Below, in pieces: positions 1-64,000 of a stretch of 64,000 nucleotides of DNA. This DNA comes from Lysinibacillus sp. 2017 (lineage in GTDB: Bacteria > Bacillota > Bacilli > Bacillales_A > Planococcaceae). The notes beneath the pieces are model-generated. The model was given only the letters and a program-made list of their open reading frames with translations. It ran no database searches and had not been told where the DNA came from. Each line of letters opens with the position of its first letter. Position 1 is the first letter of the stretch. Position numbers and translations under genes: made by a program. The stretch spans positions 1,474,001 to 1,538,000 of the forward strand of contig NZ_CP029002.1 of the NCBI RefSeq assembly GCF_003073375.1, given 5' to 3'.

Positions 1-144
1 CACACAACGGATATTAATCAAATAATTAAGGGGGGAACCGTATATACACCGCAACAATTAATAAAAGCTGTTCCTACAGAAGAAGAGATGACGATTTATA
101 CAAATGAATTAGTAGTTAAATTTAAGGAACTACAGTTGGTATAG
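1..144 (+). CDS. 3' end of an upstream gene (47 residues), family not recognised
   Basis: The frame is open from the first base to TAG at 142-144, giving the last 47 residues of a gene that starts outside the window. The tail is polar, rich in Glu and Leu, and ends KFKELQLV. I do not recognise the family. The frame is accepted because it is uninterrupted and is followed 117 bases later by a strong rho-independent terminator on the same strand. Confidence 0.5.
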   Translation, partial: HTTDINQIIKGGTVYTPQQLIKAVPTEEEMTIYTNELVVKFKELQLV

Positions 145-260
145 AATCGTTAAGACGGTACGACAGCAAGCTGCATCTATAAATTGTAAATCGTGATTGC
201 TAATCATGATGCAATCACTATAAAATAAGAGGCTGGAACAAAACCCACCTCGAAAATAAG

Positions 261-310
261 AAGCCCCGAAAACTTTACGATGAGTAAAACGTTTTCGGGG
301 CTTTGTTTTT
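261..310 (+). terminator. Rho-independent terminator
   Basis: Perfect 13-bp stem (261-273 with 291-303, AAGCCCCGAAAAC) and a T-rich tail. It ends transcription of the gene cut by the window edge and insulates the mtl operon. Confidence 0.85.
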
Positions 311-441
311 ATCTACTTTTAGCTGGTGTTCTTCAATACGATGGACACTTTCCGTATTTATTTAATTGAACGATTAATTATAAAAAGTGCAGATATTTTA
401 TATTTTTAGTTCATATACATATTTCGAATGGACGTGAGTCA

Positions 442-469
442 GTAATGTGAGTAATTTTACAAATATTAC
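442..469. promoter_or_regulatory. Nested inverted repeat just upstream of mtlA
   Basis: A 28-bp dyad with two nested arms: GTAAT...ATTAC outside and GTAA-TT-TTAC inside. It ends at base 469, directly before the GGAGGAGG ribosome binding site of mtlA (470-477). It could be an operator for a repressor or a hairpin next to the ribosome binding site. No mtlR gene is present in the window and I see no convincing cre or PRD target. Function is inferred from position only. Confidence 0.4.
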
Positions 470-486
470 GGAGGAGGTTCTGGGAA

Positions 487-1899
487 ATGGGAGGAAATGC
501 AAAAAGGGATTATAAAACCAAAATACAGAAATTCGGAAGTTTTTTAAGTGGCATGATTATGCCGAATATTGGTGCTTTCATAGCATGGGGTCTTATAACG
601 GCATTATTTATTCCGACTGGTTGGATTCCAAATGAAAGTTTAGCAGAATTAGTTGGACCAATGATCAATTATTTATTGCCTATTTTAATAGGGTTTACTG
701 GTGGGCGCCTTGTTTATGGTATTCGAGGAGGGGTTGTTGGTGCAACGATAACAATGGGTGTGATCGTTGGTTCCGATATACCGATGTTCCTTGGAGCAAT
801 GATTGTAGGTCCACTAGGTGGATGGGTTATTAAAAAGTTTGATGATGCAATTGAAGGGAAAATTAAGTCCGGCTTTGAAATGCTTGTGAATAACTTTTCT
901 GCTGGAATAATTGGTGGCGCTTTCACTTTAGTGGCATTCAAAGTGATTGGCCCCTTAGTAGAATCATTAAGTGACTTACTTGCTGCGGGTGTGGAAATCA
1001 TTGTCGATGCAAATCTATTACCATTCGCAAGCATATTCATAGAGCCAGCAAAAGTTCTGTTTTTAAACAATGCCATTAACCATGGAATTTTAGGTCCTAT
1101 CGCAATTGATCAAGCAGCCGATGCAGGAAAATCCGTCCTATTTTTACTCGAAGCCAATCCAGGACCTGGTCTCGGAATTTTACTAGCATTTATGTTTTTC
1201 GGAAAAGGAATAGCAAAACAAACGGCTTCAGGTGCAGGGATTATCCATTTCTTTGGTGGGATACATGAAATCTATTTCCCGTATATTCTAATGAAGCCCA
1301 TGCTTATCATAGCTGCAATTGCTGGAGGAGCATCAGGGGTATTTACGTTGCAATTATTTAACGCAGGTTTAGTTGCAGCGCCGTCTCCAGGTAGTATTTT
1401 TGCAGTATTAGCGTTAACACCAAAAGGCGGTTATGTCGGGATTATTTTAGGTGTAGTAATTGCAGCGGTTGTCTCCTTCCTCATAGCTGCTCTTATCTTA
1501 AAAACATCTAAAGAAACGGAAGAAGATGCGTTAGAAGTCGCAACAGAAAAAGCTTCTTCCCTAAAGGGTAAAGAAAGCAGAGCAGCTGAGCTTCTTGACC
1601 AATCAGCTACGAAATTCACTGGAATTAAAAATATTACCTTTGCATGTGATGCAGGGATGGGATCAAGTGCAATGGGGGCTTCCATTTTAAGAAATAAAAT
1701 AAAAAAAGCTAATCTTGACGTGAATGTGATAAATACTTCAATTAGTAGTTTGCCAGAAGATTCGGAAATTGTGATTACACACCAAGATTTAACCCCAAGA
1801 GCAAAAGAAAAATTGCCAAATGCTCATCATATTTCTGTGGATAATTTTTTAAATAGTCCTGCATATGATGAACTGATTGAAAAGTTAAAGGAAAATTAA
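487..1899 (+). CDS. mtlA: Mannitol PTS transporter, EIICB component
   Basis: Membrane permease that imports and phosphorylates mannitol to mannitol-1-phosphate. Residues ~10-345 form the multi-spanning EIIC domain, including the GGIHEIYFPY segment. After a charged linker, residues ~380-470 form the EIIB domain with the phosphorylated cysteine in ACDAGMGSSAMGA (Cys387). At 470 aa it matches the EIICB form of Bacillus MtlA, with EIIA encoded separately just downstream. The ATG at 487 has GGAGGAGG nine bases upstream. First gene of a five-gene operon with mtlF, mtlD, ptsH and ptsI. Confidence 0.95.
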   Translation: MGGNAKRDYKTKIQKFGSFLSGMIMPNIGAFIAWGLITALFIPTGWIPNESLAELVGPMINYLLPILIGFTGGRLVYGIRGGVVGATITMGVIVGSDIPMFLGAMIVGPLGGWVIKKFDDAIEGKIKSGFEMLVNNFSAGIIGGAFTLVAFKVIGPLVESLSDLLAAGVEIIVDANLLPFASIFIEPAKVLFLNNAINHGILGPIAIDQAADAGKSVLFLLEANPGPGLGILLAFMFFGKGIAKQTASGAGIIHFFGGIHEIYFPYILMKPMLIIAAIAGGASGVFTLQLFNAGLVAAPSPGSIFAVLALTPKGGYVGIILGVVIAAVVSFLIAALILKTSKETEEDALEVATEKASSLKGKESRAAELLDQSATKFTGIKNITFACDAGMGSSAMGASILRNKIKKANLDVNVINTSISSLPEDSEIVITHQDLTPRAKEKLPNAHHISVDNFLNSPAYDELIEKLKEN

Positions 1900-1913
1900 A
1901 ACACTAAAACACT

Positions 1914-1947
1914 AAAACTCGGCCTAGGCAAAATATGGCCGAGTTTT
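1914..1947 (+). terminator. Hairpin between mtlA and mtlF
   Basis: Perfect 11-bp stem AAAACTCGGCC (1914-1924) with 1937-1947, ending in TTTT. The weak T-tract and its place inside an operon suggest partial termination or an mRNA-stabilising hairpin that raises mtlA over downstream genes. Confidence 0.6.
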
Positions 1948-1991
1948 GATCAATAAGGCGCTGTTTAAAAAAGGATGAAGGAGTCGTTGTA

Positions 1992-2429
1992 TTGACACTG
2001 CCGATTTTATCGCTGGAAAATATTTTATTGAACCAGGTGATGAAAACAAAAGAAGAGGCAATCCGTTTAACAGGAAAATTACTTGTGGACCGTGGCTATG
2101 TTCAACAAACCTATATAGAAAAAATGTTAGAGCGTGAAGAGTTGACCTCAACCTATATGGGGAATCTTGTTGCTATTCCTCATGGGACAGATGAAGGAAA
2201 AAGGGAGATTTTAGAATCTGGAATTGTCATCATTCAAATACCCAATGGCGTAGATTTTGGGGATGGAAGTATAGTGAAGTTGATTTTTGGCATTGCAGGT
2301 AAAGGTGATGAGCATATAGATATCTTATCTAATATTGCAATTGTTGTATCAGATATTGAGAATGTCCATAAAATTGTCAATACAACTTCAGCAATGGATG
2401 TGTTCGCATATTTTAAGGACGTTGTTTAA
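1992..2429 (+). CDS. mtlF: Mannitol-specific PTS EIIA component
   Basis: Soluble EIIA protein of 145 aa that carries phosphate from HPr to the EIIB domain of MtlA. The phospho-accepting histidine is His64 in the motif VAIPHGTDE. Length and motif match the mannitol/fructose EIIA family. The start is TTG at 1992, chosen because AAGGAG lies 8 bases upstream and the family N-terminus aligns there. The mtlD start codon follows the stop directly (TAA then ATG), so the two are translationally coupled. Confidence 0.93.
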   Translation: MTLPILSLENILLNQVMKTKEEAIRLTGKLLVDRGYVQQTYIEKMLEREELTSTYMGNLVAIPHGTDEGKREILESGIVIIQIPNGVDFGDGSIVKLIFGIAGKGDEHIDILSNIAIVVSDIENVHKIVNTTSAMDVFAYFKDVV

Positions 2430-3635
2430 ATGGATGCGGTCCATTTTGGTGCTGGAAACATTGGCCGAGGATTTATAGGGTATTTATTGTACCAGTCGGG
2501 TTTTAAAACTTGTTTTATAGATGTTAATGATAAATTGGTTCATTTGTTAAATGATAAAAAGCAATACATTGTTGAGTATGCTAATGATCTGCATGAACAA
2601 TTTTTAGTTAAGGATGTCCATGCCATTAATAGTTCAACACATCCAGATTTAGTCATAGAGGCAATTGCTAAAGCAGAAATTGTCAGTACGGCTGTTGGAC
2701 CCAATATTCTTCCGCATGTTGCAAAATTATTAGTGCAAGGGTTAAAAAAACGCCTCAAACAGTCGCAACCTTCATTGACCATTATTGCTTGTGAAAATAT
2801 GATTGATGGAAGCTCCTATCTTAAGGAATGTGTCTACAAAGAGTTAACTGCAGATGAAATAGCACAATTTAATAAATATTTTAGCTTTCCAAATGCTGCG
2901 GTAGATTGTATCGTCCCAAATCAATCAAATGAAGATCAACTGGCAGTTATCGTTGAACCATTTTATGAATGGATTGTAGAACAAACAAAAACGGATAGTT
3001 CTCTTCCACCTATAAAAGCAATTACATATGTGAAAAACTTAGAACCATATATTGAGAGAAAACTCTTTACAGTGAATACCGGACATGCAATCGCTGCCTA
3101 TGGAGGCTATTTAGAAGGGATTCTACCAATACATGAAGCAGTCTCTAACGAAAACGTTAAAAAATTAATGATGAATGTGCTACAAGAGACAAGTAAATAC
3201 CTCGTAACCAAACATGGATTTAATGAACTAGCACATCAGGAATATGTTGATAAAATCATAAATCGTTTTCATAATCCCTATATACCGGACGTCACTACAA
3301 GGGTAGGCCGTTCGCCCATACGTAAACTGATGGCAAATGATCGTCTCGTAAGTCCGGCTACTAAATATGTAGAGCTGTTTGATGAGATTCCTAACCATTT
3401 GGCTATGGGGATAGCATTTGCTTTAAAGTATGACTACTTAGAAGATTTAGAGGCAAAGCAGTTACAAGAAACGATTCAACTAAAAGGAATACACTATGCA
3501 ATTGAAAAATTTACTACGTTAAAGCCGGGAACAGAGCTATTTAATGCGATTTACAATCATTATCAAGAGTATAGTTCCAATTCTATAAAGGGAGATGACT
3601 TTTTTGAAAAAAAAATCGTACGTGATTATTACTGA
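2430..3635 (+). CDS. mtlD: Mannitol-1-phosphate 5-dehydrogenase
   Basis: Oxidises mannitol-1-phosphate to fructose-6-phosphate with NAD+. The N-terminal Rossmann motif is HFGAGNIGRGF, and the polyol dehydrogenase signature VNTGHAIAAYGGY appears in the middle. At 401 aa it is slightly longer than the usual ~385-390. The extra C-terminal residues overlap the beginning of ptsH by 32 bases. It starts directly after the mtlF stop. Confidence 0.94.
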   Translation: MDAVHFGAGNIGRGFIGYLLYQSGFKTCFIDVNDKLVHLLNDKKQYIVEYANDLHEQFLVKDVHAINSSTHPDLVIEAIAKAEIVSTAVGPNILPHVAKLLVQGLKKRLKQSQPSLTIIACENMIDGSSYLKECVYKELTADEIAQFNKYFSFPNAAVDCIVPNQSNEDQLAVIVEPFYEWIVEQTKTDSSLPPIKAITYVKNLEPYIERKLFTVNTGHAIAAYGGYLEGILPIHEAVSNENVKKLMMNVLQETSKYLVTKHGFNELAHQEYVDKIINRFHNPYIPDVTTRVGRSPIRKLMANDRLVSPATKYVELFDEIPNHLAMGIAFALKYDYLEDLEAKQLQETIQLKGIHYAIEKFTTLKPGTELFNAIYNHYQEYSSNSIKGDDFFEKKIVRDYY

Positions 3636-3873
3636 AACAGGCATTCATGCAAGACCTGCAGCGGGATTAGTGAAAGTAGCATCAAAATTTTCTTCTACTA
3701 TCCAAATAGAAAAGAATGAGCGAAAAGCGAACTTAAAATCCATCCTTGGAGTGATGTCTTTAGGACTTGGAAAAGGACAATCTTTTTCTATTTATATTGA
3801 TGGAGAAGATGAGGAAGAAGTACTACAAGAACTAGACCAATTTTTAAAATCTGAAGGTTTAGTTGAAATATGA
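3604..3873 (+). CDS. ptsH: Phosphocarrier protein HPr
   Basis: Small phosphocarrier between Enzyme I and EIIA. I place the start at TTG 3604, not ATG 3595. AAAGGGAG ends at 3594, leaving 9 bases to the TTG but none to the ATG. With this start the catalytic histidine (GIHARPA) is exactly His15 and the regulatory serine ([11 protein letters not shown]) is exactly Ser46, the canonical HPr numbering. Ser46 implies potential control by HPr kinase/phosphatase. Overlaps the end of mtlD; its stop overlaps the ptsI start as ATGA. Confidence 0.93.
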
Positions 3874-5576
3874 CGTTGCTCAGAGGAATTGCTGCTTCAG
3901 GGGGAATTGCAATGGGAAGAGCATTCCTATTGGTGGAGCCGGAACTCTCAGTTACAAAAAAGTCCATTCTAAATCCTAATAATGAAATTGCTCGATTTCA
4001 TGCTGCTGTAAATACAGTCAAACAACAATTACAAATCATTCGAGATCGAACAGAGACGGAGCTAGGCGAAGTAAATGCTGCTATTTTTGATGCCCATTTA
4101 CTTGTATTAAGTGACCCAGAAATAATCGAAACAGTTGAAAATCAAGTGAATGCAGGTGTAAATGCTGAATTTGCATTGCAAGAAACTTCCTTGTCATTGA
4201 TTGAAATATTTGAACAACTTGATGACGAGTATTTGCGTGAACGCGTAGCAGACATTAAGGACGTAACAAAACAAGTTTTAGCAGAGTTATTACATGTAGA
4301 AATACCAAATATCAATTTAATTACTGAAGAAGTAATCATTATCACAAAGGATTTAGCACCTTCTGAAACAGTACAATTGAATCCTGTATTTGCGAAAGGT
4401 TTTATAACTGATTTAGGTGGTCGTACCTCACATTCTGCAATCATGGCACGTTCCATGGGGATTCCAGCAATTGTAGGTACAACAACTGCTACGAAAATCG
4501 TTCAAAATGGAGATTTCATAATACTTAATGGGGATAGTGGAGAAATATTTATTAATCCTACTCAAGAGTTGATTGACCATTACAAAGAAAAAAAGGCTAA
4601 ATTTGAGGTACAGATGAAAGCATTGGAACGATTAAAAAATAAACCAACAATAACAGTAGACGGAATTCGAATTGAGATTGCTGCAAATATTGGGACGCCT
4701 CAGGAAGTAATGCAAGTACTTGAGAATGGCGCGGAGGGAATCGGTCTTTATCGTACAGAATTTTTGTATATGGAGAGAGATTCACTACCAACGGAGGAAG
4801 AGCAATTTGAGGCATATAAAACCGTACTTGAAAAAATGGAGGGTAAACCAGTCGTCATCCGCACCCTTGATATTGGGGGAGACAAGCAACTTCCTTATTT
4901 ACATCTTCCTGAAGAATTAAATCCCTTCCTTGGTTTACGTGCAATTCGTCTCTGTTTACAACAACAAGACTTATTTCGAACGCAGTTAAGAGCGTTATTA
5001 AGAGCAAGTTGTTTTGGGAACCTCAAGATCATGTTTCCGATGATTGCTACTATAGAGGAATTTAGAGAGGCAAAGCAATTATTACTGGAGGAAAAGAAGA
5101 AACTCCAAGAGCATGGGATTCCAGTGGCAGGAACATTTGAAATTGGAATCATGGTTGAGATTCCTTCCACTGCCATACTGGCAAATCAGTTTGCAAAAGA
5201 AGTAGACTTTTTTAGTATTGGAACAAACGATCTTATTCAATATACATTTGCTGCAGACAGAATGAATGAACATGTATCATACCTTTATCAGCCATACAAT
5301 CCTGCCATTTTACGACTTATAAAAATGGTCATAGATGCTGCACATGTACAAGGAAAATGGGTTGGTATGTGTGGTGAAATGGCAGGAGATGCGATTGCAA
5401 TTCCACTATTGATTGGTCTAGGATTAGATGAATTTTCAATGAGTGTGTCTTCAACGTTAAAGGCAAGAGATCAAATTAATCAACTTAAGCAAAGTGAAAT
5501 GAAAGAACTGGCTAAAATTGCACTTTCTATGGAGAGTAGTGAACAAGTGATGCACTATGTATTGAATGAAATCTAA
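3870..5576 (+). CDS. ptsI: PTS Enzyme I (phosphoenolpyruvate-protein phosphotransferase)
   Basis: Starts the PTS cascade by taking phosphate from phosphoenolpyruvate and passing it to HPr. The N-terminal domain carries the active-site histidine in [18 protein letters not shown] (His188). The C-terminal PEP-binding barrel has the signature [19 protein letters not shown] and the catalytic cysteine in GMCGEMAGD. At 568 aa it is full length. Four-base ATGA overlap with ptsH shows coupling. Unusually, the general PTS genes sit at the end of a sugar-specific operon. Confidence 0.95.
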
Positions 5577-5608
5577 GCAAAATACTACTTATAAAGAGTT
5601 TTCACTGA

Positions 5609-5656
5609 GTGCCAAAATCCTTATCAAATCAAGGGTTTTAGCACTTTTTCTTTTTT
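5609..5656 (+). terminator. Terminator of the mtl-pts operon
   Basis: Hairpin GTGCCAAAATCCTT with AAGGGTTTTAGCAC (one mismatch and one wobble), followed by a 12-base T-rich run to 5656. Confidence 0.85.
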
Positions 5657-5910
5657 AATGAGTTTCACTTTTAACAATTCTATCTTTGTAAGGATATTTT
5701 ATTTTCCCTATAACATCATCAGTATTCCTCTCTATATCTACAAAATGTCCTATACAAGGAAAACTATAATCCCAAATCTGGGAACACAGGAGCAATTTTT
5801 GTTGTTTTATATGCAACACTTTTTGCTTTACCAGCGCCATTTAACTTGGTATTTTAAATTAAAGCAATAACTATACATTTGGAGTATGGAGCTAAATGTT
5901 TTAATAAAAT
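5657..5910. other. Intergenic stretch without a supported gene
   Basis: AT-rich DNA with no frame that has both a ribosome binding site and a recognisable product. A 24-residue hydrophobic frame ending near 5856 (…LFALPAPFNLVF) might be the tail of a decayed membrane gene, but no start is visible. Confidence 0.3.
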
Positions 5911-5950
5911 AAACCGGCATCGTTGCAATTGAAACAACGATGTCGGTTTT
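5911..5950. terminator. Probable bidirectional terminator
   Basis: Stem AAACCGGCATCGTTG (5911-5925) with 5935-5950. T-rich on the plus side, and TTTATTTTATT on the minus side, which would serve the ligase remnant that ends at 5980. Confidence 0.7.
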
Positions 5951-5979
5951 ACTTTTTCAATCATTTCTTTTTCGTCATG

Positions 5980-6171
5980 CTATAGCACTTTCAATGGCTT
6001 TAACGTATGCTTTAACACTTTACCAGAGTCGTTGTGCGGTAAGGCATCGAGCACTTCAATTTCTGCTGGGCATTTGTATTTAGCGATATTTTTAATGACA
6101 TAATTGAAAATGCCTTCGACGTCTAACTGTTTGCATTCTTTAAAGACAACGAATGCTTTTAGGACTTCGCC
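5980..6171 (-). pseudogene. Remnant: C-terminal end of an AMP-forming acyl-CoA ligase
   Basis: About 63 residues beginning GEVLKAFVVFKE and ending with KYKCPAEIEVLDALP and SGKVLKH match the C-terminal subdomain of the AMP-binding acyl-CoA synthetase family, including the lysine in SGKVLKH that takes part in catalysis. The N-terminal ~85% of the gene is missing, and upstream bases in this frame give unrelated residues. No start or binding site precedes it. A deletion remnant, not a functional enzyme. Confidence 0.7.
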
Positions 6172-6392
6172 GTAAAAGATTAAGATAATTCTAGTTTGGA
6201 TAGTGATTGCAGAAAGGGAGAACCACTTATCGAAATGGCAAGGTAGAAGATGCGGGTACGATAATGGGAACAACGATGATGGGAAATATAAGCATTTAGT
6301 GATTTGTAAGTATTTCTGCTAATAGAATGTTATTATATAAAAAAGGTTTAAAATACTTTTTAGTAATATTATTGGTAGAGAGGGAGATTTAT

Positions 6393-7136
6393 TTGAAAAA
6401 AATATTTACATCAATGCTATTTATGGTGCTCTTATTATCGTTAGCTGCGTGTGATTCGAAGCAAACGATTTCACAATCAACTCCAACTTCGAATGACGAA
6501 GAACAGAGCAAACAACAAACAGAAAAAGAACAAAATGCTTCTTTAGAAATTGTAAATTCAGGATCTACGGTATGGGTTGATAGCATTAATAGCGTTTGGG
6601 TGAATTCTGCAGCAATCTATAAAAATACTGGTGATGTGGCAGTTGAAATTGGCGAAACACAAATGAACTTTAAAGCAAAAGATGATTCGATTATGGGTAC
6701 ATCTTCAATGATTTATGCTGTTCCTACAGTTGTGCAACCAGGTGAAACAGCGATTGTTGGTGAGGGTACAGTGTTAGATGGTGAAACAACAACGGACAAT
6801 TTTTTAGAAACGACGTATAACTTTAATTTTGAACCGACTGATGCAGATTCTAACTTAATGGAAGTTAGTAATGTAAAAGGTGTTCAAGGTGAATACGATT
6901 ATAGTGTAACTGGCATGGTAAAAAATCCTACAAATATTAAACAAGATGATGTTCGTATTGCGGCGATTTTATATGATGCTTCTGACAAAGTTATTGGGGC
7001 ATTGACAGGAAGTGTTGATGTAGGGCTAGCACCTAATGGGGATGCTGGTTTTGACTTAAGTTATCCAAGTTTGCCAGAAAACATTGGTACAAAGGTAAAA
7101 AATATTGAAGTGAAAAGTTACGGATTTACTTGGTAA
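6393..7136 (+). CDS. Lipoprotein with an FxLYD-type domain
   Basis: Predicted surface lipoprotein of 247 aa. TTG at 6393 is the likely start, because AGAGGGAG lies just upstream and it gives a clean lipoprotein signal (LKKIFTSMLFMVLLLSLAAC, Cys lipidation site). A Gln/Glu-rich linker follows. The C-terminal half contains VTGMVKNPTNIKQDDVRIAA and ILYDASDKVIGA, typical of FxLYD beta-sandwich domains of unknown ligand. Probably co-transcribed with the next lipoprotein gene 14 bases downstream. Confidence 0.8.
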   Translation: MKKIFTSMLFMVLLLSLAACDSKQTISQSTPTSNDEEQSKQQTEKEQNASLEIVNSGSTVWVDSINSVWVNSAAIYKNTGDVAVEIGETQMNFKAKDDSIMGTSSMIYAVPTVVQPGETAIVGEGTVLDGETTTDNFLETTYNFNFEPTDADSNLMEVSNVKGVQGEYDYSVTGMVKNPTNIKQDDVRIAAILYDASDKVIGALTGSVDVGLAPNGDAGFDLSYPSLPENIGTKVKNIEVKSYGFTW

Positions 7137-7150
7137 ACGGAGGATTAAAA

Positions 7151-7750
7151 GTGAAAAAATTATTTATTGGATTAAGCCTTACAGTTGCGATGTTAGCTGC
7201 ATGTGGCGATGATGAAGCAGCTACAAAAAAAGGGGATTCTGAGCAAGAGATTGCTGTAGATAAAGGGCTTCTTGATGTCGAATTAACATTGCCTGCAGAT
7301 TTATTTGAAGGGCAAACAGAAGATGAAATCATTGCAAATGCTAAAGAAAAAGGCGTAAAAGAAGTTAAAGTGAATGAAGATGGCACAGTTTATTACAAAA
7401 TGTCAAAATCTGAACATAAAAAGATGATGAAAGATGCGAAACAAAGCATTGTAGATAGCATTGCTGAAATTGTGAATTCAGATGAATATTCTTCTATTAA
7501 GGAAATTTCATATAATAAAGATTTTACCGAATATGATATTACGGTAGATCAAAATGCATTCAATAACAGTATGGACGGATTTGCCATATTTTCATTAGCG
7601 ATTTCAAGTACGTATTATAACGGATTAGATGGAAAATCAGACGATTTGAAGTTAACGATGAACATGATTGATGAAGCGACAGGTGAAGAGTACGACTCAT
7701 TTATATTCCCAGATGATTTGGAAGATGAAGAAAATACAGTAACAGAATAA
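7151..7750 (+). CDS. Small lipoprotein, function unknown
   Basis: GTG at 7151 is preferred: CGGAGG lies 7 bases upstream and the product then starts with a short signal ending in the lipobox LAAC (residues ~13-16). The 199-residue protein is acidic and Lys/Glu-rich. It contains a repeated-looking segment KEKGVKEVKVNEDGTVYYKM and ends in an acidic tail (DDLEDEENTVTE). I do not recognise a family. It follows the FxLYD lipoprotein closely and shares a terminator. Confidence 0.75.
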   Translation: MKKLFIGLSLTVAMLAACGDDEAATKKGDSEQEIAVDKGLLDVELTLPADLFEGQTEDEIIANAKEKGVKEVKVNEDGTVYYKMSKSEHKKMMKDAKQSIVDSIAEIVNSDEYSSIKEISYNKDFTEYDITVDQNAFNNSMDGFAIFSLAISSTYYNGLDGKSDDLKLTMNMIDEATGEEYDSFIFPDDLEDEENTVTE

Positions 7751-7803
7751 TTTTTTTCAAATAATATACTTGCCGAGTACAAGGACTTCTAATAAGTCCT
7801 GAC

Positions 7804-7842
7804 AAAAACGGATTTGGATAACAGGTTCCAAATCCGTTTTTT
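7804..7842 (+). terminator. Terminator of the lipoprotein pair
   Basis: Perfect stem AAAAACGGATTTGGA (7804-7818) with 7827-7841, ending in TTTTTT. Confidence 0.9.
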
Positions 7843-7878
7843 GATGTTTTCTAGAATTAAGAGGAATGTCCAAATGTG

Positions 7879-7930
7879 AGGCTACCTAAATAATCACTAA
7901 TGATTGTTTAGGTAGCCTTTTTTATTTTTT
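7879..7930 (+). terminator. Second strong terminator
   Basis: 18-bp stem AGGCTACCTAAATAATCA (7879-7896) with 7901-7918, one wobble, 4-base loop, then TTTTTTATTTTTT. It lies only 37 bases after the previous terminator. Confidence 0.9.
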
Positions 7931-7982
7931 AATTGTAAATCCATATCCTTGGTAATATGTTAGTAAAAGGAGGTGGTGTGTT

Positions 7983-8678
7983 ATGAATAAATACTCGATT
8001 ACAGAATTCATAAAAAATACCGAGCAAGTAGATAAGGGAGAAGGCTTTTTTGAATTGGAAACCTCACGTATGTTAGAGGTGAATCTTGGCGGACTCGTTT
8101 GGGCGAAGGCAGGTTCAATGGTTGCATACAACGGCAAAATTAAGTTTGAGCGAGAGGGCATTTTAGAACATGGCATTGGTACGATGTTTAAAAAAGCATT
8201 CACCGGTGAAGGAACTTCCCTTATGAAAGCAAATGGGAAAGGAAAATTATATCTTGCAGACAGCGGTAAAAAAATTATTATCCTTCATTTACAGAATGAA
8301 GCAATCTATGTCAATGGTAATGATTTGCTTGCATTTGAACCGTCTATTAACCACGAGATTAAGTTAATGAGAAAAGTAGCGGGGATGCTTGCAGGTGGTT
8401 TGTTTAATGTTCGCTGTGAAGGAACGGGATTAGTTGCGATTACGGCGCATTATGAACCACTAACATTACGTGTTACCCCTGGAAATCCCGTTATAACAGA
8501 TCCAAATGCAACCGTAGCATGGTCAGGAAACCTTCGACCAGAATTTCAAACGGATATTTCACTGAAAACTTTCTTTGGTAGAGGAAGCGGTGAATCCATT
8601 CAAATGCGATTTGAAGGAGAAGGTTTTGTCATCATCCAGCCGTTTGAAGAAGTATATTTGCAGCAGACGCAAAGTTAA
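7983..8678 (+). CDS. AIM24 family protein
   Basis: Protein of 231 aa in the AIM24/TIGR00266 family of jelly-roll proteins. Family-typical segments are LGGLVWAKAGSMVAYNGKIKF, MKANGKGKLYLAD and EGEGFVIIQPFEEVY. Molecular role in bacteria is not established; the family is named after a yeast mitochondrial protein. ATG at 7983 has AAGGAGGTG upstream at 7967-7975. It has its own terminator upstream and appears monocistronic. Confidence 0.85.
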   Translation: MNKYSITEFIKNTEQVDKGEGFFELETSRMLEVNLGGLVWAKAGSMVAYNGKIKFEREGILEHGIGTMFKKAFTGEGTSLMKANGKGKLYLADSGKKIIILHLQNEAIYVNGNDLLAFEPSINHEIKLMRKVAGMLAGGLFNVRCEGTGLVAITAHYEPLTLRVTPGNPVITDPNATVAWSGNLRPEFQTDISLKTFFGRGSGESIQMRFEGEGFVIIQPFEEVYLQQTQS

Positions 8679-8728
8679 TTAATTATTCTGGATAATAGCC
8701 TTTAGGAAAATACAGTAATATCCAAATT

Positions 8729-8737
8729 TGGTATAAT
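8729..8737 (+). promoter_or_regulatory. Extended -10 promoter for the SLH hydrolase
   Basis: TGGTATAAT is a perfect TGnTATAAT extended -10 element; no good -35 is present. Transcription would begin near 8744. Confidence 0.55.
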
Positions 8738-8743
8738 GGCAAT

Positions 8744-8850
8744 GGGGCTATCTGTTCGGATAGCAGGGAAATGAGTGATATTAGAAGGTTAATTATATAA
8801 AAACGCTTCATTACTCATTTCAAAAACTAACAAGAATAGGGGGATAATAA
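8744..8850 (+). other. Structured 5' leader of the SLH hydrolase mRNA
   Basis: The predicted ~107-base leader contains two stems: GCTATC/GATAGC (8747-8752 with 8759-8764) and AAATGAGT/ACTCATTT (8769-8776 with 8813-8820). It matches no riboswitch class I know. The ribosome binding site (AGGGGGA, 8838-8844) lies just after the second stem. Confidence 0.35.
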
Positions 8851-10662
8851 ATGAAGAAAAAAATATTTACATCTATTTTGGCATCTGCAGTTGCTATTCC
8901 TGCTGTTGTTTTACCAGTAAACGCAGAGACACCATTTAAAGATATTACTTCGACAAGTCCTTATGCAGAGGCAGTTGCTTTTTTACAGGCGGAAAATATT
9001 ATTGGTGGGTACGATGACCAAACATTCCGTCCTTCGGAAACCATTGCTAGACAGCATGTTATTTCAATTATCAATAAACTAGTAGACTTAAAGCCGGTTC
9101 GTGAGTCGAAATCATTTACAGATATACCGACTACGCATCCATACTTTGACGCAATCCAAAAAGCATATCGTGCAGGCATTATTGATGGTGATCAAAACAA
9201 AAACTTCAATCCGAATGAAGCTATTACACGTGCTCAAGCAGCGAAAATACTAGCCTTAGCGTTTGATTTGAAGGCTGGTAAACAATTTCCATTGCAAGAT
9301 GTACCATTAACACATTGGAGCAATGAATACATTCAAAGGCTTGCCGGAAATGGGATTACAACCATAACAGATAATGGCCTTTTTCAACCAAATGAAAAAT
9401 TAACAAGAGGTCAGTATGCTTTGCTTTTATATCGATTAATCCATATCGAGGGGGAACAACCATTGACACAACATATCGGTCAGTGGAGTGGTCAAATTGA
9501 TATTCCACAAAGCCCTTTAGCAGTTCAACTAAACATATCTGAAAATGGTACAGGCACATTTTCTGTACCAGCTCAAGGAGTAAAGGATTTCCCTGTTAAA
9601 TCTGTTACGGTTACAGGTAATAAAATTCGCGTAGATATTGAGATTGCAGGGTCAAGTATGGTTATTGAAGGAACAGTAGAGAAAGAAAAAATTACAGCGA
9701 CTTTCACGCAAAATGGTATGACGCTTCCACTTACATTAACACCATATGAGGAACCTGAAGAATCAAACGTAGCGTATGAGGAATTAACAATCCCTGTTAC
9801 AGGCGGACAGTTAAAAGTAGCACTTCAAATGCCGACTGTTAAAGCAAACGCACCTGTCCCAGTTGCGATTATCATTGCAGGTTCAGGAGCTACAACGAAA
9901 GATGGCAATACGGTTCTTGGTGACAACAATAGTTTGAAGATGTTAGCGGAAGATTTGGCAGCAAAAGGCATTGCTTCTATTCGCTATGATAAACGCGGTG
10001 TTGGTGATAATATGAGCCTTATTGCTAAAGAAGAGGATTTGACATTTAATGATTTTGCAAAAGATGCAGAAAGTATTGTGAAGGCAGTAAATAGTGATGC
10101 ACGCTTTTCAACTGTTCATATCATCGGACATAGCGAAGGTTCCTTAGTTGGTATGGTCGCTGCTACTTCAAAAAAAGTGGATTCTATCGTTTCAATTGCT
10201 GGCGCAGGTCGACCAATTGAAGAAGTACTCGTTGAACAATTAACAGCTCAGCTACCAGAGGATTTACTGAAGAAGAGTAAAGATATATTAGCGTCGTTGA
10301 AAAAAGGGGAGCTTGTAGCGGATGTCCCTGAAAGCTTATATTCTGTATTCAGACCATCTGTTCAACCATATATGATTTCTTGGTTGCAGTACGATCCAGC
10401 CGAAGTACTGAAAAAGCTCGATGTGCCAACACTTATTGTCCAAGGAAAAAATGACTTACAAGTAAAAATGACGGATTCACAACGCTTAAGTACAGCAAAG
10501 CCGACTGCTAAAATCGTGTACTTCGATAAAATGAATCATGTGTTAAAAGATTCTCCGACTGATCAAGCAGGTAATGTGGCGACGTATACCGATCCATCAC
10601 TTCCACTGGCAGAAGGACTTGTTGATAGTATTACAACGTTTATCTATACAGCCTTAAAGTGA
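8851..10662 (+). CDS. Cell-wall-anchored alpha/beta hydrolase with three SLH domains
   Basis: Secreted 603-aa protein. A signal peptide (residues 1-25, ending PVNA) is followed by three S-layer homology repeats (~30-73, 90-133, 147-190) that bind pyruvylated wall polysaccharide. A beta-rich linker (~200-300) precedes a C-terminal alpha/beta hydrolase of the dienelactone-hydrolase/acyl-esterase type. The catalytic triad can be read as Ser428 in GHSEGS, Asp535 in QGKNDLQ and His563 in MNHVLKD; the strand IASIRYDKRGVG precedes it. Substrate unknown; an esterase acting at the cell surface is the likeliest role. AGGGGGA binding site, own promoter and terminator. Confidence 0.88.
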   Translation: MKKKIFTSILASAVAIPAVVLPVNAETPFKDITSTSPYAEAVAFLQAENIIGGYDDQTFRPSETIARQHVISIINKLVDLKPVRESKSFTDIPTTHPYFDAIQKAYRAGIIDGDQNKNFNPNEAITRAQAAKILALAFDLKAGKQFPLQDVPLTHWSNEYIQRLAGNGITTITDNGLFQPNEKLTRGQYALLLYRLIHIEGEQPLTQHIGQWSGQIDIPQSPLAVQLNISENGTGTFSVPAQGVKDFPVKSVTVTGNKIRVDIEIAGSSMVIEGTVEKEKITATFTQNGMTLPLTLTPYEEPEESNVAYEELTIPVTGGQLKVALQMPTVKANAPVPVAIIIAGSGATTKDGNTVLGDNNSLKMLAEDLAAKGIASIRYDKRGVGDNMSLIAKEEDLTFNDFAKDAESIVKAVNSDARFSTVHIIGHSEGSLVGMVAATSKKVDSIVSIAGAGRPIEEVLVEQLTAQLPEDLLKKSKDILASLKKGELVADVPESLYSVFRPSVQPYMISWLQYDPAEVLKKLDVPTLIVQGKNDLQVKMTDSQRLSTAKPTAKIVYFDKMNHVLKDSPTDQAGNVATYTDPSLPLAEGLVDSITTFIYTALK

Positions 10663-10759
10663 TGACAGAAAATCTTATTGAGTATTGGAAAAAATAGAAG
10701 AGCGATGTGTACGGCTCCTATTTCACCCAAACTCTTCAAGCTATAAATTAAGCCTCTAG

Positions 10760-10803
10760 AGCAGCAAAATCCCATTTAAATTAAGGATTTTGATGCTTTT
10801 TCT
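10760..10803 (+). terminator. Terminator of the SLH hydrolase gene
   Basis: Stem AGCAGCAAAATCC (10760-10772) with 10785-10797, one mismatch, then a T-run. Confidence 0.8.
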
Positions 10804-10999
10804 CTTGTGCAATTAGTAGAATACATAACTTTATAATAACAAAGAATACGAGAAGAAGAATTTGAAATTCGATAAATTATCCCTTGATTTTTACTTGTAT
10901 TACACAAACTTTAGTTAAAATGAACTAATAATATTGTAATTTTTAGAATATTATAAGTTATTAAATGGTAATAAAGACAGATACAATACTAGGTAGAAA

Positions 11000-11008
11000 T
11001 GCTATACT
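11000..11008 (+). promoter_or_regulatory. Extended -10 promoter of the cyclase gene
   Basis: TGCTATACT fits TGnTATAAT with one mismatch and lies ~40 bases before the start codon. The rest of 10804-10999 is AT-rich and shows nothing else. Confidence 0.45.
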
Positions 11009-11047
11009 TAATTATCAGATATTTCAATCAAAAGAATGAGGGATAAT

Positions 11048-12754
11048 ATGGATTTTAATCAGAAAACAAAGCGTAATATTCTGTTGCTGTGGATTTTTAC
11101 AGGGTTGCCACTTATGTATGTATTGTATTTCTTATTTCCGAGCCAACCAATCGACTGGACAATTTTTTTATATTTGAGTATTTTTGCAATCATTACAACT
11201 GCTATTCCATTCCAAGTCGGCAATACGACGATTGTACTTTCGCAATGGGCAACATTAGCTGCCTTTTTGTTATATGGTGTTGGTGCTGAAATGATTGCTG
11301 TTCAACTGAGTATTTTGCCGATTATTTATCAAATGAGAAATCGCCCAGATATGTTTTATCGAATCTTATTTATTTCCTGGATGTTTATGTATACATCTTT
11401 CGTTGCTGCAGGGGCGGTACATTTATTAGGTTTTGAAGTTGGTAATGCGAATCTAATGTATTTACTCATTTATGGGTCTTTATTCGTTATCATCCACTTA
11501 TTTATGAATCATTTGATTTTGTATTTACGTGACCGATTAGTCGGAATCGAAGAGAAGTTTTTTAGTGAGGATATTAAATGGGATTATAGCAGTATAGCGA
11601 TTACTATACCTTTTGCCATTTCTTTAGTAATTATGATTAAAGAATTGGGAGTAGCTGCAATCTTCTTGCTTGGAATTCCGTTCTTTGCGATAACATATGT
11701 TGTGAAAATTTATAATATATCAGAACGTGTTAATTATTCATTAAGTAAAGCGAGTAATTTCGGGCATGAGTTGGCAGATCGTTTAAGTGCTCAGCAAATC
11801 ATAGATTTATTTATGAACCGCGTAAGTCAACTTTTTGCTCATGATGATATGTATATTGTAGATCATATTCTAGGGAAATATGTTATTCTGCGTGCTCGAG
11901 TGGATGGGATAGATATCGATGTCCAAGCGGAGTCAGAGTCGATTCGAAAATCCTTTATTCATTGTTGCTTTCAAACAGAAGAGAAACGAATTTATGGAAA
12001 TGCCAAAGAATGGGTAAAAGAAGCACCTGACTTCCTGTCTCCTGATATGAATAGTGTCATGATTGTTCCTATTCACCGCAATCAACGCACAGAAGGGATG
12101 GTCATTTTAGCGGCTCGTAAGAAAAATGCGTTTGAAAAGTACCAAATGGATATCGTTCATTTATTGTCGACCTATTTTGCTGTGTCTCTTGAAAAAGCTA
12201 AATATTTAAATGCAGCAGTTGAGAAAAGCGAATCGTGTGCACTGACAGGTCTTTATAATTATCGTTATTTGGATAAAATGTTAGCGATGGAGCAAGAACG
12301 TATGGAAGCCAATCCGCATCTACAGTATTCTTTATTAATGATGGATATTGACCATTTTAAACGAATAAATGATACGTTTGGACATCATGCAGGAAATATC
12401 GTGTTAAAAGATTTTGCTAAAATGTTAGAAAGTCTCGTCCCAGATGGTGCCATTTTAGCACGTTATGGGGGAGAAGAGTTTGTTATGCTTGTCCCTCATC
12501 TAAGTAAAAGTGATGCAACAGAGTTAGGTGAGAGAATACGCCAAAAAGTAGAAAATACACCATTCTTAATTGAAACAGATTTGGCGGAAGCTCCTCGTGA
12601 AGAAATTATATTTTTGACGGTAAGTATTGGAGTTTCCCATGCCCCGGATGATACCGAGGAAACGAAAGGACTATTACGCAATGCCGATCGTGCTCTCTAT
12701 ATTGGGGCAAAGCAAGCAGGGCGGAATAAAGTTGCACAATATGTAAGAATATAA
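11048..12754 (+). CDS. Membrane GAF-GGDEF diguanylate cyclase
   Basis: Makes the second messenger c-di-GMP. Residues ~10-220 hold six or more membrane spans, ~230-395 a GAF-like sensor domain, and ~400-565 the GGDEF domain (LTGLYNYRYLD, MDIDHFKRINDTFGHH). The active-site motif is GGEEF (residues ~474-478), which supports catalysis. The product-inhibition motif RxxD is absent five residues before GGEEF, where the sequence is PDGA. ATG 11048 is preferred to ATG 11036 because GAGGG lies 5 bases before it. Confidence 0.88.
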   Translation: MDFNQKTKRNILLLWIFTGLPLMYVLYFLFPSQPIDWTIFLYLSIFAIITTAIPFQVGNTTIVLSQWATLAAFLLYGVGAEMIAVQLSILPIIYQMRNRPDMFYRILFISWMFMYTSFVAAGAVHLLGFEVGNANLMYLLIYGSLFVIIHLFMNHLILYLRDRLVGIEEKFFSEDIKWDYSSIAITIPFAISLVIMIKELGVAAIFLLGIPFFAITYVVKIYNISERVNYSLSKASNFGHELADRLSAQQIIDLFMNRVSQLFAHDDMYIVDHILGKYVILRARVDGIDIDVQAESESIRKSFIHCCFQTEEKRIYGNAKEWVKEAPDFLSPDMNSVMIVPIHRNQRTEGMVILAARKKNAFEKYQMDIVHLLSTYFAVSLEKAKYLNAAVEKSESCALTGLYNYRYLDKMLAMEQERMEANPHLQYSLLMMDIDHFKRINDTFGHHAGNIVLKDFAKMLESLVPDGAILARYGGEEFVMLVPHLSKSDATELGERIRQKVENTPFLIETDLAEAPREEIIFLTVSIGVSHAPDDTEETKGLLRNADRALYIGAKQAGRNKVAQYVRI

Positions 12755-12780
12755 AGCTAATGTGTTGTCTAGTATAATGA

Positions 12781-12822
12781 AAAAAACGAATTTCAATCAT
12801 GAATGATGAAATTCGTTTTTTT
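12781..12822. terminator. Bidirectional terminator
   Basis: Perfect stem AAAAAACGAATTTC (12781-12794) with 12808-12821; T-runs on both strands. Separates the convergent cyclase and ABC operons. Confidence 0.85.
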
Positions 12823-12915
12823 CTTGTTTTTAAATATCCACATACTTCTTTAATTTATTGAAGTTTGTTTGCTATTTGGATAAATGCTGTAACATCATTA
12901 ATTTATACTTTCGTT

Positions 12916-13782
12916 TTATTTATGCTTTTTCAAAAAGACAATTGCAGATAAAAAGCCTAACAAGATGATTGTACCGACTATAAAAAGAATGCTCGTTGTC
13001 CCTGAAATAATCGAGCCGTTTATCTTATATACAACTCCAAAGTTCAACATATAATCTTCTGCAAATTCTACATTTCCACCAAATACTTTATCAAAAGAAT
13101 CCGTCATAAAAGTATTTCTTAAAAGAACTGTAATATGACTGACAGGAAAAAAGTGGATGATTGATTGCACATAGTTCGGAAGAGCTGACATAGGAACATA
13201 AATGCCACATAAAAATCCAAGTACTGTTCCGATAATTGTATTAACTGTAGAAAATGCCGTTTCAGTGTTCACAAATAACACAATAAATAAATTGATCATA
13301 CTACTCATCATCACAGCCAAAATTAATATACCAATCACTTTCATCAGCGCAATTATAGAAAGGAATTCACCGCCAATAGAGACGATAAATATTTCACAGC
13401 AAATAAAGCCAATAAAGGTCATGATAAAACCGATAATAAACGAACTAATAACATAACTTAGTTGAATTTTGAAGCGCGATGCATCCGTTACTAAAAAATC
13501 TGCGGTAATTTTTGATTCGATGTCCTTGATATAGATTCCGAACGTCGCTAAAGTCGTGGTCATCGCGATAATTGATAATAATCCAGCGACCATCCATTCA
13601 CTTACCATTACTTCAATTGCTGGTGAGATAGGGACATATTGTTCAATCGAACTAACTTGTAGCTTTTGTAAGAAAATTACGTAAACACCGATTAGGATAA
13701 GTACCGATAAAAGTGAAAAAAAGACGAGTACTTTATCACGTAGAAACACTTTATTATTTCGACTTACTAAACTCCATAACAT
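12916..13782 (-). CDS. ABC-2 type transporter permease
   Basis: Six-span integral membrane permease of 288 aa. Family features are the N-terminal cytoplasmic helix RNNKVFLRDK and the motif GIYVPMSALPNYVQ near the last third, typical of DrrB-like ABC-2 permeases. Pairs with the ATPase encoded immediately upstream. ATG at 13782 is chosen because AGGTG lies 6 bases upstream; a GTG at 13791 is the alternative. Last gene of a LytTR-DUF3021-ATPase-permease operon. Confidence 0.85.
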   Translation of the reverse strand: MLWSLVSRNNKVFLRDKVLVFFSLLSVLILIGVYVIFLQKLQVSSIEQYVPISPAIEVMVSEWMVAGLLSIIAMTTTLATFGIYIKDIESKITADFLVTDASRFKIQLSYVISSFIIGFIMTFIGFICCEIFIVSIGGEFLSIIALMKVIGILILAVMMSSMINLFIVLFVNTETAFSTVNTIIGTVLGFLCGIYVPMSALPNYVQSIIHFFPVSHITVLLRNTFMTDSFDKVFGGNVEFAEDYMLNFGVVYKINGSIISGTTSILFIVGTIILLGFLSAIVFLKKHK

Positions 13783-13791
13783 GAGGAACAC

Positions 13792-14703
13792 CTACTTTTC
13801 TTCGTTTATTTGAATGAAAACTTGATCAATAGAGCCTTTCACGACTTCAAACGATGTAATAAACGGGGAAATTCTTTGAATAATTGGAATCGCATCCATC
13901 GTAGAAGGTAGCTTCACTTTGTATACATCGCCAGCTAAAGCCATGTCTAAGTCAATGAGTGCAGTGATTTCATGTACACGGACATCACTTTTTAGTGCAA
14001 TAATAAGTTGGTCAGATGCATATTGTTCTTTTAATTCGTTTGGTGTACCTTGTGCGACAATCTCTCCTCTTTTAATGATGACAATTTGGTCAGCATTTGC
14101 CGCTTCTTCCATATAGTGCGTCGTTAAAAAAATCGTCATATTTGATTCTTGTCTTAGTCGTTCAATCGTTTCCCATACGAACCTTCGCGTATGTGGATCA
14201 AGTCCTGTTGTGGGTTCGTCTAAAAATAATACGTTTGGTTTATGGATGATTGCACGGGCAATATCCGCACGACGTCTTTGCCCACCTGATAACTGGCCGT
14301 ATTTCTTTGATTCTATGTCTTCTAATTGTAAATATTTATAGACAAATTCATAATTTTCCTTTAGTTGAGCTTTTGGCATATTATAAAAACGCCCGCGATG
14401 GATAATATTTTCTTTAACCGTGAGCAGTGGGTCTAGTAAACTCTGTTGAAAAACGATACCAATTGATTGGCGTATAGATTGGTTGTGATTAACCGTACCT
14501 AGTGTGTGTCCATTGATCACTACATCACCACTCGTTTTTTCAAGTAACGTGCATAGTATTTCAATCGTTGTCGACTTACCGGCACCATTGCTTCCTAAAA
14601 ATGCAAAAAATGATCCCTTTTTTACTGAAAAACTGATTCCCTTTACAGCTGTAACATTACCGTACTGCTTTTTTAAGTCTTGAACTTTAATCGCATAAGT
14701 CAT
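13792..14703 (-). CDS. ABC transporter ATP-binding protein (DrrA/CcmA type)
   Basis: Powers the neighbouring ABC-2 permease. Walker A is GSNGAGKST, the signature is QLSGGQRRRADIARA, Walker B is VLFLDEPTTGLD and the H-loop is LTTHYMEEA. At 303 aa it includes the C-terminal extension found in drug/antibiotic exporters of this type. Four-base overlap with the DUF3021 gene upstream (14700-14703). Substrate unknown; bacteriocins, lipids or drugs are plausible for this class. Confidence 0.9.
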   Translation of the reverse strand: MTYAIKVQDLKKQYGNVTAVKGISFSVKKGSFFAFLGSNGAGKSTTIEILCTLLEKTSGDVVINGHTLGTVNHNQSIRQSIGIVFQQSLLDPLLTVKENIIHRGRFYNMPKAQLKENYEFVYKYLQLEDIESKKYGQLSGGQRRRADIARAIIHKPNVLFLDEPTTGLDPHTRRFVWETIERLRQESNMTIFLTTHYMEEAANADQIVIIKRGEIVAQGTPNELKEQYASDQLIIALKSDVRVHEITALIDLDMALAGDVYKVKLPSTMDAIPIIQRISPFITSFEVVKGSIDQVFIQINEEK

Positions 14704-15116
14704 TCTTGCTCGCCTCGACTTTCTTGTAAGATTTCATTCATACGTTTAATGTCTTTTTTTTGTGTCATTAAAATAAATAGCCATACAATGATATAAATGA
14801 TAGTAATTCGAATGAATAATGCAACAATGGTCATCGGTTGTTCCATTGAAAACCAACTGCCAAAAATGCCGATTGTGAAAGCAGATGAAACAACGATAAT
14901 ATAGTGAACGGCTAAAACAGCAATGTAAGGCCATTGATTTAACTTAAATATATTGTTTGCGCAGCCAATCATGAGACCTAAAGCTAGTGCTAATAAAAAT
15001 TCCTCTATTAGTTCATCACCAGCCCATAATGCAGTGGGCTCTCTAAAAGAAATTAATGCAATGGTGAAATAGGATGTGAAAACACTTACGAAACAGCTAA
15101 TTAAAAAGTTTCTCAT
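14700..15116 (-). CDS. DUF3021 membrane protein
   Basis: 138-aa membrane protein with four predicted spans and a charged C-terminal tail (KKDIKRMNEILQESRGEQE). DUF3021 proteins are regularly encoded next to LytTR regulators, as here, and are thought to modulate them at the membrane; that role is inference. The gene abuts the LytTR gene upstream and overlaps the ATPase gene downstream by 4 bases. Confidence 0.8.
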   Translation of the reverse strand: MRNFLISCFVSVFTSYFTIALISFREPTALWAGDELIEEFLLALALGLMIGCANNIFKLNQWPYIAVLAVHYIIVVSSAFTIGIFGSWFSMEQPMTIVALFIRITIIYIIVWLFILMTQKKDIKRMNEILQESRGEQE

Positions 15117-15566
15117 CTACTTTTCCCTCCCTAATCCAAGTGCTTCTTTAAGTAATTTAAAATAATTTCGACTTACAGGTACTGTCGCTTCGTTTGATAA
15201 CACTATTTGTGGGTTGCCAAGCACTTTCGATTGAATGGAAACGATTTTATTGAGATTGACGAGCATCGATTTGTTGACACGTATAAAGGCTGAGCTGAAG
15301 CGTTCCTCTAATTCATATAATTTATTTTTTGCCTCAAACTCTTCTTCATCTGTTTGAAGGTAGACTTTGCCATCTTCAGTAAAAATCGTGAAAATTTCTT
15401 GCGGTTTGAGTAGATGGATATCTGTATTCAAGTAACCAATAAGATTTTCCAGTTGTGTATTGTTTATTTTTTTCATGAGCTGTTTCACATTGTCATCATA
15501 TAGTGGTGCATGGATATGCACTTCGATTTCTTGGCGCTCGTTTTCGATATGCAAATGGACTTTCAT
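15117..15566 (-). CDS. LytTR-type DNA-binding regulator
   Basis: 149-aa transcription regulator without a receiver domain. The LytTR domain occupies ~55-147 with typical segments FTIFTEDGKVYLQTDEEEF, FIRVNKSMLVNLNKI and VSRNYFKLLKEALG. The N-terminal ~50 residues form a small beta-rich module common in the LytTR-DUF3021 group. AAAGGAG lies upstream of ATG 15566. It heads the operon with DUF3021 and ABC genes and probably binds the direct repeats at 15629-15670. Confidence 0.88.
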   Translation of the reverse strand: MKVHLHIENERQEIEVHIHAPLYDDNVKQLMKKINNTQLENLIGYLNTDIHLLKPQEIFTIFTEDGKVYLQTDEEEFEAKNKLYELEERFSSAFIRVNKSMLVNLNKIVSIQSKVLGNPQIVLSNEATVPVSRNYFKLLKEALGLGREK

Positions 15567-15616
15567 ATGGAGCTCCTTTCTTACGTTGAGTTTATCATCG
15601 AATATAAAACCTCAAT

Positions 15617-15670
15617 GGTTTTTGTATGTAAGTGGTTAAAATGGTTAATTAAACGGTAATAAATGGTATA
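15617..15670 (-). promoter_or_regulatory. Array of LytTR-like direct repeats
   Basis: Read on the minus strand, ACC(A/G)TTTA-like units recur: TACCATTTA, TACCGTTTA, AACCATTTT and AACCACTTA, with GGT cores on the plus strand at 15665, 15655, 15643 and 15634 and a fifth at 15617. LytTR proteins bind direct repeats near ACCGTTNA about a helical turn apart. The spacings 10, 12 and 9 fit one face of DNA. The array is 50-100 bp upstream of the LytTR gene, so autoregulation is likely. Confidence 0.5.
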
Positions 15671-15774
15671 TAAGGAGAAATGTTTAAATCTACTTAATTG
15701 TAACTTAGAAAACGATATTTTCGATACATAATGTACAATTTTGAAAAATGGAGTAAAAAGGGGTACTTGCATTT

Positions 15775-15990
15775 ATGTTTTCAAACAATTTCCTATTCTT
15801 TAAAATAGATGTAACTGATCAAAAGTACAAATTGATGGTATTGATTTTGAAGGCTATTTTTATTTACTATTCACTCAATAATTTTAGCGTGTTCCAAATG
15901 GTGAACAAACACAAGAAACATTCAATTATTTGAAAATTCTAAATTATTTCCTGGAAAATAAAAATTACTTCCTAGGTTGAAATATTTCTT
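15775..15990 (+). pseudogene. Possible decayed short gene
   Basis: Coding-like runs appear in shifting frames: a 51-residue frame from ATG 15775, then IDFEGYFYLLFTQ and VPNGEQTQETFNYLKI in others, each closed by stops. I see no binding site that serves a complete product and do not recognise the family. Confidence 0.25.
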
Positions 15991-16111
15991 TGTTTTACAA
16001 ATGAAGAAACGGCAATATTTATTTGCTATTTGTTGGTTGTGAAATTAATTGATTTGATAAAAATAAACGTTTGTTCTACAATGGAAAAAGTTGTAAACGG
16101 GGGTGTGTTTT

Positions 16112-16681
16112 GTGAGACCTAATTTAACAAAAGATATTAGTATAGAAAGTTTTAGAGATTACTATTGGTTAAAAGAGGAATTACAATCATTTTGTAAAGA
16201 AAATGGAATAAGTACTTCTGGCTCTAAAATAGAAATTTTTGTTAGAATCGAAACATTTCTTCTGACGGGGGAAATAAAAAAGTCTATCAGAAAATCAAGT
16301 GTAAATAAGAACGTAGAACCACAAATAGATTTAAGTTTGAATACAGTTATTACAGAAAACCATCGTTGTAGTCAAGATGTAAGAGCGTTCTTTAAGACAG
16401 TAATCCCTAAATTCCACTTTTCTACTTATATTCAAAACTACTTTAAAAATAACGTTGGAAAGACTTATCGTCATGTTGTAAATGCTTGGTATGAGGAAGA
16501 GGAACTCAAGAAAAACCCTTCGTACAAGAAAAAAATTGCACCTCAATTCGAATATAACCAATTCATTCGCGACTTTTTTGCAGACCCTAAAAATCAAGGA
16601 ATCAGTCGTGAAAAAGCGATAGAAGAATGGAATGAAATCAAGAAATTGCCTGGAAGCAACAAATATGAATCCAATAAATAA
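16112..16681 (+). CDS. SAP-like and DUF6434 domain protein
   Basis: 189-aa basic protein. The N-terminal segment FRDYYWLKEELQSFCKENG plus the following helix resembles a SAP helix-turn-helix, a nucleic-acid-binding fold. The C-terminal half (from ENHRCSQDVRAFFKTV to SREKAIEEWNEIKK) fits DUF6434, a domain often joined to SAP. GTG 16112 has GGGGG seven bases upstream and is preferred over GTG 16103. Function unknown; DNA or RNA binding is inferred. Followed closely by a P-loop kinase gene. Confidence 0.7.
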   Translation: MRPNLTKDISIESFRDYYWLKEELQSFCKENGISTSGSKIEIFVRIETFLLTGEIKKSIRKSSVNKNVEPQIDLSLNTVITENHRCSQDVRAFFKTVIPKFHFSTYIQNYFKNNVGKTYRHVVNAWYEEEELKKNPSYKKKIAPQFEYNQFIRDFFADPKNQGISREKAIEEWNEIKKLPGSNKYESNK

Positions 16682-16768
16682 CCTTAGTATTTGAAAAACC
16701 TTGTTATTTTAGTACTCAGAAAAGTGTGGAAAGCCGAAAAAATCAAATGTAAATGGGGTATACGAACA

Positions 16769-17296
16769 TTGTTTTTCATTCAAATGTCTGGTGTTCCTGG
16801 CTCTGGAAAATCCACATTAGCACGTGAAATTGCCAAAAGAACAGGTTGTATCATCGTTGATCACGATATCGTAAAAACTGCATTATTGAATTCTATGGAG
16901 GAAATTAATATGGATGGGAAATTAGCTGGGAAAATATCATATAATATTGATTTTTCGTTGGTGGACTTTCATTTATCCCTTGGGCAGAACGTAATACTTG
17001 ATAGCCCGTGTTTATATGATGAGATGATTGAAAAGGGGACAAAATTATCTGCAAAGTATAACGCAAACTATAAATACATAGAGTGCTATCTTGAAGATTT
17101 CACTGAAATCAATCACCGGTTAAAGAGTCGACAAAAGATGCTTAGTCAAATTACTGAATTTCAATCAGAAACTAATTTTTACACGACACTTCAAGGTAGT
17201 AAAAAACCTTTAGTTAATGGCTCTATTGTTGTGAATACAGCGAATATTTTAGAATCGTATATAGAAGATGTTATGCGTTATGTGATTACGGACTGA
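16769..17296 (+). CDS. P-loop kinase (AAA/zeta-like nucleotide kinase)
   Basis: About 175-aa ATPase with Walker A GVPGSGKST near the N-terminus, then a DHD motif (VDHDIVKTA) and NVILDSPCLYDE as the likely Walker B strand. The fold is that of small-molecule or zeta-toxin-like kinases; the substrate cannot be told. The start is uncertain. TTG 16769 gives the family-like N-terminus LFFIQMSGVPG with GGGG 10 bases upstream; a TTG at 16691 would add 26 residues of unlikely sequence. Confidence 0.65.
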   Translation: MFFIQMSGVPGSGKSTLAREIAKRTGCIIVDHDIVKTALLNSMEEINMDGKLAGKISYNIDFSLVDFHLSLGQNVILDSPCLYDEMIEKGTKLSAKYNANYKYIECYLEDFTEINHRLKSRQKMLSQITEFQSETNFYTTLQGSKKPLVNGSIVVNTANILESYIEDVMRYVITD

Positions 17297-17384
17297 TATT
17301 TTTTTGTGTAGGCGGTTTATTATAAAAACATTGACACAATTCAATTTTATTGGATATAATGCTTTTCAAATATAAATTCTTAGA

Positions 17385-17613
17385 AAAAGAGAGTAGTTTA
17401 TGTGGGATTTGGTCAGCGAGTTGGGAAATGGTGAGAGCCCAGTACAAAGAGCATAAATGAACCGCACTTTGGAGAAGCTTCTTGAAATGATAGTAGGGAA
17501 TGCCGGGGAGTCACCTCGTTAACAATGGAAAGTGGTCACAGATTGTGGCAACTAGAGTGGTACCACGGGAAACTATACTCTCGTCTCTTATACATAGAGA
17601 CGGGAGTTTTTTT
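17385..17613 (+). ncRNA. T-box riboswitch of argS
   Basis: tRNA-sensing leader upstream of arginyl-tRNA synthetase. The conserved T-box AGAGTGGTACCACGG is at 17554-17568. The terminator stem ACTCTCGTCTCT (17577-17588) pairs with 17596-17607 and is followed by TTTTTTT. A Stem I region precedes it. The triplet CGC at 17463-17465 (GAACCGCAC) is a candidate arginine specifier. Uncharged tRNA-Arg would stabilise the antiterminator and allow argS transcription. Confidence 0.92.
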
Positions 17614-17651
17614 ATGGATAAAAATAAAAGAATTCAAGGAGAGAACATGAA

Positions 17652-19328
17652 ATGTATAAAGAAATAGCAGCAATTTTAGTAACTGTATTAGAAAATCAAT
17701 TAACTCAAAATGAAATTGAGAAGCTCTTAGAAAAACCGAAGCACCAAAATCTTGGTGATATAGCTTTCCCTTGCTTTACGCTTGCAAAAAAATTTAGAAA
17801 AGCGCCACAAATAATTGCACAAGATATCGCAGCCAAAATTGAAAATGACCTCATTCAAGAAGTTCAAGTGGTTGGTGGTTATATCAATCTGTTCTTAAAC
17901 AAAAAGAGCGTTACGCAAAATGTGATTTCAACGATCCTTCATGCTAAATCAGCATATGGTCAAAAAGAAAAACAGCATCAAAATGTTGTAGTGGATTTTT
18001 CGTCGCCAAATATTGCGAAGCCGTTTTCAATGGGGCATTTGCGTTCAACGGTAATCGGGAATGCTCTGGCAAACATTTCAGAGAAAAATGGCTATGATGT
18101 AATTCGCATCAACCATTTAGGGGATTGGGGAACTCAGTTTGGTAAATTAATTGTAGCATACCATTTATGGGGAAATAAGGAGGCCATTGAAGCCGCACCA
18201 ATTCAAGAACTATTAAAGTTATACGTGAAATTTCATGAGCTGGCGGAGGAGGATGAGCAGCTAAATGTTCAGGCACGAGCTGCATTTAAAGCTCTTGAAC
18301 AACATGACGCACAAGCACTGGCACTTTGGAAGTGGTTCAAAGAGGCCTCTTTACAAGAATTCAAAGAGATTTATGATGTGTTAAATATTCATTTTGATTC
18401 TTACGACGGGGAAGCGTTTTATAACGATAAAATGCATCTGGTTATCGAAGAGCTACAACAGAAAAATTTACTTACATTATCAGATGGTGCTTATGTCGTA
18501 GCGTTAGAAAATATGCCACCATGTTTAATTACAAAGCAGGATGGAGCTACTCTTTACGCTACACGTGACTTAGCAGCGGCTATCCATCGTAAAAAACAAT
18601 ATGATCCTGCGAAAGTATTTTATGTAGTGGGGAATGAACAAACGTTACATTTTAAACAATTTTTCAACGTCATTTCAAAAATGGGGTATACATGGTATGA
18701 AAATTTACAGCATGTACCTTTTGGCATGATGCTAAAAAGTGGTAAGAAAATGTCGACACGTAAAGGCAGAGTCATTTTGTTAAAAGATGTCCTTAATGAA
18801 GCCATTGAAACAGCTAAAGCGAATATAGAGGAAAAAAACCCGAGTTTGACGAATAAAGAAATAGTGGCAAAGCAAGTAGGTGTCGGTGCGGTGATCTTTA
18901 ATGATTTAAAAAACTTTCGCTTAAATGATATTGAATTTTCTTTAGAACAAATGATGAATTTTGAAGGAGAAACTGGTCCATATGTTCAGTACACGTTTGC
19001 ACGTATTTCATCTATTCTTGAAAAAGCACAATTCAAAATGGAAGAAGCTATGCAAATTAATGAATTAGGTGAGCAAGCTTGGACAGCGATTCAGTTATTA
19101 AATCATTTTCCACAAATTGTGACCGATGCTTTTGAACAAGCCGACCCATCGTTAATTGCTAAATTTGCTTTACAATTAGCTCGTGCTTTCAACAAATATT
19201 ACGCACATACAAAAATTTTAGTCGAAGATGACATGAAAGAAAGTAGATTGATTTTTAGCTATTGTGTGGCAATGATTTTGCAAGAATGTTTAGCAATATT
19301 AGGAATAGAAGCTCCAAAAAATATGTAA
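17652..19328 (+). CDS. argS: Arginyl-tRNA synthetase
   Basis: Class I synthetase of 558 aa that charges tRNA-Arg. The HIGH-like motif is FSMGHLRST in the context SPNIAKPFSMGHLRSTVIGN, and the KMSKS-equivalent is KKMSTRKG. The C-terminal anticodon-binding domain begins near residue 440 (GPYVQYTFARISSI). ATG 17652 has AAGGAGAG upstream. Transcribed from its T-box leader. Confidence 0.97.
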   Translation: MYKEIAAILVTVLENQLTQNEIEKLLEKPKHQNLGDIAFPCFTLAKKFRKAPQIIAQDIAAKIENDLIQEVQVVGGYINLFLNKKSVTQNVISTILHAKSAYGQKEKQHQNVVVDFSSPNIAKPFSMGHLRSTVIGNALANISEKNGYDVIRINHLGDWGTQFGKLIVAYHLWGNKEAIEAAPIQELLKLYVKFHELAEEDEQLNVQARAAFKALEQHDAQALALWKWFKEASLQEFKEIYDVLNIHFDSYDGEAFYNDKMHLVIEELQQKNLLTLSDGAYVVALENMPPCLITKQDGATLYATRDLAAAIHRKKQYDPAKVFYVVGNEQTLHFKQFFNVISKMGYTWYENLQHVPFGMMLKSGKKMSTRKGRVILLKDVLNEAIETAKANIEEKNPSLTNKEIVAKQVGVGAVIFNDLKNFRLNDIEFSLEQMMNFEGETGPYVQYTFARISSILEKAQFKMEEAMQINELGEQAWTAIQLLNHFPQIVTDAFEQADPSLIAKFALQLARAFNKYYAHTKILVEDDMKESRLIFSYCVAMILQECLAILGIEAPKNM

Positions 19329-19348
19329 TAGTATATGGGGGGATAATG

Positions 19349-20170
19349 ATGATACGGAAATTAACAAACGATGACCGAAACATTGTCATGGCGCTAGTAA
19401 GTATAAAACCAGCAGAGAACTTATTTATAATCGGTGATATTGAAGCATATGGTTTTGAATCAGATATTCAAGAACTTTGGGGTCAATTTGAAGATGAAAA
19501 ATTAGTCGCGATTTTATTAAGATATGATCAAAATTATATTCCTTATAGCGAAGGAGCATATGATGTAGCAGGCTTTGCTGAAATTATTAATAAAAATCCA
19601 AATCAAATAGAAATATCTGGCCTACAGTATTTAATCGCTCCTTTACGAAAATTCATTGACCGTGATATTCGAAGGGACAGTGAAACGTATTATGCAAAAT
19701 GTACAGAACTGAATTATGAAGTGGATACAACTCAATTTGAAAAGGTATCATACTTGCAGCCATCTGAGTATGCAGAAAATGTTGAAATGTTAAGCTCAAT
19801 TCCTGAATTTTCAACGGGGACGTTTAGTGTAGAAGGCAGAGAACGCGCGGAAAAGTATAAAACAGGTCGTACATATATGATGCGAGATGAACAGGGCGTC
19901 ATGGTTTCTTCTGCATCAACTACGGCAGAAAACTCACAATCTGCGATGATTGTAGGCGTAGGCACAAGACCAGGCTATGCAAAAAGAGGATATGCAACAC
20001 GTTGTATGGAAAAGCTATGTAGCGATTTATTGGCAGAAGGTAAAACAATCTGTTTGTTTTATGATAATCCAGCTGCCGGAAGTATCTATAAACGTCTTGG
20101 ATTTGAGGATATTGGTTATTGGTCGATGATACGTTATGAGCCGCAAAATACTAAATTCATAATTTCATAG
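19349..20170 (+). CDS. GNAT family N-acetyltransferase
   Basis: 273-aa enzyme whose C-terminal part carries the GNAT acetyl-CoA site: VGVGTRPGYAKRGYATRCM (motif A, with the RxxGxG/A pattern) and NPAAGSIYKRLGFEDIG (motif B). The N-terminal 120 residues are a divergent GNAT-like half, as seen in two-lobe members of the family. Substrate unknown. Start at the second of two adjacent ATGs, 6 bases after GGGGGG; 19 bases separate the argS stop from it, so it may be co-transcribed with argS. Confidence 0.8.
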   Translation: MIRKLTNDDRNIVMALVSIKPAENLFIIGDIEAYGFESDIQELWGQFEDEKLVAILLRYDQNYIPYSEGAYDVAGFAEIINKNPNQIEISGLQYLIAPLRKFIDRDIRRDSETYYAKCTELNYEVDTTQFEKVSYLQPSEYAENVEMLSSIPEFSTGTFSVEGRERAEKYKTGRTYMMRDEQGVMVSSASTTAENSQSAMIVGVGTRPGYAKRGYATRCMEKLCSDLLAEGKTICLFYDNPAAGSIYKRLGFEDIGYWSMIRYEPQNTKFIIS

Positions 20171-20226
20171 CATGTAGTTCATTTAAAAAAATCGTTTCAA
20201 AGCGGCCATAAATAATAAAAATGAAG

Positions 20227-20259
20227 AAAGGCACTGAGAGTTAAATCTCGGTGCCTTTT
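20227..20259. terminator. Bidirectional terminator
   Basis: Stem GGCACTGAGA with TCTCGGTGCC (one wobble) and TTTT on the plus side; the minus side also gives CCTTTCTT. It separates the convergent acetyltransferase and chemoreceptor genes. Confidence 0.75.
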
Positions 20260-20303
20260 GAGTGCGCTATTTGAAGTAGTGAATTTTATTTTTTTAAGTT
20301 ACA

Positions 20304-21989
20304 TTAAATTTTAAATTGATTTATTTCTTCATGGATTGCCATGGCACCTTCACTTAATGATTTAGCAACAGAGTTAATCTCGTGCATAGTAGCTGTTTGC
20401 TCTTCTACAGAAGCTAGAACAAGACTAGATTGCTGTGCTGCATTATTTGCAGCCTGTGCCATTTCTGTAACAGAAGCTGCTACTTCCTCTGTGCTCGCAG
20501 AGATTTCTTCCGATGAGGCAGATACCTCTTGGATTTGGGCGGTCATTACCGTAATTGATCCAACAATATTGCTAAATGAAGCTTGAGCATTTTGTAGATA
20601 AGTAACGCCCTGGTCTACGTTTTGTACAGTTAAGTTTACACTTTCTTCTACTTCTTTAGTATCTTTTTGAATGAGAGAAGTTAACCCAACAATTTTTGAA
20701 GCAGAGCTTTTTGATTCTTCTGCTAGTTTTCGAACTTCATCAGCCACAACGGCAAAGCCTTTTCCATGTTCCCCAGCACGAGCAGCTTCAATAGCAGCGT
20801 TTAGTGCAAGAAGGTTTGTTTGCTCTGTAATATCCGTAATGACTTTTGTAATGCTTTCAATTTCAGCTGATTGCTTGCTTAACTGTTGAATTCTTTCTCT
20901 TGTTTCATGTGAAGACTTTTGGATGACAGCCATTTGTTTTTCAGCTGTTTGAAGCGTTTGACCACCTTCATTAGCCATGGATTGCGTATCAATAGATTGT
21001 GAATGCAAGCTTTGAGCTGCTTCTGCAATTCTTCCAACCCCTTGTGCACTTTCGTCCGTTGCAATAGCACAGTCATTACCAGTATCAGCAGCTTGTCCTC
21101 CAGCTGAGGCGATATGTTCCATATGTTCTGCAATATCTTTCGTGGCTACCGTAACCTCGTCTGTACTAGCTGCTAATTGTTCAGCAGCAGCAGTTGTATT
21201 CGAGACATTCATGGAGACATTACGAATAAGATTAGATAAATTTGCCTTCATCGTATTAAAAGCTTGAGCAAGTTCATTTAGTTCATCTTTCGTATTAACA
21301 ACAATATCCTTATCGCTTAAATCGCCCGTTGCAATGACATTTGTAGCAGTTGTTAAACGTTTCAATGGAATCGTAATATTTCGTGTAATCATAATCCCTA
21401 AAATGATTGCTGAAATTACACCTAAAATTGAAATGATAATTAAAATCTTTTGACTAAATGCTGCATTTTCAGTTGTATCGTTACTTGAAACGTTCATTTG
21501 TTCGACTTGGAAATCGACAATATTATTAATTGATTGTTGAATAGCTCTATTTGCTGGAACGGCATAGTCAAAAAGTACAGATTTGGCCTTATCATTTTGA
21601 CCGTTATTAACATATTCAATAATTTCATCTACATAATCGTTATACACAACTTGTTGCTCTTTTATATTTTTAATTTCTTCTTGCATTTGTGGCAATGTAA
21701 ACAGAGGCTCGATTTCTTTTAAAGTGTTCGTAACAAGTTCTCTTTGTGTATACAGATTATCTAGATTCGAGCTTTCTTGGCGTAGTACATAAGAACGGAT
21801 ATATAATCCTTGTAATGAAGTGGCATTTTGGATTTTATTTGCTTCCATTACCTTATATGCACGATCTTCTAATAAAAATGTGTATTCATTATCCATTTTA
21901 GACATTTGATTTACAGAAAAAGCTGAAAGTCCAATAAGGATAAGAATAATAATCCCGAAACTTAAAAATAATTTTTTTCTAATTGACAT
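20304..21989 (-). CDS. Methyl-accepting chemotaxis protein
   Basis: 561-aa transmembrane chemoreceptor. TM1 is near residues 7-27, a four-helix-bundle ligand domain (4HB_MCP type) spans ~30-180, TM2 is [19 protein letters not shown], then HAMP and a long coiled-coil signalling domain. The conserved hairpin tip reads [20 protein letters not shown] and [17 protein letters not shown]. Ligand unknown. ATG 21989 matches the family start [12 protein letters not shown], with GGAGG upstream at a long spacing. Confidence 0.92.
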
Positions 21990-22191
21990 AGTATTTGTTG
22001 TCCTCCAATAAGTTTTCATATATAGATAGTACGATATACATATGTAACTTCGACATGATTTCGCTAATTTTAATAGTATGTTATCATTTTTTTGATGTTG
22101 CAATTTTTAGAATAGTTATAAAATATGGGTCCTTGTTATTTTTAACATGTTCAATTTTGGAAGTGAAATGCATTTTTTTGGAAAAATAATT

Positions 22192-22200
22192 TGCTATACT
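22192..22200 (+). promoter_or_regulatory. Extended -10 promoter before the second LytTR gene
   Basis: TGCTATACT (TGn plus TATACT) ends 20 bases before the ATG; no clear -35. Confidence 0.4.
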
Positions 22201-22220
22201 TTTTTTTAGGAGGTGAGCCA

Positions 22221-22665
22221 ATGAAAGTAAATCTTACTGACACCGGAACTTACGGAGCCAGTTGCACAAATAAAAACAAATAAAGTTACACCAAGAATAG
22301 AAGCGGTTAAAGAAGTCATCGAGAAAGAAGATTTTTCCACGAAAATTTCAGTCAGCCAAGGAAAAAGTGTATTGTTGCTTTCTCGAAATAAAATGCAAGT
22401 TGCAAGAATGGAGTTAGGAAAAGTCGTTGTGTATATGGTAGATGGTGATTGGTTTGAAATAAAGGAAACGTTACAAGAGTTAGAAAATCTACTTGGAGAA
22501 CAATTTGTCAGAATTTCTAAAAGTGCAATCGTCAACATCGATAGCATAAAGACTGTAAAAGCGTCCTTTAATGGAACAATGGAGCTCTACCTTGAAAATG
22601 GTTATGAGGAAGTCATTTCGAGAACTTATCGTAAACAATTTAAAGAAAGATTAGGGGTGAAATAA
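22221..22665 (+). pseudogene. LytTR regulator gene with an early frameshift
   Basis: AGGAGGTG precedes ATG 22221, which reads MKVNLT and then leaves frame, stopping at 22281-22283. The next frame continues without stop as TPELTEPVAQIKTNKVTP and then a full LytTR domain (KVVVYMVDGDWFEI, FVRISKSAIVNIDSI, ISRTYRKQFKERLG). Removing one base near codon 6-7 restores a ~147-aa protein of the type encoded at 15117. Either the gene is broken, the base is an error, or translation restarts at TTG 22372 with a shortened product. The partner DUF3021 gene follows at once. Confidence 0.7.
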
Positions 22666-22666
22666 A

Positions 22667-23065
22667 ATGAAAAATGCCTTTTCTACTACGTATTTAGCAT
22701 TTGAAAACGGTTGTATGATTTTTATGCTTTCATTATGTTATCATTATTGGCAAATAGGTGAAGCAGCTTTTGAAAATGTCGTTTCTCAATTTGATAAGAT
22801 TGTGTTAATTCAATATAAATTTCAAATTGCCTTGCATTATGGAACAACAATACTTTCCATTATGATACTCTCCATTTGGTTAGGATTTGTAAATTGGTCA
22901 TTCTTAAATTTAATATTTTACTTTACACTCACATCTATCATTTTTATTATTCTATGGGTATTCAATTATTTCATGCTTGTCAATGATGCGAAAAAAAATT
23001 TGAAAGTCGTAAGTAATAATATTCTTTATAAGTTTCGTAAATGGTCAACAACTCATCATGCTTAG
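22667..23065 (+). CDS. DUF3021-like membrane protein
   Basis: 132-aa protein with four predicted membrane spans and a basic C-terminus (KFRKWSTTHHA). It starts one base after the LytTR stop, the same pairing seen at 14700-15566, although no ABC genes follow here. Assignment to DUF3021 rests on size, topology and linkage more than on strong motifs. GGGGTG serves as binding site. Confidence 0.65.
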   Translation: MKNAFSTTYLAFENGCMIFMLSLCYHYWQIGEAAFENVVSQFDKIVLIQYKFQIALHYGTTILSIMILSIWLGFVNWSFLNLIFYFTLTSIIFIILWVFNYFMLVNDAKKNLKVVSNNILYKFRKWSTTHHA

Positions 23066-23116
23066 TCGTTGAAAGGTGCATCGAAATATACATCAGAAGG
23101 GCGGAGCAACTAAAAA

Positions 23117-23512
23117 ATGAACTGTATTTTTTGCCATGATATAAAAGAGGATCAGCCCTTAACTGAAACAGAAAATTTTAAGGTGATTTTTGATATTGAC
23201 CCTATTCAATCCGGTCACTTACTCATACTGTCCAAACATCATTATTTAGATATACGAGAACTCTCAAATCCTCTAATTTTAGAGTTTTTCCAGTTACAAA
23301 AGCGTATCATTGATCTACTCGAAAAGAATTTTGCAGTGGATGGTGTAAGTATTATTCAAAATAACGGAAAAATTATGGATGAAGGAACACATTTGCACGT
23401 TCACGTAATCCCACGATATACAAAGGATGCTTTTTGGGATAATCAAGAAGTTGTAGAACATACCTTGTCGATAGAGAAGCTTAAAATTCAATTAAAAAGC
23501 CTATCTAATTGA
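23117..23512 (+). CDS. HIT family nucleotide hydrolase
   Basis: 131-aa cytosolic protein of the histidine-triad superfamily. The triad is His92, His94 and His96 in THLHVHVIPR. The N-terminal CIFC pair (FCHDI) is typical of bacterial Hit proteins. It probably hydrolyses AMP- or dinucleoside-polyphosphate-type substrates. The ATG has GGGCGGAG upstream. The distance of 51 bases from the DUF3021 gene leaves operon membership open. Confidence 0.9.
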   Translation: MNCIFCHDIKEDQPLTETENFKVIFDIDPIQSGHLLILSKHHYLDIRELSNPLILEFFQLQKRIIDLLEKNFAVDGVSIIQNNGKIMDEGTHLHVHVIPRYTKDAFWDNQEVVEHTLSIEKLKIQLKSLSN

Positions 23513-23555
23513 AATGAGTACCGCATTCGGGAAGAGAATTTCGGAAGTGATTAAC

Positions 23556-23596
23556 AAAAGCATGTGAAGATTAATGATCACTTTCACATGCTTTTT
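23556..23596. terminator. Bidirectional terminator
   Basis: Stem AAAAGCATGTGAA (23556-23568) with 23583-23595; T-runs on both strands, between convergent genes. Confidence 0.8.
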
Positions 23597-23605
23597 ATGT
23601 TTATT

Positions 23606-24646
23606 TTAAATGTTGTTATTCATCATAAATGTTTGAATCTGTTCCTTCAATTCCATAGGTGTATCACATTTAATCGCGACAAATTCATATTCTTTTTCAA
23701 TGCCCATAAATAAAGTGACTTTTTGTGGGCATTTCATTTTTAAAATGATATCAGGATATACTTTTTCGAAATCGCGAATGACAAAATCAATCGTACTTTT
23801 CGAAAGTTTACGTTGTAATATTTCTGGATCCTCGATTATCGATTCAATGTTTGTATAATCAATTTTTGCTCGCTTCATTAAGCCTAATGAAATGAAAAAT
23901 GATTCGTTTGTAAAATGAATTGGGTTTAACCGTAAAGCTTGTAAATCTGCTAAGAAAAAAATAATCGAATAAATATTTAGTAGTAATAATAGAATCGATA
24001 CAATCGGTGCTTTTGCATGTAACCAATAATGAACGCCCAATGTTTCAACAACGATAGCATGAATCATCATTACTTGAAATGCAATAAAGCTCGACTTTTT
24101 ATACAGAGTAACCCCGTCTGGTACTTTGCTTTTCCAACTGCCCATTGCGTAATAAAACATGAGTAATTCTGAACAAATCATTTGAATAATGGGGTTATAT
24201 CGAACGTGATTGTTAACGGCGTTTGAAAAGGAAAATAATAATGGTAGCTTAGTTCGTTTCGTTTCTTTTATGATTGAAGGCATAAAACGAACAAAGGTGA
24301 TTATTAAAAGTAGTTCAAAAACAATGATACAACCTTCGACTAATAACCCAATCCAAGTAACTGTTACATAAGGCTCCAACATCGTGGGCGGGATAAGGAA
24401 GCGAATTAAAATACAACCGAATGCAGCTAATAATACACAAGATTTAACAGAGAACTTTTTACGATAAAGCATAATAAATAGTGGCAAAAAAAGGATGAAA
24501 TCTAACAGCGACCCAAGTACGACGTATTGCGTGTCTTCCGGTAAAATGGTTGAACCAACAGCAGTTTGATAGAGCAGAAAGTTACTACTTAAGAGAAGAA
24601 TGATTAAGAGTAACCAAATAGTTTTAAATTTTTCAATAACGTACAA
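23606..24646 (-). CDS. Polytopic membrane protein, function unknown
   Basis: About 346 aa with eight or so hydrophobic spans in residues 10-250, then a soluble C-terminal part of ~90 residues (from IDYTNIESIIEDPEILQ to ELKEQIQTFMMNN) that resembles the PH-like tails of some Bacillales membrane proteins. I know no function. TTG 24646 is preferred since TGGAG is 9 bases upstream; the in-frame ATG 24655 abuts that site. A monocistronic unit. Confidence 0.65.
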   Translation of the reverse strand: MYVIEKFKTIWLLLIILLLSSNFLLYQTAVGSTILPEDTQYVVLGSLLDFILFLPLFIMLYRKKFSVKSCVLLAAFGCILIRFLIPPTMLEPYVTVTWIGLLVEGCIIVFELLLIITFVRFMPSIIKETKRTKLPLLFSFSNAVNNHVRYNPIIQMICSELLMFYYAMGSWKSKVPDGVTLYKKSSFIAFQVMMIHAIVVETLGVHYWLHAKAPIVSILLLLLNIYSIIFFLADLQALRLNPIHFTNESFFISLGLMKRAKIDYTNIESIIEDPEILQRKLSKSTIDFVIRDFEKVYPDIILKMKCPQKVTLFMGIEKEYEFVAIKCDTPMELKEQIQTFMMNNNI

Positions 24647-24970
24647 TTTACTCATCTCCAGTTATTTGAATTGGTTTTATCATTATGTTTCTAGTTGGAT
24701 AGTGAGCTGATTTGTAGGTAATACAAGCATGCTCTTAGTTCTGCACAAATTGAATGAACCTTTATGGTTAAGTTAACTTAATAATAAAATATGGGTAATT
24801 TTGTTTCAATATTAAAATTATGGATAATTTAAGGAGTTAATTAGGTTATAATATTACTGTTAGAAAATTCTTATAAATAGAAGGAGCACAGATAGGCTTA
24901 ATTTTATATGGCTTAGGTCACAACTATTTGTTAAAGCATGCAATTTTAAAAAGGGTTTGGAGGGAATATT
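24647..24970. other. Intergenic stretch without a supported gene
   Basis: Divergent promoter region between two membrane-protein genes. TATAAT occurs near 24851 without a good -35. A GAAGGAGC site at 24881 has no start codon after it. I see nothing else. Confidence 0.35.
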
Positions 24971-25510
24971 ATGTTTAAAGATTTTTCACCTCGGCTATTT
25001 TTTTCGATGGCCGCTATTGCAATGGTCATTATTTCGCCATTATTTGCACTGTTTACACCGATTTTACTTATCCAGACATTGTACACTGATATTACGAAAA
25101 TTTATATTTTTCCATTTGGTAGAGTAGCTTTCATAATTATTTTCGCATTTATACTTTTTGCAGCTGCAAGTATGCTGTTATTTTGGAAAAGAAATATCAG
25201 TACATATGTAGGAAGTATCATCATTGTTCTAATTGGCTTTGTCGCCTTATATAGTACGACGCAAATATATACAGCTATTGATTATGAACAGATTTTTGTG
25301 AAAAATTTTGTATTTGAAGACTCGATGGAATGGGCAAATATTGATGAAGTTCTTTTTGAATATGTACCAGATGATTTAGGCGAATTTATATTTAAAGGAA
25401 AAGACGGACAACAATTAATAATTAAAGAACATAAATCTGATGTGACTAGTGGAATATATAATATAGCAAAAGATAAAAATATTCCTTACATCGAGCGAGA
25501 AAAGAAATAA
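24971..25510 (+). CDS. Membrane protein, function unknown
   Basis: 179 aa with three predicted spans in residues 10-105 and a soluble C-terminal domain of ~70 residues (EDSMEWANIDEVLFEYVPDD). The tail again looks PH-like, comparable in layout to the protein encoded divergently at 23606-24646. TTGGAGGGA lies 7 bases before the ATG. Own terminator downstream. Confidence 0.65.
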   Translation: MFKDFSPRLFFSMAAIAMVIISPLFALFTPILLIQTLYTDITKIYIFPFGRVAFIIIFAFILFAAASMLLFWKRNISTYVGSIIIVLIGFVALYSTTQIYTAIDYEQIFVKNFVFEDSMEWANIDEVLFEYVPDDLGEFIFKGKDGQQLIIKEHKSDVTSGIYNIAKDKNIPYIEREKK

Positions 25511-25520
25511 TGTAAGTATC

Positions 25521-25559
25521 AAGTACAAGAATCTTCTACAATTCTTGTACTTGTTTTTG
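25521..25559 (+). terminator. Terminator
   Basis: Perfect 12-bp stem AAGTACAAGAAT with 25541-25552, then GTTTTTG. Confidence 0.85.
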
Positions 25560-25720
25560 TAATTAATGCAAATAAGTTTCATTCAAGATTTTGATTGTTG
25601 AATCAACTATTCAGCTGTCTACATCCTTATCGTTTAAATAATACTTTATTCAACTTCATGACAATAGTTGGATTAGTTCAATAGGAAATAAAAAAAGAAA
25701 CTAATTTGGGGAGGTAGTAT

Positions 25721-26503
25721 ATGATAAAAGATTCATGGTTTACTGTGCAACAGATTGACGGAAATACATACGCAATTAGTGAAAATGGGCACTGGGAGAA
25801 GGTACACTCTTTTTTATTATTGGGAGAGGAAAAGGCGGCACTTATTGATACTGGCCTTGGAATTGATAATATTAAGCGAATTACTGACCAGCTGACTACC
25901 TTACCAATAGAAGTAATCACCACTCATGTCCATACAGATCATATCGGGAGTCATGGGCAATTTGATAGAATTTACGTCCATGAGGCAGATAAAGATTGGT
26001 TAGTGAATGGAATAAAAGGGTTATCAATCGAACAAATTCGAAAAGATATTCGTAGAGATATAACAATGCCTACCCCAATTACATTCGATCCAGATAGCTA
26101 TCAACCGTTTCAAGGTGAACCTACAGATATTTTAGGTGATGGTGACGAAATTGATTTAGGAAATCGAAAGCTAATTATTTACCATACGCCTGGACATTCT
26201 CCGGGTCATATTTGTATTTTTGATGAAACTACCGGTTATTTGTTTACAGGGGACTTATTATATGATGAAACGCCTATATATGCTTTTTATCCTTCAACCA
26301 ACCCTGTTGATTTAGTGAATTCATTGGAGAAAATCTCGATAATACCAAATGTATCAATGATTTACGGTTCACATAACACATTAGGACTTCAACCAAAAAT
26401 CTTAGAAGAAGTAAAATTTGCAGTGAATTATTTGAGAGAAAATGGGCTTGCAAAATTTGGGACAGGAATCCATAAGTTTAACGGTTTTAGCGTACAATTT
26501 TAA
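25721..26503 (+). CDS. Metallo-beta-lactamase-fold hydrolase
   Basis: 260-aa enzyme of the glyoxalase-II-like MBL group. Metal ligands are visible in THVHTDHIGSH (HxHxDH), HTPGHSPGH and FTGDLLYDE, and a later histidine in YGSHNTLG. It should bind two metal ions and hydrolyse a thioester or ester; the substrate cannot be inferred. GGGGAGGT precedes the ATG. Monocistronic. Confidence 0.88.
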   Translation: MIKDSWFTVQQIDGNTYAISENGHWEKVHSFLLLGEEKAALIDTGLGIDNIKRITDQLTTLPIEVITTHVHTDHIGSHGQFDRIYVHEADKDWLVNGIKGLSIEQIRKDIRRDITMPTPITFDPDSYQPFQGEPTDILGDGDEIDLGNRKLIIYHTPGHSPGHICIFDETTGYLFTGDLLYDETPIYAFYPSTNPVDLVNSLEKISIIPNVSMIYGSHNTLGLQPKILEEVKFAVNYLRENGLAKFGTGIHKFNGFSVQF

Positions 26504-26526
26504 CTATTGATATGGATTAGGGACAA

Positions 26527-26763
26527 TTATAAGCTAGCAATGCCAACAATCATCTTAAACTTGTTTCTATTTTTTATACTCGTTTTTATACCTTCACAAG
26601 AATCTAAAATCAAGATGCGTTTACCGATCCAAAATCGTATATAACAAGACTGAAATCTAATCGGTCCTTCAATTCCCTTTTTTTCGATTTCCGTTCCATC
26701 TGCTAACTCAATTTCTGTTCGTACTAGCCATGTATTACCGATACCTACTTCGAAATATTTCAT
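26527..26763 (-). CDS. DUF3977 family protein
   Basis: 78-aa protein starting MKYFEVGIGNTWLVRTE and containing the family block IEGPIRFQSCYIRFWIGKR. This matches DUF3977, small Bacillales proteins of unknown function. ATG 26763 has GGGAGGT seven bases upstream and is chosen over an upstream in-frame start that lacks a site. Convergent with the MBL hydrolase. Confidence 0.8.
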   Translation of the reverse strand: MKYFEVGIGNTWLVRTEIELADGTEIEKKGIEGPIRFQSCYIRFWIGKRILILDSCEGIKTSIKNRNKFKMIVGIASL

Positions 26764-26860
26764 GATACCTCCCAAATTATCGATTTTTATTATTATAGTG
26801 CATATTGTTGATGGCGGGAATTAAATTTTTGAAAATTCAATATAAAGGAAGGCGTCCTTA

Positions 26861-27742
26861 ATGAAAATTAAACCAACACCAGATGTTTTAGCTTCTTGGA
26901 TTGAAAGCTATGTACCAGAATTAGATTTCTATTTTTTATCTAATGAACAATATAAGAGAAAGATTGATTACTCGGATGTGCTTGTTATGCCAATTAATGA
27001 GTTTTATACACATTCGACCTATGGACAAATTGATTATACAAATAGTTATGAGTATTGGAATATCAAACATGCGAACTATGTAATTGTTGCGCAACCTAAT
27101 TGGATTAATCAGCAGCTTAATGAAGAAGATCGACGATTCATATTACGTGCACAAATACAATGTGAGCGCGGATTAGTCGTACCGATTTCGTTTGTTGAAC
27201 AGATTAAAGAGATTCCAGCTAGTTATATACATAATGATCAAATCGTATTACAACGTGCGATGTGGGACAAGTTGAGTTGGAAAACGAAAGAGCAATTACT
27301 GACAGCGACGGTTTTTGAATGGTGGGATAACGGAGAGTGTGAAACTATTCCAAGCTTCTTGCCAAGATATTTATCGCCATTTGCCAATAAATTTGGTGCA
27401 AAACAAGGTGCGAATTGTTTAGCCGCTGTATTATTTGCGATAACAAATGGAAAACAGTCTTGGTTTATTGAAGAGTGGGTGCATCAAAACACATTTATTG
27501 AAAAATTAACACAATACCACTATCAATTGGTAGATTCGGATGAGTTATTACCGCGAGATGTACTAGTATGGCAAGATGATAACGATGTCATTCAACATGC
27601 AGCCTTTCATATTGAACAAAACCTATTTTTTAACAAGCATGGTCAAACGTATTTTAACCCTTGGAAATTGCTAACAAAAGATCAGTTGGATAAAGAGTGG
27701 GGTGCTTTAAAGCAGGTAATATATAGACAATGTGATTTATAG
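26861..27742 (+). CDS. Uncharacterised protein with a papain-like Cys/His pair
   Basis: 293-aa protein without signal peptide. The C-terminal half has a cysteine in GANCLAAVLFAI and a histidine in QHAAFHIEQN with spacing and strand pattern like NlpC/P60 or CHAP-type enzymes. The N-terminal half is Trp/Tyr-rich with no motif I recognise. A cytosolic cysteine hydrolase is possible but unproven. AAGGAAGG binding site; the next gene is 39 bases downstream. Confidence 0.6.
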   Translation: MKIKPTPDVLASWIESYVPELDFYFLSNEQYKRKIDYSDVLVMPINEFYTHSTYGQIDYTNSYEYWNIKHANYVIVAQPNWINQQLNEEDRRFILRAQIQCERGLVVPISFVEQIKEIPASYIHNDQIVLQRAMWDKLSWKTKEQLLTATVFEWWDNGECETIPSFLPRYLSPFANKFGAKQGANCLAAVLFAITNGKQSWFIEEWVHQNTFIEKLTQYHYQLVDSDELLPRDVLVWQDDNDVIQHAAFHIEQNLFFNKHGQTYFNPWKLLTKDQLDKEWGALKQVIYRQCDL

Positions 27743-27781
27743 AAAATTAAGTAGGTAATAATTTTGATTGGAGTGAATGAA

Positions 27782-28411
27782 ATGAATGTTGGGAAAAAGG
27801 AATCTCAAAAAAATGTAAATTACACTTACATTGAAAATGGATCTAAAACAATTTGCTTTATGCTATCAGGTACTGGCTATACATATGATAAGCCATTATT
27901 GTATTACGCAACGATGTTAATGATAGAAAAACAATTTGATATTGTTCAAATTCATTATTCTTATGGAAAAGAGTTGTTTGATAATGAATTACAATACGTC
28001 GCTGAATTAATAGAGGCAGATGTTGATTCGGTAGTTACTGAAGTATTAAAGGGTGCGAACTACGAGCAAATTGTCTTTTTAGGAAAGTCATTAGGAACAA
28101 TTCCACTAATCTCTAAATACATCCATGATGAAAGTTATTCGAAGTGTAAAACAATCTTACTAACGCCGTTGTTGAAATTTGATTTATTTTCTGATGGCGT
28201 CATGAACAGTTCAAATGAAATGCTAATTGTTATTGGGAATGAAGATAGTCACTACATTGCTGAAAAAATAGTAAAGCTTCAAGAAAGAGCGAATATAGAT
28301 ATGCTCGAAATAGCAAATGCAAATCACTCTTTAGAAGTAGAACCGACAAATACATTTCGTTCATTAAAAGAGATGTCTGAAGTAATGGAAGTAATACGTA
28401 CTTTTATTTAA
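27782..28411 (+). CDS. Alpha/beta hydrolase
   Basis: 209-aa cytosolic hydrolase-fold protein. The nucleophile elbow is FLGKSLGT (GxSxG), the acidic residue lies in IGNEDSHYI and the histidine in NANHSLEV, completing a Ser-Asp/Glu-His arrangement. It resembles the small KANL3/Tex30-like group. ATG 27782 has GGAGTG 6 bases upstream and is preferred over TTG 27764. Possibly co-transcribed with the preceding gene. Confidence 0.75.
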   Translation: MNVGKKESQKNVNYTYIENGSKTICFMLSGTGYTYDKPLLYYATMLMIEKQFDIVQIHYSYGKELFDNELQYVAELIEADVDSVVTEVLKGANYEQIVFLGKSLGTIPLISKYIHDESYSKCKTILLTPLLKFDLFSDGVMNSSNEMLIVIGNEDSHYIAEKIVKLQERANIDMLEIANANHSLEVEPTNTFRSLKEMSEVMEVIRTFI

Positions 28412-28467
28412 CTTAATCTGTATACAAATCTAGGAAACAAAATTTACCTCTGGGGGAAGTGTTTCTA

Positions 28468-28510
28468 ATTAATGAAAAAAATCATTAGATTGAGAATAAA
28501 AATAAGAAAT
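28468..28510 (+). repeat. 43-bp dispersed repeat, copy 1
   Basis: Matches 30630-30672 in the same orientation at 39 of 43 positions, including the block ATTAGATTGAGAATAAAAA. Both copies are intergenic and adjoin decayed sequence. No palindrome or coding potential. Confidence 0.7.
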
Positions 28511-28607
28511 AACCATAAATTAATTATGAAAACAAGAAACCATTAAATATTTTAAAAGATATTTGTTATCACCCTATTATTGATTTATTGAAAAGGGGGA
28601 GTTAGGG

Positions 28608-28865
28608 ATGTCTGAAAAAATACAAACAAATAATAATTCAGTGATTTCTTTAATAGTTGGTATTTTATCATTATTTTTAGCATTAATTACTCCTGTAATT
28701 GGGTTAATCTTAGGCATTATCGGAATTGTATTTTCAAGGATAGCTATAGTACAAATTAACTCAACGAATGAAAATGGTAGAGGATTAGCAACGGTAGGTT
28801 TAATTTGTAGTATGGTGGGAGTTTTTATCCTTCTATTTATGGTTCTATGGTATGTCACTATTTAA
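28608..28865 (+). CDS. DUF4190 family membrane protein
   Basis: 85-aa protein with two predicted spans. The first is preceded by a short polar N-terminus, and the second follows the loop INSTNENGRGLATVGLICSM. The pattern GIIGIVFSRIAI plus RGLATVGLI is typical of DUF4190 proteins. Function unknown. AGGGGGAG site before the ATG; strong terminator just downstream. Confidence 0.8.
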   Translation: MSEKIQTNNNSVISLIVGILSLFLALITPVIGLILGIIGIVFSRIAIVQINSTNENGRGLATVGLICSMVGVFILLFMVLWYVTI

Positions 28866-28871
28866 TCGATA

Positions 28872-28908
28872 GAAGAAACGAGTGCTAAAAAGCAGCACTC
28901 GTTTCTTC
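28872..28908 (+). terminator. Terminator
   Basis: Perfect 15-bp stem GAAGAAACGAGTGCT with 28894-28908; the tail is T-poor beyond the stem. Confidence 0.7.
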
Positions 28909-29060
28909 GTTATTTGGCTAAAATTTCTTATTGTTTTATTTTTGTAAATAGGTTGCTTTAATGTGTCCGAATAATCTGAAAAATAGTTGATAAAAATCTT
29001 AAATAATCATATTATAAAAGTATAGTAAACCGATACGAATATAGAAAAGGGGTGTAGTGT

Positions 29061-29654
29061 TTGAGTAAATTAGTAAAAGAGGTAATCCAAGCAAATAATG
29101 AATATGTTGAGGGTTTTGGAGGGAAAGGGGATTTAGCTTTACCACCAGCTCGCCAATTTGCCGTTTTAACTTGTATGGATGCTCGTTTAGATCCAGCTAA
29201 ATTTGCTGGCTTAGCTGAAGGTGACGCACATGTAATTCGAAATGCAGGAGGTCGTGCAAGTGATGACGCGATCCGATCTTTAGTGATTTCTTATAAACTA
29301 TTAGGCACGAAAGAATGGTTTGTTATTCACCATACAGATTGTGGTATGGAACTTTTCACAAATGAAATCATGGGTAATTTACTTGAATCAAGTTTAGACA
29401 CAGCAACATTCGATGGGGAGTGGAAAGATAGTGGTTTTACACCAGGTTCATCAGTTGGTAAGGAAATTGATTTCTTAACGATTAGTGATTTAGCTGGAAG
29501 CGTAATCGAAGATGTAGAAAAAATTAAAAACCATCCTTTGGTGCCACCGTATATTCCAGTTCATGGTTATATTTATGATGTGAAAACAGGTCGCTTAATA
29601 GAAGTACCGGTACCTGAAGTTCTTAAAATTACTGAAGTAGGAAAATTAAAGTAA
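29061..29654 (+). CDS. Beta-class carbonic anhydrase
   Basis: Interconverts carbon dioxide and bicarbonate. 197 aa. Zinc ligands are Cys38 (TCMDARLDP), His91 and Cys94 (IHHTDCGM), with the Asp40-Arg42 dyad present. The pattern fits the clade with a plant-like short form (Cab type). TTG start at 29061 with AAAAGGGGTG upstream. Monocistronic with its own terminator. Confidence 0.92.
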
Positions 29655-29659
29655 TTATT

Positions 29660-29697
29660 AAAACGTCTATTTAGTATTGCTGCCAAATAGACGTTTT
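29660..29697 (+). terminator. Terminator of the carbonic anhydrase gene
   Basis: Perfect 13-bp stem AAAACGTCTATTT with 29685-29697, then GGTTTT. Confidence 0.85.
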
Positions 29698-29724
29698 GGT
29701 TTTAAGCAAATATAAAATTTACAA

Positions 29725-29776
29725 ATATAAAGCTGTGTTCATTTAATCAAAAGGGTGAACATGAACACAGCTTTCT
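29725..29776 (-). terminator. Terminator of the MerR-DUF4260 operon
   Basis: Stem AAAGCTGTGTTCAT (29729-29742) with 29761-29774; on the minus strand it ends GCTTTATATTT. Confidence 0.7.
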
Positions 29777-29789
29777 GGTAGAAATTTAA

Positions 29790-30137
29790 TTATAGGCGTT
29801 GAAGATGTGTTTCATTAAAGGAGTGTTCATACTTCAAACCAAAGCCAAAACAGCGATCCATCAATATATGTGCTACCCAAATGATAGTCAGCATTAACAA
29901 AAATTCGTTTGAAAAGAAGAGCGATACACCTAGTAAAAGTAGGGGTAGGTTGAAGCTATGACCAAAGTTGTAAATAATAGCACCGATTCGTGTATTTATT
30001 GCATAGCCGATCATCGTTAGATCCGGTACAAATAATAAAATGAAAAACAACCACCATGAAAAATCAAATTGATTATAAATGAATAATAGCATAGCAAAAG
30101 CGATTCCGTATTCAATTCTTAAAAATAACTTTATCAT
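29790..30137 (-). CDS. DUF4260 membrane protein
   Basis: 115-aa protein with three or four spans and the family block WVAHILMDRCFGFGLKYEH near the C-terminus, typical of DUF4260. Function unknown. Its ATG lies one base after the MerR stop, with TAGGAG inside the end of that gene, so it is the likely target of the regulator. Confidence 0.85.
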   Translation of the reverse strand: MIKLFLRIEYGIAFAMLLFIYNQFDFSWWLFFILLFVPDLTMIGYAINTRIGAIIYNFGHSFNLPLLLLGVSLFFSNEFLLMLTIIWVAHILMDRCFGFGLKYEHSFNETHLQRL

Positions 30138-30138
30138 T

Positions 30139-30564
30139 TTATAAATCTCCTAAATGGCTGTGATCGAAAAGATTCGTAATCAAATTTTCAATGACCAACT
30201 TATTTTCGAAATACTTTTCTTCATGCGTTAATTGTTTCACCGTTTCTAAAATTTGTGCAGCTTGTTTATAAAACTCAATTTTTTCTGCAAGTTGCTGAAG
30301 CTTTTGATCAAACAATAGGACAGATGCCTGATTACATTCAGGCGTAATTTGTTCCATCTTCAATTCAGTTAACTGATAAATTTCCTTTAAAGTGAAGCCA
30401 AGTTGCTTTAACACAATAATCATTTTTAGTTGGTTTGCGCAATCTTCATTATATTGACGATAACCATTTTCTAATCTTTTAGGCTTAAGTAACCCTTCCT
30501 TTTCGTAAAAACGAACTGTATCTACTGGAACTTCATATTTCAGAGCAAATTGTTTAATTTGCAT
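30139..30564 (-). CDS. MerR family transcriptional regulator
   Basis: 141-aa activator-type regulator. The N-terminal winged helix reads IKQFALKYEVPVDTVRFYEKEGLL and the second helix pair LKQLGFTLKEI. A coiled-coil dimerisation helix follows (residues ~80-118). No Cys-rich effector pocket is evident, so the ligand is unknown. ATG 30564 is chosen for its GAGGTG site 6 bases upstream. Forms an operon with the DUF4260 gene. Confidence 0.88.
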   Translation of the reverse strand: MQIKQFALKYEVPVDTVRFYEKEGLLKPKRLENGYRQYNEDCANQLKMIIVLKQLGFTLKEIYQLTELKMEQITPECNQASVLLFDQKLQQLAEKIEFYKQAAQILETVKQLTHEEKYFENKLVIENLITNLFDHSHLGDL

Positions 30565-30629
30565 ATTCATCACCTCGTAGCTAGCATAACATTAGATATA
30601 ACTCCATGGTCAATGGGTTAATTCTACAT

Positions 30630-30672
30630 ATTAATAAAAAAGATAATTAGATTGAGAATAAAAACAAGAAAT
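30630..30672 (+). repeat. 43-bp dispersed repeat, copy 2
   Basis: Second copy of the element at 28468-28510. It ends 33 bases before the IS3 remnant. Confidence 0.7.
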
Positions 30673-30704
30673 CAAAGAGGCACCTCCGATACGATTGCCA
30701 TTTC

Positions 30705-30797
30705 AAAGTAGACCCCATAAAGTTAGAGTTAATATTATGCAACTAATTGGCTGGTATGACTTCGGTATTTCTCTGGATTCATGCCAGCCAGTTTTTA
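30705..30797 (-). mobile_element. IS3-family scar: transposase C-terminus and right end
   Basis: On the minus strand, KLAGMNPEKYRSHTSQLVA then TAA (stop at 30735-30737) is the C-terminus typical of IS3-family OrfB integrases. About 15 bases further is an IS-end-like sequence containing TAGACCCCATAAAGTTAGAG read on plus. The rest of the element is gone. Confidence 0.65.
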
Positions 30798-30988
30798 TTT
30801 AATTTCTATACAATGAAAAAACTTTTCTCCAACCCTATGTAATAGATTACAATTATAAACTTTTAAACCTAAAGTATCCATGTTAAGATTTGAATGCACG
30901 TAACGTTTTCCATGCTAATTCTCGACGATTTAAGTACAGTAAAAGCGGAAAATTTGAGCAAAAACTACTATGTGGAGGTGTGAATTGT

Positions 30989-31285
30989 ATGGATTTAATT
31001 TTTAAGTTAGTAATTACTTTAATTATATTGGTAATTCCCTTTATTATTTACTTGAAAAATACCAATAAGGAAGGGAAAATGCCTTTAATCTTCTCATGCA
31101 TTATCTATTTAATTATTGCTAGTCCGGTTATTATTGCAGTAATTAATCATAAAATAGTTCAATACGAAGACGCAAATATTGGTTTGGGGCTTTCATTTTT
31201 AACAACATGGTTTCTTACAATTTGTGCATTTTTAGTCTCGCTATATTTATTAATTAAAAAGAGAGTAAATAATGCCCCAAGGTAA
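30989..31285 (+). CDS. Small membrane protein, function unknown
   Basis: 98 aa with three predicted spans: IFKLVITLIILVIPFIIYL, LIFSCIIYLIIASPVIIAVI and a C-terminal one ending LYLLIKKR. ATG 30989 is preceded by GGAGGTG at a 9-base spacing, far better than upstream in-frame starts. Not recognised. Confidence 0.65.
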   Translation: MDLIFKLVITLIILVIPFIIYLKNTNKEGKMPLIFSCIIYLIIASPVIIAVINHKIVQYEDANIGLGLSFLTTWFLTICAFLVSLYLLIKKRVNNAPR

Positions 31286-31318
31286 GCCCATAAGCAAATA
31301 ACGCATATACTTTTTACT

Positions 31319-31355
31319 GGCTTGAATCCTGTATTTTAAGGGATTCAAGCCTTTT
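31319..31355 (+). terminator. Terminator
   Basis: Perfect 11-bp stem GGCTTGAATCC with 31341-31351, then TTTTAATTT. Confidence 0.85.
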
Positions 31356-31464
31356 AATTTGCCCAAAAACACCTAAAGTAGTTCATTGTCGATACAACAT
31401 CCTACTCAAGACATCCCATTCTCATGAAGATTTACTAAATGTATGACGTTGACATTGCATAGCG

Positions 31465-31608
31465 CGGATGCTATTAAAAAGAGCGAAGGAAGAAGGTGTG
31501 GAAATCAATTATTTTGAATGTCCGAAAATCAATCATGCGTTTCCAGTATTTCCAATATCCGAGGCGAAAAAGGCATTAAAGACAGTAGTTCAGGTTATAA
31601 CGAAATAA
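31465..31608 (+). pseudogene. Remnant: C-terminal end of an alpha/beta hydrolase (esterase/lipase)
   Basis: About 47 residues (RMLLKRAKEEGVEINYFEC, then INHAFPVFPISEAKKAL) fit the C-terminus of hormone-sensitive-lipase-type esterases, with the catalytic histidine in NHAFP. A stop lies just upstream in the same frame and the N-terminal ~85% of the gene is absent. Confidence 0.6.
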
Positions 31609-31631
31609 TAGCTAGAAAAATAAGAATAAAA

Positions 31632-31664
31632 AAGCAGCATGGTAGAAGGCCATGCTGCTTCTTG
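31632..31664 (+). terminator. Terminator
   Basis: Stem AAGCAGCATGG (31632-31642) with 31650-31660, then CTTG; follows the esterase remnant. Confidence 0.65.
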
Positions 31665-31750
31665 CGTTCTAAGGTCTTTTTCACCATTTTTCAATTAATG
31701 TTATTATATTCTTAATATTGGAAAATTAATATAGAAAGTAAGGGGATTTA

Positions 31751-32275
31751 ATGGAAATTCGTAGTGCAACATTACAAGATGCAGCTGGGATAGCAAAAGT
31801 CCATGTAGATAGCTGGCGAACAACTTACCGTGGGATTATTCCGCAAAATTTTCTAGATAATTTAAGTTATGAACAAAGAACGAAGCTTTGGCAAAAGAAT
31901 ATTGCAGATAGTAATGGTGCCATTTTTGTTGCTGTAAATAATGCAAATGAGATTATAGGATTTGTCGTGGGAGAAAAGCGAGAAACAAATTTAGAACTTA
32001 ACGCTAGCGATTTATCAGCGATTTATCTTTTAGAACAGTGGCAAGGTAATGGTGTTGGGAGATTACTATTGAATGCAGTGATGCAGTCATTTAAGGAAAA
32101 GGGATTTCAAAAGATCTATGTAGAAGTATTAGCGGAAAATAAAACCCGCCATTTTTATGAATATTACGGTGCTGAATATGTGAAAACAGTGCAACTTAAA
32201 TTTGACGGAAAAGTGGTTGATGAAGACATTTATGTTTGGAACGATATTGATGCAGTATTAAGTAAGCTGCAATAA
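31751..32275 (+). CDS. GNAT family N-acetyltransferase
   Basis: 174-aa single-domain acetyltransferase. Motif A is IYLLEQWQGNGVGRLLL (Q/RxxGxG/A) and motif B follows as YVEVLAENKTRHFYEYYGAE. The N-terminus IRSATLQDAAGIAKVHVDSW is typical of ribosomal-protein or amine GNATs. Substrate unknown. The ATG has AAGGGG upstream. The phosphatase gene begins 48 bases downstream. Confidence 0.9.
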   Translation: MEIRSATLQDAAGIAKVHVDSWRTTYRGIIPQNFLDNLSYEQRTKLWQKNIADSNGAIFVAVNNANEIIGFVVGEKRETNLELNASDLSAIYLLEQWQGNGVGRLLLNAVMQSFKEKGFQKIYVEVLAENKTRHFYEYYGAEYVKTVQLKFDGKVVDEDIYVWNDIDAVLSKLQ

Positions 32276-32322
32276 TTCGGGGAATAAGTAAAGAAACGAA
32301 TTGTGTAAGGATGCGATGAAAA

Positions 32323-32862
32323 ATGAAATTATATATTATCCGACATTGTGCAGCGGAAGGACAAGCCCCTGATGCAAACTTAACTGAAGACGGTGAGAAA
32401 ATGTCGCATGAATTGTCAAAGCGATTAGCTGACTATGAAATAGAGTTAGTTGTTTCTAGTCCTTATAAACGAGCAATTGACACGATTAAACCATTTGTTA
32501 GTGAACATAATATTGAATGGAAAATCGATGAACGCTTAAAGGAAAGAATTTTAAGTAGTGAAAATCTATCCGATTGGTTAGAGAAGTTAAAACAAACATA
32601 TGAAGACCAAAATTTAAAGTTTACTGAAGGCGAATCCAGTAATGAAGCTACTGAAAGAATTATTGGATTAGTAAATGAATTATTAAGTAGTAATCATTCT
32701 TCAGCAGCAATTATCACGCATGGAAATATAATGTCACTATTATTAAATCACTATAGAAAAGATTTTGGCTTCGATGAATGGCAATTATTAAGTAATCCGG
32801 ATGTATTTTTATTAGAGATGTTAGAAGAATCCATTCAACTTAAACGAATCTGGAATAAGTGA
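32323..32862 (+). CDS. Histidine phosphatase family protein
   Basis: 179-aa member of the phosphoglycerate-mutase-like superfamily. The phosphohistidine is His8 in YIIRHCAAEG; the usual RHG/RHA motif is RHC here. The second histidine lies in IITHGNIMS, and Arg in SSPYKRAIDT contributes to the phosphate pocket. Such proteins are phosphatases or mutases of varied substrates. Confidence 0.85.
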   Translation: MKLYIIRHCAAEGQAPDANLTEDGEKMSHELSKRLADYEIELVVSSPYKRAIDTIKPFVSEHNIEWKIDERLKERILSSENLSDWLEKLKQTYEDQNLKFTEGESSNEATERIIGLVNELLSSNHSSAAIITHGNIMSLLLNHYRKDFGFDEWQLLSNPDVFLLEMLEESIQLKRIWNK

Positions 32863-32890
32863 TTGTTTATGAACTTATAGGGGGAATTCG

Positions 32891-33057
32891 GTGTTAAAAA
32901 TACAAAAAACAACTGAAGCAGAAGCCAAAAAGTTGGGGAGCATGTCATATCCGAAAAGCTAACGCTATTTGATTATGTGAAAAAGGTGAACTAGGGGATT
33001 TAACTAAGGAAGATTGGCTAAAGTTCTTAAATATCAATCAGTTGGAGGGAAGATATG
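32891..33057 (+). pseudogene. Possible decayed gene fragment
   Basis: GTG 32891, after an AGGGGGAA-like site, reads 24 residues (LKIQKTTEAEAKKLG, reminiscent of a GNAT N-terminus) before TAA. A different frame then reads GELGDLTKEDWLKFLNINQ and runs to the start of the next gene. It looks like a frameshifted, shortened gene; identity is unsure. Confidence 0.3.
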
Positions 33058-33945
33058 ATAAATGAAAATTTGAAATTCGTCATTCAACTACTCTTGCCAA
33101 TTATTTTTTATGTTGTTGGTTTAGTTGCTTATTATGTTGATATCATAAATTTAGCCATATTTATGGTGTTTATATTGGTAGCCTTTATAATATCTATCGC
33201 TTGCGTATTTTATTATCGAAATAGGAAAAAGCAAAAGATGATTTTTACAGCAATTACTATTCTAATGCTGTTACTCTCACTTTTCGAATTTCGTCTACTA
33301 GCCTATGAATTTACTACATTCATCGTTACGAGCTATAACGAGCCTTTAGAAGTTGTTGATAATTCTGGTATTCATGTACTAGCTGTCCATGAAACGGAGA
33401 TTCAGCATTTTAAGGATTTAGGTTATATGATCCATTCAGTAGAACAGTTGCAAAATAGAGAAGTTTTGGATTATGTGGAAGTGACAAATAGGATGCGCTA
33501 CCATTCTAAAAATATACAATTATTAAGTTATATTACCCCTTCAAAAAATTATTTTAATAAAATGAAGGGAAATGTAATTACCTATTTAAATTTTGAATCT
33601 AAAAACCTGGAAAAGTTTTTCAATCGAGATGATATAGAAGGAGATAGTGCAGGGCTAGCTTTGGCATTAAGTGGTTTGATTGAAAAAAAGGAACTTCACA
33701 ATAATCGACCAGTAGCAGTTACTGGTGCGATAGATGGTTTTGGAAATGTCATGGAAATTGGTTCTATAAAGGCAAAAATATTAATTGCGGAGAAATATCA
33801 TTTGCCCTATATTATCTTACCTGTAGAAAATGCTACTGAGGCGCAAAAAGTGAAATCAGAGCAAAATTTAAACATCGAAATCATAGCAGTTGAGCATGTT
33901 GATGAGGCAGTTAGTGAAATTGAAAGGATTCAGACAGTTAAGTAA
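33055..33945 (+). CDS. Membrane-anchored protein with a Lon (S16) protease domain
   Basis: 296 aa. Three hydrophobic segments occupy residues ~8-95, then an extracytoplasmic or cytoplasmic domain leads into a Lon-type catalytic core at ~185-290. The Ser-Lys dyad is visible: Ser198 in GDSAGLALALS and Lys239 in GSIKAKILIAEK. No ATPase and no PDZ domain is seen, unlike Lon and YlbL. A small membrane peptidase is inferred. GGAGGGA precedes the ATG. Confidence 0.8.
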   Translation: MINENLKFVIQLLLPIIFYVVGLVAYYVDIINLAIFMVFILVAFIISIACVFYYRNRKKQKMIFTAITILMLLLSLFEFRLLAYEFTTFIVTSYNEPLEVVDNSGIHVLAVHETEIQHFKDLGYMIHSVEQLQNREVLDYVEVTNRMRYHSKNIQLLSYITPSKNYFNKMKGNVITYLNFESKNLEKFFNRDDIEGDSAGLALALSGLIEKKELHNNRPVAVTGAIDGFGNVMEIGSIKAKILIAEKYHLPYIILPVENATEAQKVKSEQNLNIEIIAVEHVDEAVSEIERIQTVK

Positions 33946-33954
33946 ATTTATTAG

Positions 33955-33983
33955 TTGTTATATTCGAAAACTTCCTGTATAGT
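33955..33983 (+). promoter_or_regulatory. Sigma-A promoter of the hisS attenuator
   Basis: TTGTTA (33955-33960), 17-base spacer, TATAGT (33978-33983). Transcription would start near 33990, about 23 bases before the leader peptide start. Confidence 0.65.
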
Positions 33984-34012
33984 CATTTGTAACTTATTGG
34001 GAGGAATCTTAA

Positions 34013-34060
34013 ATGCGAAAATTAACAACAGTCATTTCAACAGTACATCATCATACATAG
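34013..34060 (+). CDS. His-rich leader peptide (15 aa)
   Basis: Short open frame MRKLTTVISTVHHHT ending in TAG, with three consecutive CAT histidine codons close to the stop. GGGAGGA (33999-34005) is 7 bases upstream. It lies between a promoter and a terminator, directly upstream of a histidyl-tRNA synthetase gene. This is the layout of a ribosome-mediated attenuator: slow decoding of CAT codons when charged tRNA-His is scarce would alter leader RNA folding. Confidence 0.8.
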   Translation: MRKLTTVISTVHHHT

Positions 34061-34107
34061 TAGTCTTGCTATCTTTATTAATTTTTTAATATTGAATAGG
34101 AAGACTA
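34061..34107 (+). promoter_or_regulatory. First hairpin of the His attenuator
   Basis: TAGTCTT-G-CTAT (34061-34072) pairs with ATAG-G-AAGACTA (34096-34107). It begins at the base after the leader-peptide stop, so a ribosome stalled on the His codons or at the stop would cover its 5' arm. Confidence 0.6.
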
Positions 34108-34117
34108 TTTTTCGTGA

Positions 34118-34168
34118 AATCGTATAAATAAAGCCGATTGGGAGCTTTATGAATATACGATTTTTTTT
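34118..34168 (+). terminator. Attenuator terminator upstream of hisS
   Basis: AAATCGTATA (34118-34127) pairs with TATACGATTT (34154-34163); inner TAAAGC/GCTTTA extends the stem, and eight T follow. It lies between the leader peptide and hisS, so it is conditional by position. No T-box sequence is present in 33946-34197. Confidence 0.85.
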
Positions 34169-34197
34169 ATTACCAAAATGGAGGAGGAACAACGAAA

Positions 34198-35469
34198 ATG
34201 AAGAAAATGGATTATCAAAATGTACGAGGGACACAGGATTTTTTACCGCAAGCTGAGGTTGTAAGACGTAAAATTCGTCGTACATTGGAAGATACATTTA
34301 TCTTATATGGCTGCAAACCACTTGAAACACCGATTATTAACTACACCGATTTAATGGCGTCGAAATATGCGGGTGGGGCAGAAATTTTGCAGGAAATGTA
34401 TACATTAACAGACCGTGGTGAACGTGATTTAGCATTGCGTTATGATTTAACGATACCGTTTGCAAAAGTAGTGGCTATGAATCCTGAACTAACGATACCA
34501 TTTAAGCGCTACGAAATCGGCAAAGTATTTCGTGATGGGCCGATTAAAGCAGGGCGTTTCCGTGAATTTACACAGTGTGATGTAGATATTGTCGGAGTAG
34601 AATCACAGGCAGCAGAAGCAGAACTCATGATGATGGCAGTCGATGCCTTCGAAAAGTTAAATGTGAATATTACCATTCAATTTAATAACCGCAAGCTATT
34701 ATATGGGCTATTACAACATTTTGAAGTACCAGCTGAGCACATGAATCGTGTTATTTTGATTTTAGATAAGATGGAGAAAATTGACCGTGCAACATTGATA
34801 AAAGAGCTAACGGAATTACAGCTATCAAAGGATTCTTTAATAGCAATTGAAGGATTTTTAGACGTAGCGCCAACACTTGAATATTTCGACCAATACGTTA
34901 CGCAAAATGAATTTGTTCATCAAGGTGTGGAGGAATTACGTGAGTTAACGAACTTTTTAACAGCACTAAATCTAACTTCCTGTGTATTTAATCCATTTTT
35001 AGCTCGCGGTCTTGAAATCTATACAGGAACAATTTATGAAATTTTCTTAGCAGATGGTGCGATTAAATCGAGTATTGGTAGTGGTGGGCGTTACGATAAT
35101 GCGATTGGAGGTTTAATCGGAACGGATCAAGCCTTTGCAACAGTAGGGATTTCATTTGGCTTAGATGTAATTTATACAGCATTTGAATTAGCTGGGAAAG
35201 TAGAAAAAAATGCATCTGTAATTGATATTTATATTATTCCAATCGCTACAGAAATAGAGGCCTTACAATTAGCATCGGCATTACGAAAAGACGGAAATCG
35301 TGTAGAGGTAGAACTAAGTGGCAAAAAGGTACGAAAAGCAATGGAAAAGGCAAATCGTGAAAATGTGTGTAAAGTGATCGTTTTAGGCGAAGATGAAGTA
35401 AGGAAAAATCAATTCTTATTGAAGGATATGAAAAGTGGAGAAGTACTGGAAATCGAATTTAAATTTTAA
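34198..35469 (+). CDS. hisS: Histidyl-tRNA synthetase, eukaryote/archaea-like type
   Basis: Class II synthetase of 423 aa that charges tRNA-His. The motif-2 region reads LALRYDLTIPFAKVVAMN and FTQCDVDIVG, as in eukaryotic and archaeal HisRS, where the common bacterial form has LRPEGT. The histidine-specific block is ARGLEIYTGTIYEIF. The C-terminal anticodon-binding domain (~325-423) is retained, so it is not HisZ. GGAGGAGG precedes the ATG. This type usually occurs as a second HisRS in Bacillales; a housekeeping copy elsewhere is inferred. Controlled by the His leader upstream. Confidence 0.92.
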   Translation: MKKMDYQNVRGTQDFLPQAEVVRRKIRRTLEDTFILYGCKPLETPIINYTDLMASKYAGGAEILQEMYTLTDRGERDLALRYDLTIPFAKVVAMNPELTIPFKRYEIGKVFRDGPIKAGRFREFTQCDVDIVGVESQAAEAELMMMAVDAFEKLNVNITIQFNNRKLLYGLLQHFEVPAEHMNRVILILDKMEKIDRATLIKELTELQLSKDSLIAIEGFLDVAPTLEYFDQYVTQNEFVHQGVEELRELTNFLTALNLTSCVFNPFLARGLEIYTGTIYEIFLADGAIKSSIGSGGRYDNAIGGLIGTDQAFATVGISFGLDVIYTAFELAGKVEKNASVIDIYIIPIATEIEALQLASALRKDGNRVEVELSGKKVRKAMEKANRENVCKVIVLGEDEVRKNQFLLKDMKSGEVLEIEFKF

Positions 35470-35556
35470 ATGCCCTAGGTAGGATATAAAAGGCAATAAT
35501 GGTAAAATTACATTTAGTGGTAATTTTGTATTTATATTAGAAAGAGAGAGTGAATT

Positions 35557-35784
35557 ATGAAGGCTATCGTGTTTGATTTTGATGGAACATAAGTAGAAAA
35601 TTCACAGGCAATTTATATTGGCGATAGTGATGCTGATGTAGTGGCTGGTAGACAGGCTAATGTTTATACAATCGGCGTGCAGTGGTTACCAGAGTATCAA
35701 ACACCTATTTTTGGCGCACAACCTGATTGTATTCTAAAAAGTGTAATGGATTTTAATAGACTATTTAAAGAAGGTGCATTATGA
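35557..35784 (+). pseudogene. HAD-superfamily phosphatase, internally deleted
   Basis: GAGAGAG then ATG starts MKAIVFDFDGT, the HAD motif I with its nucleophile Asp, followed by an in-frame TAA at 35590-35592. The frame then continues VENSQAIYIGDSDADVVAGR, HAD motif IV, without the ~130 residues that should lie between. The 3' end overlaps the NUDIX start as ATGA. Both a stop codon and a central deletion make it non-functional. Confidence 0.85.
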
Positions 35785-36398
35785 ATTATCAATGGTTAGA
35801 GTGGGCAAAGAGAATACAAGCTCTTTCTCAAACGGGATTAGCCTTTTCTAAAGATGTTTTTGATACTGAGCGTTACGAAGAGTTACGAAAGATTAGTGCA
35901 GAGATTATGTCTGAATATACTGAACTTGAAATGAGTAAAATAGAGGATTTGTTTACAAATGAAATAGGGTACCAAACGCCAAAAGTCGATGTACGTGGTG
36001 TTGTTTTTAAAGATAATCAAATTTTAATGGTAAAAGAAAAAAAGGATGATAAATGGGCTTTACCAGGGGGATTTTGCGATATTGGATTGTCCCCTTCAGA
36101 GAATGTAGTAAAAGAAATTAAAGAGGAATCTGGGTATGATGTAATGCCAATCAGATTACTTGCTTTATTAGATAAAAATAAGCACCCACATCCACCCGAC
36201 CCATATCATTACTATAAGATATTTATACTGTGTGAGATTATTGGAGGGGAAGCTACTGTAGGAATAGAAACGAGTAGCATTCAATTTTTTTCGGAAGATA
36301 ATTTACCGAAGCTCTCTACTACTAGAGTTACTGAGTCGCAAATTCATTTACTATTCGAATTTTTAAGGAAACCCGAGAAGGGAACCCTAATTGATTGA
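35781..36398 (+). CDS. NUDIX hydrolase with N-terminal NUDIX-associated domain
   Basis: 205 aa. Residues 1-60 match the helical Nudix_N extension (MNYQWLEWAKRIQALSQTG). The NUDIX box reads GGFCDIGLSPSENVVKEIK then EESGYD; the first Glu of the classical box is Leu, as in the ADP-ribose pyrophosphatase-like subgroup with GWADVG-type boxes. It likely hydrolyses a nucleoside diphosphate derivative. The ATG overlaps the stop of the dead HAD gene, so the two were an operon. Confidence 0.88.
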   Translation: MNYQWLEWAKRIQALSQTGLAFSKDVFDTERYEELRKISAEIMSEYTELEMSKIEDLFTNEIGYQTPKVDVRGVVFKDNQILMVKEKKDDKWALPGGFCDIGLSPSENVVKEIKEESGYDVMPIRLLALLDKNKHPHPPDPYHYYKIFILCEIIGGEATVGIETSSIQFFSEDNLPKLSTTRVTESQIHLLFEFLRKPEKGTLID

Positions 36399-36445
36399 AG
36401 TTACTATCCATACTAGGTAGCAATTTCAGGATGGAGGTAAATCAT

Positions 36446-37183
36446 ATGTTCCAAAACAAAACAGTTATTATCACAGGGGCTGCTCAAGGGATTGGTCGTT
36501 CAGTGGCAAATCATTTTGCTAAGTCAGGTGCCAATGTTGTCATTGCAGACATGAATGAAAACTTAGGTTTCCAACTGTCAGGTGAATTATTAAAGGATGG
36601 TTACTCGGCATTATTTTTAAAAACGGATGTACGAAATGAAGAAAATGTACGTCAAACAGTTGAAACGGCTATTTCACGCTTTGGTGGCATTGATATATTA
36701 GTCAACAACGCAGGGAAAGGAAAATGGATTTCACCATTAGAGCTAACACTTGATGAATGGGATGATATCATCAATACCAATTTACGAAGCGTATTTTTAT
36801 GCTCGCGTGAAGCAGCAAAGCATATGGAAAATGGTGGCGCTATTATTAATCTTGCCTCCACACGAGCTTTTATGTCAGAACCACATTCTGAAAGCTACGC
36901 GGCATCAAAAGGTGGTATTGTAGCACTTACACATGCACTAGCAAGTTCGTTTAGTGAATTCAATATTACTGTAAATAGCATTTCTCCAGGCTGGATTGAA
37001 ACTGGAGATTACGAGGCACTAAAAGAAGCGGATCATACGCAGCATTTTTCAAACCGCGTAGGAAAACCAGATGATATTGCACGTGCCTGTTTGTATTTAG
37101 CAAATCCAGAAAATAATTTTATTACCGGAACGAACTTAACAATTGATGGTGGAATGACGAAGAAAATGATATATGAAGAATAA
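36446..37183 (+). CDS. Short-chain dehydrogenase/reductase
   Basis: 245-aa classical SDR. The cofactor motif is TGAAQGIGRS, followed by DMNE at the end of beta-2, NNAG near residue 88, and the catalytic Ser and YAASK. The C-terminal signature FITGTNLTIDGGM is intact. It oxidises or reduces an unknown alcohol/ketone. ATG 36446 with GGAGGT upstream is preferred to an upstream in-frame TTG. Starts 47 bases after the NUDIX stop. Confidence 0.9.
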   Translation: MFQNKTVIITGAAQGIGRSVANHFAKSGANVVIADMNENLGFQLSGELLKDGYSALFLKTDVRNEENVRQTVETAISRFGGIDILVNNAGKGKWISPLELTLDEWDDIINTNLRSVFLCSREAAKHMENGGAIINLASTRAFMSEPHSESYAASKGGIVALTHALASSFSEFNITVNSISPGWIETGDYEALKEADHTQHFSNRVGKPDDIARACLYLANPENNFITGTNLTIDGGMTKKMIYEE

Positions 37184-37265
37184 TTTTTAGGTTATTGCTA
37201 ATTTTTCATTTTCATTTCATAATTCAACTGTATGATATACAAGGTAAGAAAGGGAGGTGAAACAT

Positions 37266-37976
37266 ATGTCAATGGATCTCTCATCATTAAATTCAATCAT
37301 GAGTTTACTAGGCACTTCAAATGGAGCAGCCGCAACATCGACACAATCAACATCAAACGCAAACTTTGAAGACTTTTTAATGAACGCATTAGGTGGATCT
37401 CAAAGTCCTACAAAGACAAGCGATTCCAGTTTATTTGATTTAATTTCTGGTTCCAGTACAACTTCCTTATTAAATGGGTTAAATTCTTCAGGTAACACAA
37501 ATGACATCGCAAGTCAGTTAATTCAAAGTTTGCAAACATCGTCAACGAGTTCAACAGATTCTAGCACCAGCCTGAATAATTTATTCAATTCAACAAGTTC
37601 TACAACTTCAACAGATTCAGCAAACGCAACAGATATGTTTGCAAGTAGTTTAACAAATAATTTCCAAGCGCAAATTATGAAAAATATGAGTGCTGCCAAA
37701 GCGAAATTGCAAACAAATTTTGATGGCTATGTACAACGCGCGGGCGAAAATCCAACAGAAGCAGCAAAACTTCGCATGGAACAAATGCAGCAAAATATTA
37801 ATACGGTGAGCAATTATATGACGACAAAATCAGCTGATTCATCAGCGACAAATCAATATGATACATTGCTCAGCCAATTAACAAATGGAACGACAAATAC
37901 AAGTTCTCCAAATTCTTCATTACTAGATCAATTAGATGCAAAATCTTCTTTATCGCAGTATTTATTAAATATGTAA
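37266..37976 (+). CDS. Ser/Thr/Asn-rich protein of unknown function
   Basis: 236 aa with low-complexity Ser/Thr/Asn stretches at ~20-120 and 190-225 around a helical core (IMKNMSAAKAKLQTNFDGYV, KLRMEQMQQNINTVSNYM). It has no signal peptide or membrane span. The composition resembles hook-length or coat-type accessory proteins but no family is recognised. ATG 37266 has GGGAGGTG 6 bases upstream. Confidence 0.65.
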   Translation: MSMDLSSLNSIMSLLGTSNGAAATSTQSTSNANFEDFLMNALGGSQSPTKTSDSSLFDLISGSSTTSLLNGLNSSGNTNDIASQLIQSLQTSSTSSTDSSTSLNNLFNSTSSTTSTDSANATDMFASSLTNNFQAQIMKNMSAAKAKLQTNFDGYVQRAGENPTEAAKLRMEQMQQNINTVSNYMTTKSADSSATNQYDTLLSQLTNGTTNTSSPNSSLLDQLDAKSSLSQYLLNM

Positions 37977-38021
37977 GTTAACGTTATTAAAAGAATGGAT
38001 TCCTATAATTTATTAGTACAT

Positions 38022-38077
38022 AAAAAGAGCTTGTGCGAACTGTCTGCAAAATGGATAGGTTTGTCACGAGCTTTTTT
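38022..38077 (+). terminator. Terminator
   Basis: Imperfect stem AAAAAGAGCTTGTG with CACGAGCTTTTTT. The remaining 38078-38310 is AT-rich promoter DNA with no gene. Confidence 0.7.
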
Positions 38078-38310
38078 GGCTGAATAAATTGAAAAATTTC
38101 ACATCAATTGCTAGGGGATATTCGTAAAGATATGTAAGTAATATACGTTTTTAGTGGACGGGACTAAGTGTAGTCGAATCAACTTATTTTAATAAGCCTT
38201 TGATTTTAATGTTATTGTAATATAATTGTAACATTTTTTTGTTATTATTGGTTTTATGGGGAATTTTTGAACATAAAAATATTATAAAGATATAGAGGGT
38301 TTATAGAAAT

Positions 38311-38925
38311 ATGAATAATTTAACGAAAAAAGTGGCTTCAGTAGCAATAGGGACATCTATTTTATTTTCGTCAGTAACAGGTGCATCTGCAGCAACATAT
38401 TCAGTGAAAAGTGGAGATACATTAACGAAAATCGCAAATCAGTATGGTATGAATTATAAAGTGATTATGGATCAAAACGGTTTAAAATCAACGAATATAA
38501 ATGTTGGTCAAAAATTACAAATTGGCAGTACAACTTCTACAAAAACAGCAACAAGTGTAACTTCTACAAGTAACGAGAAAGTTGTAAGTATTGCTAAAAA
38601 TTACCTTGGCGCACGTTATATATTTGGTGGTTCTTCACCATATGGATTTGATTGTTCTGGCTTTATTTATTATGTACTTAAGAAATCGGGGAAATCAATT
38701 TACCGTACATCGGCATCAAGCTACTATAGCATATCTCAAAAAGTATCTTCACCAAAAGTGGGGGATTTAGTATTCTTTAGCAATACATATAAAAAAGGTA
38801 TTTCACACGTAGGCATTTATATTGGTAGTGGCAAAATGATTAGTGCAAGTGGTTCAGATGTCAATATTTCATCTGTTCATTCAGGTTATTGGAAAAACCA
38901 TTTCACTGCTTATGGCCGTATTTAA
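38311..38925 (+). CDS. LysM-NlpC/P60 peptidoglycan endopeptidase
   Basis: Secreted 204-aa cell-wall hydrolase. Signal peptide 1-28 (ends ASAA), one LysM domain 29-72 (TYSVKSGDTLTKIANQYG) for glycan binding, a Thr/Ser linker, and NlpC/P60 domain ~88-204. The catalytic Cys115 lies in YGFDCSGFIYY, His in GISHVGIYIG, with a third polar residue after it. It should cleave D-Glu-to-diamino-acid links in stem peptides. Likely involved in growth or lysis. Confidence 0.93.
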   Translation: MNNLTKKVASVAIGTSILFSSVTGASAATYSVKSGDTLTKIANQYGMNYKVIMDQNGLKSTNINVGQKLQIGSTTSTKTATSVTSTSNEKVVSIAKNYLGARYIFGGSSPYGFDCSGFIYYVLKKSGKSIYRTSASSYYSISQKVSSPKVGDLVFFSNTYKKGISHVGIYIGSGKMISASGSDVNISSVHSGYWKNHFTAYGRI

Positions 38926-38991
38926 GAATTTCGTATGTCTAAATAAAGGTATTCTATCAGGGATTACAAAAGTAAAATAAATAATTTTAAA

Positions 38992-39042
38992 TTAATCCAT
39001 CTTTTTTCGATTATCAATCGTAGAAAGACGGATTATTTTATT
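38992..39042. terminator. Bidirectional terminator
   Basis: Stem TAATCC-A-TCTTT with AAAGA-C-GGATTA around a CGAT/ATCG inner helix; T-rich on both sides, between convergent genes. Confidence 0.65.
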
Positions 39043-39078
39043 TTGGAATAGCCTTAACAGCTTTAAATAAGGGAAATT

Positions 39079-39984
39079 TTAAAAATGAAAATCATCATCA
39101 CAAACAATTTTGTCTTTGGGTTCATATGGTTCAATATGGACAAATGTCATCGCATATGGATTTAGTTGTTGTACGACCTCTTCAATTTCCTCAGTAATGC
39201 TATGCGAATCACGAACATTTAAATTTGGATTCACACTAACCGTTACATCCACTAAAAGTAGGCTACCATGCTGTCTTCCACGTACTTCCACAATTTCACG
39301 GACGCGCGGCATTTGTTCTAAATTCTCTTTAATTTCCCTTAAAAATTGACTATCAAAACCGTCAGTTAATGAAAAAACCGAGTCTTTAAAAATTTCAATT
39401 GCTGTTTTAATAATGATTAAACCGATAATAAATGCAGTAATCGTATCGATAATAGGGAATCCTAACATCGCTGCAGTAATACCAATAGCAGTTCCGATAC
39501 TAACCAGAGCATCAGAACGATTGTCATATGCAGCTGCTTTCACAGCATTACTGTTAATCTTTTTAGCCAGTCGAATATTGTATATATAGACACCATACAT
39601 AACAACAGCACTAAATAAAGAAACAAAGATGGTTATGCTACTGGGATTTTGGCGAATTGGAGAGAAGATATTCTTTCCAGCTCCAATTAATACTTCAATA
39701 CCTACATAAATCATAATGAAGGAAGCAACTAATGAAGCAATTGTTTCTGCACGGAAATGGCCGTAGCGGTGATCATCATCTGGTGGTCGTTGAGAAATTC
39801 GTAAGCCAATTAATACGGCAATCGAAGCAATAATATCTGTCGTATTATTTAGTCCGTCTGCTTTTAACGCCTCCGAATCACCGATATAACCATATGCTAA
39901 TTTAAGAGCGCTTAAAAAAATATAGGCAATAATGGATAGATAAGCGCCTTTTTCACCAGCACGTAAGTTTGTATACTGCTCCAA
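39079..39984 (-). CDS. Cation diffusion facilitator (metal efflux)
   Basis: About 301-aa CDF transporter that exports divalent metals in exchange for protons. Metal-site motifs are DGLNNTTDIIAS and AYDNRSDALVSIG, with HRYGHFRAE between. Six spans are followed by a cytoplasmic domain (~210-290) rich in His/Asp and a His-tipped tail CDDDFHF. TTG 39984 is preferred because CGGAGGGG is ~6 bases upstream; ATG 40017 has no usable site and abuts the inverted repeat at 40019-40060. Metal unknown: Zn, Mn, Fe or Co. Confidence 0.88.
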   Translation of the reverse strand: MEQYTNLRAGEKGAYLSIIAYIFLSALKLAYGYIGDSEALKADGLNNTTDIIASIAVLIGLRISQRPPDDDHRYGHFRAETIASLVASFIMIYVGIEVLIGAGKNIFSPIRQNPSSITIFVSLFSAVVMYGVYIYNIRLAKKINSNAVKAAAYDNRSDALVSIGTAIGITAAMLGFPIIDTITAFIIGLIIIKTAIEIFKDSVFSLTDGFDSQFLREIKENLEQMPRVREIVEVRGRQHGSLLLVDVTVSVNPNLNVRDSHSITEEIEEVVQQLNPYAMTFVHIEPYEPKDKIVCDDDFHF

Positions 39985-40018
39985 AATGTTTCCCCTCCGA
40001 AAAAGTTCTTTAAACATG

Positions 40019-40060
40019 AAAGAGGTTACACCTCACAAATTTCGTGGGTGTAACCTCTTT
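40019..40060 (-). promoter_or_regulatory. Perfect 14-bp inverted repeat in the CDF leader
   Basis: AAAGAGGTTACACC (40019-40032) with its exact complement at 40047-40060, 14-base loop. It is ~35 bases upstream of the chosen TTG start. It has no T-run on either strand, so a simple terminator is unlikely. A metal-responsive operator or leader hairpin is inferred. Not recognisable as NiCo or yybP-ykoY riboswitch. Confidence 0.45.
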
Positions 40061-40224
40061 GAATGTAATTTAGTTATATTATTATAACATAAATTCTATT
40101 TAATATCTAATTAATTTTAGATTCATCGTGATCATGGGACTACTAATTGGACATATTGTATTTTAATGGCTCATCACCATAAGTTGGGGATGACATAATT
40201 TTAGGATTCAAAGTGATTCCTTTT

Positions 40225-40390
40225 TAATCTAGTCCGTTCTGCTACGCTACGGGGGACGCTTTCCTGGGGGCGTGGCTCCATCTAACTTGTTACTTGCCTC
40301 TACGACGGCAAGCAACAAGTGGATATTCCGCGCACGCTTAATCCCCAAGGGGTCGCCCCCTGCGCTTCGCGTCACTCTATTTTGGAATAA
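40225..40390. repeat. GC-rich intergenic repeat element
   Basis: A ~165-bp block with much higher GC than its surroundings. It contains CTACGGGGGACGCTTTCCTG, GGGGGCGTGGCTCC, AATCCCCAAGGGGTCGCC and CCCTGCGCTTCGCGTC. I recall similar blocks as high-copy noncoding repeats in Bacillales genomes. The internal segments are complementary in part (GGGGGCG with GTCGCCCCC). No coding potential. Confidence 0.6.
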
Positions 40391-40664
40391 AAAATTTTTT
40401 CTAATAAGGTGTTTTAGATAAGGCTTATTCGATAAAGTATCTTTTATAAACGTGAAAATAGTTTAAATGAAAGAGTGTTCATCATAAATGAAACCATGGC
40501 ATTCACTTTCATTTCAATGACGAAATAGGATTCAAAATTCACTTAGAATAGAGGATAAACTTGATCAATCCCCGCCGCCTCGCGATAGCGCAAGCGGCAT
40601 TATCAGACACATTTAACCAGGTTAAATGAATGACACTTTGTATTGGAGGGCCTTGCATGCGGCA
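40391..40664. other. Intergenic debris
   Basis: No supported gene. A second short GC-rich block (CCCCGCCGCCTCGCGATAGC, near 40569-40588) may be a fragment of the repeat type above. Confidence 0.3.
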
Positions 40665-40782
40665 TTAAAGACAGTAGTATGGACATGTACCACCTGGCCA
40701 TAATGCTGTCATGCCGTAGCCCGCCAATAGCTAGACAAACTGATAAAACAATAATCAACCCCATGTTACGGTGATGAACCAT
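40665..40782 (-). pseudogene. Possible frameshifted small membrane peptide
   Basis: ATG at 40782 reads MVHHRNMGLIIVLSVCLAIG, a basic start plus one span. Dropping one G from the run at 40720-40722 would continue as GYGMTALWPGGTCPYYCL and stop at 40665-40667. Not recognised, and the coding status is doubtful. Confidence 0.25.
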
Positions 40783-40802
40783 TTTAATGGAAAAATGCGG
40801 CA

Positions 40803-40931
40803 ACGGGTTATGGACAGGTTCATTCAGTCTTTGCCTATTTAGCAGGAGATATAGAAGGAGTTGCAACAACAGTTAAATTATCAATACCAGAAACAGGTGT
40901 ATGTAATAGTGGACTAGGTGGATGTTGTTAG
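40803..40931 (+). pseudogene. Remnant: Cys-rich C-terminal fragment of an unknown protein
   Basis: The frame reads NGYGQVHSVFAYLAGDIEGV, then TVKLSIPETGV and CNSGLGGCC before TAG. A clustered Cys tail of this kind is common in metal or arsenic-responsive proteins, but I cannot name the family. No start codon or binding site is present upstream. Confidence 0.45.
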
Positions 40932-41102
40932 TCATAGAATTTTTTAGACAGATGTTAATAAAATGCTAAATCAAACGCAAAATAAAATCTTTTTGCCATT
41001 CACTCTACTTAAAGAACTGTTATAATACCTCTAGGCGATTTTTTATCAATTATGAGAAATCTAGATTAAATAGTTTATATGAAGGAGAATGGAACAAAAG
41101 AT

Positions 41103-42014
41103 ATGGGACAAGAAAAAGAGATTAGTTCTTTTAAATTAATGTGGAAAATGACACGTCCACATACATTAACGGCAACATTTGCGCCAATTATTTTAGGGAC
41201 AGTTGCAGCACTATATGAAACGCAACTCGATTGGAAATTGTTTGCTGCGATGATGGTGGCGTGTTTAGCATTGCAAATTGCAACGAATTTATTTAACGAA
41301 TATTATGATTTTAAACGTGGGTTAGACACTTCAGATTCAGTAGGTATAGGCGGAGGCATTGTTCGTCACGGATTGCAACCTAATAATGTATTAACAGTTG
41401 CTTTATTATTATATCTTTTAGCGGCGATTATCGGCGTCTATATTTGTATGAATAGTAGCTGGTGGTTAGTCGTTTTAGGTTTAATTGGTATGGCGGTAGG
41501 TTATTTATACACAGGGGGACCATTCCCGATTGCGTATACACCATTTGGAGAATTATTTGCAGGATTATTCATGGGAACGTTTTTTGTATTAATTGCTTTC
41601 TTTATCCAAACAGATACATTAACAATTGAAAGTATTTTGATTTCCCTTCCAGTAGGCATTTTAGTTGGAGCTATCAACATGGCTAATAATATTCGAGATA
41701 TCGATGAGGATATTAAGGGTGGACGAAAAACTTTAGCAATCCTTTTGGGAAGAGAAAAGGCTGTGTTCGTATTAGCTTCTGGCTTTGTTATTGCCTATTT
41801 ATGGATCGTTGTAATTGTGTTAATGGGTTATATTAGTCCTTGGGCGTTTATGATAATCCTAGGTGTTAAAAAACCGATTGCGGCAATTCAAGGTTTCAAA
41901 AAAGGCGCAACAGAACCGAGCTATATGAAAGTAGCGATGAAATCAACAGCCATAACGAATACAATTTTTGGTTTCCTATTGTCAGTAGGGTTATTAATCA
42001 GCTACTTATTTTAA
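41103..42014 (+). CDS. menA: 1,4-dihydroxy-2-naphthoate polyprenyltransferase
   Basis: Integral membrane UbiA-family prenyltransferase of the menaquinone pathway: attaches the polyprenyl chain to dihydroxynaphthoate. Metal-binding Asp motifs are NLFNEYYDFKRGLDTSD and NNIRDIDEDIKGGRKT. MTRPHTLTATFAPI is the MenA N-terminal signature, and eight to nine spans follow. The start is uncertain: ATG 41103 (MGQEKE) has its AAGGAG 15 bases upstream, while ATG 41079 has none. Confidence 0.92.
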   Translation: MGQEKEISSFKLMWKMTRPHTLTATFAPIILGTVAALYETQLDWKLFAAMMVACLALQIATNLFNEYYDFKRGLDTSDSVGIGGGIVRHGLQPNNVLTVALLLYLLAAIIGVYICMNSSWWLVVLGLIGMAVGYLYTGGPFPIAYTPFGELFAGLFMGTFFVLIAFFIQTDTLTIESILISLPVGILVGAINMANNIRDIDEDIKGGRKTLAILLGREKAVFVLASGFVIAYLWIVVIVLMGYISPWAFMIILGVKKPIAAIQGFKKGATEPSYMKVAMKSTAITNTIFGFLLSVGLLISYLF

Positions 42015-42037
42015 AATATCGTTGAAGTTCATAAATA

Positions 42038-42090
42038 CCCTCCAATGAAACGAGTATTGAAAAATACTTCGTGAAAATTGGAGGTTTTTT
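42038..42090 (+). terminator. Terminator of menA
   Basis: Outer stem CCTCCAAT with ATTGGAGG, inner GAGTATT/AATACTTC, then TTTTTT. Confidence 0.85.
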
Positions 42091-42189
42091 AGTTTTGTTA
42101 CGTTTACGAACTTGAACGTATGCCAATTTTATTTACATAATTAAGTCCAAATTTCATATAAATAATTGATTAAACAAAATTAAAAAAGG

Positions 42190-42819
42190 ATGGGAAATAT
42201 CGTTCAACTATCTCCAGTTCCTATAAATACGTTTTGTATAGGAAGCGGTAAGGATCAGATTGTATATTATCCGCAAGTGGCATTATGTGAAAATAGTTTA
42301 TGGGAAAGTAAAATGAATTATGCGATTTACGAACAGGTGATGGAACTTATTTCGATACAATTTGGGAATATGCCGACAACGGTTGAACAAATGCTAGGTT
42401 TTTATGAAATTAAAAATAACCAACGTCAGGTACTGAGTTTATCTCTTTCTAATTATACGTACCATTACCATGCAGCACATGGTTTGACGTATATAAAATC
42501 ATTAACATTTGATTTAGAACAGCAGCGCATATGCAAACTGAATGACTTGTTTATACCTGGAAGTAATTACGAAAAGGTTCTTTCGGATATTATAAAGAAA
42601 CAAATAGTGCAGCGAGATATCCAATTGCTAGATGGATTTACAGAGATTCAACCGAACCAAGATTTTTATATTGCGGATAAGGTGTTAGTAATTTACTTTC
42701 AGTTATATGATATTACTCCGTATGTTGAGGGATTTCCGATGTTCCCGATTTCTGTATTTGATTTGAGAGAGATTATTGATGAAAACGGTCCCCTTGGTAG
42801 AATGGCGATTAATAATTAA
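42190..42819 (+). CDS. DUF3298-type protein
   Basis: 209-aa protein with the layout of DUF3298/PdaC-like domains: an N-terminal beta region around NYTYHYHAAHGLTYIKSLTF, then LNDLFIPGSNYEKVLSDIIK and the closing YITPY...FPISVFDLREII block. Unlike RsiV or PdaC it has no membrane segment or signal peptide, so it may be cytosolic or 5'-shortened. The ATG at 42190 has only a weak AAAAAAGG site directly before it. Confidence 0.65.
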   Translation: MGNIVQLSPVPINTFCIGSGKDQIVYYPQVALCENSLWESKMNYAIYEQVMELISIQFGNMPTTVEQMLGFYEIKNNQRQVLSLSLSNYTYHYHAAHGLTYIKSLTFDLEQQRICKLNDLFIPGSNYEKVLSDIIKKQIVQRDIQLLDGFTEIQPNQDFYIADKVLVIYFQLYDITPYVEGFPMFPISVFDLREIIDENGPLGRMAINN

Positions 42820-42840
42820 GCATCGTAATTATTAAATGAT

Positions 42841-42885
42841 GCCCCTGGTAGGAGTAAATAGAAATCCTGTCAGGGGCTTTTTTAT
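42841..42885 (+). terminator. Terminator
   Basis: GCCCCTG (42841-42847) with CAGGGGC (42871-42877), inner AGGA/TCCT, then TTTTTT. Confidence 0.85.
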
Positions 42886-42920
42886 TGAATAAAAAGTGTG
42901 ACTTTCTATATTTTTATCTA

Positions 42921-44549
42921 TTAGTGATCATCAAGATGTGGTGGCTGAACGGGGTGGGCATCTTCTATAACACGTATCGGGCGCATCATGTCGTGATCTT
43001 CATGTTCAAGAAAATGACAATGCCACATATAATTTCCGGTATGTTCCTTCCAATGCATAATGATTTTTGTAACTTTCCCAATGTCTGCTTTTACTGTATC
43101 CTTCCAACCTCTTTCATAGTCACGAGGTTCTTCTGGTTCACCCGTGAATTCCAATTTCCCTTCTGCTACATAAAGATCTACATTAAATGGCCGACGCTCA
43201 ATTATTTTAAATTGTACTAAATGGAGATGAATCGGATGGAAAACGGGCGTGGTATTGATGAAATTCCAAATTTCAATGCTGTCTAAAGCAGGTTTTTCTG
43301 TTGCAGGATCATGGTACATTTTATCGTCTAACATGAGCATCAGTCTGCCATAACGGTCTAGCGTGCTAGTTAGAGGGAGATTACGAATCGTGTGTGCATG
43401 ATGCTCGTGCAAATCCATTGAGGGTTCTAATAGAGTCGGAATTTGACTTGAATCTTGACCTTTTAAAGGTAACGTAACATTAAATTTCATAATCACATTC
43501 GTATGTTCATCAGGAAACTCATCGTCATCATTCATTAATAGAATTTCTTCATTCTTATAATTACTGAAATCAATAATCACATCTACACGTTCAGCAGGGT
43601 TTAATTCTACTGTTTGAATTTCGGTCGTGGCTTCTAAAAATCCACCATCTGTTCCGATTTGGTAGAGTACATCATTGTTTGAAAGACGCAATTTATAACT
43701 TCTTCGATTCGAGCCGTTTAGTATACGGAAACGATACTTTCTAGGTTCTACATTTAAATAAGGCCATATTTTTCCGTTTACTTGAATCGTATTACCCACG
43801 TAACCTAATGTAACGGTAGGGTCTGGCAGTGGGAGTTGGTCAGGAACGGGAAGTGGAAATGGTGGGTCTAGTTTAGTGGGATAAAAAATAGAACCATCTT
43901 CATTAAATGATTTATCTTGAATGAGGAGAGGGATTTCGTAGTTTCCCTTTGGTAATTGCAAGCGTTCTTCTGAAGAATCACGAAGTAGATAAAAGCCCGC
44001 TAATCCTGCACAAACATTTAATCGCGTCAAACCCATACAATGGTCGTGATACCACATGGTTGTTCCAGGTTGATGATTGGTATATTCATGTACTTGGCGT
44101 TTAAAGGTTGGGCCGGTAGCGGTATAATCTCGTGTATACCATGCTTCTGGATGACCATCGCTTTCAGAAGCCACATTTGCCCCGTGTAGATGGACAACAG
44201 TTCGAACTTCAGATGAATTATTAACCCCGTGCAAACTCAAATCAACCGGTAAGAAGTGCTTGTCTGGAAGTTTGTTTAAGTATTTTACATAGGTCGTTTG
44301 ATCTTTTTTTGCTTCGATAGTTGGACCGGGTACGATTCCGTCATAACCCCAAACTTCAGTGTATGGAAAATTTTTATGAAATTGATGTCTTGATTTCATC
44401 ATCCTTATTTCATAATAAGAACCTATCGGGTAATTTTTATTCGGCCTTGGAGTAGCAGTGGGTGGCTTTATTAATGGAGTTACAAATTTAGGGATAGTAT
44501 CAGGAACTGCTGGGTTTATTGGATTTAATGGATTTTCAGGGACTTTCAA
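42921..44549 (-). CDS. CotA-type multicopper oxidase (spore coat laccase)
   Basis: 542-aa multicopper oxidase; oxidises phenols or bilirubin-like compounds with reduction of oxygen to water. Copper ligands are in VVHLHGANV, TMWYHDHCMG, HPIHLHLVQF and MWHCHFLEHEDHDMM. The last block has the Met axial ligand of the type 1 site. The Pro-rich N-terminus without signal peptide matches CotA, an outer spore-coat enzyme. TTG 44549 is preferred because AAGGATGTG precedes it; ATG 44558 abuts that site. Confidence 0.9.
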   Translation of the reverse strand: MKVPENPLNPINPAVPDTIPKFVTPLIKPPTATPRPNKNYPIGSYYEIRMMKSRHQFHKNFPYTEVWGYDGIVPGPTIEAKKDQTTYVKYLNKLPDKHFLPVDLSLHGVNNSSEVRTVVHLHGANVASESDGHPEAWYTRDYTATGPTFKRQVHEYTNHQPGTTMWYHDHCMGLTRLNVCAGLAGFYLLRDSSEERLQLPKGNYEIPLLIQDKSFNEDGSIFYPTKLDPPFPLPVPDQLPLPDPTVTLGYVGNTIQVNGKIWPYLNVEPRKYRFRILNGSNRRSYKLRLSNNDVLYQIGTDGGFLEATTEIQTVELNPAERVDVIIDFSNYKNEEILLMNDDDEFPDEHTNVIMKFNVTLPLKGQDSSQIPTLLEPSMDLHEHHAHTIRNLPLTSTLDRYGRLMLMLDDKMYHDPATEKPALDSIEIWNFINTTPVFHPIHLHLVQFKIIERRPFNVDLYVAEGKLEFTGEPEEPRDYERGWKDTVKADIGKVTKIIMHWKEHTGNYMWHCHFLEHEDHDMMRPIRVIEDAHPVQPPHLDDH

Positions 44550-44723
44550 TACGCACATCCTTCGTTATTTTATGTAATTAGTGTATTCTTCTATTGTTAA
44601 GGTCGTTCCTTTTTACGGAGGCGTATTTGTTGCGACCTCTGTTATTTTGCATTTTTAGAGAATATACTAATAGTAAAAACAATCGTACTATATCGTACTA
44701 TTTTAGAAAGTTGAGGAAGCAAT

Positions 44724-46658
44724 TTGTATAAAACAATCGGAGTACTGGCACATGTTGATGCAGGGAAAACAACCTTTTGTGAGCAGTTACTTTATCATAC
44801 AAACAGCATTAAAGAGCGCGGTCGCGTCGATCATCAAGACGCCTTTTTGGATAACCATGAAATCGAGCGTCAGCGTGGAATTACCATTTTTGCAGAACAA
44901 GGACGCATTGATTATAAAGGGGACATATACACCTTAATTGATACGCCTGGACACGTAGATTTTGCCCCTGAAATGGAGCGTGCCATTCATGTTATGGACG
45001 TTGCTATTGTCATTATTAGCGCAGTAGACGGTATCGAAGGTCATACAGAAACCGTATGGCAATTACTACGTGATAATCTAGTACCAACCTTTATTTTTAT
45101 TAATAAAACAGATCGTGAAGGCGCGGATGTAGGCCATTTTTTTGCATCGATTCAAAAAGAATTATCACAAGACGCACTGCTTCTTGATGATGGCATGAAC
45201 GATGTGGTAAAAGAATGGCTCGCAGAACGAGATGAAACACTGATGGATGCTTATTTCGCAAATCAATTAGATGAAGAAACTTGTATCAATAGCTTACGCA
45301 AACGGATTACTGAGCAAAAGTGTGTTGTTTGTATGGCAGGGTCAGCATTAAAAGATGAAGGGGTACTGGAATTTTTTGAACAGCTCGCCAATTTAACGAC
45401 AACGTCATATGATAGCGATGAACCATTTCAAGCCCAAGTGTTTAAAATCCGTCATGACAACGCGCATCGTTTAACCTTTATGAAAGCATTGGCTGGGACA
45501 CTGCAAGTACGAGATGAATTTGCGTTTGGAGATGCTACTGAAAAAGTAACAGAAATTCGTATATATAACGGCAAACGTTTTGAACAGGTGCAACAAGTTC
45601 AAGCAGGAGATATTTTTGCAGTAAAGGGACTTTCTACACCTGTTATCGGCAATATGATTGGACAATCACAAGCAAATCCGAAACCTTTTGAAATGGTGCC
45701 AACATTACAGGCCAAGGTCATTTATAATGGTCAGCAACATATGAAAGAAGTAACACGCATGTTCCGTGAATTAGAAGCAGAAGAACCGAGCTTACGAGTC
45801 GTTTGGAACGAACAGTTCCAAGAAATTTCGGTGCATGTAATGGGTATTATTCAATTGGAAGTATTAGAGGAAGTATTAAGAGAGCGATTTGGGCTTGATG
45901 TACAATTTGGCAAGCCACAAATTTTATATATGGAAACGATTAATACTTGTGTTACAGGTTGTGGCCATTTCGAACCGCTCAAGCATTATGCAGAAGTTCA
46001 TCTAAAAATGGAACCAAATGAACGTGGAAAAGGCAATACATTTTCGAATGCCTGTCATGCAGATGATTTATCCGTTGGGCATCAGCGCTTAATTGAAAAA
46101 CATCTTTTTGAAAAAGAACATCACGGGTTATTGACTGGATTTTCTGTGACGGATATTCATTTCACGTTACTAACAGGTCGAGCCCATAATAAACATACAA
46201 CGGGTGGGGATTTTAGAGAAGCGACGTTTCGAGCGTTACGTCAAGGTTTAGAGCAAGTTCCTAATGTATTACTCGAACCATTTTATCGTTTTAAGATGAA
46301 GGCATCCAATGAACATATTGGGCGGATGATGTCTGATATTCAGCAAGCAAGTGGCATATTTGATGCGCCAATTCTAACCGAAGATAAAGTAGTTATTGTT
46401 GGAAGAGCACCGGTTGCAACTTTTATGGATTACAGCACGCAATTGGCGACCTATACAAATGGTAAAGGGGCATTAACTCTGCAATTTGATGGCTATGATT
46501 TATGTCATAATTCAGCTGAGGTTATTGAACAAATTGGTTATAACAAATATGCAGATCCAGCGTACACGTCTTCAAGTATTTTTTGTGCAAAGGGCAAGGG
46601 GTATAGTGTACCTTGGCAGGAAGCAAAAGCAGCGATGCATTGTTTAGTTGAAAATTAA
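44724..46658 (+). CDS. Tet(M)-like translational GTPase (ribosomal protection family)
   Basis: 644-aa EF-G-type GTPase. G1 is AHVDAGKTT, G2 lies in RGITIF, G3 is DTPGHVDF, G4 is NKTDRE and G5 AGSAL. The domain layout II-V follows the Tet(M)/Tet(O) family (same length, 640-650 aa). Such proteins free the ribosome from tetracycline, but chromosomal Bacillales homologues vary and many have no tested resistance. The long C-terminal loop typical of Tet(M) should be compared. TTG start with TTGAGGAAG upstream. Confidence 0.8.
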   Translation: MYKTIGVLAHVDAGKTTFCEQLLYHTNSIKERGRVDHQDAFLDNHEIERQRGITIFAEQGRIDYKGDIYTLIDTPGHVDFAPEMERAIHVMDVAIVIISAVDGIEGHTETVWQLLRDNLVPTFIFINKTDREGADVGHFFASIQKELSQDALLLDDGMNDVVKEWLAERDETLMDAYFANQLDEETCINSLRKRITEQKCVVCMAGSALKDEGVLEFFEQLANLTTTSYDSDEPFQAQVFKIRHDNAHRLTFMKALAGTLQVRDEFAFGDATEKVTEIRIYNGKRFEQVQQVQAGDIFAVKGLSTPVIGNMIGQSQANPKPFEMVPTLQAKVIYNGQQHMKEVTRMFRELEAEEPSLRVVWNEQFQEISVHVMGIIQLEVLEEVLRERFGLDVQFGKPQILYMETINTCVTGCGHFEPLKHYAEVHLKMEPNERGKGNTFSNACHADDLSVGHQRLIEKHLFEKEHHGLLTGFSVTDIHFTLLTGRAHNKHTTGGDFREATFRALRQGLEQVPNVLLEPFYRFKMKASNEHIGRMMSDIQQASGIFDAPILTEDKVVIVGRAPVATFMDYSTQLATYTNGKGALTLQFDGYDLCHNSAEVIEQIGYNKYADPAYTSSSIFCAKGKGYSVPWQEAKAAMHCLVEN

Positions 46659-46675
46659 ATAGAAGTTTAGAAAAA

Positions 46676-46705
46676 GGGGTTGTCTAGCAAGTGGGACAGC
46701 CCCTA
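46676..46705 (-). terminator. Terminator (flagellin side)
   Basis: GGGGTTGTC with GGACAGCCCC; on the minus strand it runs into CCCCTTTTTC. Confidence 0.7.
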
Positions 46706-46711
46706 ATTTGT

Positions 46712-47542
46712 TTAACGTAATAAATTCAAAACATTGGAAGCTGTTTGCATATGCATGGAGAGAACGGAAGTTGCAGCTTGTTGTTTAATAGATTCCGTCG
46801 TAATTCGCATTATTTCTTTGGCAATATCGGCGTCTTTAATTTGTGAATAGGCAGCTGTTAAATTTTCGCCTGTGTTTAACGTATTATTATAGGCATGCTC
46901 TAAGCGATTTGTGTAAGCTCCCATTTTGCCACGTTCTGATGATACAACATTCAAAACTTTGTCCATCACACCAATCATTGCATCGGAGTTCTCTTGAGTT
47001 AGCAAGTTTAAATCTGTACTTCCGCTATTATTCCCAATTAAGGAATCCCAACGCATATCCCTAATATAAATGTCCATATGCTGCCCAGAATTTGCACCAA
47101 TTTGAAGTTTCAATGGCCTATCCTTATAATCGCCATTCAGTAATGTTCGCGTATTGAATTGTGTATCCTTTGCAATACGGTCAATTTCTTTAATAAGCTC
47201 TTGGAATTGTAAGTTCAATGCATCCCGTTCTTGAGGGGTGTTTGTATCATTAGAAGATTGAACGGCTAATTCACGCATTTTTTGGACAATCGCATGCGTT
47301 TCATTCATCGCGCCTTCTGCCGTTTGAATCATCGAAATCCCATCTTGTGTGTTTTTTGCAGCTATATTTAATCCATTCATTTGGCTAAGTAATTTTTCGG
47401 AAATCGCTAAACCTGCTGCATCATCTGCTGCGCGGTTAATTCGATTGCCTGATGAAATACGTTCCATTGCCATGTCTGTTACGGTATAACTCTTATTCAA
47501 GTTATTTATAATTGACGTTGCTGCCTTAATATTCCCTAACAT
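46712..47542 (-). CDS. Flagellin (short form)
   Basis: 276-aa flagellar filament protein. The conserved N-terminal D0/D1 helices include ERISSGNRINRAADDAAGLA and KNTQDGISMIQTAEGAM; the C-terminal helices end NVLNLLR. The variable middle is short, as in Bacillus Hag. It stands alone, outside a flagellar cluster, so it may be a paralogue of the main flagellin. AAAGGAG precedes the ATG. A CGATATAA element (minus strand, 47578-47585) resembles a sigma-D -10, but no correctly spaced TAAA was found. Confidence 0.9.
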   Translation of the reverse strand: MLGNIKAATSIINNLNKSYTVTDMAMERISSGNRINRAADDAAGLAISEKLLSQMNGLNIAAKNTQDGISMIQTAEGAMNETHAIVQKMRELAVQSSNDTNTPQERDALNLQFQELIKEIDRIAKDTQFNTRTLLNGDYKDRPLKLQIGANSGQHMDIYIRDMRWDSLIGNNSGSTDLNLLTQENSDAMIGVMDKVLNVVSSERGKMGAYTNRLEHAYNNTLNTGENLTAAYSQIKDADIAKEIMRITTESIKQQAATSVLSMHMQTASNVLNLLR

Positions 47543-47660
47543 AAAAAACGCTCCTTTCTGCTGGAATTATCCATTATTTATATCGTAATAAATGATTATT
47601 TATAAAGTGATGAGAAGATATTTGATAATTAATACCCGTTTTTTAAATAAATACTACAAA

Positions 47661-47691
47661 TAAAAAAGATTCCCCTCAACAGGAGAATCTT
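47661..47691 (-). terminator. Terminator of the DedA gene
   Basis: AAGATTC-C-CCT with AGG-A-GAATCTT; on the minus strand it is followed by TTTTTTATTT. Confidence 0.8.
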
Positions 47692-47737
47692 GATTTTTTC
47701 ACTAATTTAATTAATGTTATCGACTACAAACTTTTCT

Positions 47738-48391
47738 TTATTTTGCAGCTGCTTTAGTTTTAAAAAGTTTAAAGACATATGCAATAATGGGTGCAATAAA
47801 GCTTAAAATCGTAATCACAATAAGCGAAATAAATAAATGCCTAGAAACCCAATCGAGGTTGCCTAAACCATAGCCTGCTAAAACCCAAACGATTGACCAA
47901 ATCAGTGCACCGATAAAATTGGAACTAATAAAATCTTTAAAGCGGTAGCCAGTAAACCCACAAACGAAGGGTACAGTCGCGCTTAATAAAGGTATAAAGC
48001 GAGAAAACATAATTGTTAGTTTACCGTATTTCGTTAAAAATTTACTGGCCTTATAAATAGATTTATCGGGTACGAGTCGAGATAATGAGTATTTGCGTTG
48101 TTTACCTTTAGAGCGTTTTAGTAATGTACCTAAAAGAAAATTATGTGTATCACCAGCAAGTGTAGCCACAATAAATAAAATCAATAGAATACGAATATCT
48201 AGCTGGCCAATTGCTGCAATCGTTCCACTCGCAAAAAGTGTTGCATCTCCAGGTAAAAACGTGAAAATAATAAATGCTGTTTTAGCAAAAATAATAAGAA
48301 ATAAAATAAAATAAATATGTTTACCATAAATCCCTATAAAATGGTTTAGTTGCGTATCAATTGAGCGGATTGAAAATAAAAATTCTCGCAA
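47738..48391 (-). CDS. DedA family membrane protein
   Basis: 217-aa polytopic protein of the DedA/VTT family, lipid scramblase-like proteins involved in membrane homeostasis. Typical segments are FTFLPGDATLFASGTIAA, GDTHNFLLGTLL, the re-entrant GKLTIMFSRFIPLLSATVPF and FVCGFTGYRFKDFISSN. TTG start at 48391 with GAGGGG 6 bases upstream. Monocistronic. Confidence 0.9.
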   Translation of the reverse strand: MREFLFSIRSIDTQLNHFIGIYGKHIYFILFLIIFAKTAFIIFTFLPGDATLFASGTIAAIGQLDIRILLILFIVATLAGDTHNFLLGTLLKRSKGKQRKYSLSRLVPDKSIYKASKFLTKYGKLTIMFSRFIPLLSATVPFVCGFTGYRFKDFISSNFIGALIWSIVWVLAGYGLGNLDWVSRHLFISLIVITILSFIAPIIAYVFKLFKTKAAAK

Positions 48392-48483
48392 AAAATCCCC
48401 TCATTTCATTTGAAAATATGCATTTTTTTAATTGTAACATAATGTTAGTAACCTGTAGTATTATGTCGTATTTTAGGAATAAA

Positions 48484-48518
48484 TTAACCTAGCAAAATTT
48501 TCGGTTTCGCTAGGTTAA
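48484..48518 (-). terminator. Terminator of the degV-type gene
   Basis: TTAACCTAGC (48484-48493) with GCTAGGTTAA (48509-48518); minus strand tail TTAATTTATT. Confidence 0.7.
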
Positions 48519-48559
48519 AAGGGTTAATGTAATTCGAATTTAGCTTCTGTGCGGATATA

Positions 48560-49405
48560 TTAATTAGTTTTACGCTTAAATAAAATTCCTAATGTGTTTG
48601 GCCCACAATGCGTAGATACTGTACAACCTGCTTTTGTAATATGTACCTCATCGAATTGTACATATTCAGAAACAAGTGATTTCACATATTCAATGACTTC
48701 GTCAGAGCATTCTGAATGGGTAATAAAAATGCGCGAACTATCAACATCTGTTCGATTTTCTAAACGATCTTTTATATATTTCTCAAGACAGCCTTTAAAA
48801 TTGCCGCGATATTTTTTGCCTACTTCCATTTTTCCACCAAGTACTTCGATTGAAGGTTTGATTTTTAGTAAAGTCGCGCCAAAAGCTTCGATGCTAGAGC
48901 AACGTCCACCACGTTTTAAATAGTCCATTTTATCAATGATAAAGCTTGCTTCTACTTGTGAAGCTAGTGCTGTAATTTGAGTAACAATTTGTTCAGCACC
49001 TAATCCTTGCTTAGCTAGTTCAGCTGCTTCAATAACTAAATGGCCACTACCAGTTGATAAATTTTGAGAATCAACAACAAAGACATTACTGAATTCTTGT
49101 GCCGCTAACTGTGCGTTTTGATGGCATGAAGAAAATTGCACCCCTAAACTGATATGAATAACTGCATCAAATTGCTCCGTAAATGGCTTGAAAAATTGTT
49201 CGTATTCGTATGTATTTATGGCTGCAGTAGAACAGGTTTTATTCTCAATACCAACATAGTGGAAAATGTCCTTCGGTGTGATATTGACACCATCCAAAAA
49301 ATCTTCTTCATTAATTAACACATGAAGTGGTGCCAATGTAATATCATATTCTGCAAGAAGTTCTGGAGATAAGTCACATGTACTATCTGCTGTAATTTTA
49401 ATCAA
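48560..49405 (-). CDS. DegV family fatty-acid-binding protein
   Basis: 281-aa member of the DegV/FakB family, which binds a fatty acid for phosphorylation by a FakA-type kinase. Signature blocks are KITADSTCDLSPELL at the N-terminus, HISLGVQFSS, the central VVDSQNLSTGSGHLV and the C-terminal STHCGPNTLGILF. TTG 49405 matches the family start (MIKITADST) and has AGAGGTG upstream; further upstream residues have no homology. Specificity unknown. Confidence 0.9.
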   Translation of the reverse strand: MIKITADSTCDLSPELLAEYDITLAPLHVLINEEDFLDGVNITPKDIFHYVGIENKTCSTAAINTYEYEQFFKPFTEQFDAVIHISLGVQFSSCHQNAQLAAQEFSNVFVVDSQNLSTGSGHLVIEAAELAKQGLGAEQIVTQITALASQVEASFIIDKMDYLKRGGRCSSIEAFGATLLKIKPSIEVLGGKMEVGKKYRGNFKGCLEKYIKDRLENRTDVDSSRIFITHSECSDEVIEYVKSLVSEYVQFDEVHITKAGCTVSTHCGPNTLGILFKRKTN

Positions 49406-49774
49406 ATTGTCTACACCTCTTAATAAATTTAGTCTCATAAATTGTAACATGTAATAATTTATAGATGTAATGCTAATTATAGCAGTGTTCGAGAGAAATG
49501 GAAAAAGGGTGGTACTTATTTGGGGTGTTATGGATAATAACGAATGCAATTTCTAAAGTCATGAACTTAGTATGTAAATATCTACTCTGTTTCTTCATAG
49601 TGTTTCTGCAACTTCAATTTAGAAAATGCGTAAACACAAACCCCAAAAGCGACTTATAATTAAGATATATCTCAAAATGGTACTTGTGCGTATTACGGTT
49701 TTATACAAGCACGAAAAGAAGGACATCGAAAATAGTTGCATATTGAGTTTGTACAAGATGTAAATTGAAATAGA
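49406..49774. other. Intergenic stretch without a supported gene
   Basis: Promoter side of the degV-type gene. A short frame ending CAYYGFIQARKEGHRK (stop near 49731) is not recognised and has no start. Nothing else is seen. Confidence 0.3.
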
Positions 49775-49818
49775 ATAAAAAAATAGCATGAGTTCAATGT
49801 AATCTCAAACTCATGCTA
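49775..49818 (-). terminator. Terminator of the anti-sigma gene
   Basis: TAGCATGAGTT (49784-49794) with AACTCATGCTA (49808-49818); minus strand continues TTTTTTTATTC. Confidence 0.85.
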
Positions 49819-49842
49819 AATGGAACGCAAGTAGTGTGTGTT

Positions 49843-51399
49843 TTATTGCAAAGGTAAAAAGCCAGATTGCCATATACCAGTTTCACTTAAAACCATACGC
49901 CATATGGATTCATCACCACTTCCTAAAGGAAAGCGAATGCCGCCTTCTTCTCCATCAAACTGAAAATCTCCTTTTTTGATGAGTTGAGCATATTCAAGGG
50001 CTTTAAGTCGCTCGTATGAATTTTGAGAAATTGTCGATTGCTGAGTATGTTCTTGCTCCGACCAATGTACATATTCCTCGCGTGTTGTATACAAACGATA
50101 ATTCGTTTGATCATCCATTAAAAAGTCTGCATAAAGCTGAACGCGTACATATGTGATTGGGTCCACATCACGAAATACCTCGATATCATTTGTCTTTTTA
50201 AATTCTAAATAATACTGATGCTCTAAGTCAGACCATTCTGATTCAAAATTTCTAACTTCATAACCAAGCACCTTACCTTTTAGTTGATTTAGGGAGATCA
50301 CTTCAATGGCTCCGCGTGCCCAATTATCTGGAACGACGAATACTTGATTCTTACCAAGTGTCGTTCGTGGGAAATTATAAAAGAAAACCTCTTTTGCAGC
50401 TTGTTCATTGATATTTGCGTCTTTAAGCTTTTCTAAATAACTTTCATAAACCGTTTCACCCATTATTTTTGCAAAAAAGTAATCCTGCGCAAAATAAATG
50501 GAATCTACTACAACCGTCCCATTAATTATTTCCACTGTTTCATCTGGCAAGCCAATGACACGACTTAATGTTTGCTGACCTTTTGTGTTTGTATACGTAA
50601 TGATGTCACCGCGTTCTAATTTATCGATTTCAGGATCAATAACGATAGGGTAGCGATAATACTCTTTGTTGCCACGATCCATTGTGTCTGTTTTTAAATC
50701 GAGTACCGTTTGTTTAGCTGATAATGAATCGATAATGGGGACATTGAAATCTTCTTCAATCGTATCAAATGTGTCTGTTAACCGTTTCCATTGTCCATGT
50801 TGATTTTGTGCAACAATACGCGCGGCTTTATCACTTACCGCAAACCAGTATGTGAAGTTATTATCCAACTGAATTGTTTCGGCTTCTTGCTGGCCCACGA
50901 TAATTTGACTTGCATCAAAATTTGATATTATGCCAGCATACATAAAAGGTGCATTATCTGTGGAACCTCTTGAACCCCAAGGATTTTGATTGTTCATTGG
51001 CTTACTTGTCACACCAGTCGTTTGCTGCCATGCCCAACCATCCTTATATTCCAAATATGCTAAATAAATTCTCTCTACATCCGTTCGTTCGATGAAAGCT
51101 ACAAGTGCATCCTGTTTTTTCACATAATCAAATTCCTGAAAAATCACTTCATAATCTTTCCCGTGCATCTTTTGTTCAAAGTAAGTTGTAAATTGTGCCT
51201 GCACGGAATCGTTTTGCTTATATAGTCCGCCAAAAACAAAAATTATAAGTAGCGCGGCAAAACTAATGGCCGTGAACCAAATTTTACGTTTTTTCGTTTT
51301 TGGTTGCTGGAATTTTTGAATTACATGTTCTTCACTTACCCTACTAAATCGCGATTGTTCTTCCAATACTTCGGTTAATTCTCGCTTAATGTCATTCAC
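49843..51399 (-). CDS. Probable anti-sigma factor with an inactive S26 signal-peptidase-like domain
   Basis: 518-aa single-pass membrane protein. Residues 1-38 are cytoplasmic (the sigma-binding side by analogy), TM at ~39-60. The extracytoplasmic part contains, at ~250-385, the shape of type I signal peptidase: GDIITYTNTKGQQTLSRVIG then LPDETVEIINGTVVVD, and FVVPDNWARGAIEVI. The catalytic pair is missing: the box-B Ser-Met-x-Pro motif is absent, and the Lys before RVIGLP is Ser. Overlaps the sigma fragment by 4 bases (ATGA). Role as anti-sigma is inferred from layout and linkage. Confidence 0.65.
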   Translation of the reverse strand: MNDIKRELTEVLEEQSRFSRVSEEHVIQKFQQPKTKKRKIWFTAISFAALLIIFVFGGLYKQNDSVQAQFTTYFEQKMHGKDYEVIFQEFDYVKKQDALVAFIERTDVERIYLAYLEYKDGWAWQQTTGVTSKPMNNQNPWGSRGSTDNAPFMYAGIISNFDASQIIVGQQEAETIQLDNNFTYWFAVSDKAARIVAQNQHGQWKRLTDTFDTIEEDFNVPIIDSLSAKQTVLDLKTDTMDRGNKEYYRYPIVIDPEIDKLERGDIITYTNTKGQQTLSRVIGLPDETVEIINGTVVVDSIYFAQDYFFAKIMGETVYESYLEKLKDANINEQAAKEVFFYNFPRTTLGKNQVFVVPDNWARGAIEVISLNQLKGKVLGYEVRNFESEWSDLEHQYYLEFKKTNDIEVFRDVDPITYVRVQLYADFLMDDQTNYRLYTTREEYVHWSEQEHTQQSTISQNSYERLKALEYAQLIKKGDFQFDGEEGGIRFPLGSGDESIWRMVLSETGIWQSGFLPLQ

Positions 51400-51593
51400 A
51401 AAAAATCACCTCTCCATTCGAGTTCACTAAGTGATGTTTTCAATAAAACACGTCCGCGCCTTAACCTCGTTTTAATTGTATTTTCCGAAACTTCTAAAAG
51501 TGACGCGATTTCAATGCTTGTCATTTCTTCGTAATAAAAAAGGACGATTACTTCTCGGTATTTGATTGGCAGTTCAAGTACAGCCTTTGCAAT
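51396..51593 (-). pseudogene. Sigma-70 family factor, only region 4 left
   Basis: Only the C-terminal ~65 residues remain: IAKAVLELPIKYREVIVLFY (region 4.1) and the helix-turn-helix SIEIASLLEVSENTIKTRL (region 4.2). Region 2, needed for core binding and -10 recognition, is lost. Upstream sequence in this frame is ABC-F DNA read out of phase. The gene originally formed a sigma/anti-sigma pair with the next gene. The deletion joint is at about 51593-51597. Confidence 0.85.
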
Positions 51594-52149
51594 CCTTCTG
51601 TGCCTCATAATCCGAATAATTACCGCTATAAACCGAGACATGTCCTTCGTTTATTTCCCAAATCGTTGTTACTACATGATCTAGTAAGTTTCGATTGTGA
51701 CTAATTAATAGGACTGCGCCGTAATAGTGCTGAAGCTGTTCCTGTAAAAAATCTATCCCATTTTTATCTAAATGCGATGACGGTTCATCGAGAAGCAATG
51801 CGTCATAGTAATGACTAAAAACTTGTGTCAACTTCAGACGTGTTAGTTCACCACCACTATGTGGGTTAACAGCATTCAATTTGTGTTTTAGTGCTACGTC
51901 TATATAGTGCGGTGTATGGGCAGGGGCTGTTTGTTCAAAATAATAATAATCGACATGTGCCTTTACACTACCTAACTGTGGCGCTAAAGCACCAGCTAAT
52001 AACTTTAATAAGGTGCTTTTACCAGCGCCGTTTTTACCGACAATACCGATGCGATCGAATTGATGCACTGCTAATTTTGGAATTGCTAATAGATCCCTAT
52101 CTAAAAATTGAACATGTATATTTTTAAGCTCAAAGCATACGTTTTCCAT
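51574..52149 (-). pseudogene. ABC-F ATPase (ribosomal protection type), C-terminal half deleted
   Basis: Keeps the first ATPase domain of an ABC-F protein: Walker A GKNGAGKST, signature HSGGELTRLKL, Walker B ALLLDEPSSHLD and H-loop LLISHNRNLLDH. It breaks off after NYSDYEAQKD and reads five residues of the sigma gene out of frame before TGA. The interdomain linker and second ATPase domain (normally another ~300 residues) are gone. The intact start has GGAGGT and an elaborate antibiotic-type leader. Closest in layout to Msr/Vga/Vml-type proteins. Confidence 0.85.
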
Positions 52150-52162
52150 GTTTGCTACCTCC

Positions 52163-52225
52163 GAAATGTAGAATTTCGTATCGATAGCTTATCGATACGA
52201 GCGAGTTAAGAATGATCGCTCGTAT
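52163..52225 (-). promoter_or_regulatory. Three overlapping hairpins before the ABC-F start
   Basis: Hairpin A: ATACGAGCGA (52195-52204) with 52216-52225. Hairpin B: CGTATCGATA (52177-52186) with 52190-52199. Hairpin C: CGAAAT (52162-52167) with ATTTCG (52173-52178), touching the ribosome binding site. A and B share 52195-52199, and B and C share 52177-52178, so neighbours exclude each other. Ribosome stalling on leader peptide 2, whose stop abuts A, would disrupt A, favour B and open C. Confidence 0.6.
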
Positions 52226-52248
52226 TAAAAGAATAGAAGCATCTGCAT
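52225..52248 (-). CDS. ABC-F leader peptide 2 (MQMLLFF)
   Basis: Seven-codon open frame with GGAGGA (52257-52262) 8 bases upstream. It ends at the base of hairpin A. Short hydrophobic leader peptides of this kind sense macrolides, lincosamides or related drugs upstream of resistance genes. Confidence 0.6.
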   Translation of the reverse strand: MQMLLFF

Positions 52249-52287
52249 AGTTTTAGTCCTCCATTAAGATTAGTGAGTCCAAAACGC

Positions 52288-52317
52288 AATAAAAAAGCAG
52301 ACATCTTGTATGCCTGC
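52288..52317 (-). terminator. Attenuator terminator 2 of the ABC-F leader
   Basis: GCAGGCAT with ATGTCTGC (52310-52317 and 52297-52304 on plus; one G-T pair), followed on the minus strand by TTTTTTATT. Lies between the two leader peptides. Confidence 0.8.
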
Positions 52318-52383
52318 TCAGAAAAATATAGAAAACCCGTTAAAAGGGGAACTCCTACAATAATCCTTCGATTACAAGCATGA

Positions 52384-52410
52384 CAAAAAAGCCCTAAAAT
52401 AAAGGGTTTA
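52384..52410 (-). terminator. Weak attenuator terminator 1 of the ABC-F leader
   Basis: AAACCCT with AGGGCTTT and a run of six T on the minus strand, just after leader peptide 1. Confidence 0.5.
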
Positions 52411-52426
52411 CTTTTTTATTGCCAGC

Positions 52427-52450
52427 TTAGCGTAAACGAAGTAAAAACAT
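52427..52450 (-). CDS. ABC-F leader peptide 1 (MFLLRLR)
   Basis: Seven-codon open frame with AAGGAGGG (52459-52466) 8 bases upstream. It is the first translated unit of the transcript and is followed by terminator 1. Hydrophobic/Arg composition resembles drug-arrest peptides. Confidence 0.6.
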   Translation of the reverse strand: MFLLRLR

Positions 52451-52476
52451 AGGAAAATCCCTCCTTCTCATAAATT

Positions 52477-52505
52477 ATTATAATCGTAATCGATTTTAGT
52501 TGAAA
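52477..52505 (-). promoter_or_regulatory. Promoter of the ABC-F leader
   Basis: On the minus strand: TTTCAA (52505-52500), 17-base spacer, TATAAT (52482-52477). The -10 is perfect and the -35 weak. Confidence 0.5.
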
Positions 52506-52512
52506 ATTCAAA

Positions 52513-53274
52513 TTATATTTTATTGGAATTCGACCTTGCATGAACGACCATTGAAATACTATTGGCGTCAAATCTTGCTTTTGTCCAAGAACCGTATAAA
52601 TTGATTAGTTCAAATCCATGCTGTTCTAAAAGACGTTTCATTTCTAAAGGATATGTGTATCTAAGATTAATACTATCTTTATATTCGTTTGATGGTGATA
52701 TATATGTAGAAGTACATTCTAAAATTTGCGTTATTGGGTGATACGCTTCCTGACTGATTACAGTGATCGTTTCACCATTCTTCTCTAATGTTTCTTTAGA
52801 AATTTCAACTGCTGCAAGTTCATGAAGAATAGGGTTTCTCGTATCAAAAATAAATTCACCATTGGGATTTAAATGCTTTCTTACAGACGTGAATAGAGCA
52901 TTTTGACTTTCGTTTGTTAAGAAGTGTTGAAAGGAGTTACCCGTCATATAAATAAAGTGCGATTTAATAGGTAAATTCAATTTTGTGCAGTCTTGGACAT
53001 TGAGGTGAATGTTAATGTCTTCTAACTCGGCTTTTTCTTGAGCATGCTTCAACATCCCAGTATCGATGTCAACACCGTATACTCTGTGACCACGTTTTGC
53101 TAAGGGAATTGCTAAGCGTCCCGTTCCGCAAGCTAATTCAATGATAGTTTGCTTCGTACCTGCTAAATGATTTTGGATAAAATCTAAATCAGCAGTATAG
53201 TTTTTATATGAAATATCATATTCTACTGGGTTTGCATATTTTGATAAATTATTTGTGAATTCATTTTTTAACAT
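52513..53274 (-). CDS. Class I SAM-dependent methyltransferase
   Basis: 253 aa. Motif I is IELACGTGRLAIPLA, motif II YGVDIDTGML, and the post-motif strand NGEFIFDTRNP. The C-terminal beta region (ECTSTYISPSNEYKDSINL) is typical of small-molecule methyltransferases of the Methyltransf_25 type. Substrate unknown. GAGGTACC precedes the ATG. Its stop is inside the ABC-F promoter region, so read-through transcription into that leader is possible. Confidence 0.88.
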   Translation of the reverse strand: MLKNEFTNNLSKYANPVEYDISYKNYTADLDFIQNHLAGTKQTIIELACGTGRLAIPLAKRGHRVYGVDIDTGMLKHAQEKAELEDINIHLNVQDCTKLNLPIKSHFIYMTGNSFQHFLTNESQNALFTSVRKHLNPNGEFIFDTRNPILHELAAVEISKETLEKNGETITVISQEAYHPITQILECTSTYISPSNEYKDSINLRYTYPLEMKRLLEQHGFELINLYGSWTKARFDANSISMVVHARSNSNKI

Positions 53275-53742
53275 AAAGGTACCTCACATTATAATTTTTT
53301 GAATATTAGTATAATTTATTTTATCATTAAATTTTATGTGCGGAAAGATGCAGTAATTTTAAAAAGGTTAACATCAATGTAAAAGAGGGAAGAGATCCTT
53401 GTTCTTATGCGGTCAATAAATTTAAATTTTAAAATGACAACTTTGATAGGTGGTTAAAATGTGAAACGATAAGATATTGATTTATTATGCACAATTTTAT
53501 ATGAAAGTTATAAAGAAAACTATATAGCTGCAATGCAATGATTAAAAGAACTAGTAAACACTGTTAAATTCAAGTTTTGGTAACTTGTTTACTTAACGAT
53601 GAATATCCGTGTTTTTTGATGGTACGACTTAAAAGGGGCGTGAAAATATAGTGGATACCTTCAATTGTTAAAAATATAATAAGGGAATTATTTTGTATTT
53701 AATAAGAAGAGATTTTTATTTTGAATTATTTTTGAAAAAGTA
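53275..53742. other. Intergenic stretch with a possible decayed frame
   Basis: From GTG 53461 a frame reads DIDLLCTILYESYKENYIAA and LKELVNTVKFKFW but contains two in-frame stops (53470, 53542). It resembles coding sequence under decay; family not recognised. Otherwise empty. Confidence 0.25.
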
Positions 53743-53771
53743 TTGACCAATTAAATAATTTCGTGTATTAT
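53743..53771 (+). promoter_or_regulatory. rRNA operon promoter
   Basis: TTGACC (53743-53748), 17-base spacer, TATTAT (53766-53771). Located ~160 bp upstream of 16S, with an AT-rich UP-like stretch before it. Confidence 0.75.
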
Positions 53772-53931
53772 TTTATAAGTCGCCAAGAGATGCCGCGGCA
53801 AACGAAATTAAATGAACCTTGAAAACTGAACAAGCAACGTTAATGAAACAAAGCTTCTTAAATGAAGCAAAAATAGATATCAACTTTTAGTTGATACGCT
53901 AGCAAAGCAAATGAGCTTTCAAACTAACTAT

Positions 53932-58736
<4,805 letters not shown>

Positions 58737-58888
58737 CATTTTATTGCATAACTCAATGAAACGTTTATCCAGTTTTGAAAGAACAATTCTTTCTACATAT
58801 ACACGGATGTTCTTTAAATTAAAAGGAACGTCTACTAAGAGCGCCACGTCCTGTGGCAAAGTAGACGCCATGACATCCATGTCAAAGT

Positions 58889-59003
<115 letters not shown>

Positions 59004-59046
59004 TTAATTTTTATAAAAAGTATAATGTATAAAGCTCTATTATGTC

Positions 59047-59130
59047 GGAGGGGTAGCGAAGTGGCTAAACGCGGCGGACTGTAAATCCGCTCCTTAGGGT
59101 TCGGCGGTTCGAATCCGCCCCCCTCCACCA
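59047..59130 (+). tRNA. tRNA-Tyr (GTA)
   Basis: Class II tRNA with long variable arm, anticodon loop CTGTAAA, CCA encoded. First tRNA after 5S. Confidence 0.95.
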
Positions 59131-59138
59131 CTTTTTAT

Positions 59139-59212
59139 AGGGGCATAGTTTAAAGGTAGAACTACGGTCTCCAAAACCGTCAGTGTGGGTTCAATTCCTA
59201 CTGCCCCTGCCA
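59139..59212 (+). tRNA. tRNA-Trp (CCA)
   Basis: Acceptor AGGGGCA/TGCCCCT, anticodon loop CTCCAAA, CCA encoded. Confidence 0.95.
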
Positions 59213-59237
59213 ATTTTTAAATAAACAATATAATAGT

Positions 59238-59314
59238 GGCGGTTGTGGCGAAGTGGTTAACGCACCGGATTGTGATTCCGGCATTCGTGGGTTCGATTCC
59301 CATCAGTCGCCCCA
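59238..59314 (+). tRNA. tRNA-His (GTG)
   Basis: Anticodon GTG. The extra G-1 (59238) is encoded and faces C73 (59311), with acceptor GCGGTTG/CAGTCGC; CCA encoded. Confidence 0.95.
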
Positions 59315-59340
59315 TTTTTAATATAAAAAATTAAAAACTT

Positions 59341-59415
59341 TGGGGTATAGCCAAGCGGTAAGGCAACGGATTTTGATTCCGTCATGCCCTGGTTCGAATC
59401 CAGGTTCCCCAGCCA
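59341..59415 (+). tRNA. tRNA-Gln (TTG)
   Basis: Acceptor TGGGGTA, anticodon TTG, CCA encoded. Confidence 0.95.
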
Positions 59416-59421
59416 TTTTTA

Positions 59422-59497
59422 GTGCCATTAGCTCAGTTGGTAGAGCATCTGACTTTTAATCAGAGGGTCGAAGGTTCGAGTCCTTCATGGCACACCA
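59422..59497 (+). tRNA. tRNA-Lys (TTT)
   Basis: Acceptor GTGCCAT/ATGGCAC, anticodon loop CTTTTAA, CCA encoded. Confidence 0.95.
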
Positions 59498-59516
59498 GTT
59501 TTATAATATGTCTGCT

Positions 59517-59601
59517 GCGGGTGTGGCGGAATTGGCAGACGCACTAGACTTAGGATCTAGCGCCGCAAGGCGTGGGGGTTCGACTCCCTTCACCCGCACC
59601 A
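59517..59601 (+). tRNA. tRNA-Leu (TAG)
   Basis: Class II tRNA with long variable arm, anticodon TAG, CCA encoded. Confidence 0.95.
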
Positions 59602-59626
59602 TTTTTAATTTTAAAATAATAGTTTA

Positions 59627-59703
59627 GCGCTCGTAGCTCAATTGGATAGAGCATCTGACTACGAATCAGAAGGTTGTAGGTTCAAGTCCTGTCGAGCGCA
59701 CCA
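59627..59703 (+). tRNA. tRNA-Arg (ACG)
   Basis: Acceptor GCGCTCG/CGAGCGC, anticodon ACG (read as ICG), CCA encoded. Confidence 0.95.
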
Positions 59704-59708
59704 TTTTA

Positions 59709-59782
59709 CGGAATGTAGCTCAGCTTGGTAGAGCACTTGGTTTGGGACCAAGGGGTCGTAGGTTCGAATCCTGTCATTCCGA
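59709..59782 (+). tRNA. tRNA-Pro (TGG)
   Basis: Acceptor CGGAATG/CATTCCG, anticodon TGG. CCA is not encoded (TCA follows the discriminator). Confidence 0.93.
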
Positions 59783-59790
59783 TCACAAAT

Positions 59791-59866
59791 GAGGCCTTAG
59801 CTCAGCTGGGAGAGCGCCTGCCTTGCACGCAGGAGGTCAGCGGTTCGATCCCGCTAGGCTCCACCA
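59791..59866 (+). tRNA. tRNA-Ala (TGC)
   Basis: Anticodon TGC. The G3-T70 identity pair is present. Position 2 is A facing C, an acceptor mismatch. CCA encoded. Confidence 0.93.
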
Positions 59867-59890
59867 TAAAGATTAACAAATAAAGATACT

Positions 59891-59967
59891 GGCGGTGTAG
59901 CTCAGTTGGCTAGAGCACTCGGTTCATACCCGAAAGGTCGTGGGTTCGACTCCCTCTGCCGCCACCA
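59891..59967 (+). tRNA. tRNA-Met, elongator (CAT)
   Basis: Acceptor GGCGGTG pairs fully at 1-72, so it is elongator-type; anticodon CAT; CCA encoded. A CAT tRNA modified to decode ATA (Ile2) cannot be excluded by eye. Confidence 0.85.
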
Positions 59968-59991
59968 AATTTTTCAAAATAATAGTATTAT

Positions 59992-60066
<75 letters not shown>

Positions 60067-60090
60067 AACTTTTCAAAATAATAGTATTAT

Positions 60091-60165
<75 letters not shown>

Positions 60166-60188
60166 AACTTTTCAAAATAATAGATTAT

Positions 60189-60263
<75 letters not shown>

Positions 60264-60286
60264 AACTTTTCAAAATAATAGATTAT

Positions 60287-60361
<75 letters not shown>

Positions 60362-60383
60362 ACTTTTCAAAATAATAGATTAT

Positions 60384-60458
<75 letters not shown>

Positions 60459-60481
60459 ACTTTTCAAAATAATAGTATTAT

Positions 60482-60556
<75 letters not shown>

Positions 60557-60559
60557 AAT

Positions 60560-60635
60560 GGTCCCGTGGTGTAGCGGTTAACATGCCTGCCTGTCACGCA
60601 GGAGATCGCCGGTTCGATCCCGGTCGGGACCGCCA
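60560..60635 (+). tRNA. tRNA-Asp (GTC)
   Basis: Acceptor GGTCCCG/CGGGACC, anticodon GTC, CCA encoded. Only 3 bases after the last fMet. Confidence 0.95.
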
Positions 60636-60640
60636 TTTGT

Positions 60641-60716
60641 GGGTTTGTAGCTCAGTTGGTAGAGCATTAGATTGAAGCTCTAAGTGTCGGCGGTTCGATT
60701 CCGTCCAAACCCACCA
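60641..60716 (+). tRNA. tRNA-Phe (GAA)
   Basis: Acceptor GGGTTTG/CAAACCC, anticodon GAA, CCA encoded. Confidence 0.95.
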
Positions 60717-60719
60717 TAT

Positions 60720-60793
60720 GCGGGTGTAGTTTAATGGTAAAACCTCAGCCTTCCAAGCTGATGTCGTGAGTTCGATTCTCATCACCCGCTCCA
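60720..60793 (+). tRNA. tRNA-Gly (TCC)
   Basis: Acceptor GCGGGTG/CACCCGC, anticodon loop CTTCCAA, CCA encoded. Confidence 0.95.
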
Positions 60794-60798
60794 AAATA

Positions 60799-60872
<74 letters not shown>

Positions 60873-60884
60873 TCATAGTATTTT

Positions 60885-60960
60885 TCCGAAGTAGCTCAGT
60901 TGGTAGAGCATCCGGCTGTTAACCGGCAGGTCGTAGGTTCGAGTCCTACCTTCGGAGCCA
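60885..60960 (+). tRNA. tRNA-Asn (GTT)
   Basis: Acceptor TCCGAAG/CTTCGGA, anticodon GTT, CCA encoded. Confidence 0.95.
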
Positions 60961-60962
60961 TT

Positions 60963-61034
60963 GGCCCGTTGGTCAAGCGGTTAAGACACCGCCCTTTCAC
61001 GGCGGTAACACGAGTTCGATTCTCGTACGGGTCA
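60963..61034 (+). tRNA. tRNA-Glu (TTC)
   Basis: Acceptor GGCCCGT/ACGGGTC (one wobble), anticodon TTC. CCA not encoded (TAT follows). Last tRNA of the array. Confidence 0.93.
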
Positions 61035-61040
61035 TATATA

Positions 61041-61071
61041 AGTATGTAGCATATGCTGCATACTTTTTTTG
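61041..61071 (+). terminator. Terminator of the rrn-tRNA operon
   Basis: AGTATGTAGC with GCTGCATACT, 4-base loop, then TTTTTTT. Confidence 0.9.
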
Positions 61072-61089
61072 TGTTTTATAAGGATTTGA

Positions 61090-61182
61090 ATTTTTGGTAA
61101 AACAACTTTAACAGTTTCTGGCGAATTAGAAGCATTAAGGAAGGCAGAAACACAGCTTAATTTAATTTTATATAGATACTAA
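61090..61182 (+). pseudogene. Short coding-like remnant
   Basis: Frame reads IFGKTTLTVSGELEALRKAE then TQLNLILYRY and TAA, directly after a stop and without a start codon or binding site. Family not recognised. Confidence 0.25.
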
Positions 61183-61280
61183 TGCAGAATTAGGAGCAAC
61201 TTATTCGCGGACCATGTGTGTATTTAAACCATAAGTTATATTAATCGACGCTACTTAATTTATCGATAATTTCTCCGTTT

Positions 61281-61560
61281 TTAAATATTAATATAATAAA
61301 TAAAGTCTTCCAGCAAGCCTATTTCACGAGGGCGCTCATCCATTACTAAATCGACTCTCCAAACTTTTATACCTTTTTCAGCATCTTTTGAATAATGATA
61401 TAATTGCAAAGTCTCCGTATCATATTCTGTATAAAGCTTAGGATTTGCATAACCTTCGTCTATAGCGGTTTGAATTGCTATTTCTTCAGCTTCTTTTGAA
61501 GTTATGATGCTATTGGAACGGCCATATAAATAGTTTCTGAGTATTAAAGTATATTCATAA
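61281..61560 (-). pseudogene. Hypothetical small protein, 5' end not identifiable
   Basis: The C-terminal ~80 residues (SKEAEEIAIQTAIDEGY, LQLYHYSKDAEKGIKVWRVD, DERPREIGLLEDFIYYIN) have the look of PepSY-like extracytoplasmic domains. No good start codon with a binding site is found upstream, and no signal peptide can be read in frame. The open frame runs back into the end of the S66 peptidase gene (to 61646). Probably a 5'-truncated or frameshifted gene. Confidence 0.45.
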
Positions 61561-61596
61561 CATAACTGGCCAACGAACACATTGGTACAATTATGC

Positions 61597-62586
61597 TTAT
61601 AACCAGCCCTCTCTATAACTAATCGATCGATCAATTGTATTAACAATAATTTTTTTTCCTATTGCTAGGGGAAACATAGGGTGTGTATGAGAACAATCAA
61701 TATTGGCTAGAATCGGTATTTGTGTTCCATCTAATTGTTCTAGCAAGATATCTACGGGCTGCTTACCAGTGCCTAAATCGTCATATTGTTCATGCTTTCC
61801 AAGTAAAATACAATGTACTTTATCGAAAACTTCATGTAGTTTGAGCATAGCCATATTTTTTTCTACAATAGCCGCGTTTTTCATTGTGTCTTCAATTAAT
61901 AAAATATCTCCTTGTTTTATTTTAGGGAAAAATGAAGTACCTATAAAGCCATACATCGCATTGTTATTACCGCCAATTAGACGTCCTTCGACAATGCCAT
62001 CATAAATACTGATCCATTCATTTTTATATAAAGTTTTAGGCTTCTCAAAAGATAGCCAGTTGATCATTTCGTCTGACCAAAAGGGTGCTTTTTCGATTGT
62101 ATAAGGTACAGAAGGTGAACAAAAAAATCTTTCGAAATAGTGATACGTATCGGAAACGAGTGGCTCAAATTCACCGAAAGATGGAATCAGAGCTGGCCCA
62201 TAAAAAGTTGGAATATTTGTTTTGGCATATAAAGCCAATAAAATAGCTGTTGCATCAGAGTAGCCTACGATAATTTTTGGATTCTTTGCAAAAGCTTCGT
62301 AATCAAGGTATGGAAGCATACTATTCGAATTAGTACCACCGATTGATGACATAATCATTTTGACATTTGGATTACGAAGATGTGCATTTAATTCTTCTGC
62401 CCGTTCTTTGGGTGTACCGGACCGATACCCATCTTGTTTTCCAGTCAATGAACCTTCTACTAGATGAAACCCTTTATTTTCTAAATATTGCTTTCCACGT
62501 ATGTATCGTTCTTTTTCCGTTGTTGTATCTGGAGAAGAAGGAGAAAAAATTCCAATGCAATCTCCAGGGTTTAAAGTTTGAAACAT
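61597..62586 (-). CDS. S66 family LD-carboxypeptidase / MccF-like peptidase
   Basis: 329-aa serine peptidase of family S66, which trims L,D-bonds of peptidoglycan or, in MccF-like members, detoxifies microcin C-type antibiotics. The nucleophile is Ser in VGYSDATAILLAL; Glu in LLIEDT and His in CSHTHPMFPLAIG complete the triad. The N-terminal block NPGDCIGIFSPSSPD is typical. ATG 62586 has AAGGATGTG 8 bases upstream. The length and FWSDEMINWL insertion fit the MccF-like branch. Confidence 0.85.
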   Translation of the reverse strand: MFQTLNPGDCIGIFSPSSPDTTTEKERYIRGKQYLENKGFHLVEGSLTGKQDGYRSGTPKERAEELNAHLRNPNVKMIMSSIGGTNSNSMLPYLDYEAFAKNPKIIVGYSDATAILLALYAKTNIPTFYGPALIPSFGEFEPLVSDTYHYFERFFCSPSVPYTIEKAPFWSDEMINWLSFEKPKTLYKNEWISIYDGIVEGRLIGGNNNAMYGFIGTSFFPKIKQGDILLIEDTMKNAAIVEKNMAMLKLHEVFDKVHCILLGKHEQYDDLGTGKQPVDILLEQLDGTQIPILANIDCSHTHPMFPLAIGKKIIVNTIDRSISYREGWL

Positions 62587-62784
62587 ATATAATCACATCC
62601 TTTTAATGTTTATCAAATATTTTTGTTTATTTTAACGTTTAATGGTATTTTATGGGGATCGATTTACCTACGATCCCTGGCTTTAGCTCAAGATTCGAAA
62701 AATATCGTTTAAAAATAGTTCACTCTCCATGCTCTACCTCCGTAAACAACAAGTTTATTTATTATAGAAAGACTGTTTAATAAA

Positions 62785-62935
62785 ATGGCAAAAACCATTT
62801 ATTATGTGCACGATGATCGTGGATGTGATGTATTAGCGAGTAATAAAGGGACAATTATGCCACTTTATAATGACTACCGCGTGGGTTTTAGATTATGACC
62901 GAGAAACAATAGAGCGTGTTTTTGAATTAAAATAA
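62785..62935 (+). pseudogene. DUF3885 gene remnant with frameshift
   Basis: Reads MAKTIYYVHDDRGCDVLAS then KGTIMPLYNDYR, shifts frame by one base near 62880, and continues as WVLDYDRETIERVFELK to TAA 62933-62935. Together these form the C-terminal end of a DUF3885 protein; the N-terminal two thirds are absent. Confidence 0.7.
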
Positions 62936-62995
62936 ATTGACTCCATGAATTGTGAAAGAGTGTGGAAATCTTTTGTGTCATATTAAAAATTAAAT

Positions 62996-63166
62996 TTACT
63001 TTTTTGTTTGATTTTTTTTATTGAAGAACAAAAGACCACCTTGAATAAATAAAAATATGCCAATAAATTTCACTAGGATTTGTACTAAAATAGGAAGGTC
63101 GAAAACATATATGGTAAGTATTTTGGCACCGATTAAAAATAATAGTATGCCTAATAATTTTTTCAA
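62996..63166 (-). CDS. 56-aa two-span membrane protein
   Basis: TTG at 63166 with AAAGGGG upstream opens a frame MKKLLGILLFLIGAKILTI, then VQILVKFIGIFLFIQGGLLF, ending in a Lys-rich tail NKKNQTKK. Two hydrophobic helices and a clean binding site support a real small gene. Function unknown. Confidence 0.6.
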   Translation of the reverse strand: MKKLLGILLFLIGAKILTIYVFDLPILVQILVKFIGIFLFIQGGLLFFNKKNQTKK

Positions 63167-63468
63167 GGTGATTCCCCTTTTTTGAAGCGACTTATTAATG
63201 TATTAATTCAACAAAAATCCTGATTTCCCTTCACAAATACTTTCATAGCAAGGTTTAGGAGCGTTATATGTATAAATCAACTAAGACATTAAAGACCCTT
63301 TTACTTATGATAAGGCTTTCCTCAACTTTTGTAATTACGCTTTTAAATAGGGAAATGCTTATTAAAAATCTTGGCAAAGTAAAAAAGTTTTCCGGCATAA
63401 TTGGAGGTGAATTATTTGAAGGAATTTGAATAAGCATAGGTAAGGAACATGAATATTCGTTTAGGTAC

Positions 63469-63497
63469 TAGACAAATGTTTTTTTATATTGTATACT
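63469..63497 (+). promoter_or_regulatory. Promoter of the cold-shock gene
   Basis: TAGACA (63469-63474), 17-base spacer, TATACT (63492-63497). Predicts a 5' leader of ~145 bases. The stretch 63167-63468 holds no gene. Confidence 0.65.
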
Positions 63498-63529
63498 AAG
63501 GTCAATGAGATAAGTTACAAAACAACAAT

Positions 63530-63603
63530 AAATTCATCTATTACAAAGCGTATTAGTGTTTTATTTGGTGCTTTTTGTAATGTATGAATTTTTTTCTTTT
63601 TAG
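63530..63603 (+). promoter_or_regulatory. Long hairpin with T-tract in the cold-shock leader
   Basis: AATTCAT-CT-ATTACAAAGC (63531-63549) pairs with GCTTTTTGTAATGTATGAATT (ending 63590), followed by TTTTTTTCTTTT. It lies in the long untranslated leader. It could act as an attenuator or a temperature-sensing structure, as leaders of cold-shock mRNAs do. Confidence 0.55.
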
Positions 63604-63647
63604 AAGAAATGTGATCTTATTAAATACGATCAATGGAGGTCATTTAA

Positions 63648-63848
63648 ATGACACAAGGTACAGTAAAATGGTTTAACGCAGAAAAAGGTTTTGGTTTTAT
63701 CGAAGTTGAAGGCGGAAACGACGTATTCGCTCACTTCTCAGCAATCCAAGGCGACGGTTTCAAATCTTTAGACGAAGGTCAAAAAGTTGAATTCGAAGTT
63801 GAAGACGGTCAACGTGGCCCACAAGCTACAAACATCGTAAAACTTTAA
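63648..63848 (+). CDS. Cold-shock protein (CspA/CspB family)
   Basis: 66-aa single OB-fold RNA chaperone that melts mRNA structure, mainly at low temperature. RNP1 is KGFGFIEV and RNP2 is DVFAHFSA; the start [14 protein letters not shown] is canonical. TGGAGGTC precedes the ATG. The gene has strong codon bias (GAA, GGC, CAA) and a long structured leader, as expected for high and post-transcriptionally regulated expression. Confidence 0.97.
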
Positions 63849-63866
63849 TTTTAATGATGTAATCAT

Positions 63867-63904
63867 AAAAGAGGTATCCTTTCATTAGGATGCCTCTTTT
63901 TTTA
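63867..63904 (+). terminator. Terminator of the cold-shock gene
   Basis: AGAGGTATCCT (63870-63880) with AGGATGCCTCT (63887-63897), one wobble, then TTTTTTT. Confidence 0.9.
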
Positions 63905-63980
63905 TTGGTGTTATTTATTTTGGAACTTTCTGAATTTCGAAACGTTTTATTGGTAAACAGTTAAAAAGAGGGGATTTAAT

Positions 63981-64000
63981 ATGCAAAAATTCAATGCCAT
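63981..64000 (+). CDS. 5' end of a gene cut by the window edge
   Basis: ATG 63981 with AAGAGGGG upstream reads MQKFNA before the window ends. Too short to identify. Confidence 0.55.

Follow-up and report, generated by a model that had tools for sequence, protein, structure and literature searches.

A conserved histidine-codon leader, with no antiterminator found, precedes an accessory histidyl-tRNA synthetase gene of Lysinibacillus and related bacteria

Within the window, the 64,000 nucleotides of Lysinibacillus sp. 2017 analysed here, an extra histidyl-tRNA synthetase (HisRS) gene, hisS2, is very likely governed by a sensor made of histidine codons in a short upstream leader frame. This view follows from the conservation of the leader and of a hairpin (H1) behind it, from compensatory base changes in H1 and in the terminator hairpin (H2), and from the position of hisS2 as an additional HisRS beside a housekeeping hisS under T-box control. 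Judging from its codons, the leader probably senses charged tRNA-His. A His leader before a second hisS was already predicted in 2010; what is new is that the control codons end before H1, that H1 lies at or just after the stop codon, and that no antiterminator was found. As to mechanism, we give about even credence to a ribosome-sensed attenuator of the accessory HisRS that acts through H1 and a paused RNA polymerase rather than through RNA refolding.

The promoter, Shine-Dalgarno (SD) sequence, leader frame, His codons, hairpin, run of eight T and hisS gene were all where the first-pass annotation had put them (Table 1). H2 began approximately 57 nt past the leader stop codon, with H1 in between. 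Upstream of 96 distinct leaders the mean best promoter score was 9.55, compared to 8.37 in shuffled sequences, and the -10 element ended 24-25 nt ahead of the leader start in 43 of the 96 and 29 nt ahead of it in the window. These -10 positions suggest that the mRNA starts shortly before the leader SD, at a predicted distance of about 17-22 nt from the leader start when 7 nt is assumed between the -10 element and the first transcribed base. Directly upstream of the leader and on the same strand (33055-33945) was a gene for a Lon-type S16 protease-domain protein (Pfam Lon_C; weak SepM family match), and immediately after hisS2 (35558-35783) was an apparent HAD-family hydrolase remnant with an early stop. 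Elsewhere in the window, six consecutive CAT-anticodon tRNA genes (59992-60556) of equal Rfam score, spaced by 97-99 bases, were part of a 22-tRNA cluster behind an rRNA operon and resembled a tandem amplification.

Table 1. Sequence features of the hisS2 leader region, numbered from the first base of the window.
Feature	Position	Strand	Details
Predicted sigma-A-type promoter	33955..33983	+	-35 TTGTTA 33955-33960, -10 TATAGT 33978-33983, 17-base spacer
Leader-frame Shine-Dalgarno GGGAGG	33999..34004	+	
Leader peptide frame MRKLTTVISTVHHHT*	34013..34060	+	ATG 34013, stop TAG 34058-34060
Three CAT (His) control codons, CATCATCAT	34046..34054	+	
Hairpin H1	34061..34107	+	5' strand 34061-34072 TAGTCTTGCTAT with 34096-34107 ATAGGAAGACTA; G.G mismatch 34068/34100
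Predicted hairpin-stabilised NusG-type RNA polymerase pause	34105..34115	+	CTATTT 34105-34110 = -11..-6 of T at 34115
Hairpin H2, predicted intrinsic terminator	34117..34168	+	T8 at 34161-34168
hisS2 Shine-Dalgarno GGAGGAGG	34180..34187	+	
hisS2, second histidyl-tRNA synthetase, 423 aa, archaeal/eukaryote-type	34198..35469	+	RYDLT; ATG 34198

The hisS2 product matched NCBIfam NF009085 (PRK12420) at 601.3 bits, over the cut-off of 540, and carried RYDLT at residue 81, while the housekeeping HisRS of the same genome had RPEGT at residue 79. The earlier suggestion of a second HisRS of archaeal/eukaryote type was thus borne out, and this enzyme sits beside a T-box-controlled housekeeping HisRS. 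Among solved chains, 6nhi, 3net, 3hri and chains of cytoplasmic HisRS matched best and ranked above 1qe0 and 1kmm; taken in this order, they run from non-classical bacterial through trypanosomal and human enzymes to those of S. aureus and E. coli. The best named relatives, among the best 80 of 325, were from Solibacillus and Lysinibacillus at 78-80% identity. A phage origin was rejected, as 12 phage records matched at 23.9-34.1% identity only. At E<=1e-100, hisS2 was present in 36 of 261 genomes from the window's order, several of which coincide with named genomes. All 36 also encoded a housekeeping hisS (at least 70% identity) with a T-box sequence upstream, the window's genome included, and Rfam confirmed the T-box in 19 of the 20 genomes given to it. 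Before hisS2 there was no T-box sequence, and Rfam reported none in the leader at the gathering threshold, in agreement with the first-pass annotation. A scan of 33900-34220 at E<=10 returned eight families, all below gathering and none a T-box or a His leader; these scans ruled out both a T-box and the proteobacterial His leader family.

Conservation of the leader was evaluated at 110 loci: the best 80 of 325 enzyme relatives from a scan of named genomes, 29 further loci from the 261 genomes of the window's order (whose 36 hisS2 genomes gave 30 loci, these 29 and the window's own), and the window. The first-pass annotation had named loss of the His codons or the terminator in related genomes as grounds for giving up its proposal; on this sequence half of its test, alignment showed His codons, frame and terminator to be conserved, and 109 of the 110 loci, window included, had a clustered-His leader with the H1 motif under a loose rule (two His, adjacent or one apart, near the frame end, and the H1 motif downstream). 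The lone exception, L065, had a different upstream region. It is a second hisS2 copy in Oceanobacillus sp. J11TS1, approximately 12.7 kb from the first (L057) and without leader or H1; its upstream retains, by eye, only the terminator's 3' part. Under a strict rule (an SD-preceded frame of 8-30 codons with HHH near its end), 82 of 96 distinct upstream regions qualified, compared to 2 of 4800 dinucleotide shuffles. The longest His run in these 96 leaders was three in 80, four in two, five in two, two in five and one in seven, so that it reached at least three in 84 and fell short in 12, seven of them with split runs such as HLH. CAT accounted for 281 and CAC for 15 of the 296 His codons. Frames were 13-19 codons long, with start, SD and frame all persisting, and nucleotide conservation upstream of the His codons was low (0-1.0 bits at most positions), while the His codons themselves sat in a nucleotide-conserved region.

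Of 142 leaders, two (L055 and L081) failed the anchor; removal of duplicates left 118, and dropping nine with an unexpected H1 base gave the 109 that underlie the codon-position, energy, pause-T, column-scan and masking counts. The codon that starts 9 nt before H1 was His in 107 of these 109; for codons starting 12, 15 and 6 nt before H1 the counts were 102, 90 and 16, respectively. In a separate set, the 109 of 118 leaders whose frame a script located, the end of the last His codon was 6 nt from H1 in 91 and 3 nt in 14, and the stop codon made up the first three bases of H1 in 97, lying one codon earlier in 11 (window included). The first-pass description of a hairpin starting right after the stop therefore holds for the window and gives way, in those 97, to a hairpin that contains the stop. 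The His-to-H1 distance was still 6 nt in all 11 leaders with the earlier stop, indicating that spacing there is fixed for the His codons rather than for the stop.

The element ranges from Exiguobacterium to Lysinibacillus. When 397 genomes of another order of the class were searched by pattern for the H1 core, 93 places came up, of which 54, picked mainly by eye for H1-like form, were looked at and 39 set aside; many of the genomes concerned coincide with genomes of the named scan. The element was present at 46 of the 54 and absent from eight; 45 of the 46 preceded a HisRS of hisS2 type, a call made from the opening residues of the frame that follows, and a single genome (G973), with the gene in pieces, supplied two of these 45. 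None of the 46 confirmed copies preceded hisZ, and a His leader was likewise absent from the 700 nt upstream of hisZ in the window's genome. In one locus (L166; G654:C1:759785-762023), a leader MDIYNPANNSLVQLHHIN with H1 and H2 intact stood before a complete HAD-type hydrolase gene, in a genome without hisS2 by protein search; the element was either re-used or left over once the gene was lost. At L126 (G596:C25), hisS2 had decayed with stops, the leader was readable, the 5' strand of H1 was mutated, and protein search found no hisS2; on the sequence of this genome, H1 decays along with the gene. A covariance model (R1) matched in eight of 398 genomes of the class: four matches preceded hisS2 (two known, the window, and the Exiguobacterium-like L127), a fifth preceded the decayed hisS2 of G596, and the remaining three were weak (E 0.003-0.008) and look like chance. 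R1 thus gave no new gene context in these 398 genomes, in a search where weak matches can be lost. On the plasmids checked the element travels with hisS2: those of Lysinibacillus fusiformis and Planococcus versutus each had leader and H1, and one labelled Stenotrophomonas had the leader frame, with the exact H1 expression unmatched. Two plasmids labelled Stenotrophomonas rhizophila, CP031730.1 (L245) and CP065518.1, encoded a hisS2 70.7% identical to the window protein; the neighbour genes of L245 bear the same names as those on the L. fusiformis plasmid L244, and the host label is doubtful.

In an alignment (A1) of 68 of 75 non-redundant segments, the H1/H2 structure was paired in 97.3% of cells and 12 of its 20 pairs had changes on both sides; for the 10-pair stem of H1, the values were 99.4% and six pairs. 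None of 500 shuffles, a control that sequence kinship inflates, equalled any of the five measures, and sliding the partners lowered pairing to 38.5-52.7%; the structure was derived from the alignment on which it was tested, and both controls favour it. The base of H1 takes in the stop codon in most species, and where the stop is UAA the partner is UUA rather than CUA. For the G.G mismatch within H1, with both columns at least 90% G, we have no explanation beyond a sequence-specific role. H2 had a U tract and covarying pairs, with a mean dG of -19.7 kcal/mol over the 109 leaders.

Eight bases past the foot of H1, a T was present in 108 of 109 leaders. Numbered from this T as -1, the six bases from -11 to -6 were CTATTT in 63 leaders, CTATTA in 17, TTATTT in 14 and other sequences in 15. 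The accessible text of a 2025 review (PMC12288461) places the NusG pause motif, TTNTTT, at -11 to -6 and its hairpin 11-12 nt upstream. The exact motif occurred in 14 of the 109 and at least four of its five T in 83, and the hairpin-to-pause distance matched the NusG register only with the two lowest H1 pairs open. With that provision, H1, YTATTT and the conserved T fit a predicted NusG-type pause. The first base of the motif, which pairs with the third base of the stop codon, may be mostly C for that reason. NusG of the window's genome had RNTPGV, with Asn-Thr at residues 82-83, which we presume from the numbering to be the B. subtilis N81/T82 pair. The review, in the same accessible part, ties that pair to motif recognition (PMC12288461).

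An antiterminator overlapping H2 was sought by three tests, built on energy models and column scans only, and none found one. The column scan took in any helix of 4 bp or more that was paired in 85% of the sequences, and reported those with at least two G-C pairs or a covarying pair. In the hisS2 leaders it recovered H1 and H2 and nothing convincing that shared the 5' strand of H2: the sole helix there was a 4-bp GAUU/GAUU with two G-U pairs in 83 non-Planococcaceae-type leaders, and two more 4-bp matches joined the H1 5' strand to the H2 3' strand (AGCC/GGUU, UUGC/GCGG). As a positive control, 36 housekeeping hisS T-box leaders yielded the terminator and competing helices, including AGGG/CCCU, presumably the T-box antiterminator. 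This control helix is itself only 4 bp long (its neighbour 6 bp), making the column scan a modest test. Two candidates noticed along the way were rejected: an antiterminator in which CGAUUU or CUUUAUU of the apical strand of H1 would pair with the 5' strand of H2, spotted by eye, was not conserved in the column scan, and pairing of the U tract with AGGAAGG is G-U rich and possible only after the decision.

The other two tests used single-strand energy models without proteins or kinetics, and an antiterminator that is lineage-specific or aided by a protein could escape them. For the masking folds, the RNA of each of the 109 leaders was ended before the H2 3' strand and the share of the H2 5' strand that pairs with upstream sequence (sequestration) was calculated. 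A free H1 gave a sequestration of 0.163, and masking 5 or 12 nt of H1 gave 0.321 or 0.324; the corresponding values with shuffled upstream sequence were 0.393, 0.406 and 0.389, suggesting that the leader is, if anything, depleted of H2 competitors. In the stall/stop test, sequestration was compared between a ribosome at the first control codon and one at the stop. The E. coli controls gave the classical sign (trpL 0.62/0.00, thrL 0.48/0.00, hisL 0.32/0.06), hisL being the weakest, with 0.43 in the absence of any ribosome. The sign was opposite in four of five hisS2 leaders (window 0.05/0.51; others 0.15/0.30, 0.02/0.11 and 0.06/0.40) and level in the fifth, L061 (0.25/0.24). Moving the ribosome to the last His codon gave 0.31, 0.31, 0.11, 0.53 and 0.25 for the five leaders. 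The antiterminator that the first-pass annotation had hoped to reveal by folding with the leader masked did not appear, as there was no pairing excess in the 109 leaders and individual leaders gave either a level response or one with the sign reversed relative to the E. coli controls.

The front of a ribosome lies approximately 12-14 nt past the base that opens its A-site codon. A toeprint 15-16 nt from the A of AUG, reported in the accessible text on B. subtilis tlrB (PMC6851288), agrees with this distance. By it, a ribosome at the first His codon would end at around 34058-34060, just before H1, and one at the stop would reach around 34070-34072, the end of the H1 5' strand; finishing translation would therefore open H1, and waiting would leave it closed or nearly so. 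In the mechanism to which we give about even credence, RNA polymerase would start shortly before the leader SD and a ribosome would load at once. H1 would form and, with YTATTT and the conserved T, would pause the polymerase approximately 8-10 nt downstream of H1. When His-tRNA-His is ample, the ribosome would clear the His codons and arrive at the stop, where it would cover the H1 5' strand, open H1 and free the polymerase, after which H2 would terminate transcription. When His-tRNA-His is scarce, the ribosome would wait at the His codons, its front reaching the foot of an H1 that stays closed or almost so. Instead of an antiterminator helix, the packing together of ribosome, hairpin and paused polymerase would then disable H2 and hisS2 would be made, which is the weakest step. 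That crowding of ribosome and paused polymerase would spoil H2 is a proposal of ours. According to the accessible text of PMC4824070, a terminator in E. coli ceases to work when it follows closely on a translated gene, a result in the spirit of the crowding proposal, not a test of it.

Several observations count against this explanation. The H2 5' strand is free when H1 is whole (0.163 vs 0.393), and RNA folding alone would thus predict termination in starved cells. The exact TTNTTT is confined to 14 of 109 leaders, the His run is shorter than three in 12 of 96, and the HAD hydrolase behind the L166 element is not obviously a target for control by His charging. In its favour, NusG pausing with leader peptides has precedents in tlrB and vmlR. 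The more specific reading, an attenuator without antiterminator in which the stop-codon hairpin and a NusG-type pause read the stalled ribosome and the proximity of ribosome and polymerase decides termination, is offered tentatively and falls somewhat short of an even chance.

Alternatively, the leader could follow the classical scheme of the E. coli his and trp attenuators, the stalled ribosome breaking H1 so that its 3' strand pairs with the H2 5' strand, in an antiterminator that would be lineage-specific and would thereby elude a search based on conservation. The overall order of leader, hairpin and terminator suits this, as do the alternative antiterminators that Ashniev et al. 2022 report, in the text accessible to us, for His leaders of other Firmicutes. 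Masking 5 nt of H1 does raise sequestration from 0.163 to 0.321, with 14 of 109 leaders reaching 0.5, and L020 attains 0.53 when the ribosome sits on its last His codon; however, 0.321 remains below the shuffled 0.406, and a ribosome at the first His codon leaves H1 intact and sequestration low. The stall/stop sign is opposite in four of five hisS2 leaders and level in L061, unlike trpL, thrL and hisL, and the column scan that detects a T-box antiterminator in the same genomes finds none convincing here. We consider classical attenuation unlikely.

Control could also be post-transcriptional, with H2 leaking at a fixed rate and a ribosome stalled near the 5' end shielding the read-through mRNA from 5'-end-dependent decay. 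Ribosome stalling is known to stabilise ermC mRNA, the hisS2 mRNA is predicted to start a mere 17-22 nt or so ahead of the leader, and no antiterminator was found; yet shielding leaves unexplained the strict keeping of H1 and its following T, and of a strong terminator, and we regard it as improbable. The logic might instead be reversed, such that finished leader translation opens H1 and partly blocks H2, with hisS2 on when His-tRNA is ample and off upon stalling. This would accord with the higher sequestration when 12 nt of H1 are masked, as by a ribosome at the stop, than when H1 is free (0.324 vs 0.163; window 0.51 vs 0.05), but 0.324 is below the shuffled 0.389, unlike a selected antiterminator, and there would be little point in turning off a synthetase while its product is scarce, rendering this reading very improbable. 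That the frame is untranslated and its His run a mere by-product of RNA conservation is hardly credible: the His codons do lie in a nucleotide-conserved region and are nearly all CAT (281 of 296), yet start, SD and frame persist at 13-19 codons despite low conservation upstream, and four of 96 leaders have runs of four or five His.

The first-pass annotation had set a His leader on a Bacillales hisS apart from what is usual there; novelty is not supported, as Naville and Gautheret 2010 (PMC2965389), in the text accessible to us, describe for bacilli a peptide of this kind ahead of hisS* and hisZ. The same text holds that, ermC aside, leader peptides are unproven outside Proteobacteria and Actinobacteria. 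By its description (the second hisS of bacilli, a short His-run frame and a terminator), the window element is almost certainly the hisS* leader of those authors. Theirs is presented as a cluster of similar 5' UTRs, and an analysis of hairpin anatomy, spacing, pause or antiterminator is absent from the accessible text; their leader also precedes hisZ, unlike any of our 46 confirmed copies. Ashniev et al. 2022, in the accessible text, describe His-leader attenuators with antiterminators before his operons in the B. cereus group and others. In the open PMC literature text we found no account of a missing antiterminator, a hairpin based on the stop codon, the pause register or the spacing rule. 

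With the E. coli his, thr and trp attenuators, the hisS2 leader shares a leader frame, tandem control codons and a terminator before the gene, and E. coli his and trp also have its layout of a hairpin with a downstream pause. Classical leaders have their control codons inside the first hairpin, reversing the effect that waiting and finished translation have on it, whereas those of hisS2 lie wholly before H1, which starts at or just after the stop. The hisS2 leaders further differ in lacking a detected antiterminator, in a stall/stop response that is level or opposite, and in having no match to an Rfam His leader. The closest parallels in B. subtilis are tlrB (PMC6851288) and vmlR (PMC9226507), which according to their accessible texts combine leader-frame stalling, a hairpin-associated NusG-dependent pause and an intrinsic terminator, as predicted for the hisS2 leader; unlike it, both sense antibiotics. 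In tlrB the stalled ribosome stops completion of the terminator hairpin, and in vmlR an antiterminator forms. The T-box leader of the housekeeping hisS has the same presumed input (tRNA-His charging) and the same output, a terminator before hisS, but binds tRNA directly where the hisS2 leader uses a peptide frame.

The accessible text of PMC9226507 reports that B. subtilis RNA polymerase outruns the lead ribosome, a circumstance in which leader peptides that sense amino acids ought to be difficult to exploit; yet this one has been retained from Exiguobacterium to Lysinibacillus. If the more specific reading, termination decided by the proximity of ribosome and polymerase, is true, it would open a route to amino-acid attenuation for bacteria whose polymerase outruns the ribosome, and if the leader indeed lacks an antiterminator it would add to the ways in which a ribosome can govern an intrinsic terminator. 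The two HisRS genes of one cell are placed under two sensors, a T-box and a ribosome, presumably of the same tRNA, which makes these bacteria a ready system for comparing what each sensor does best.
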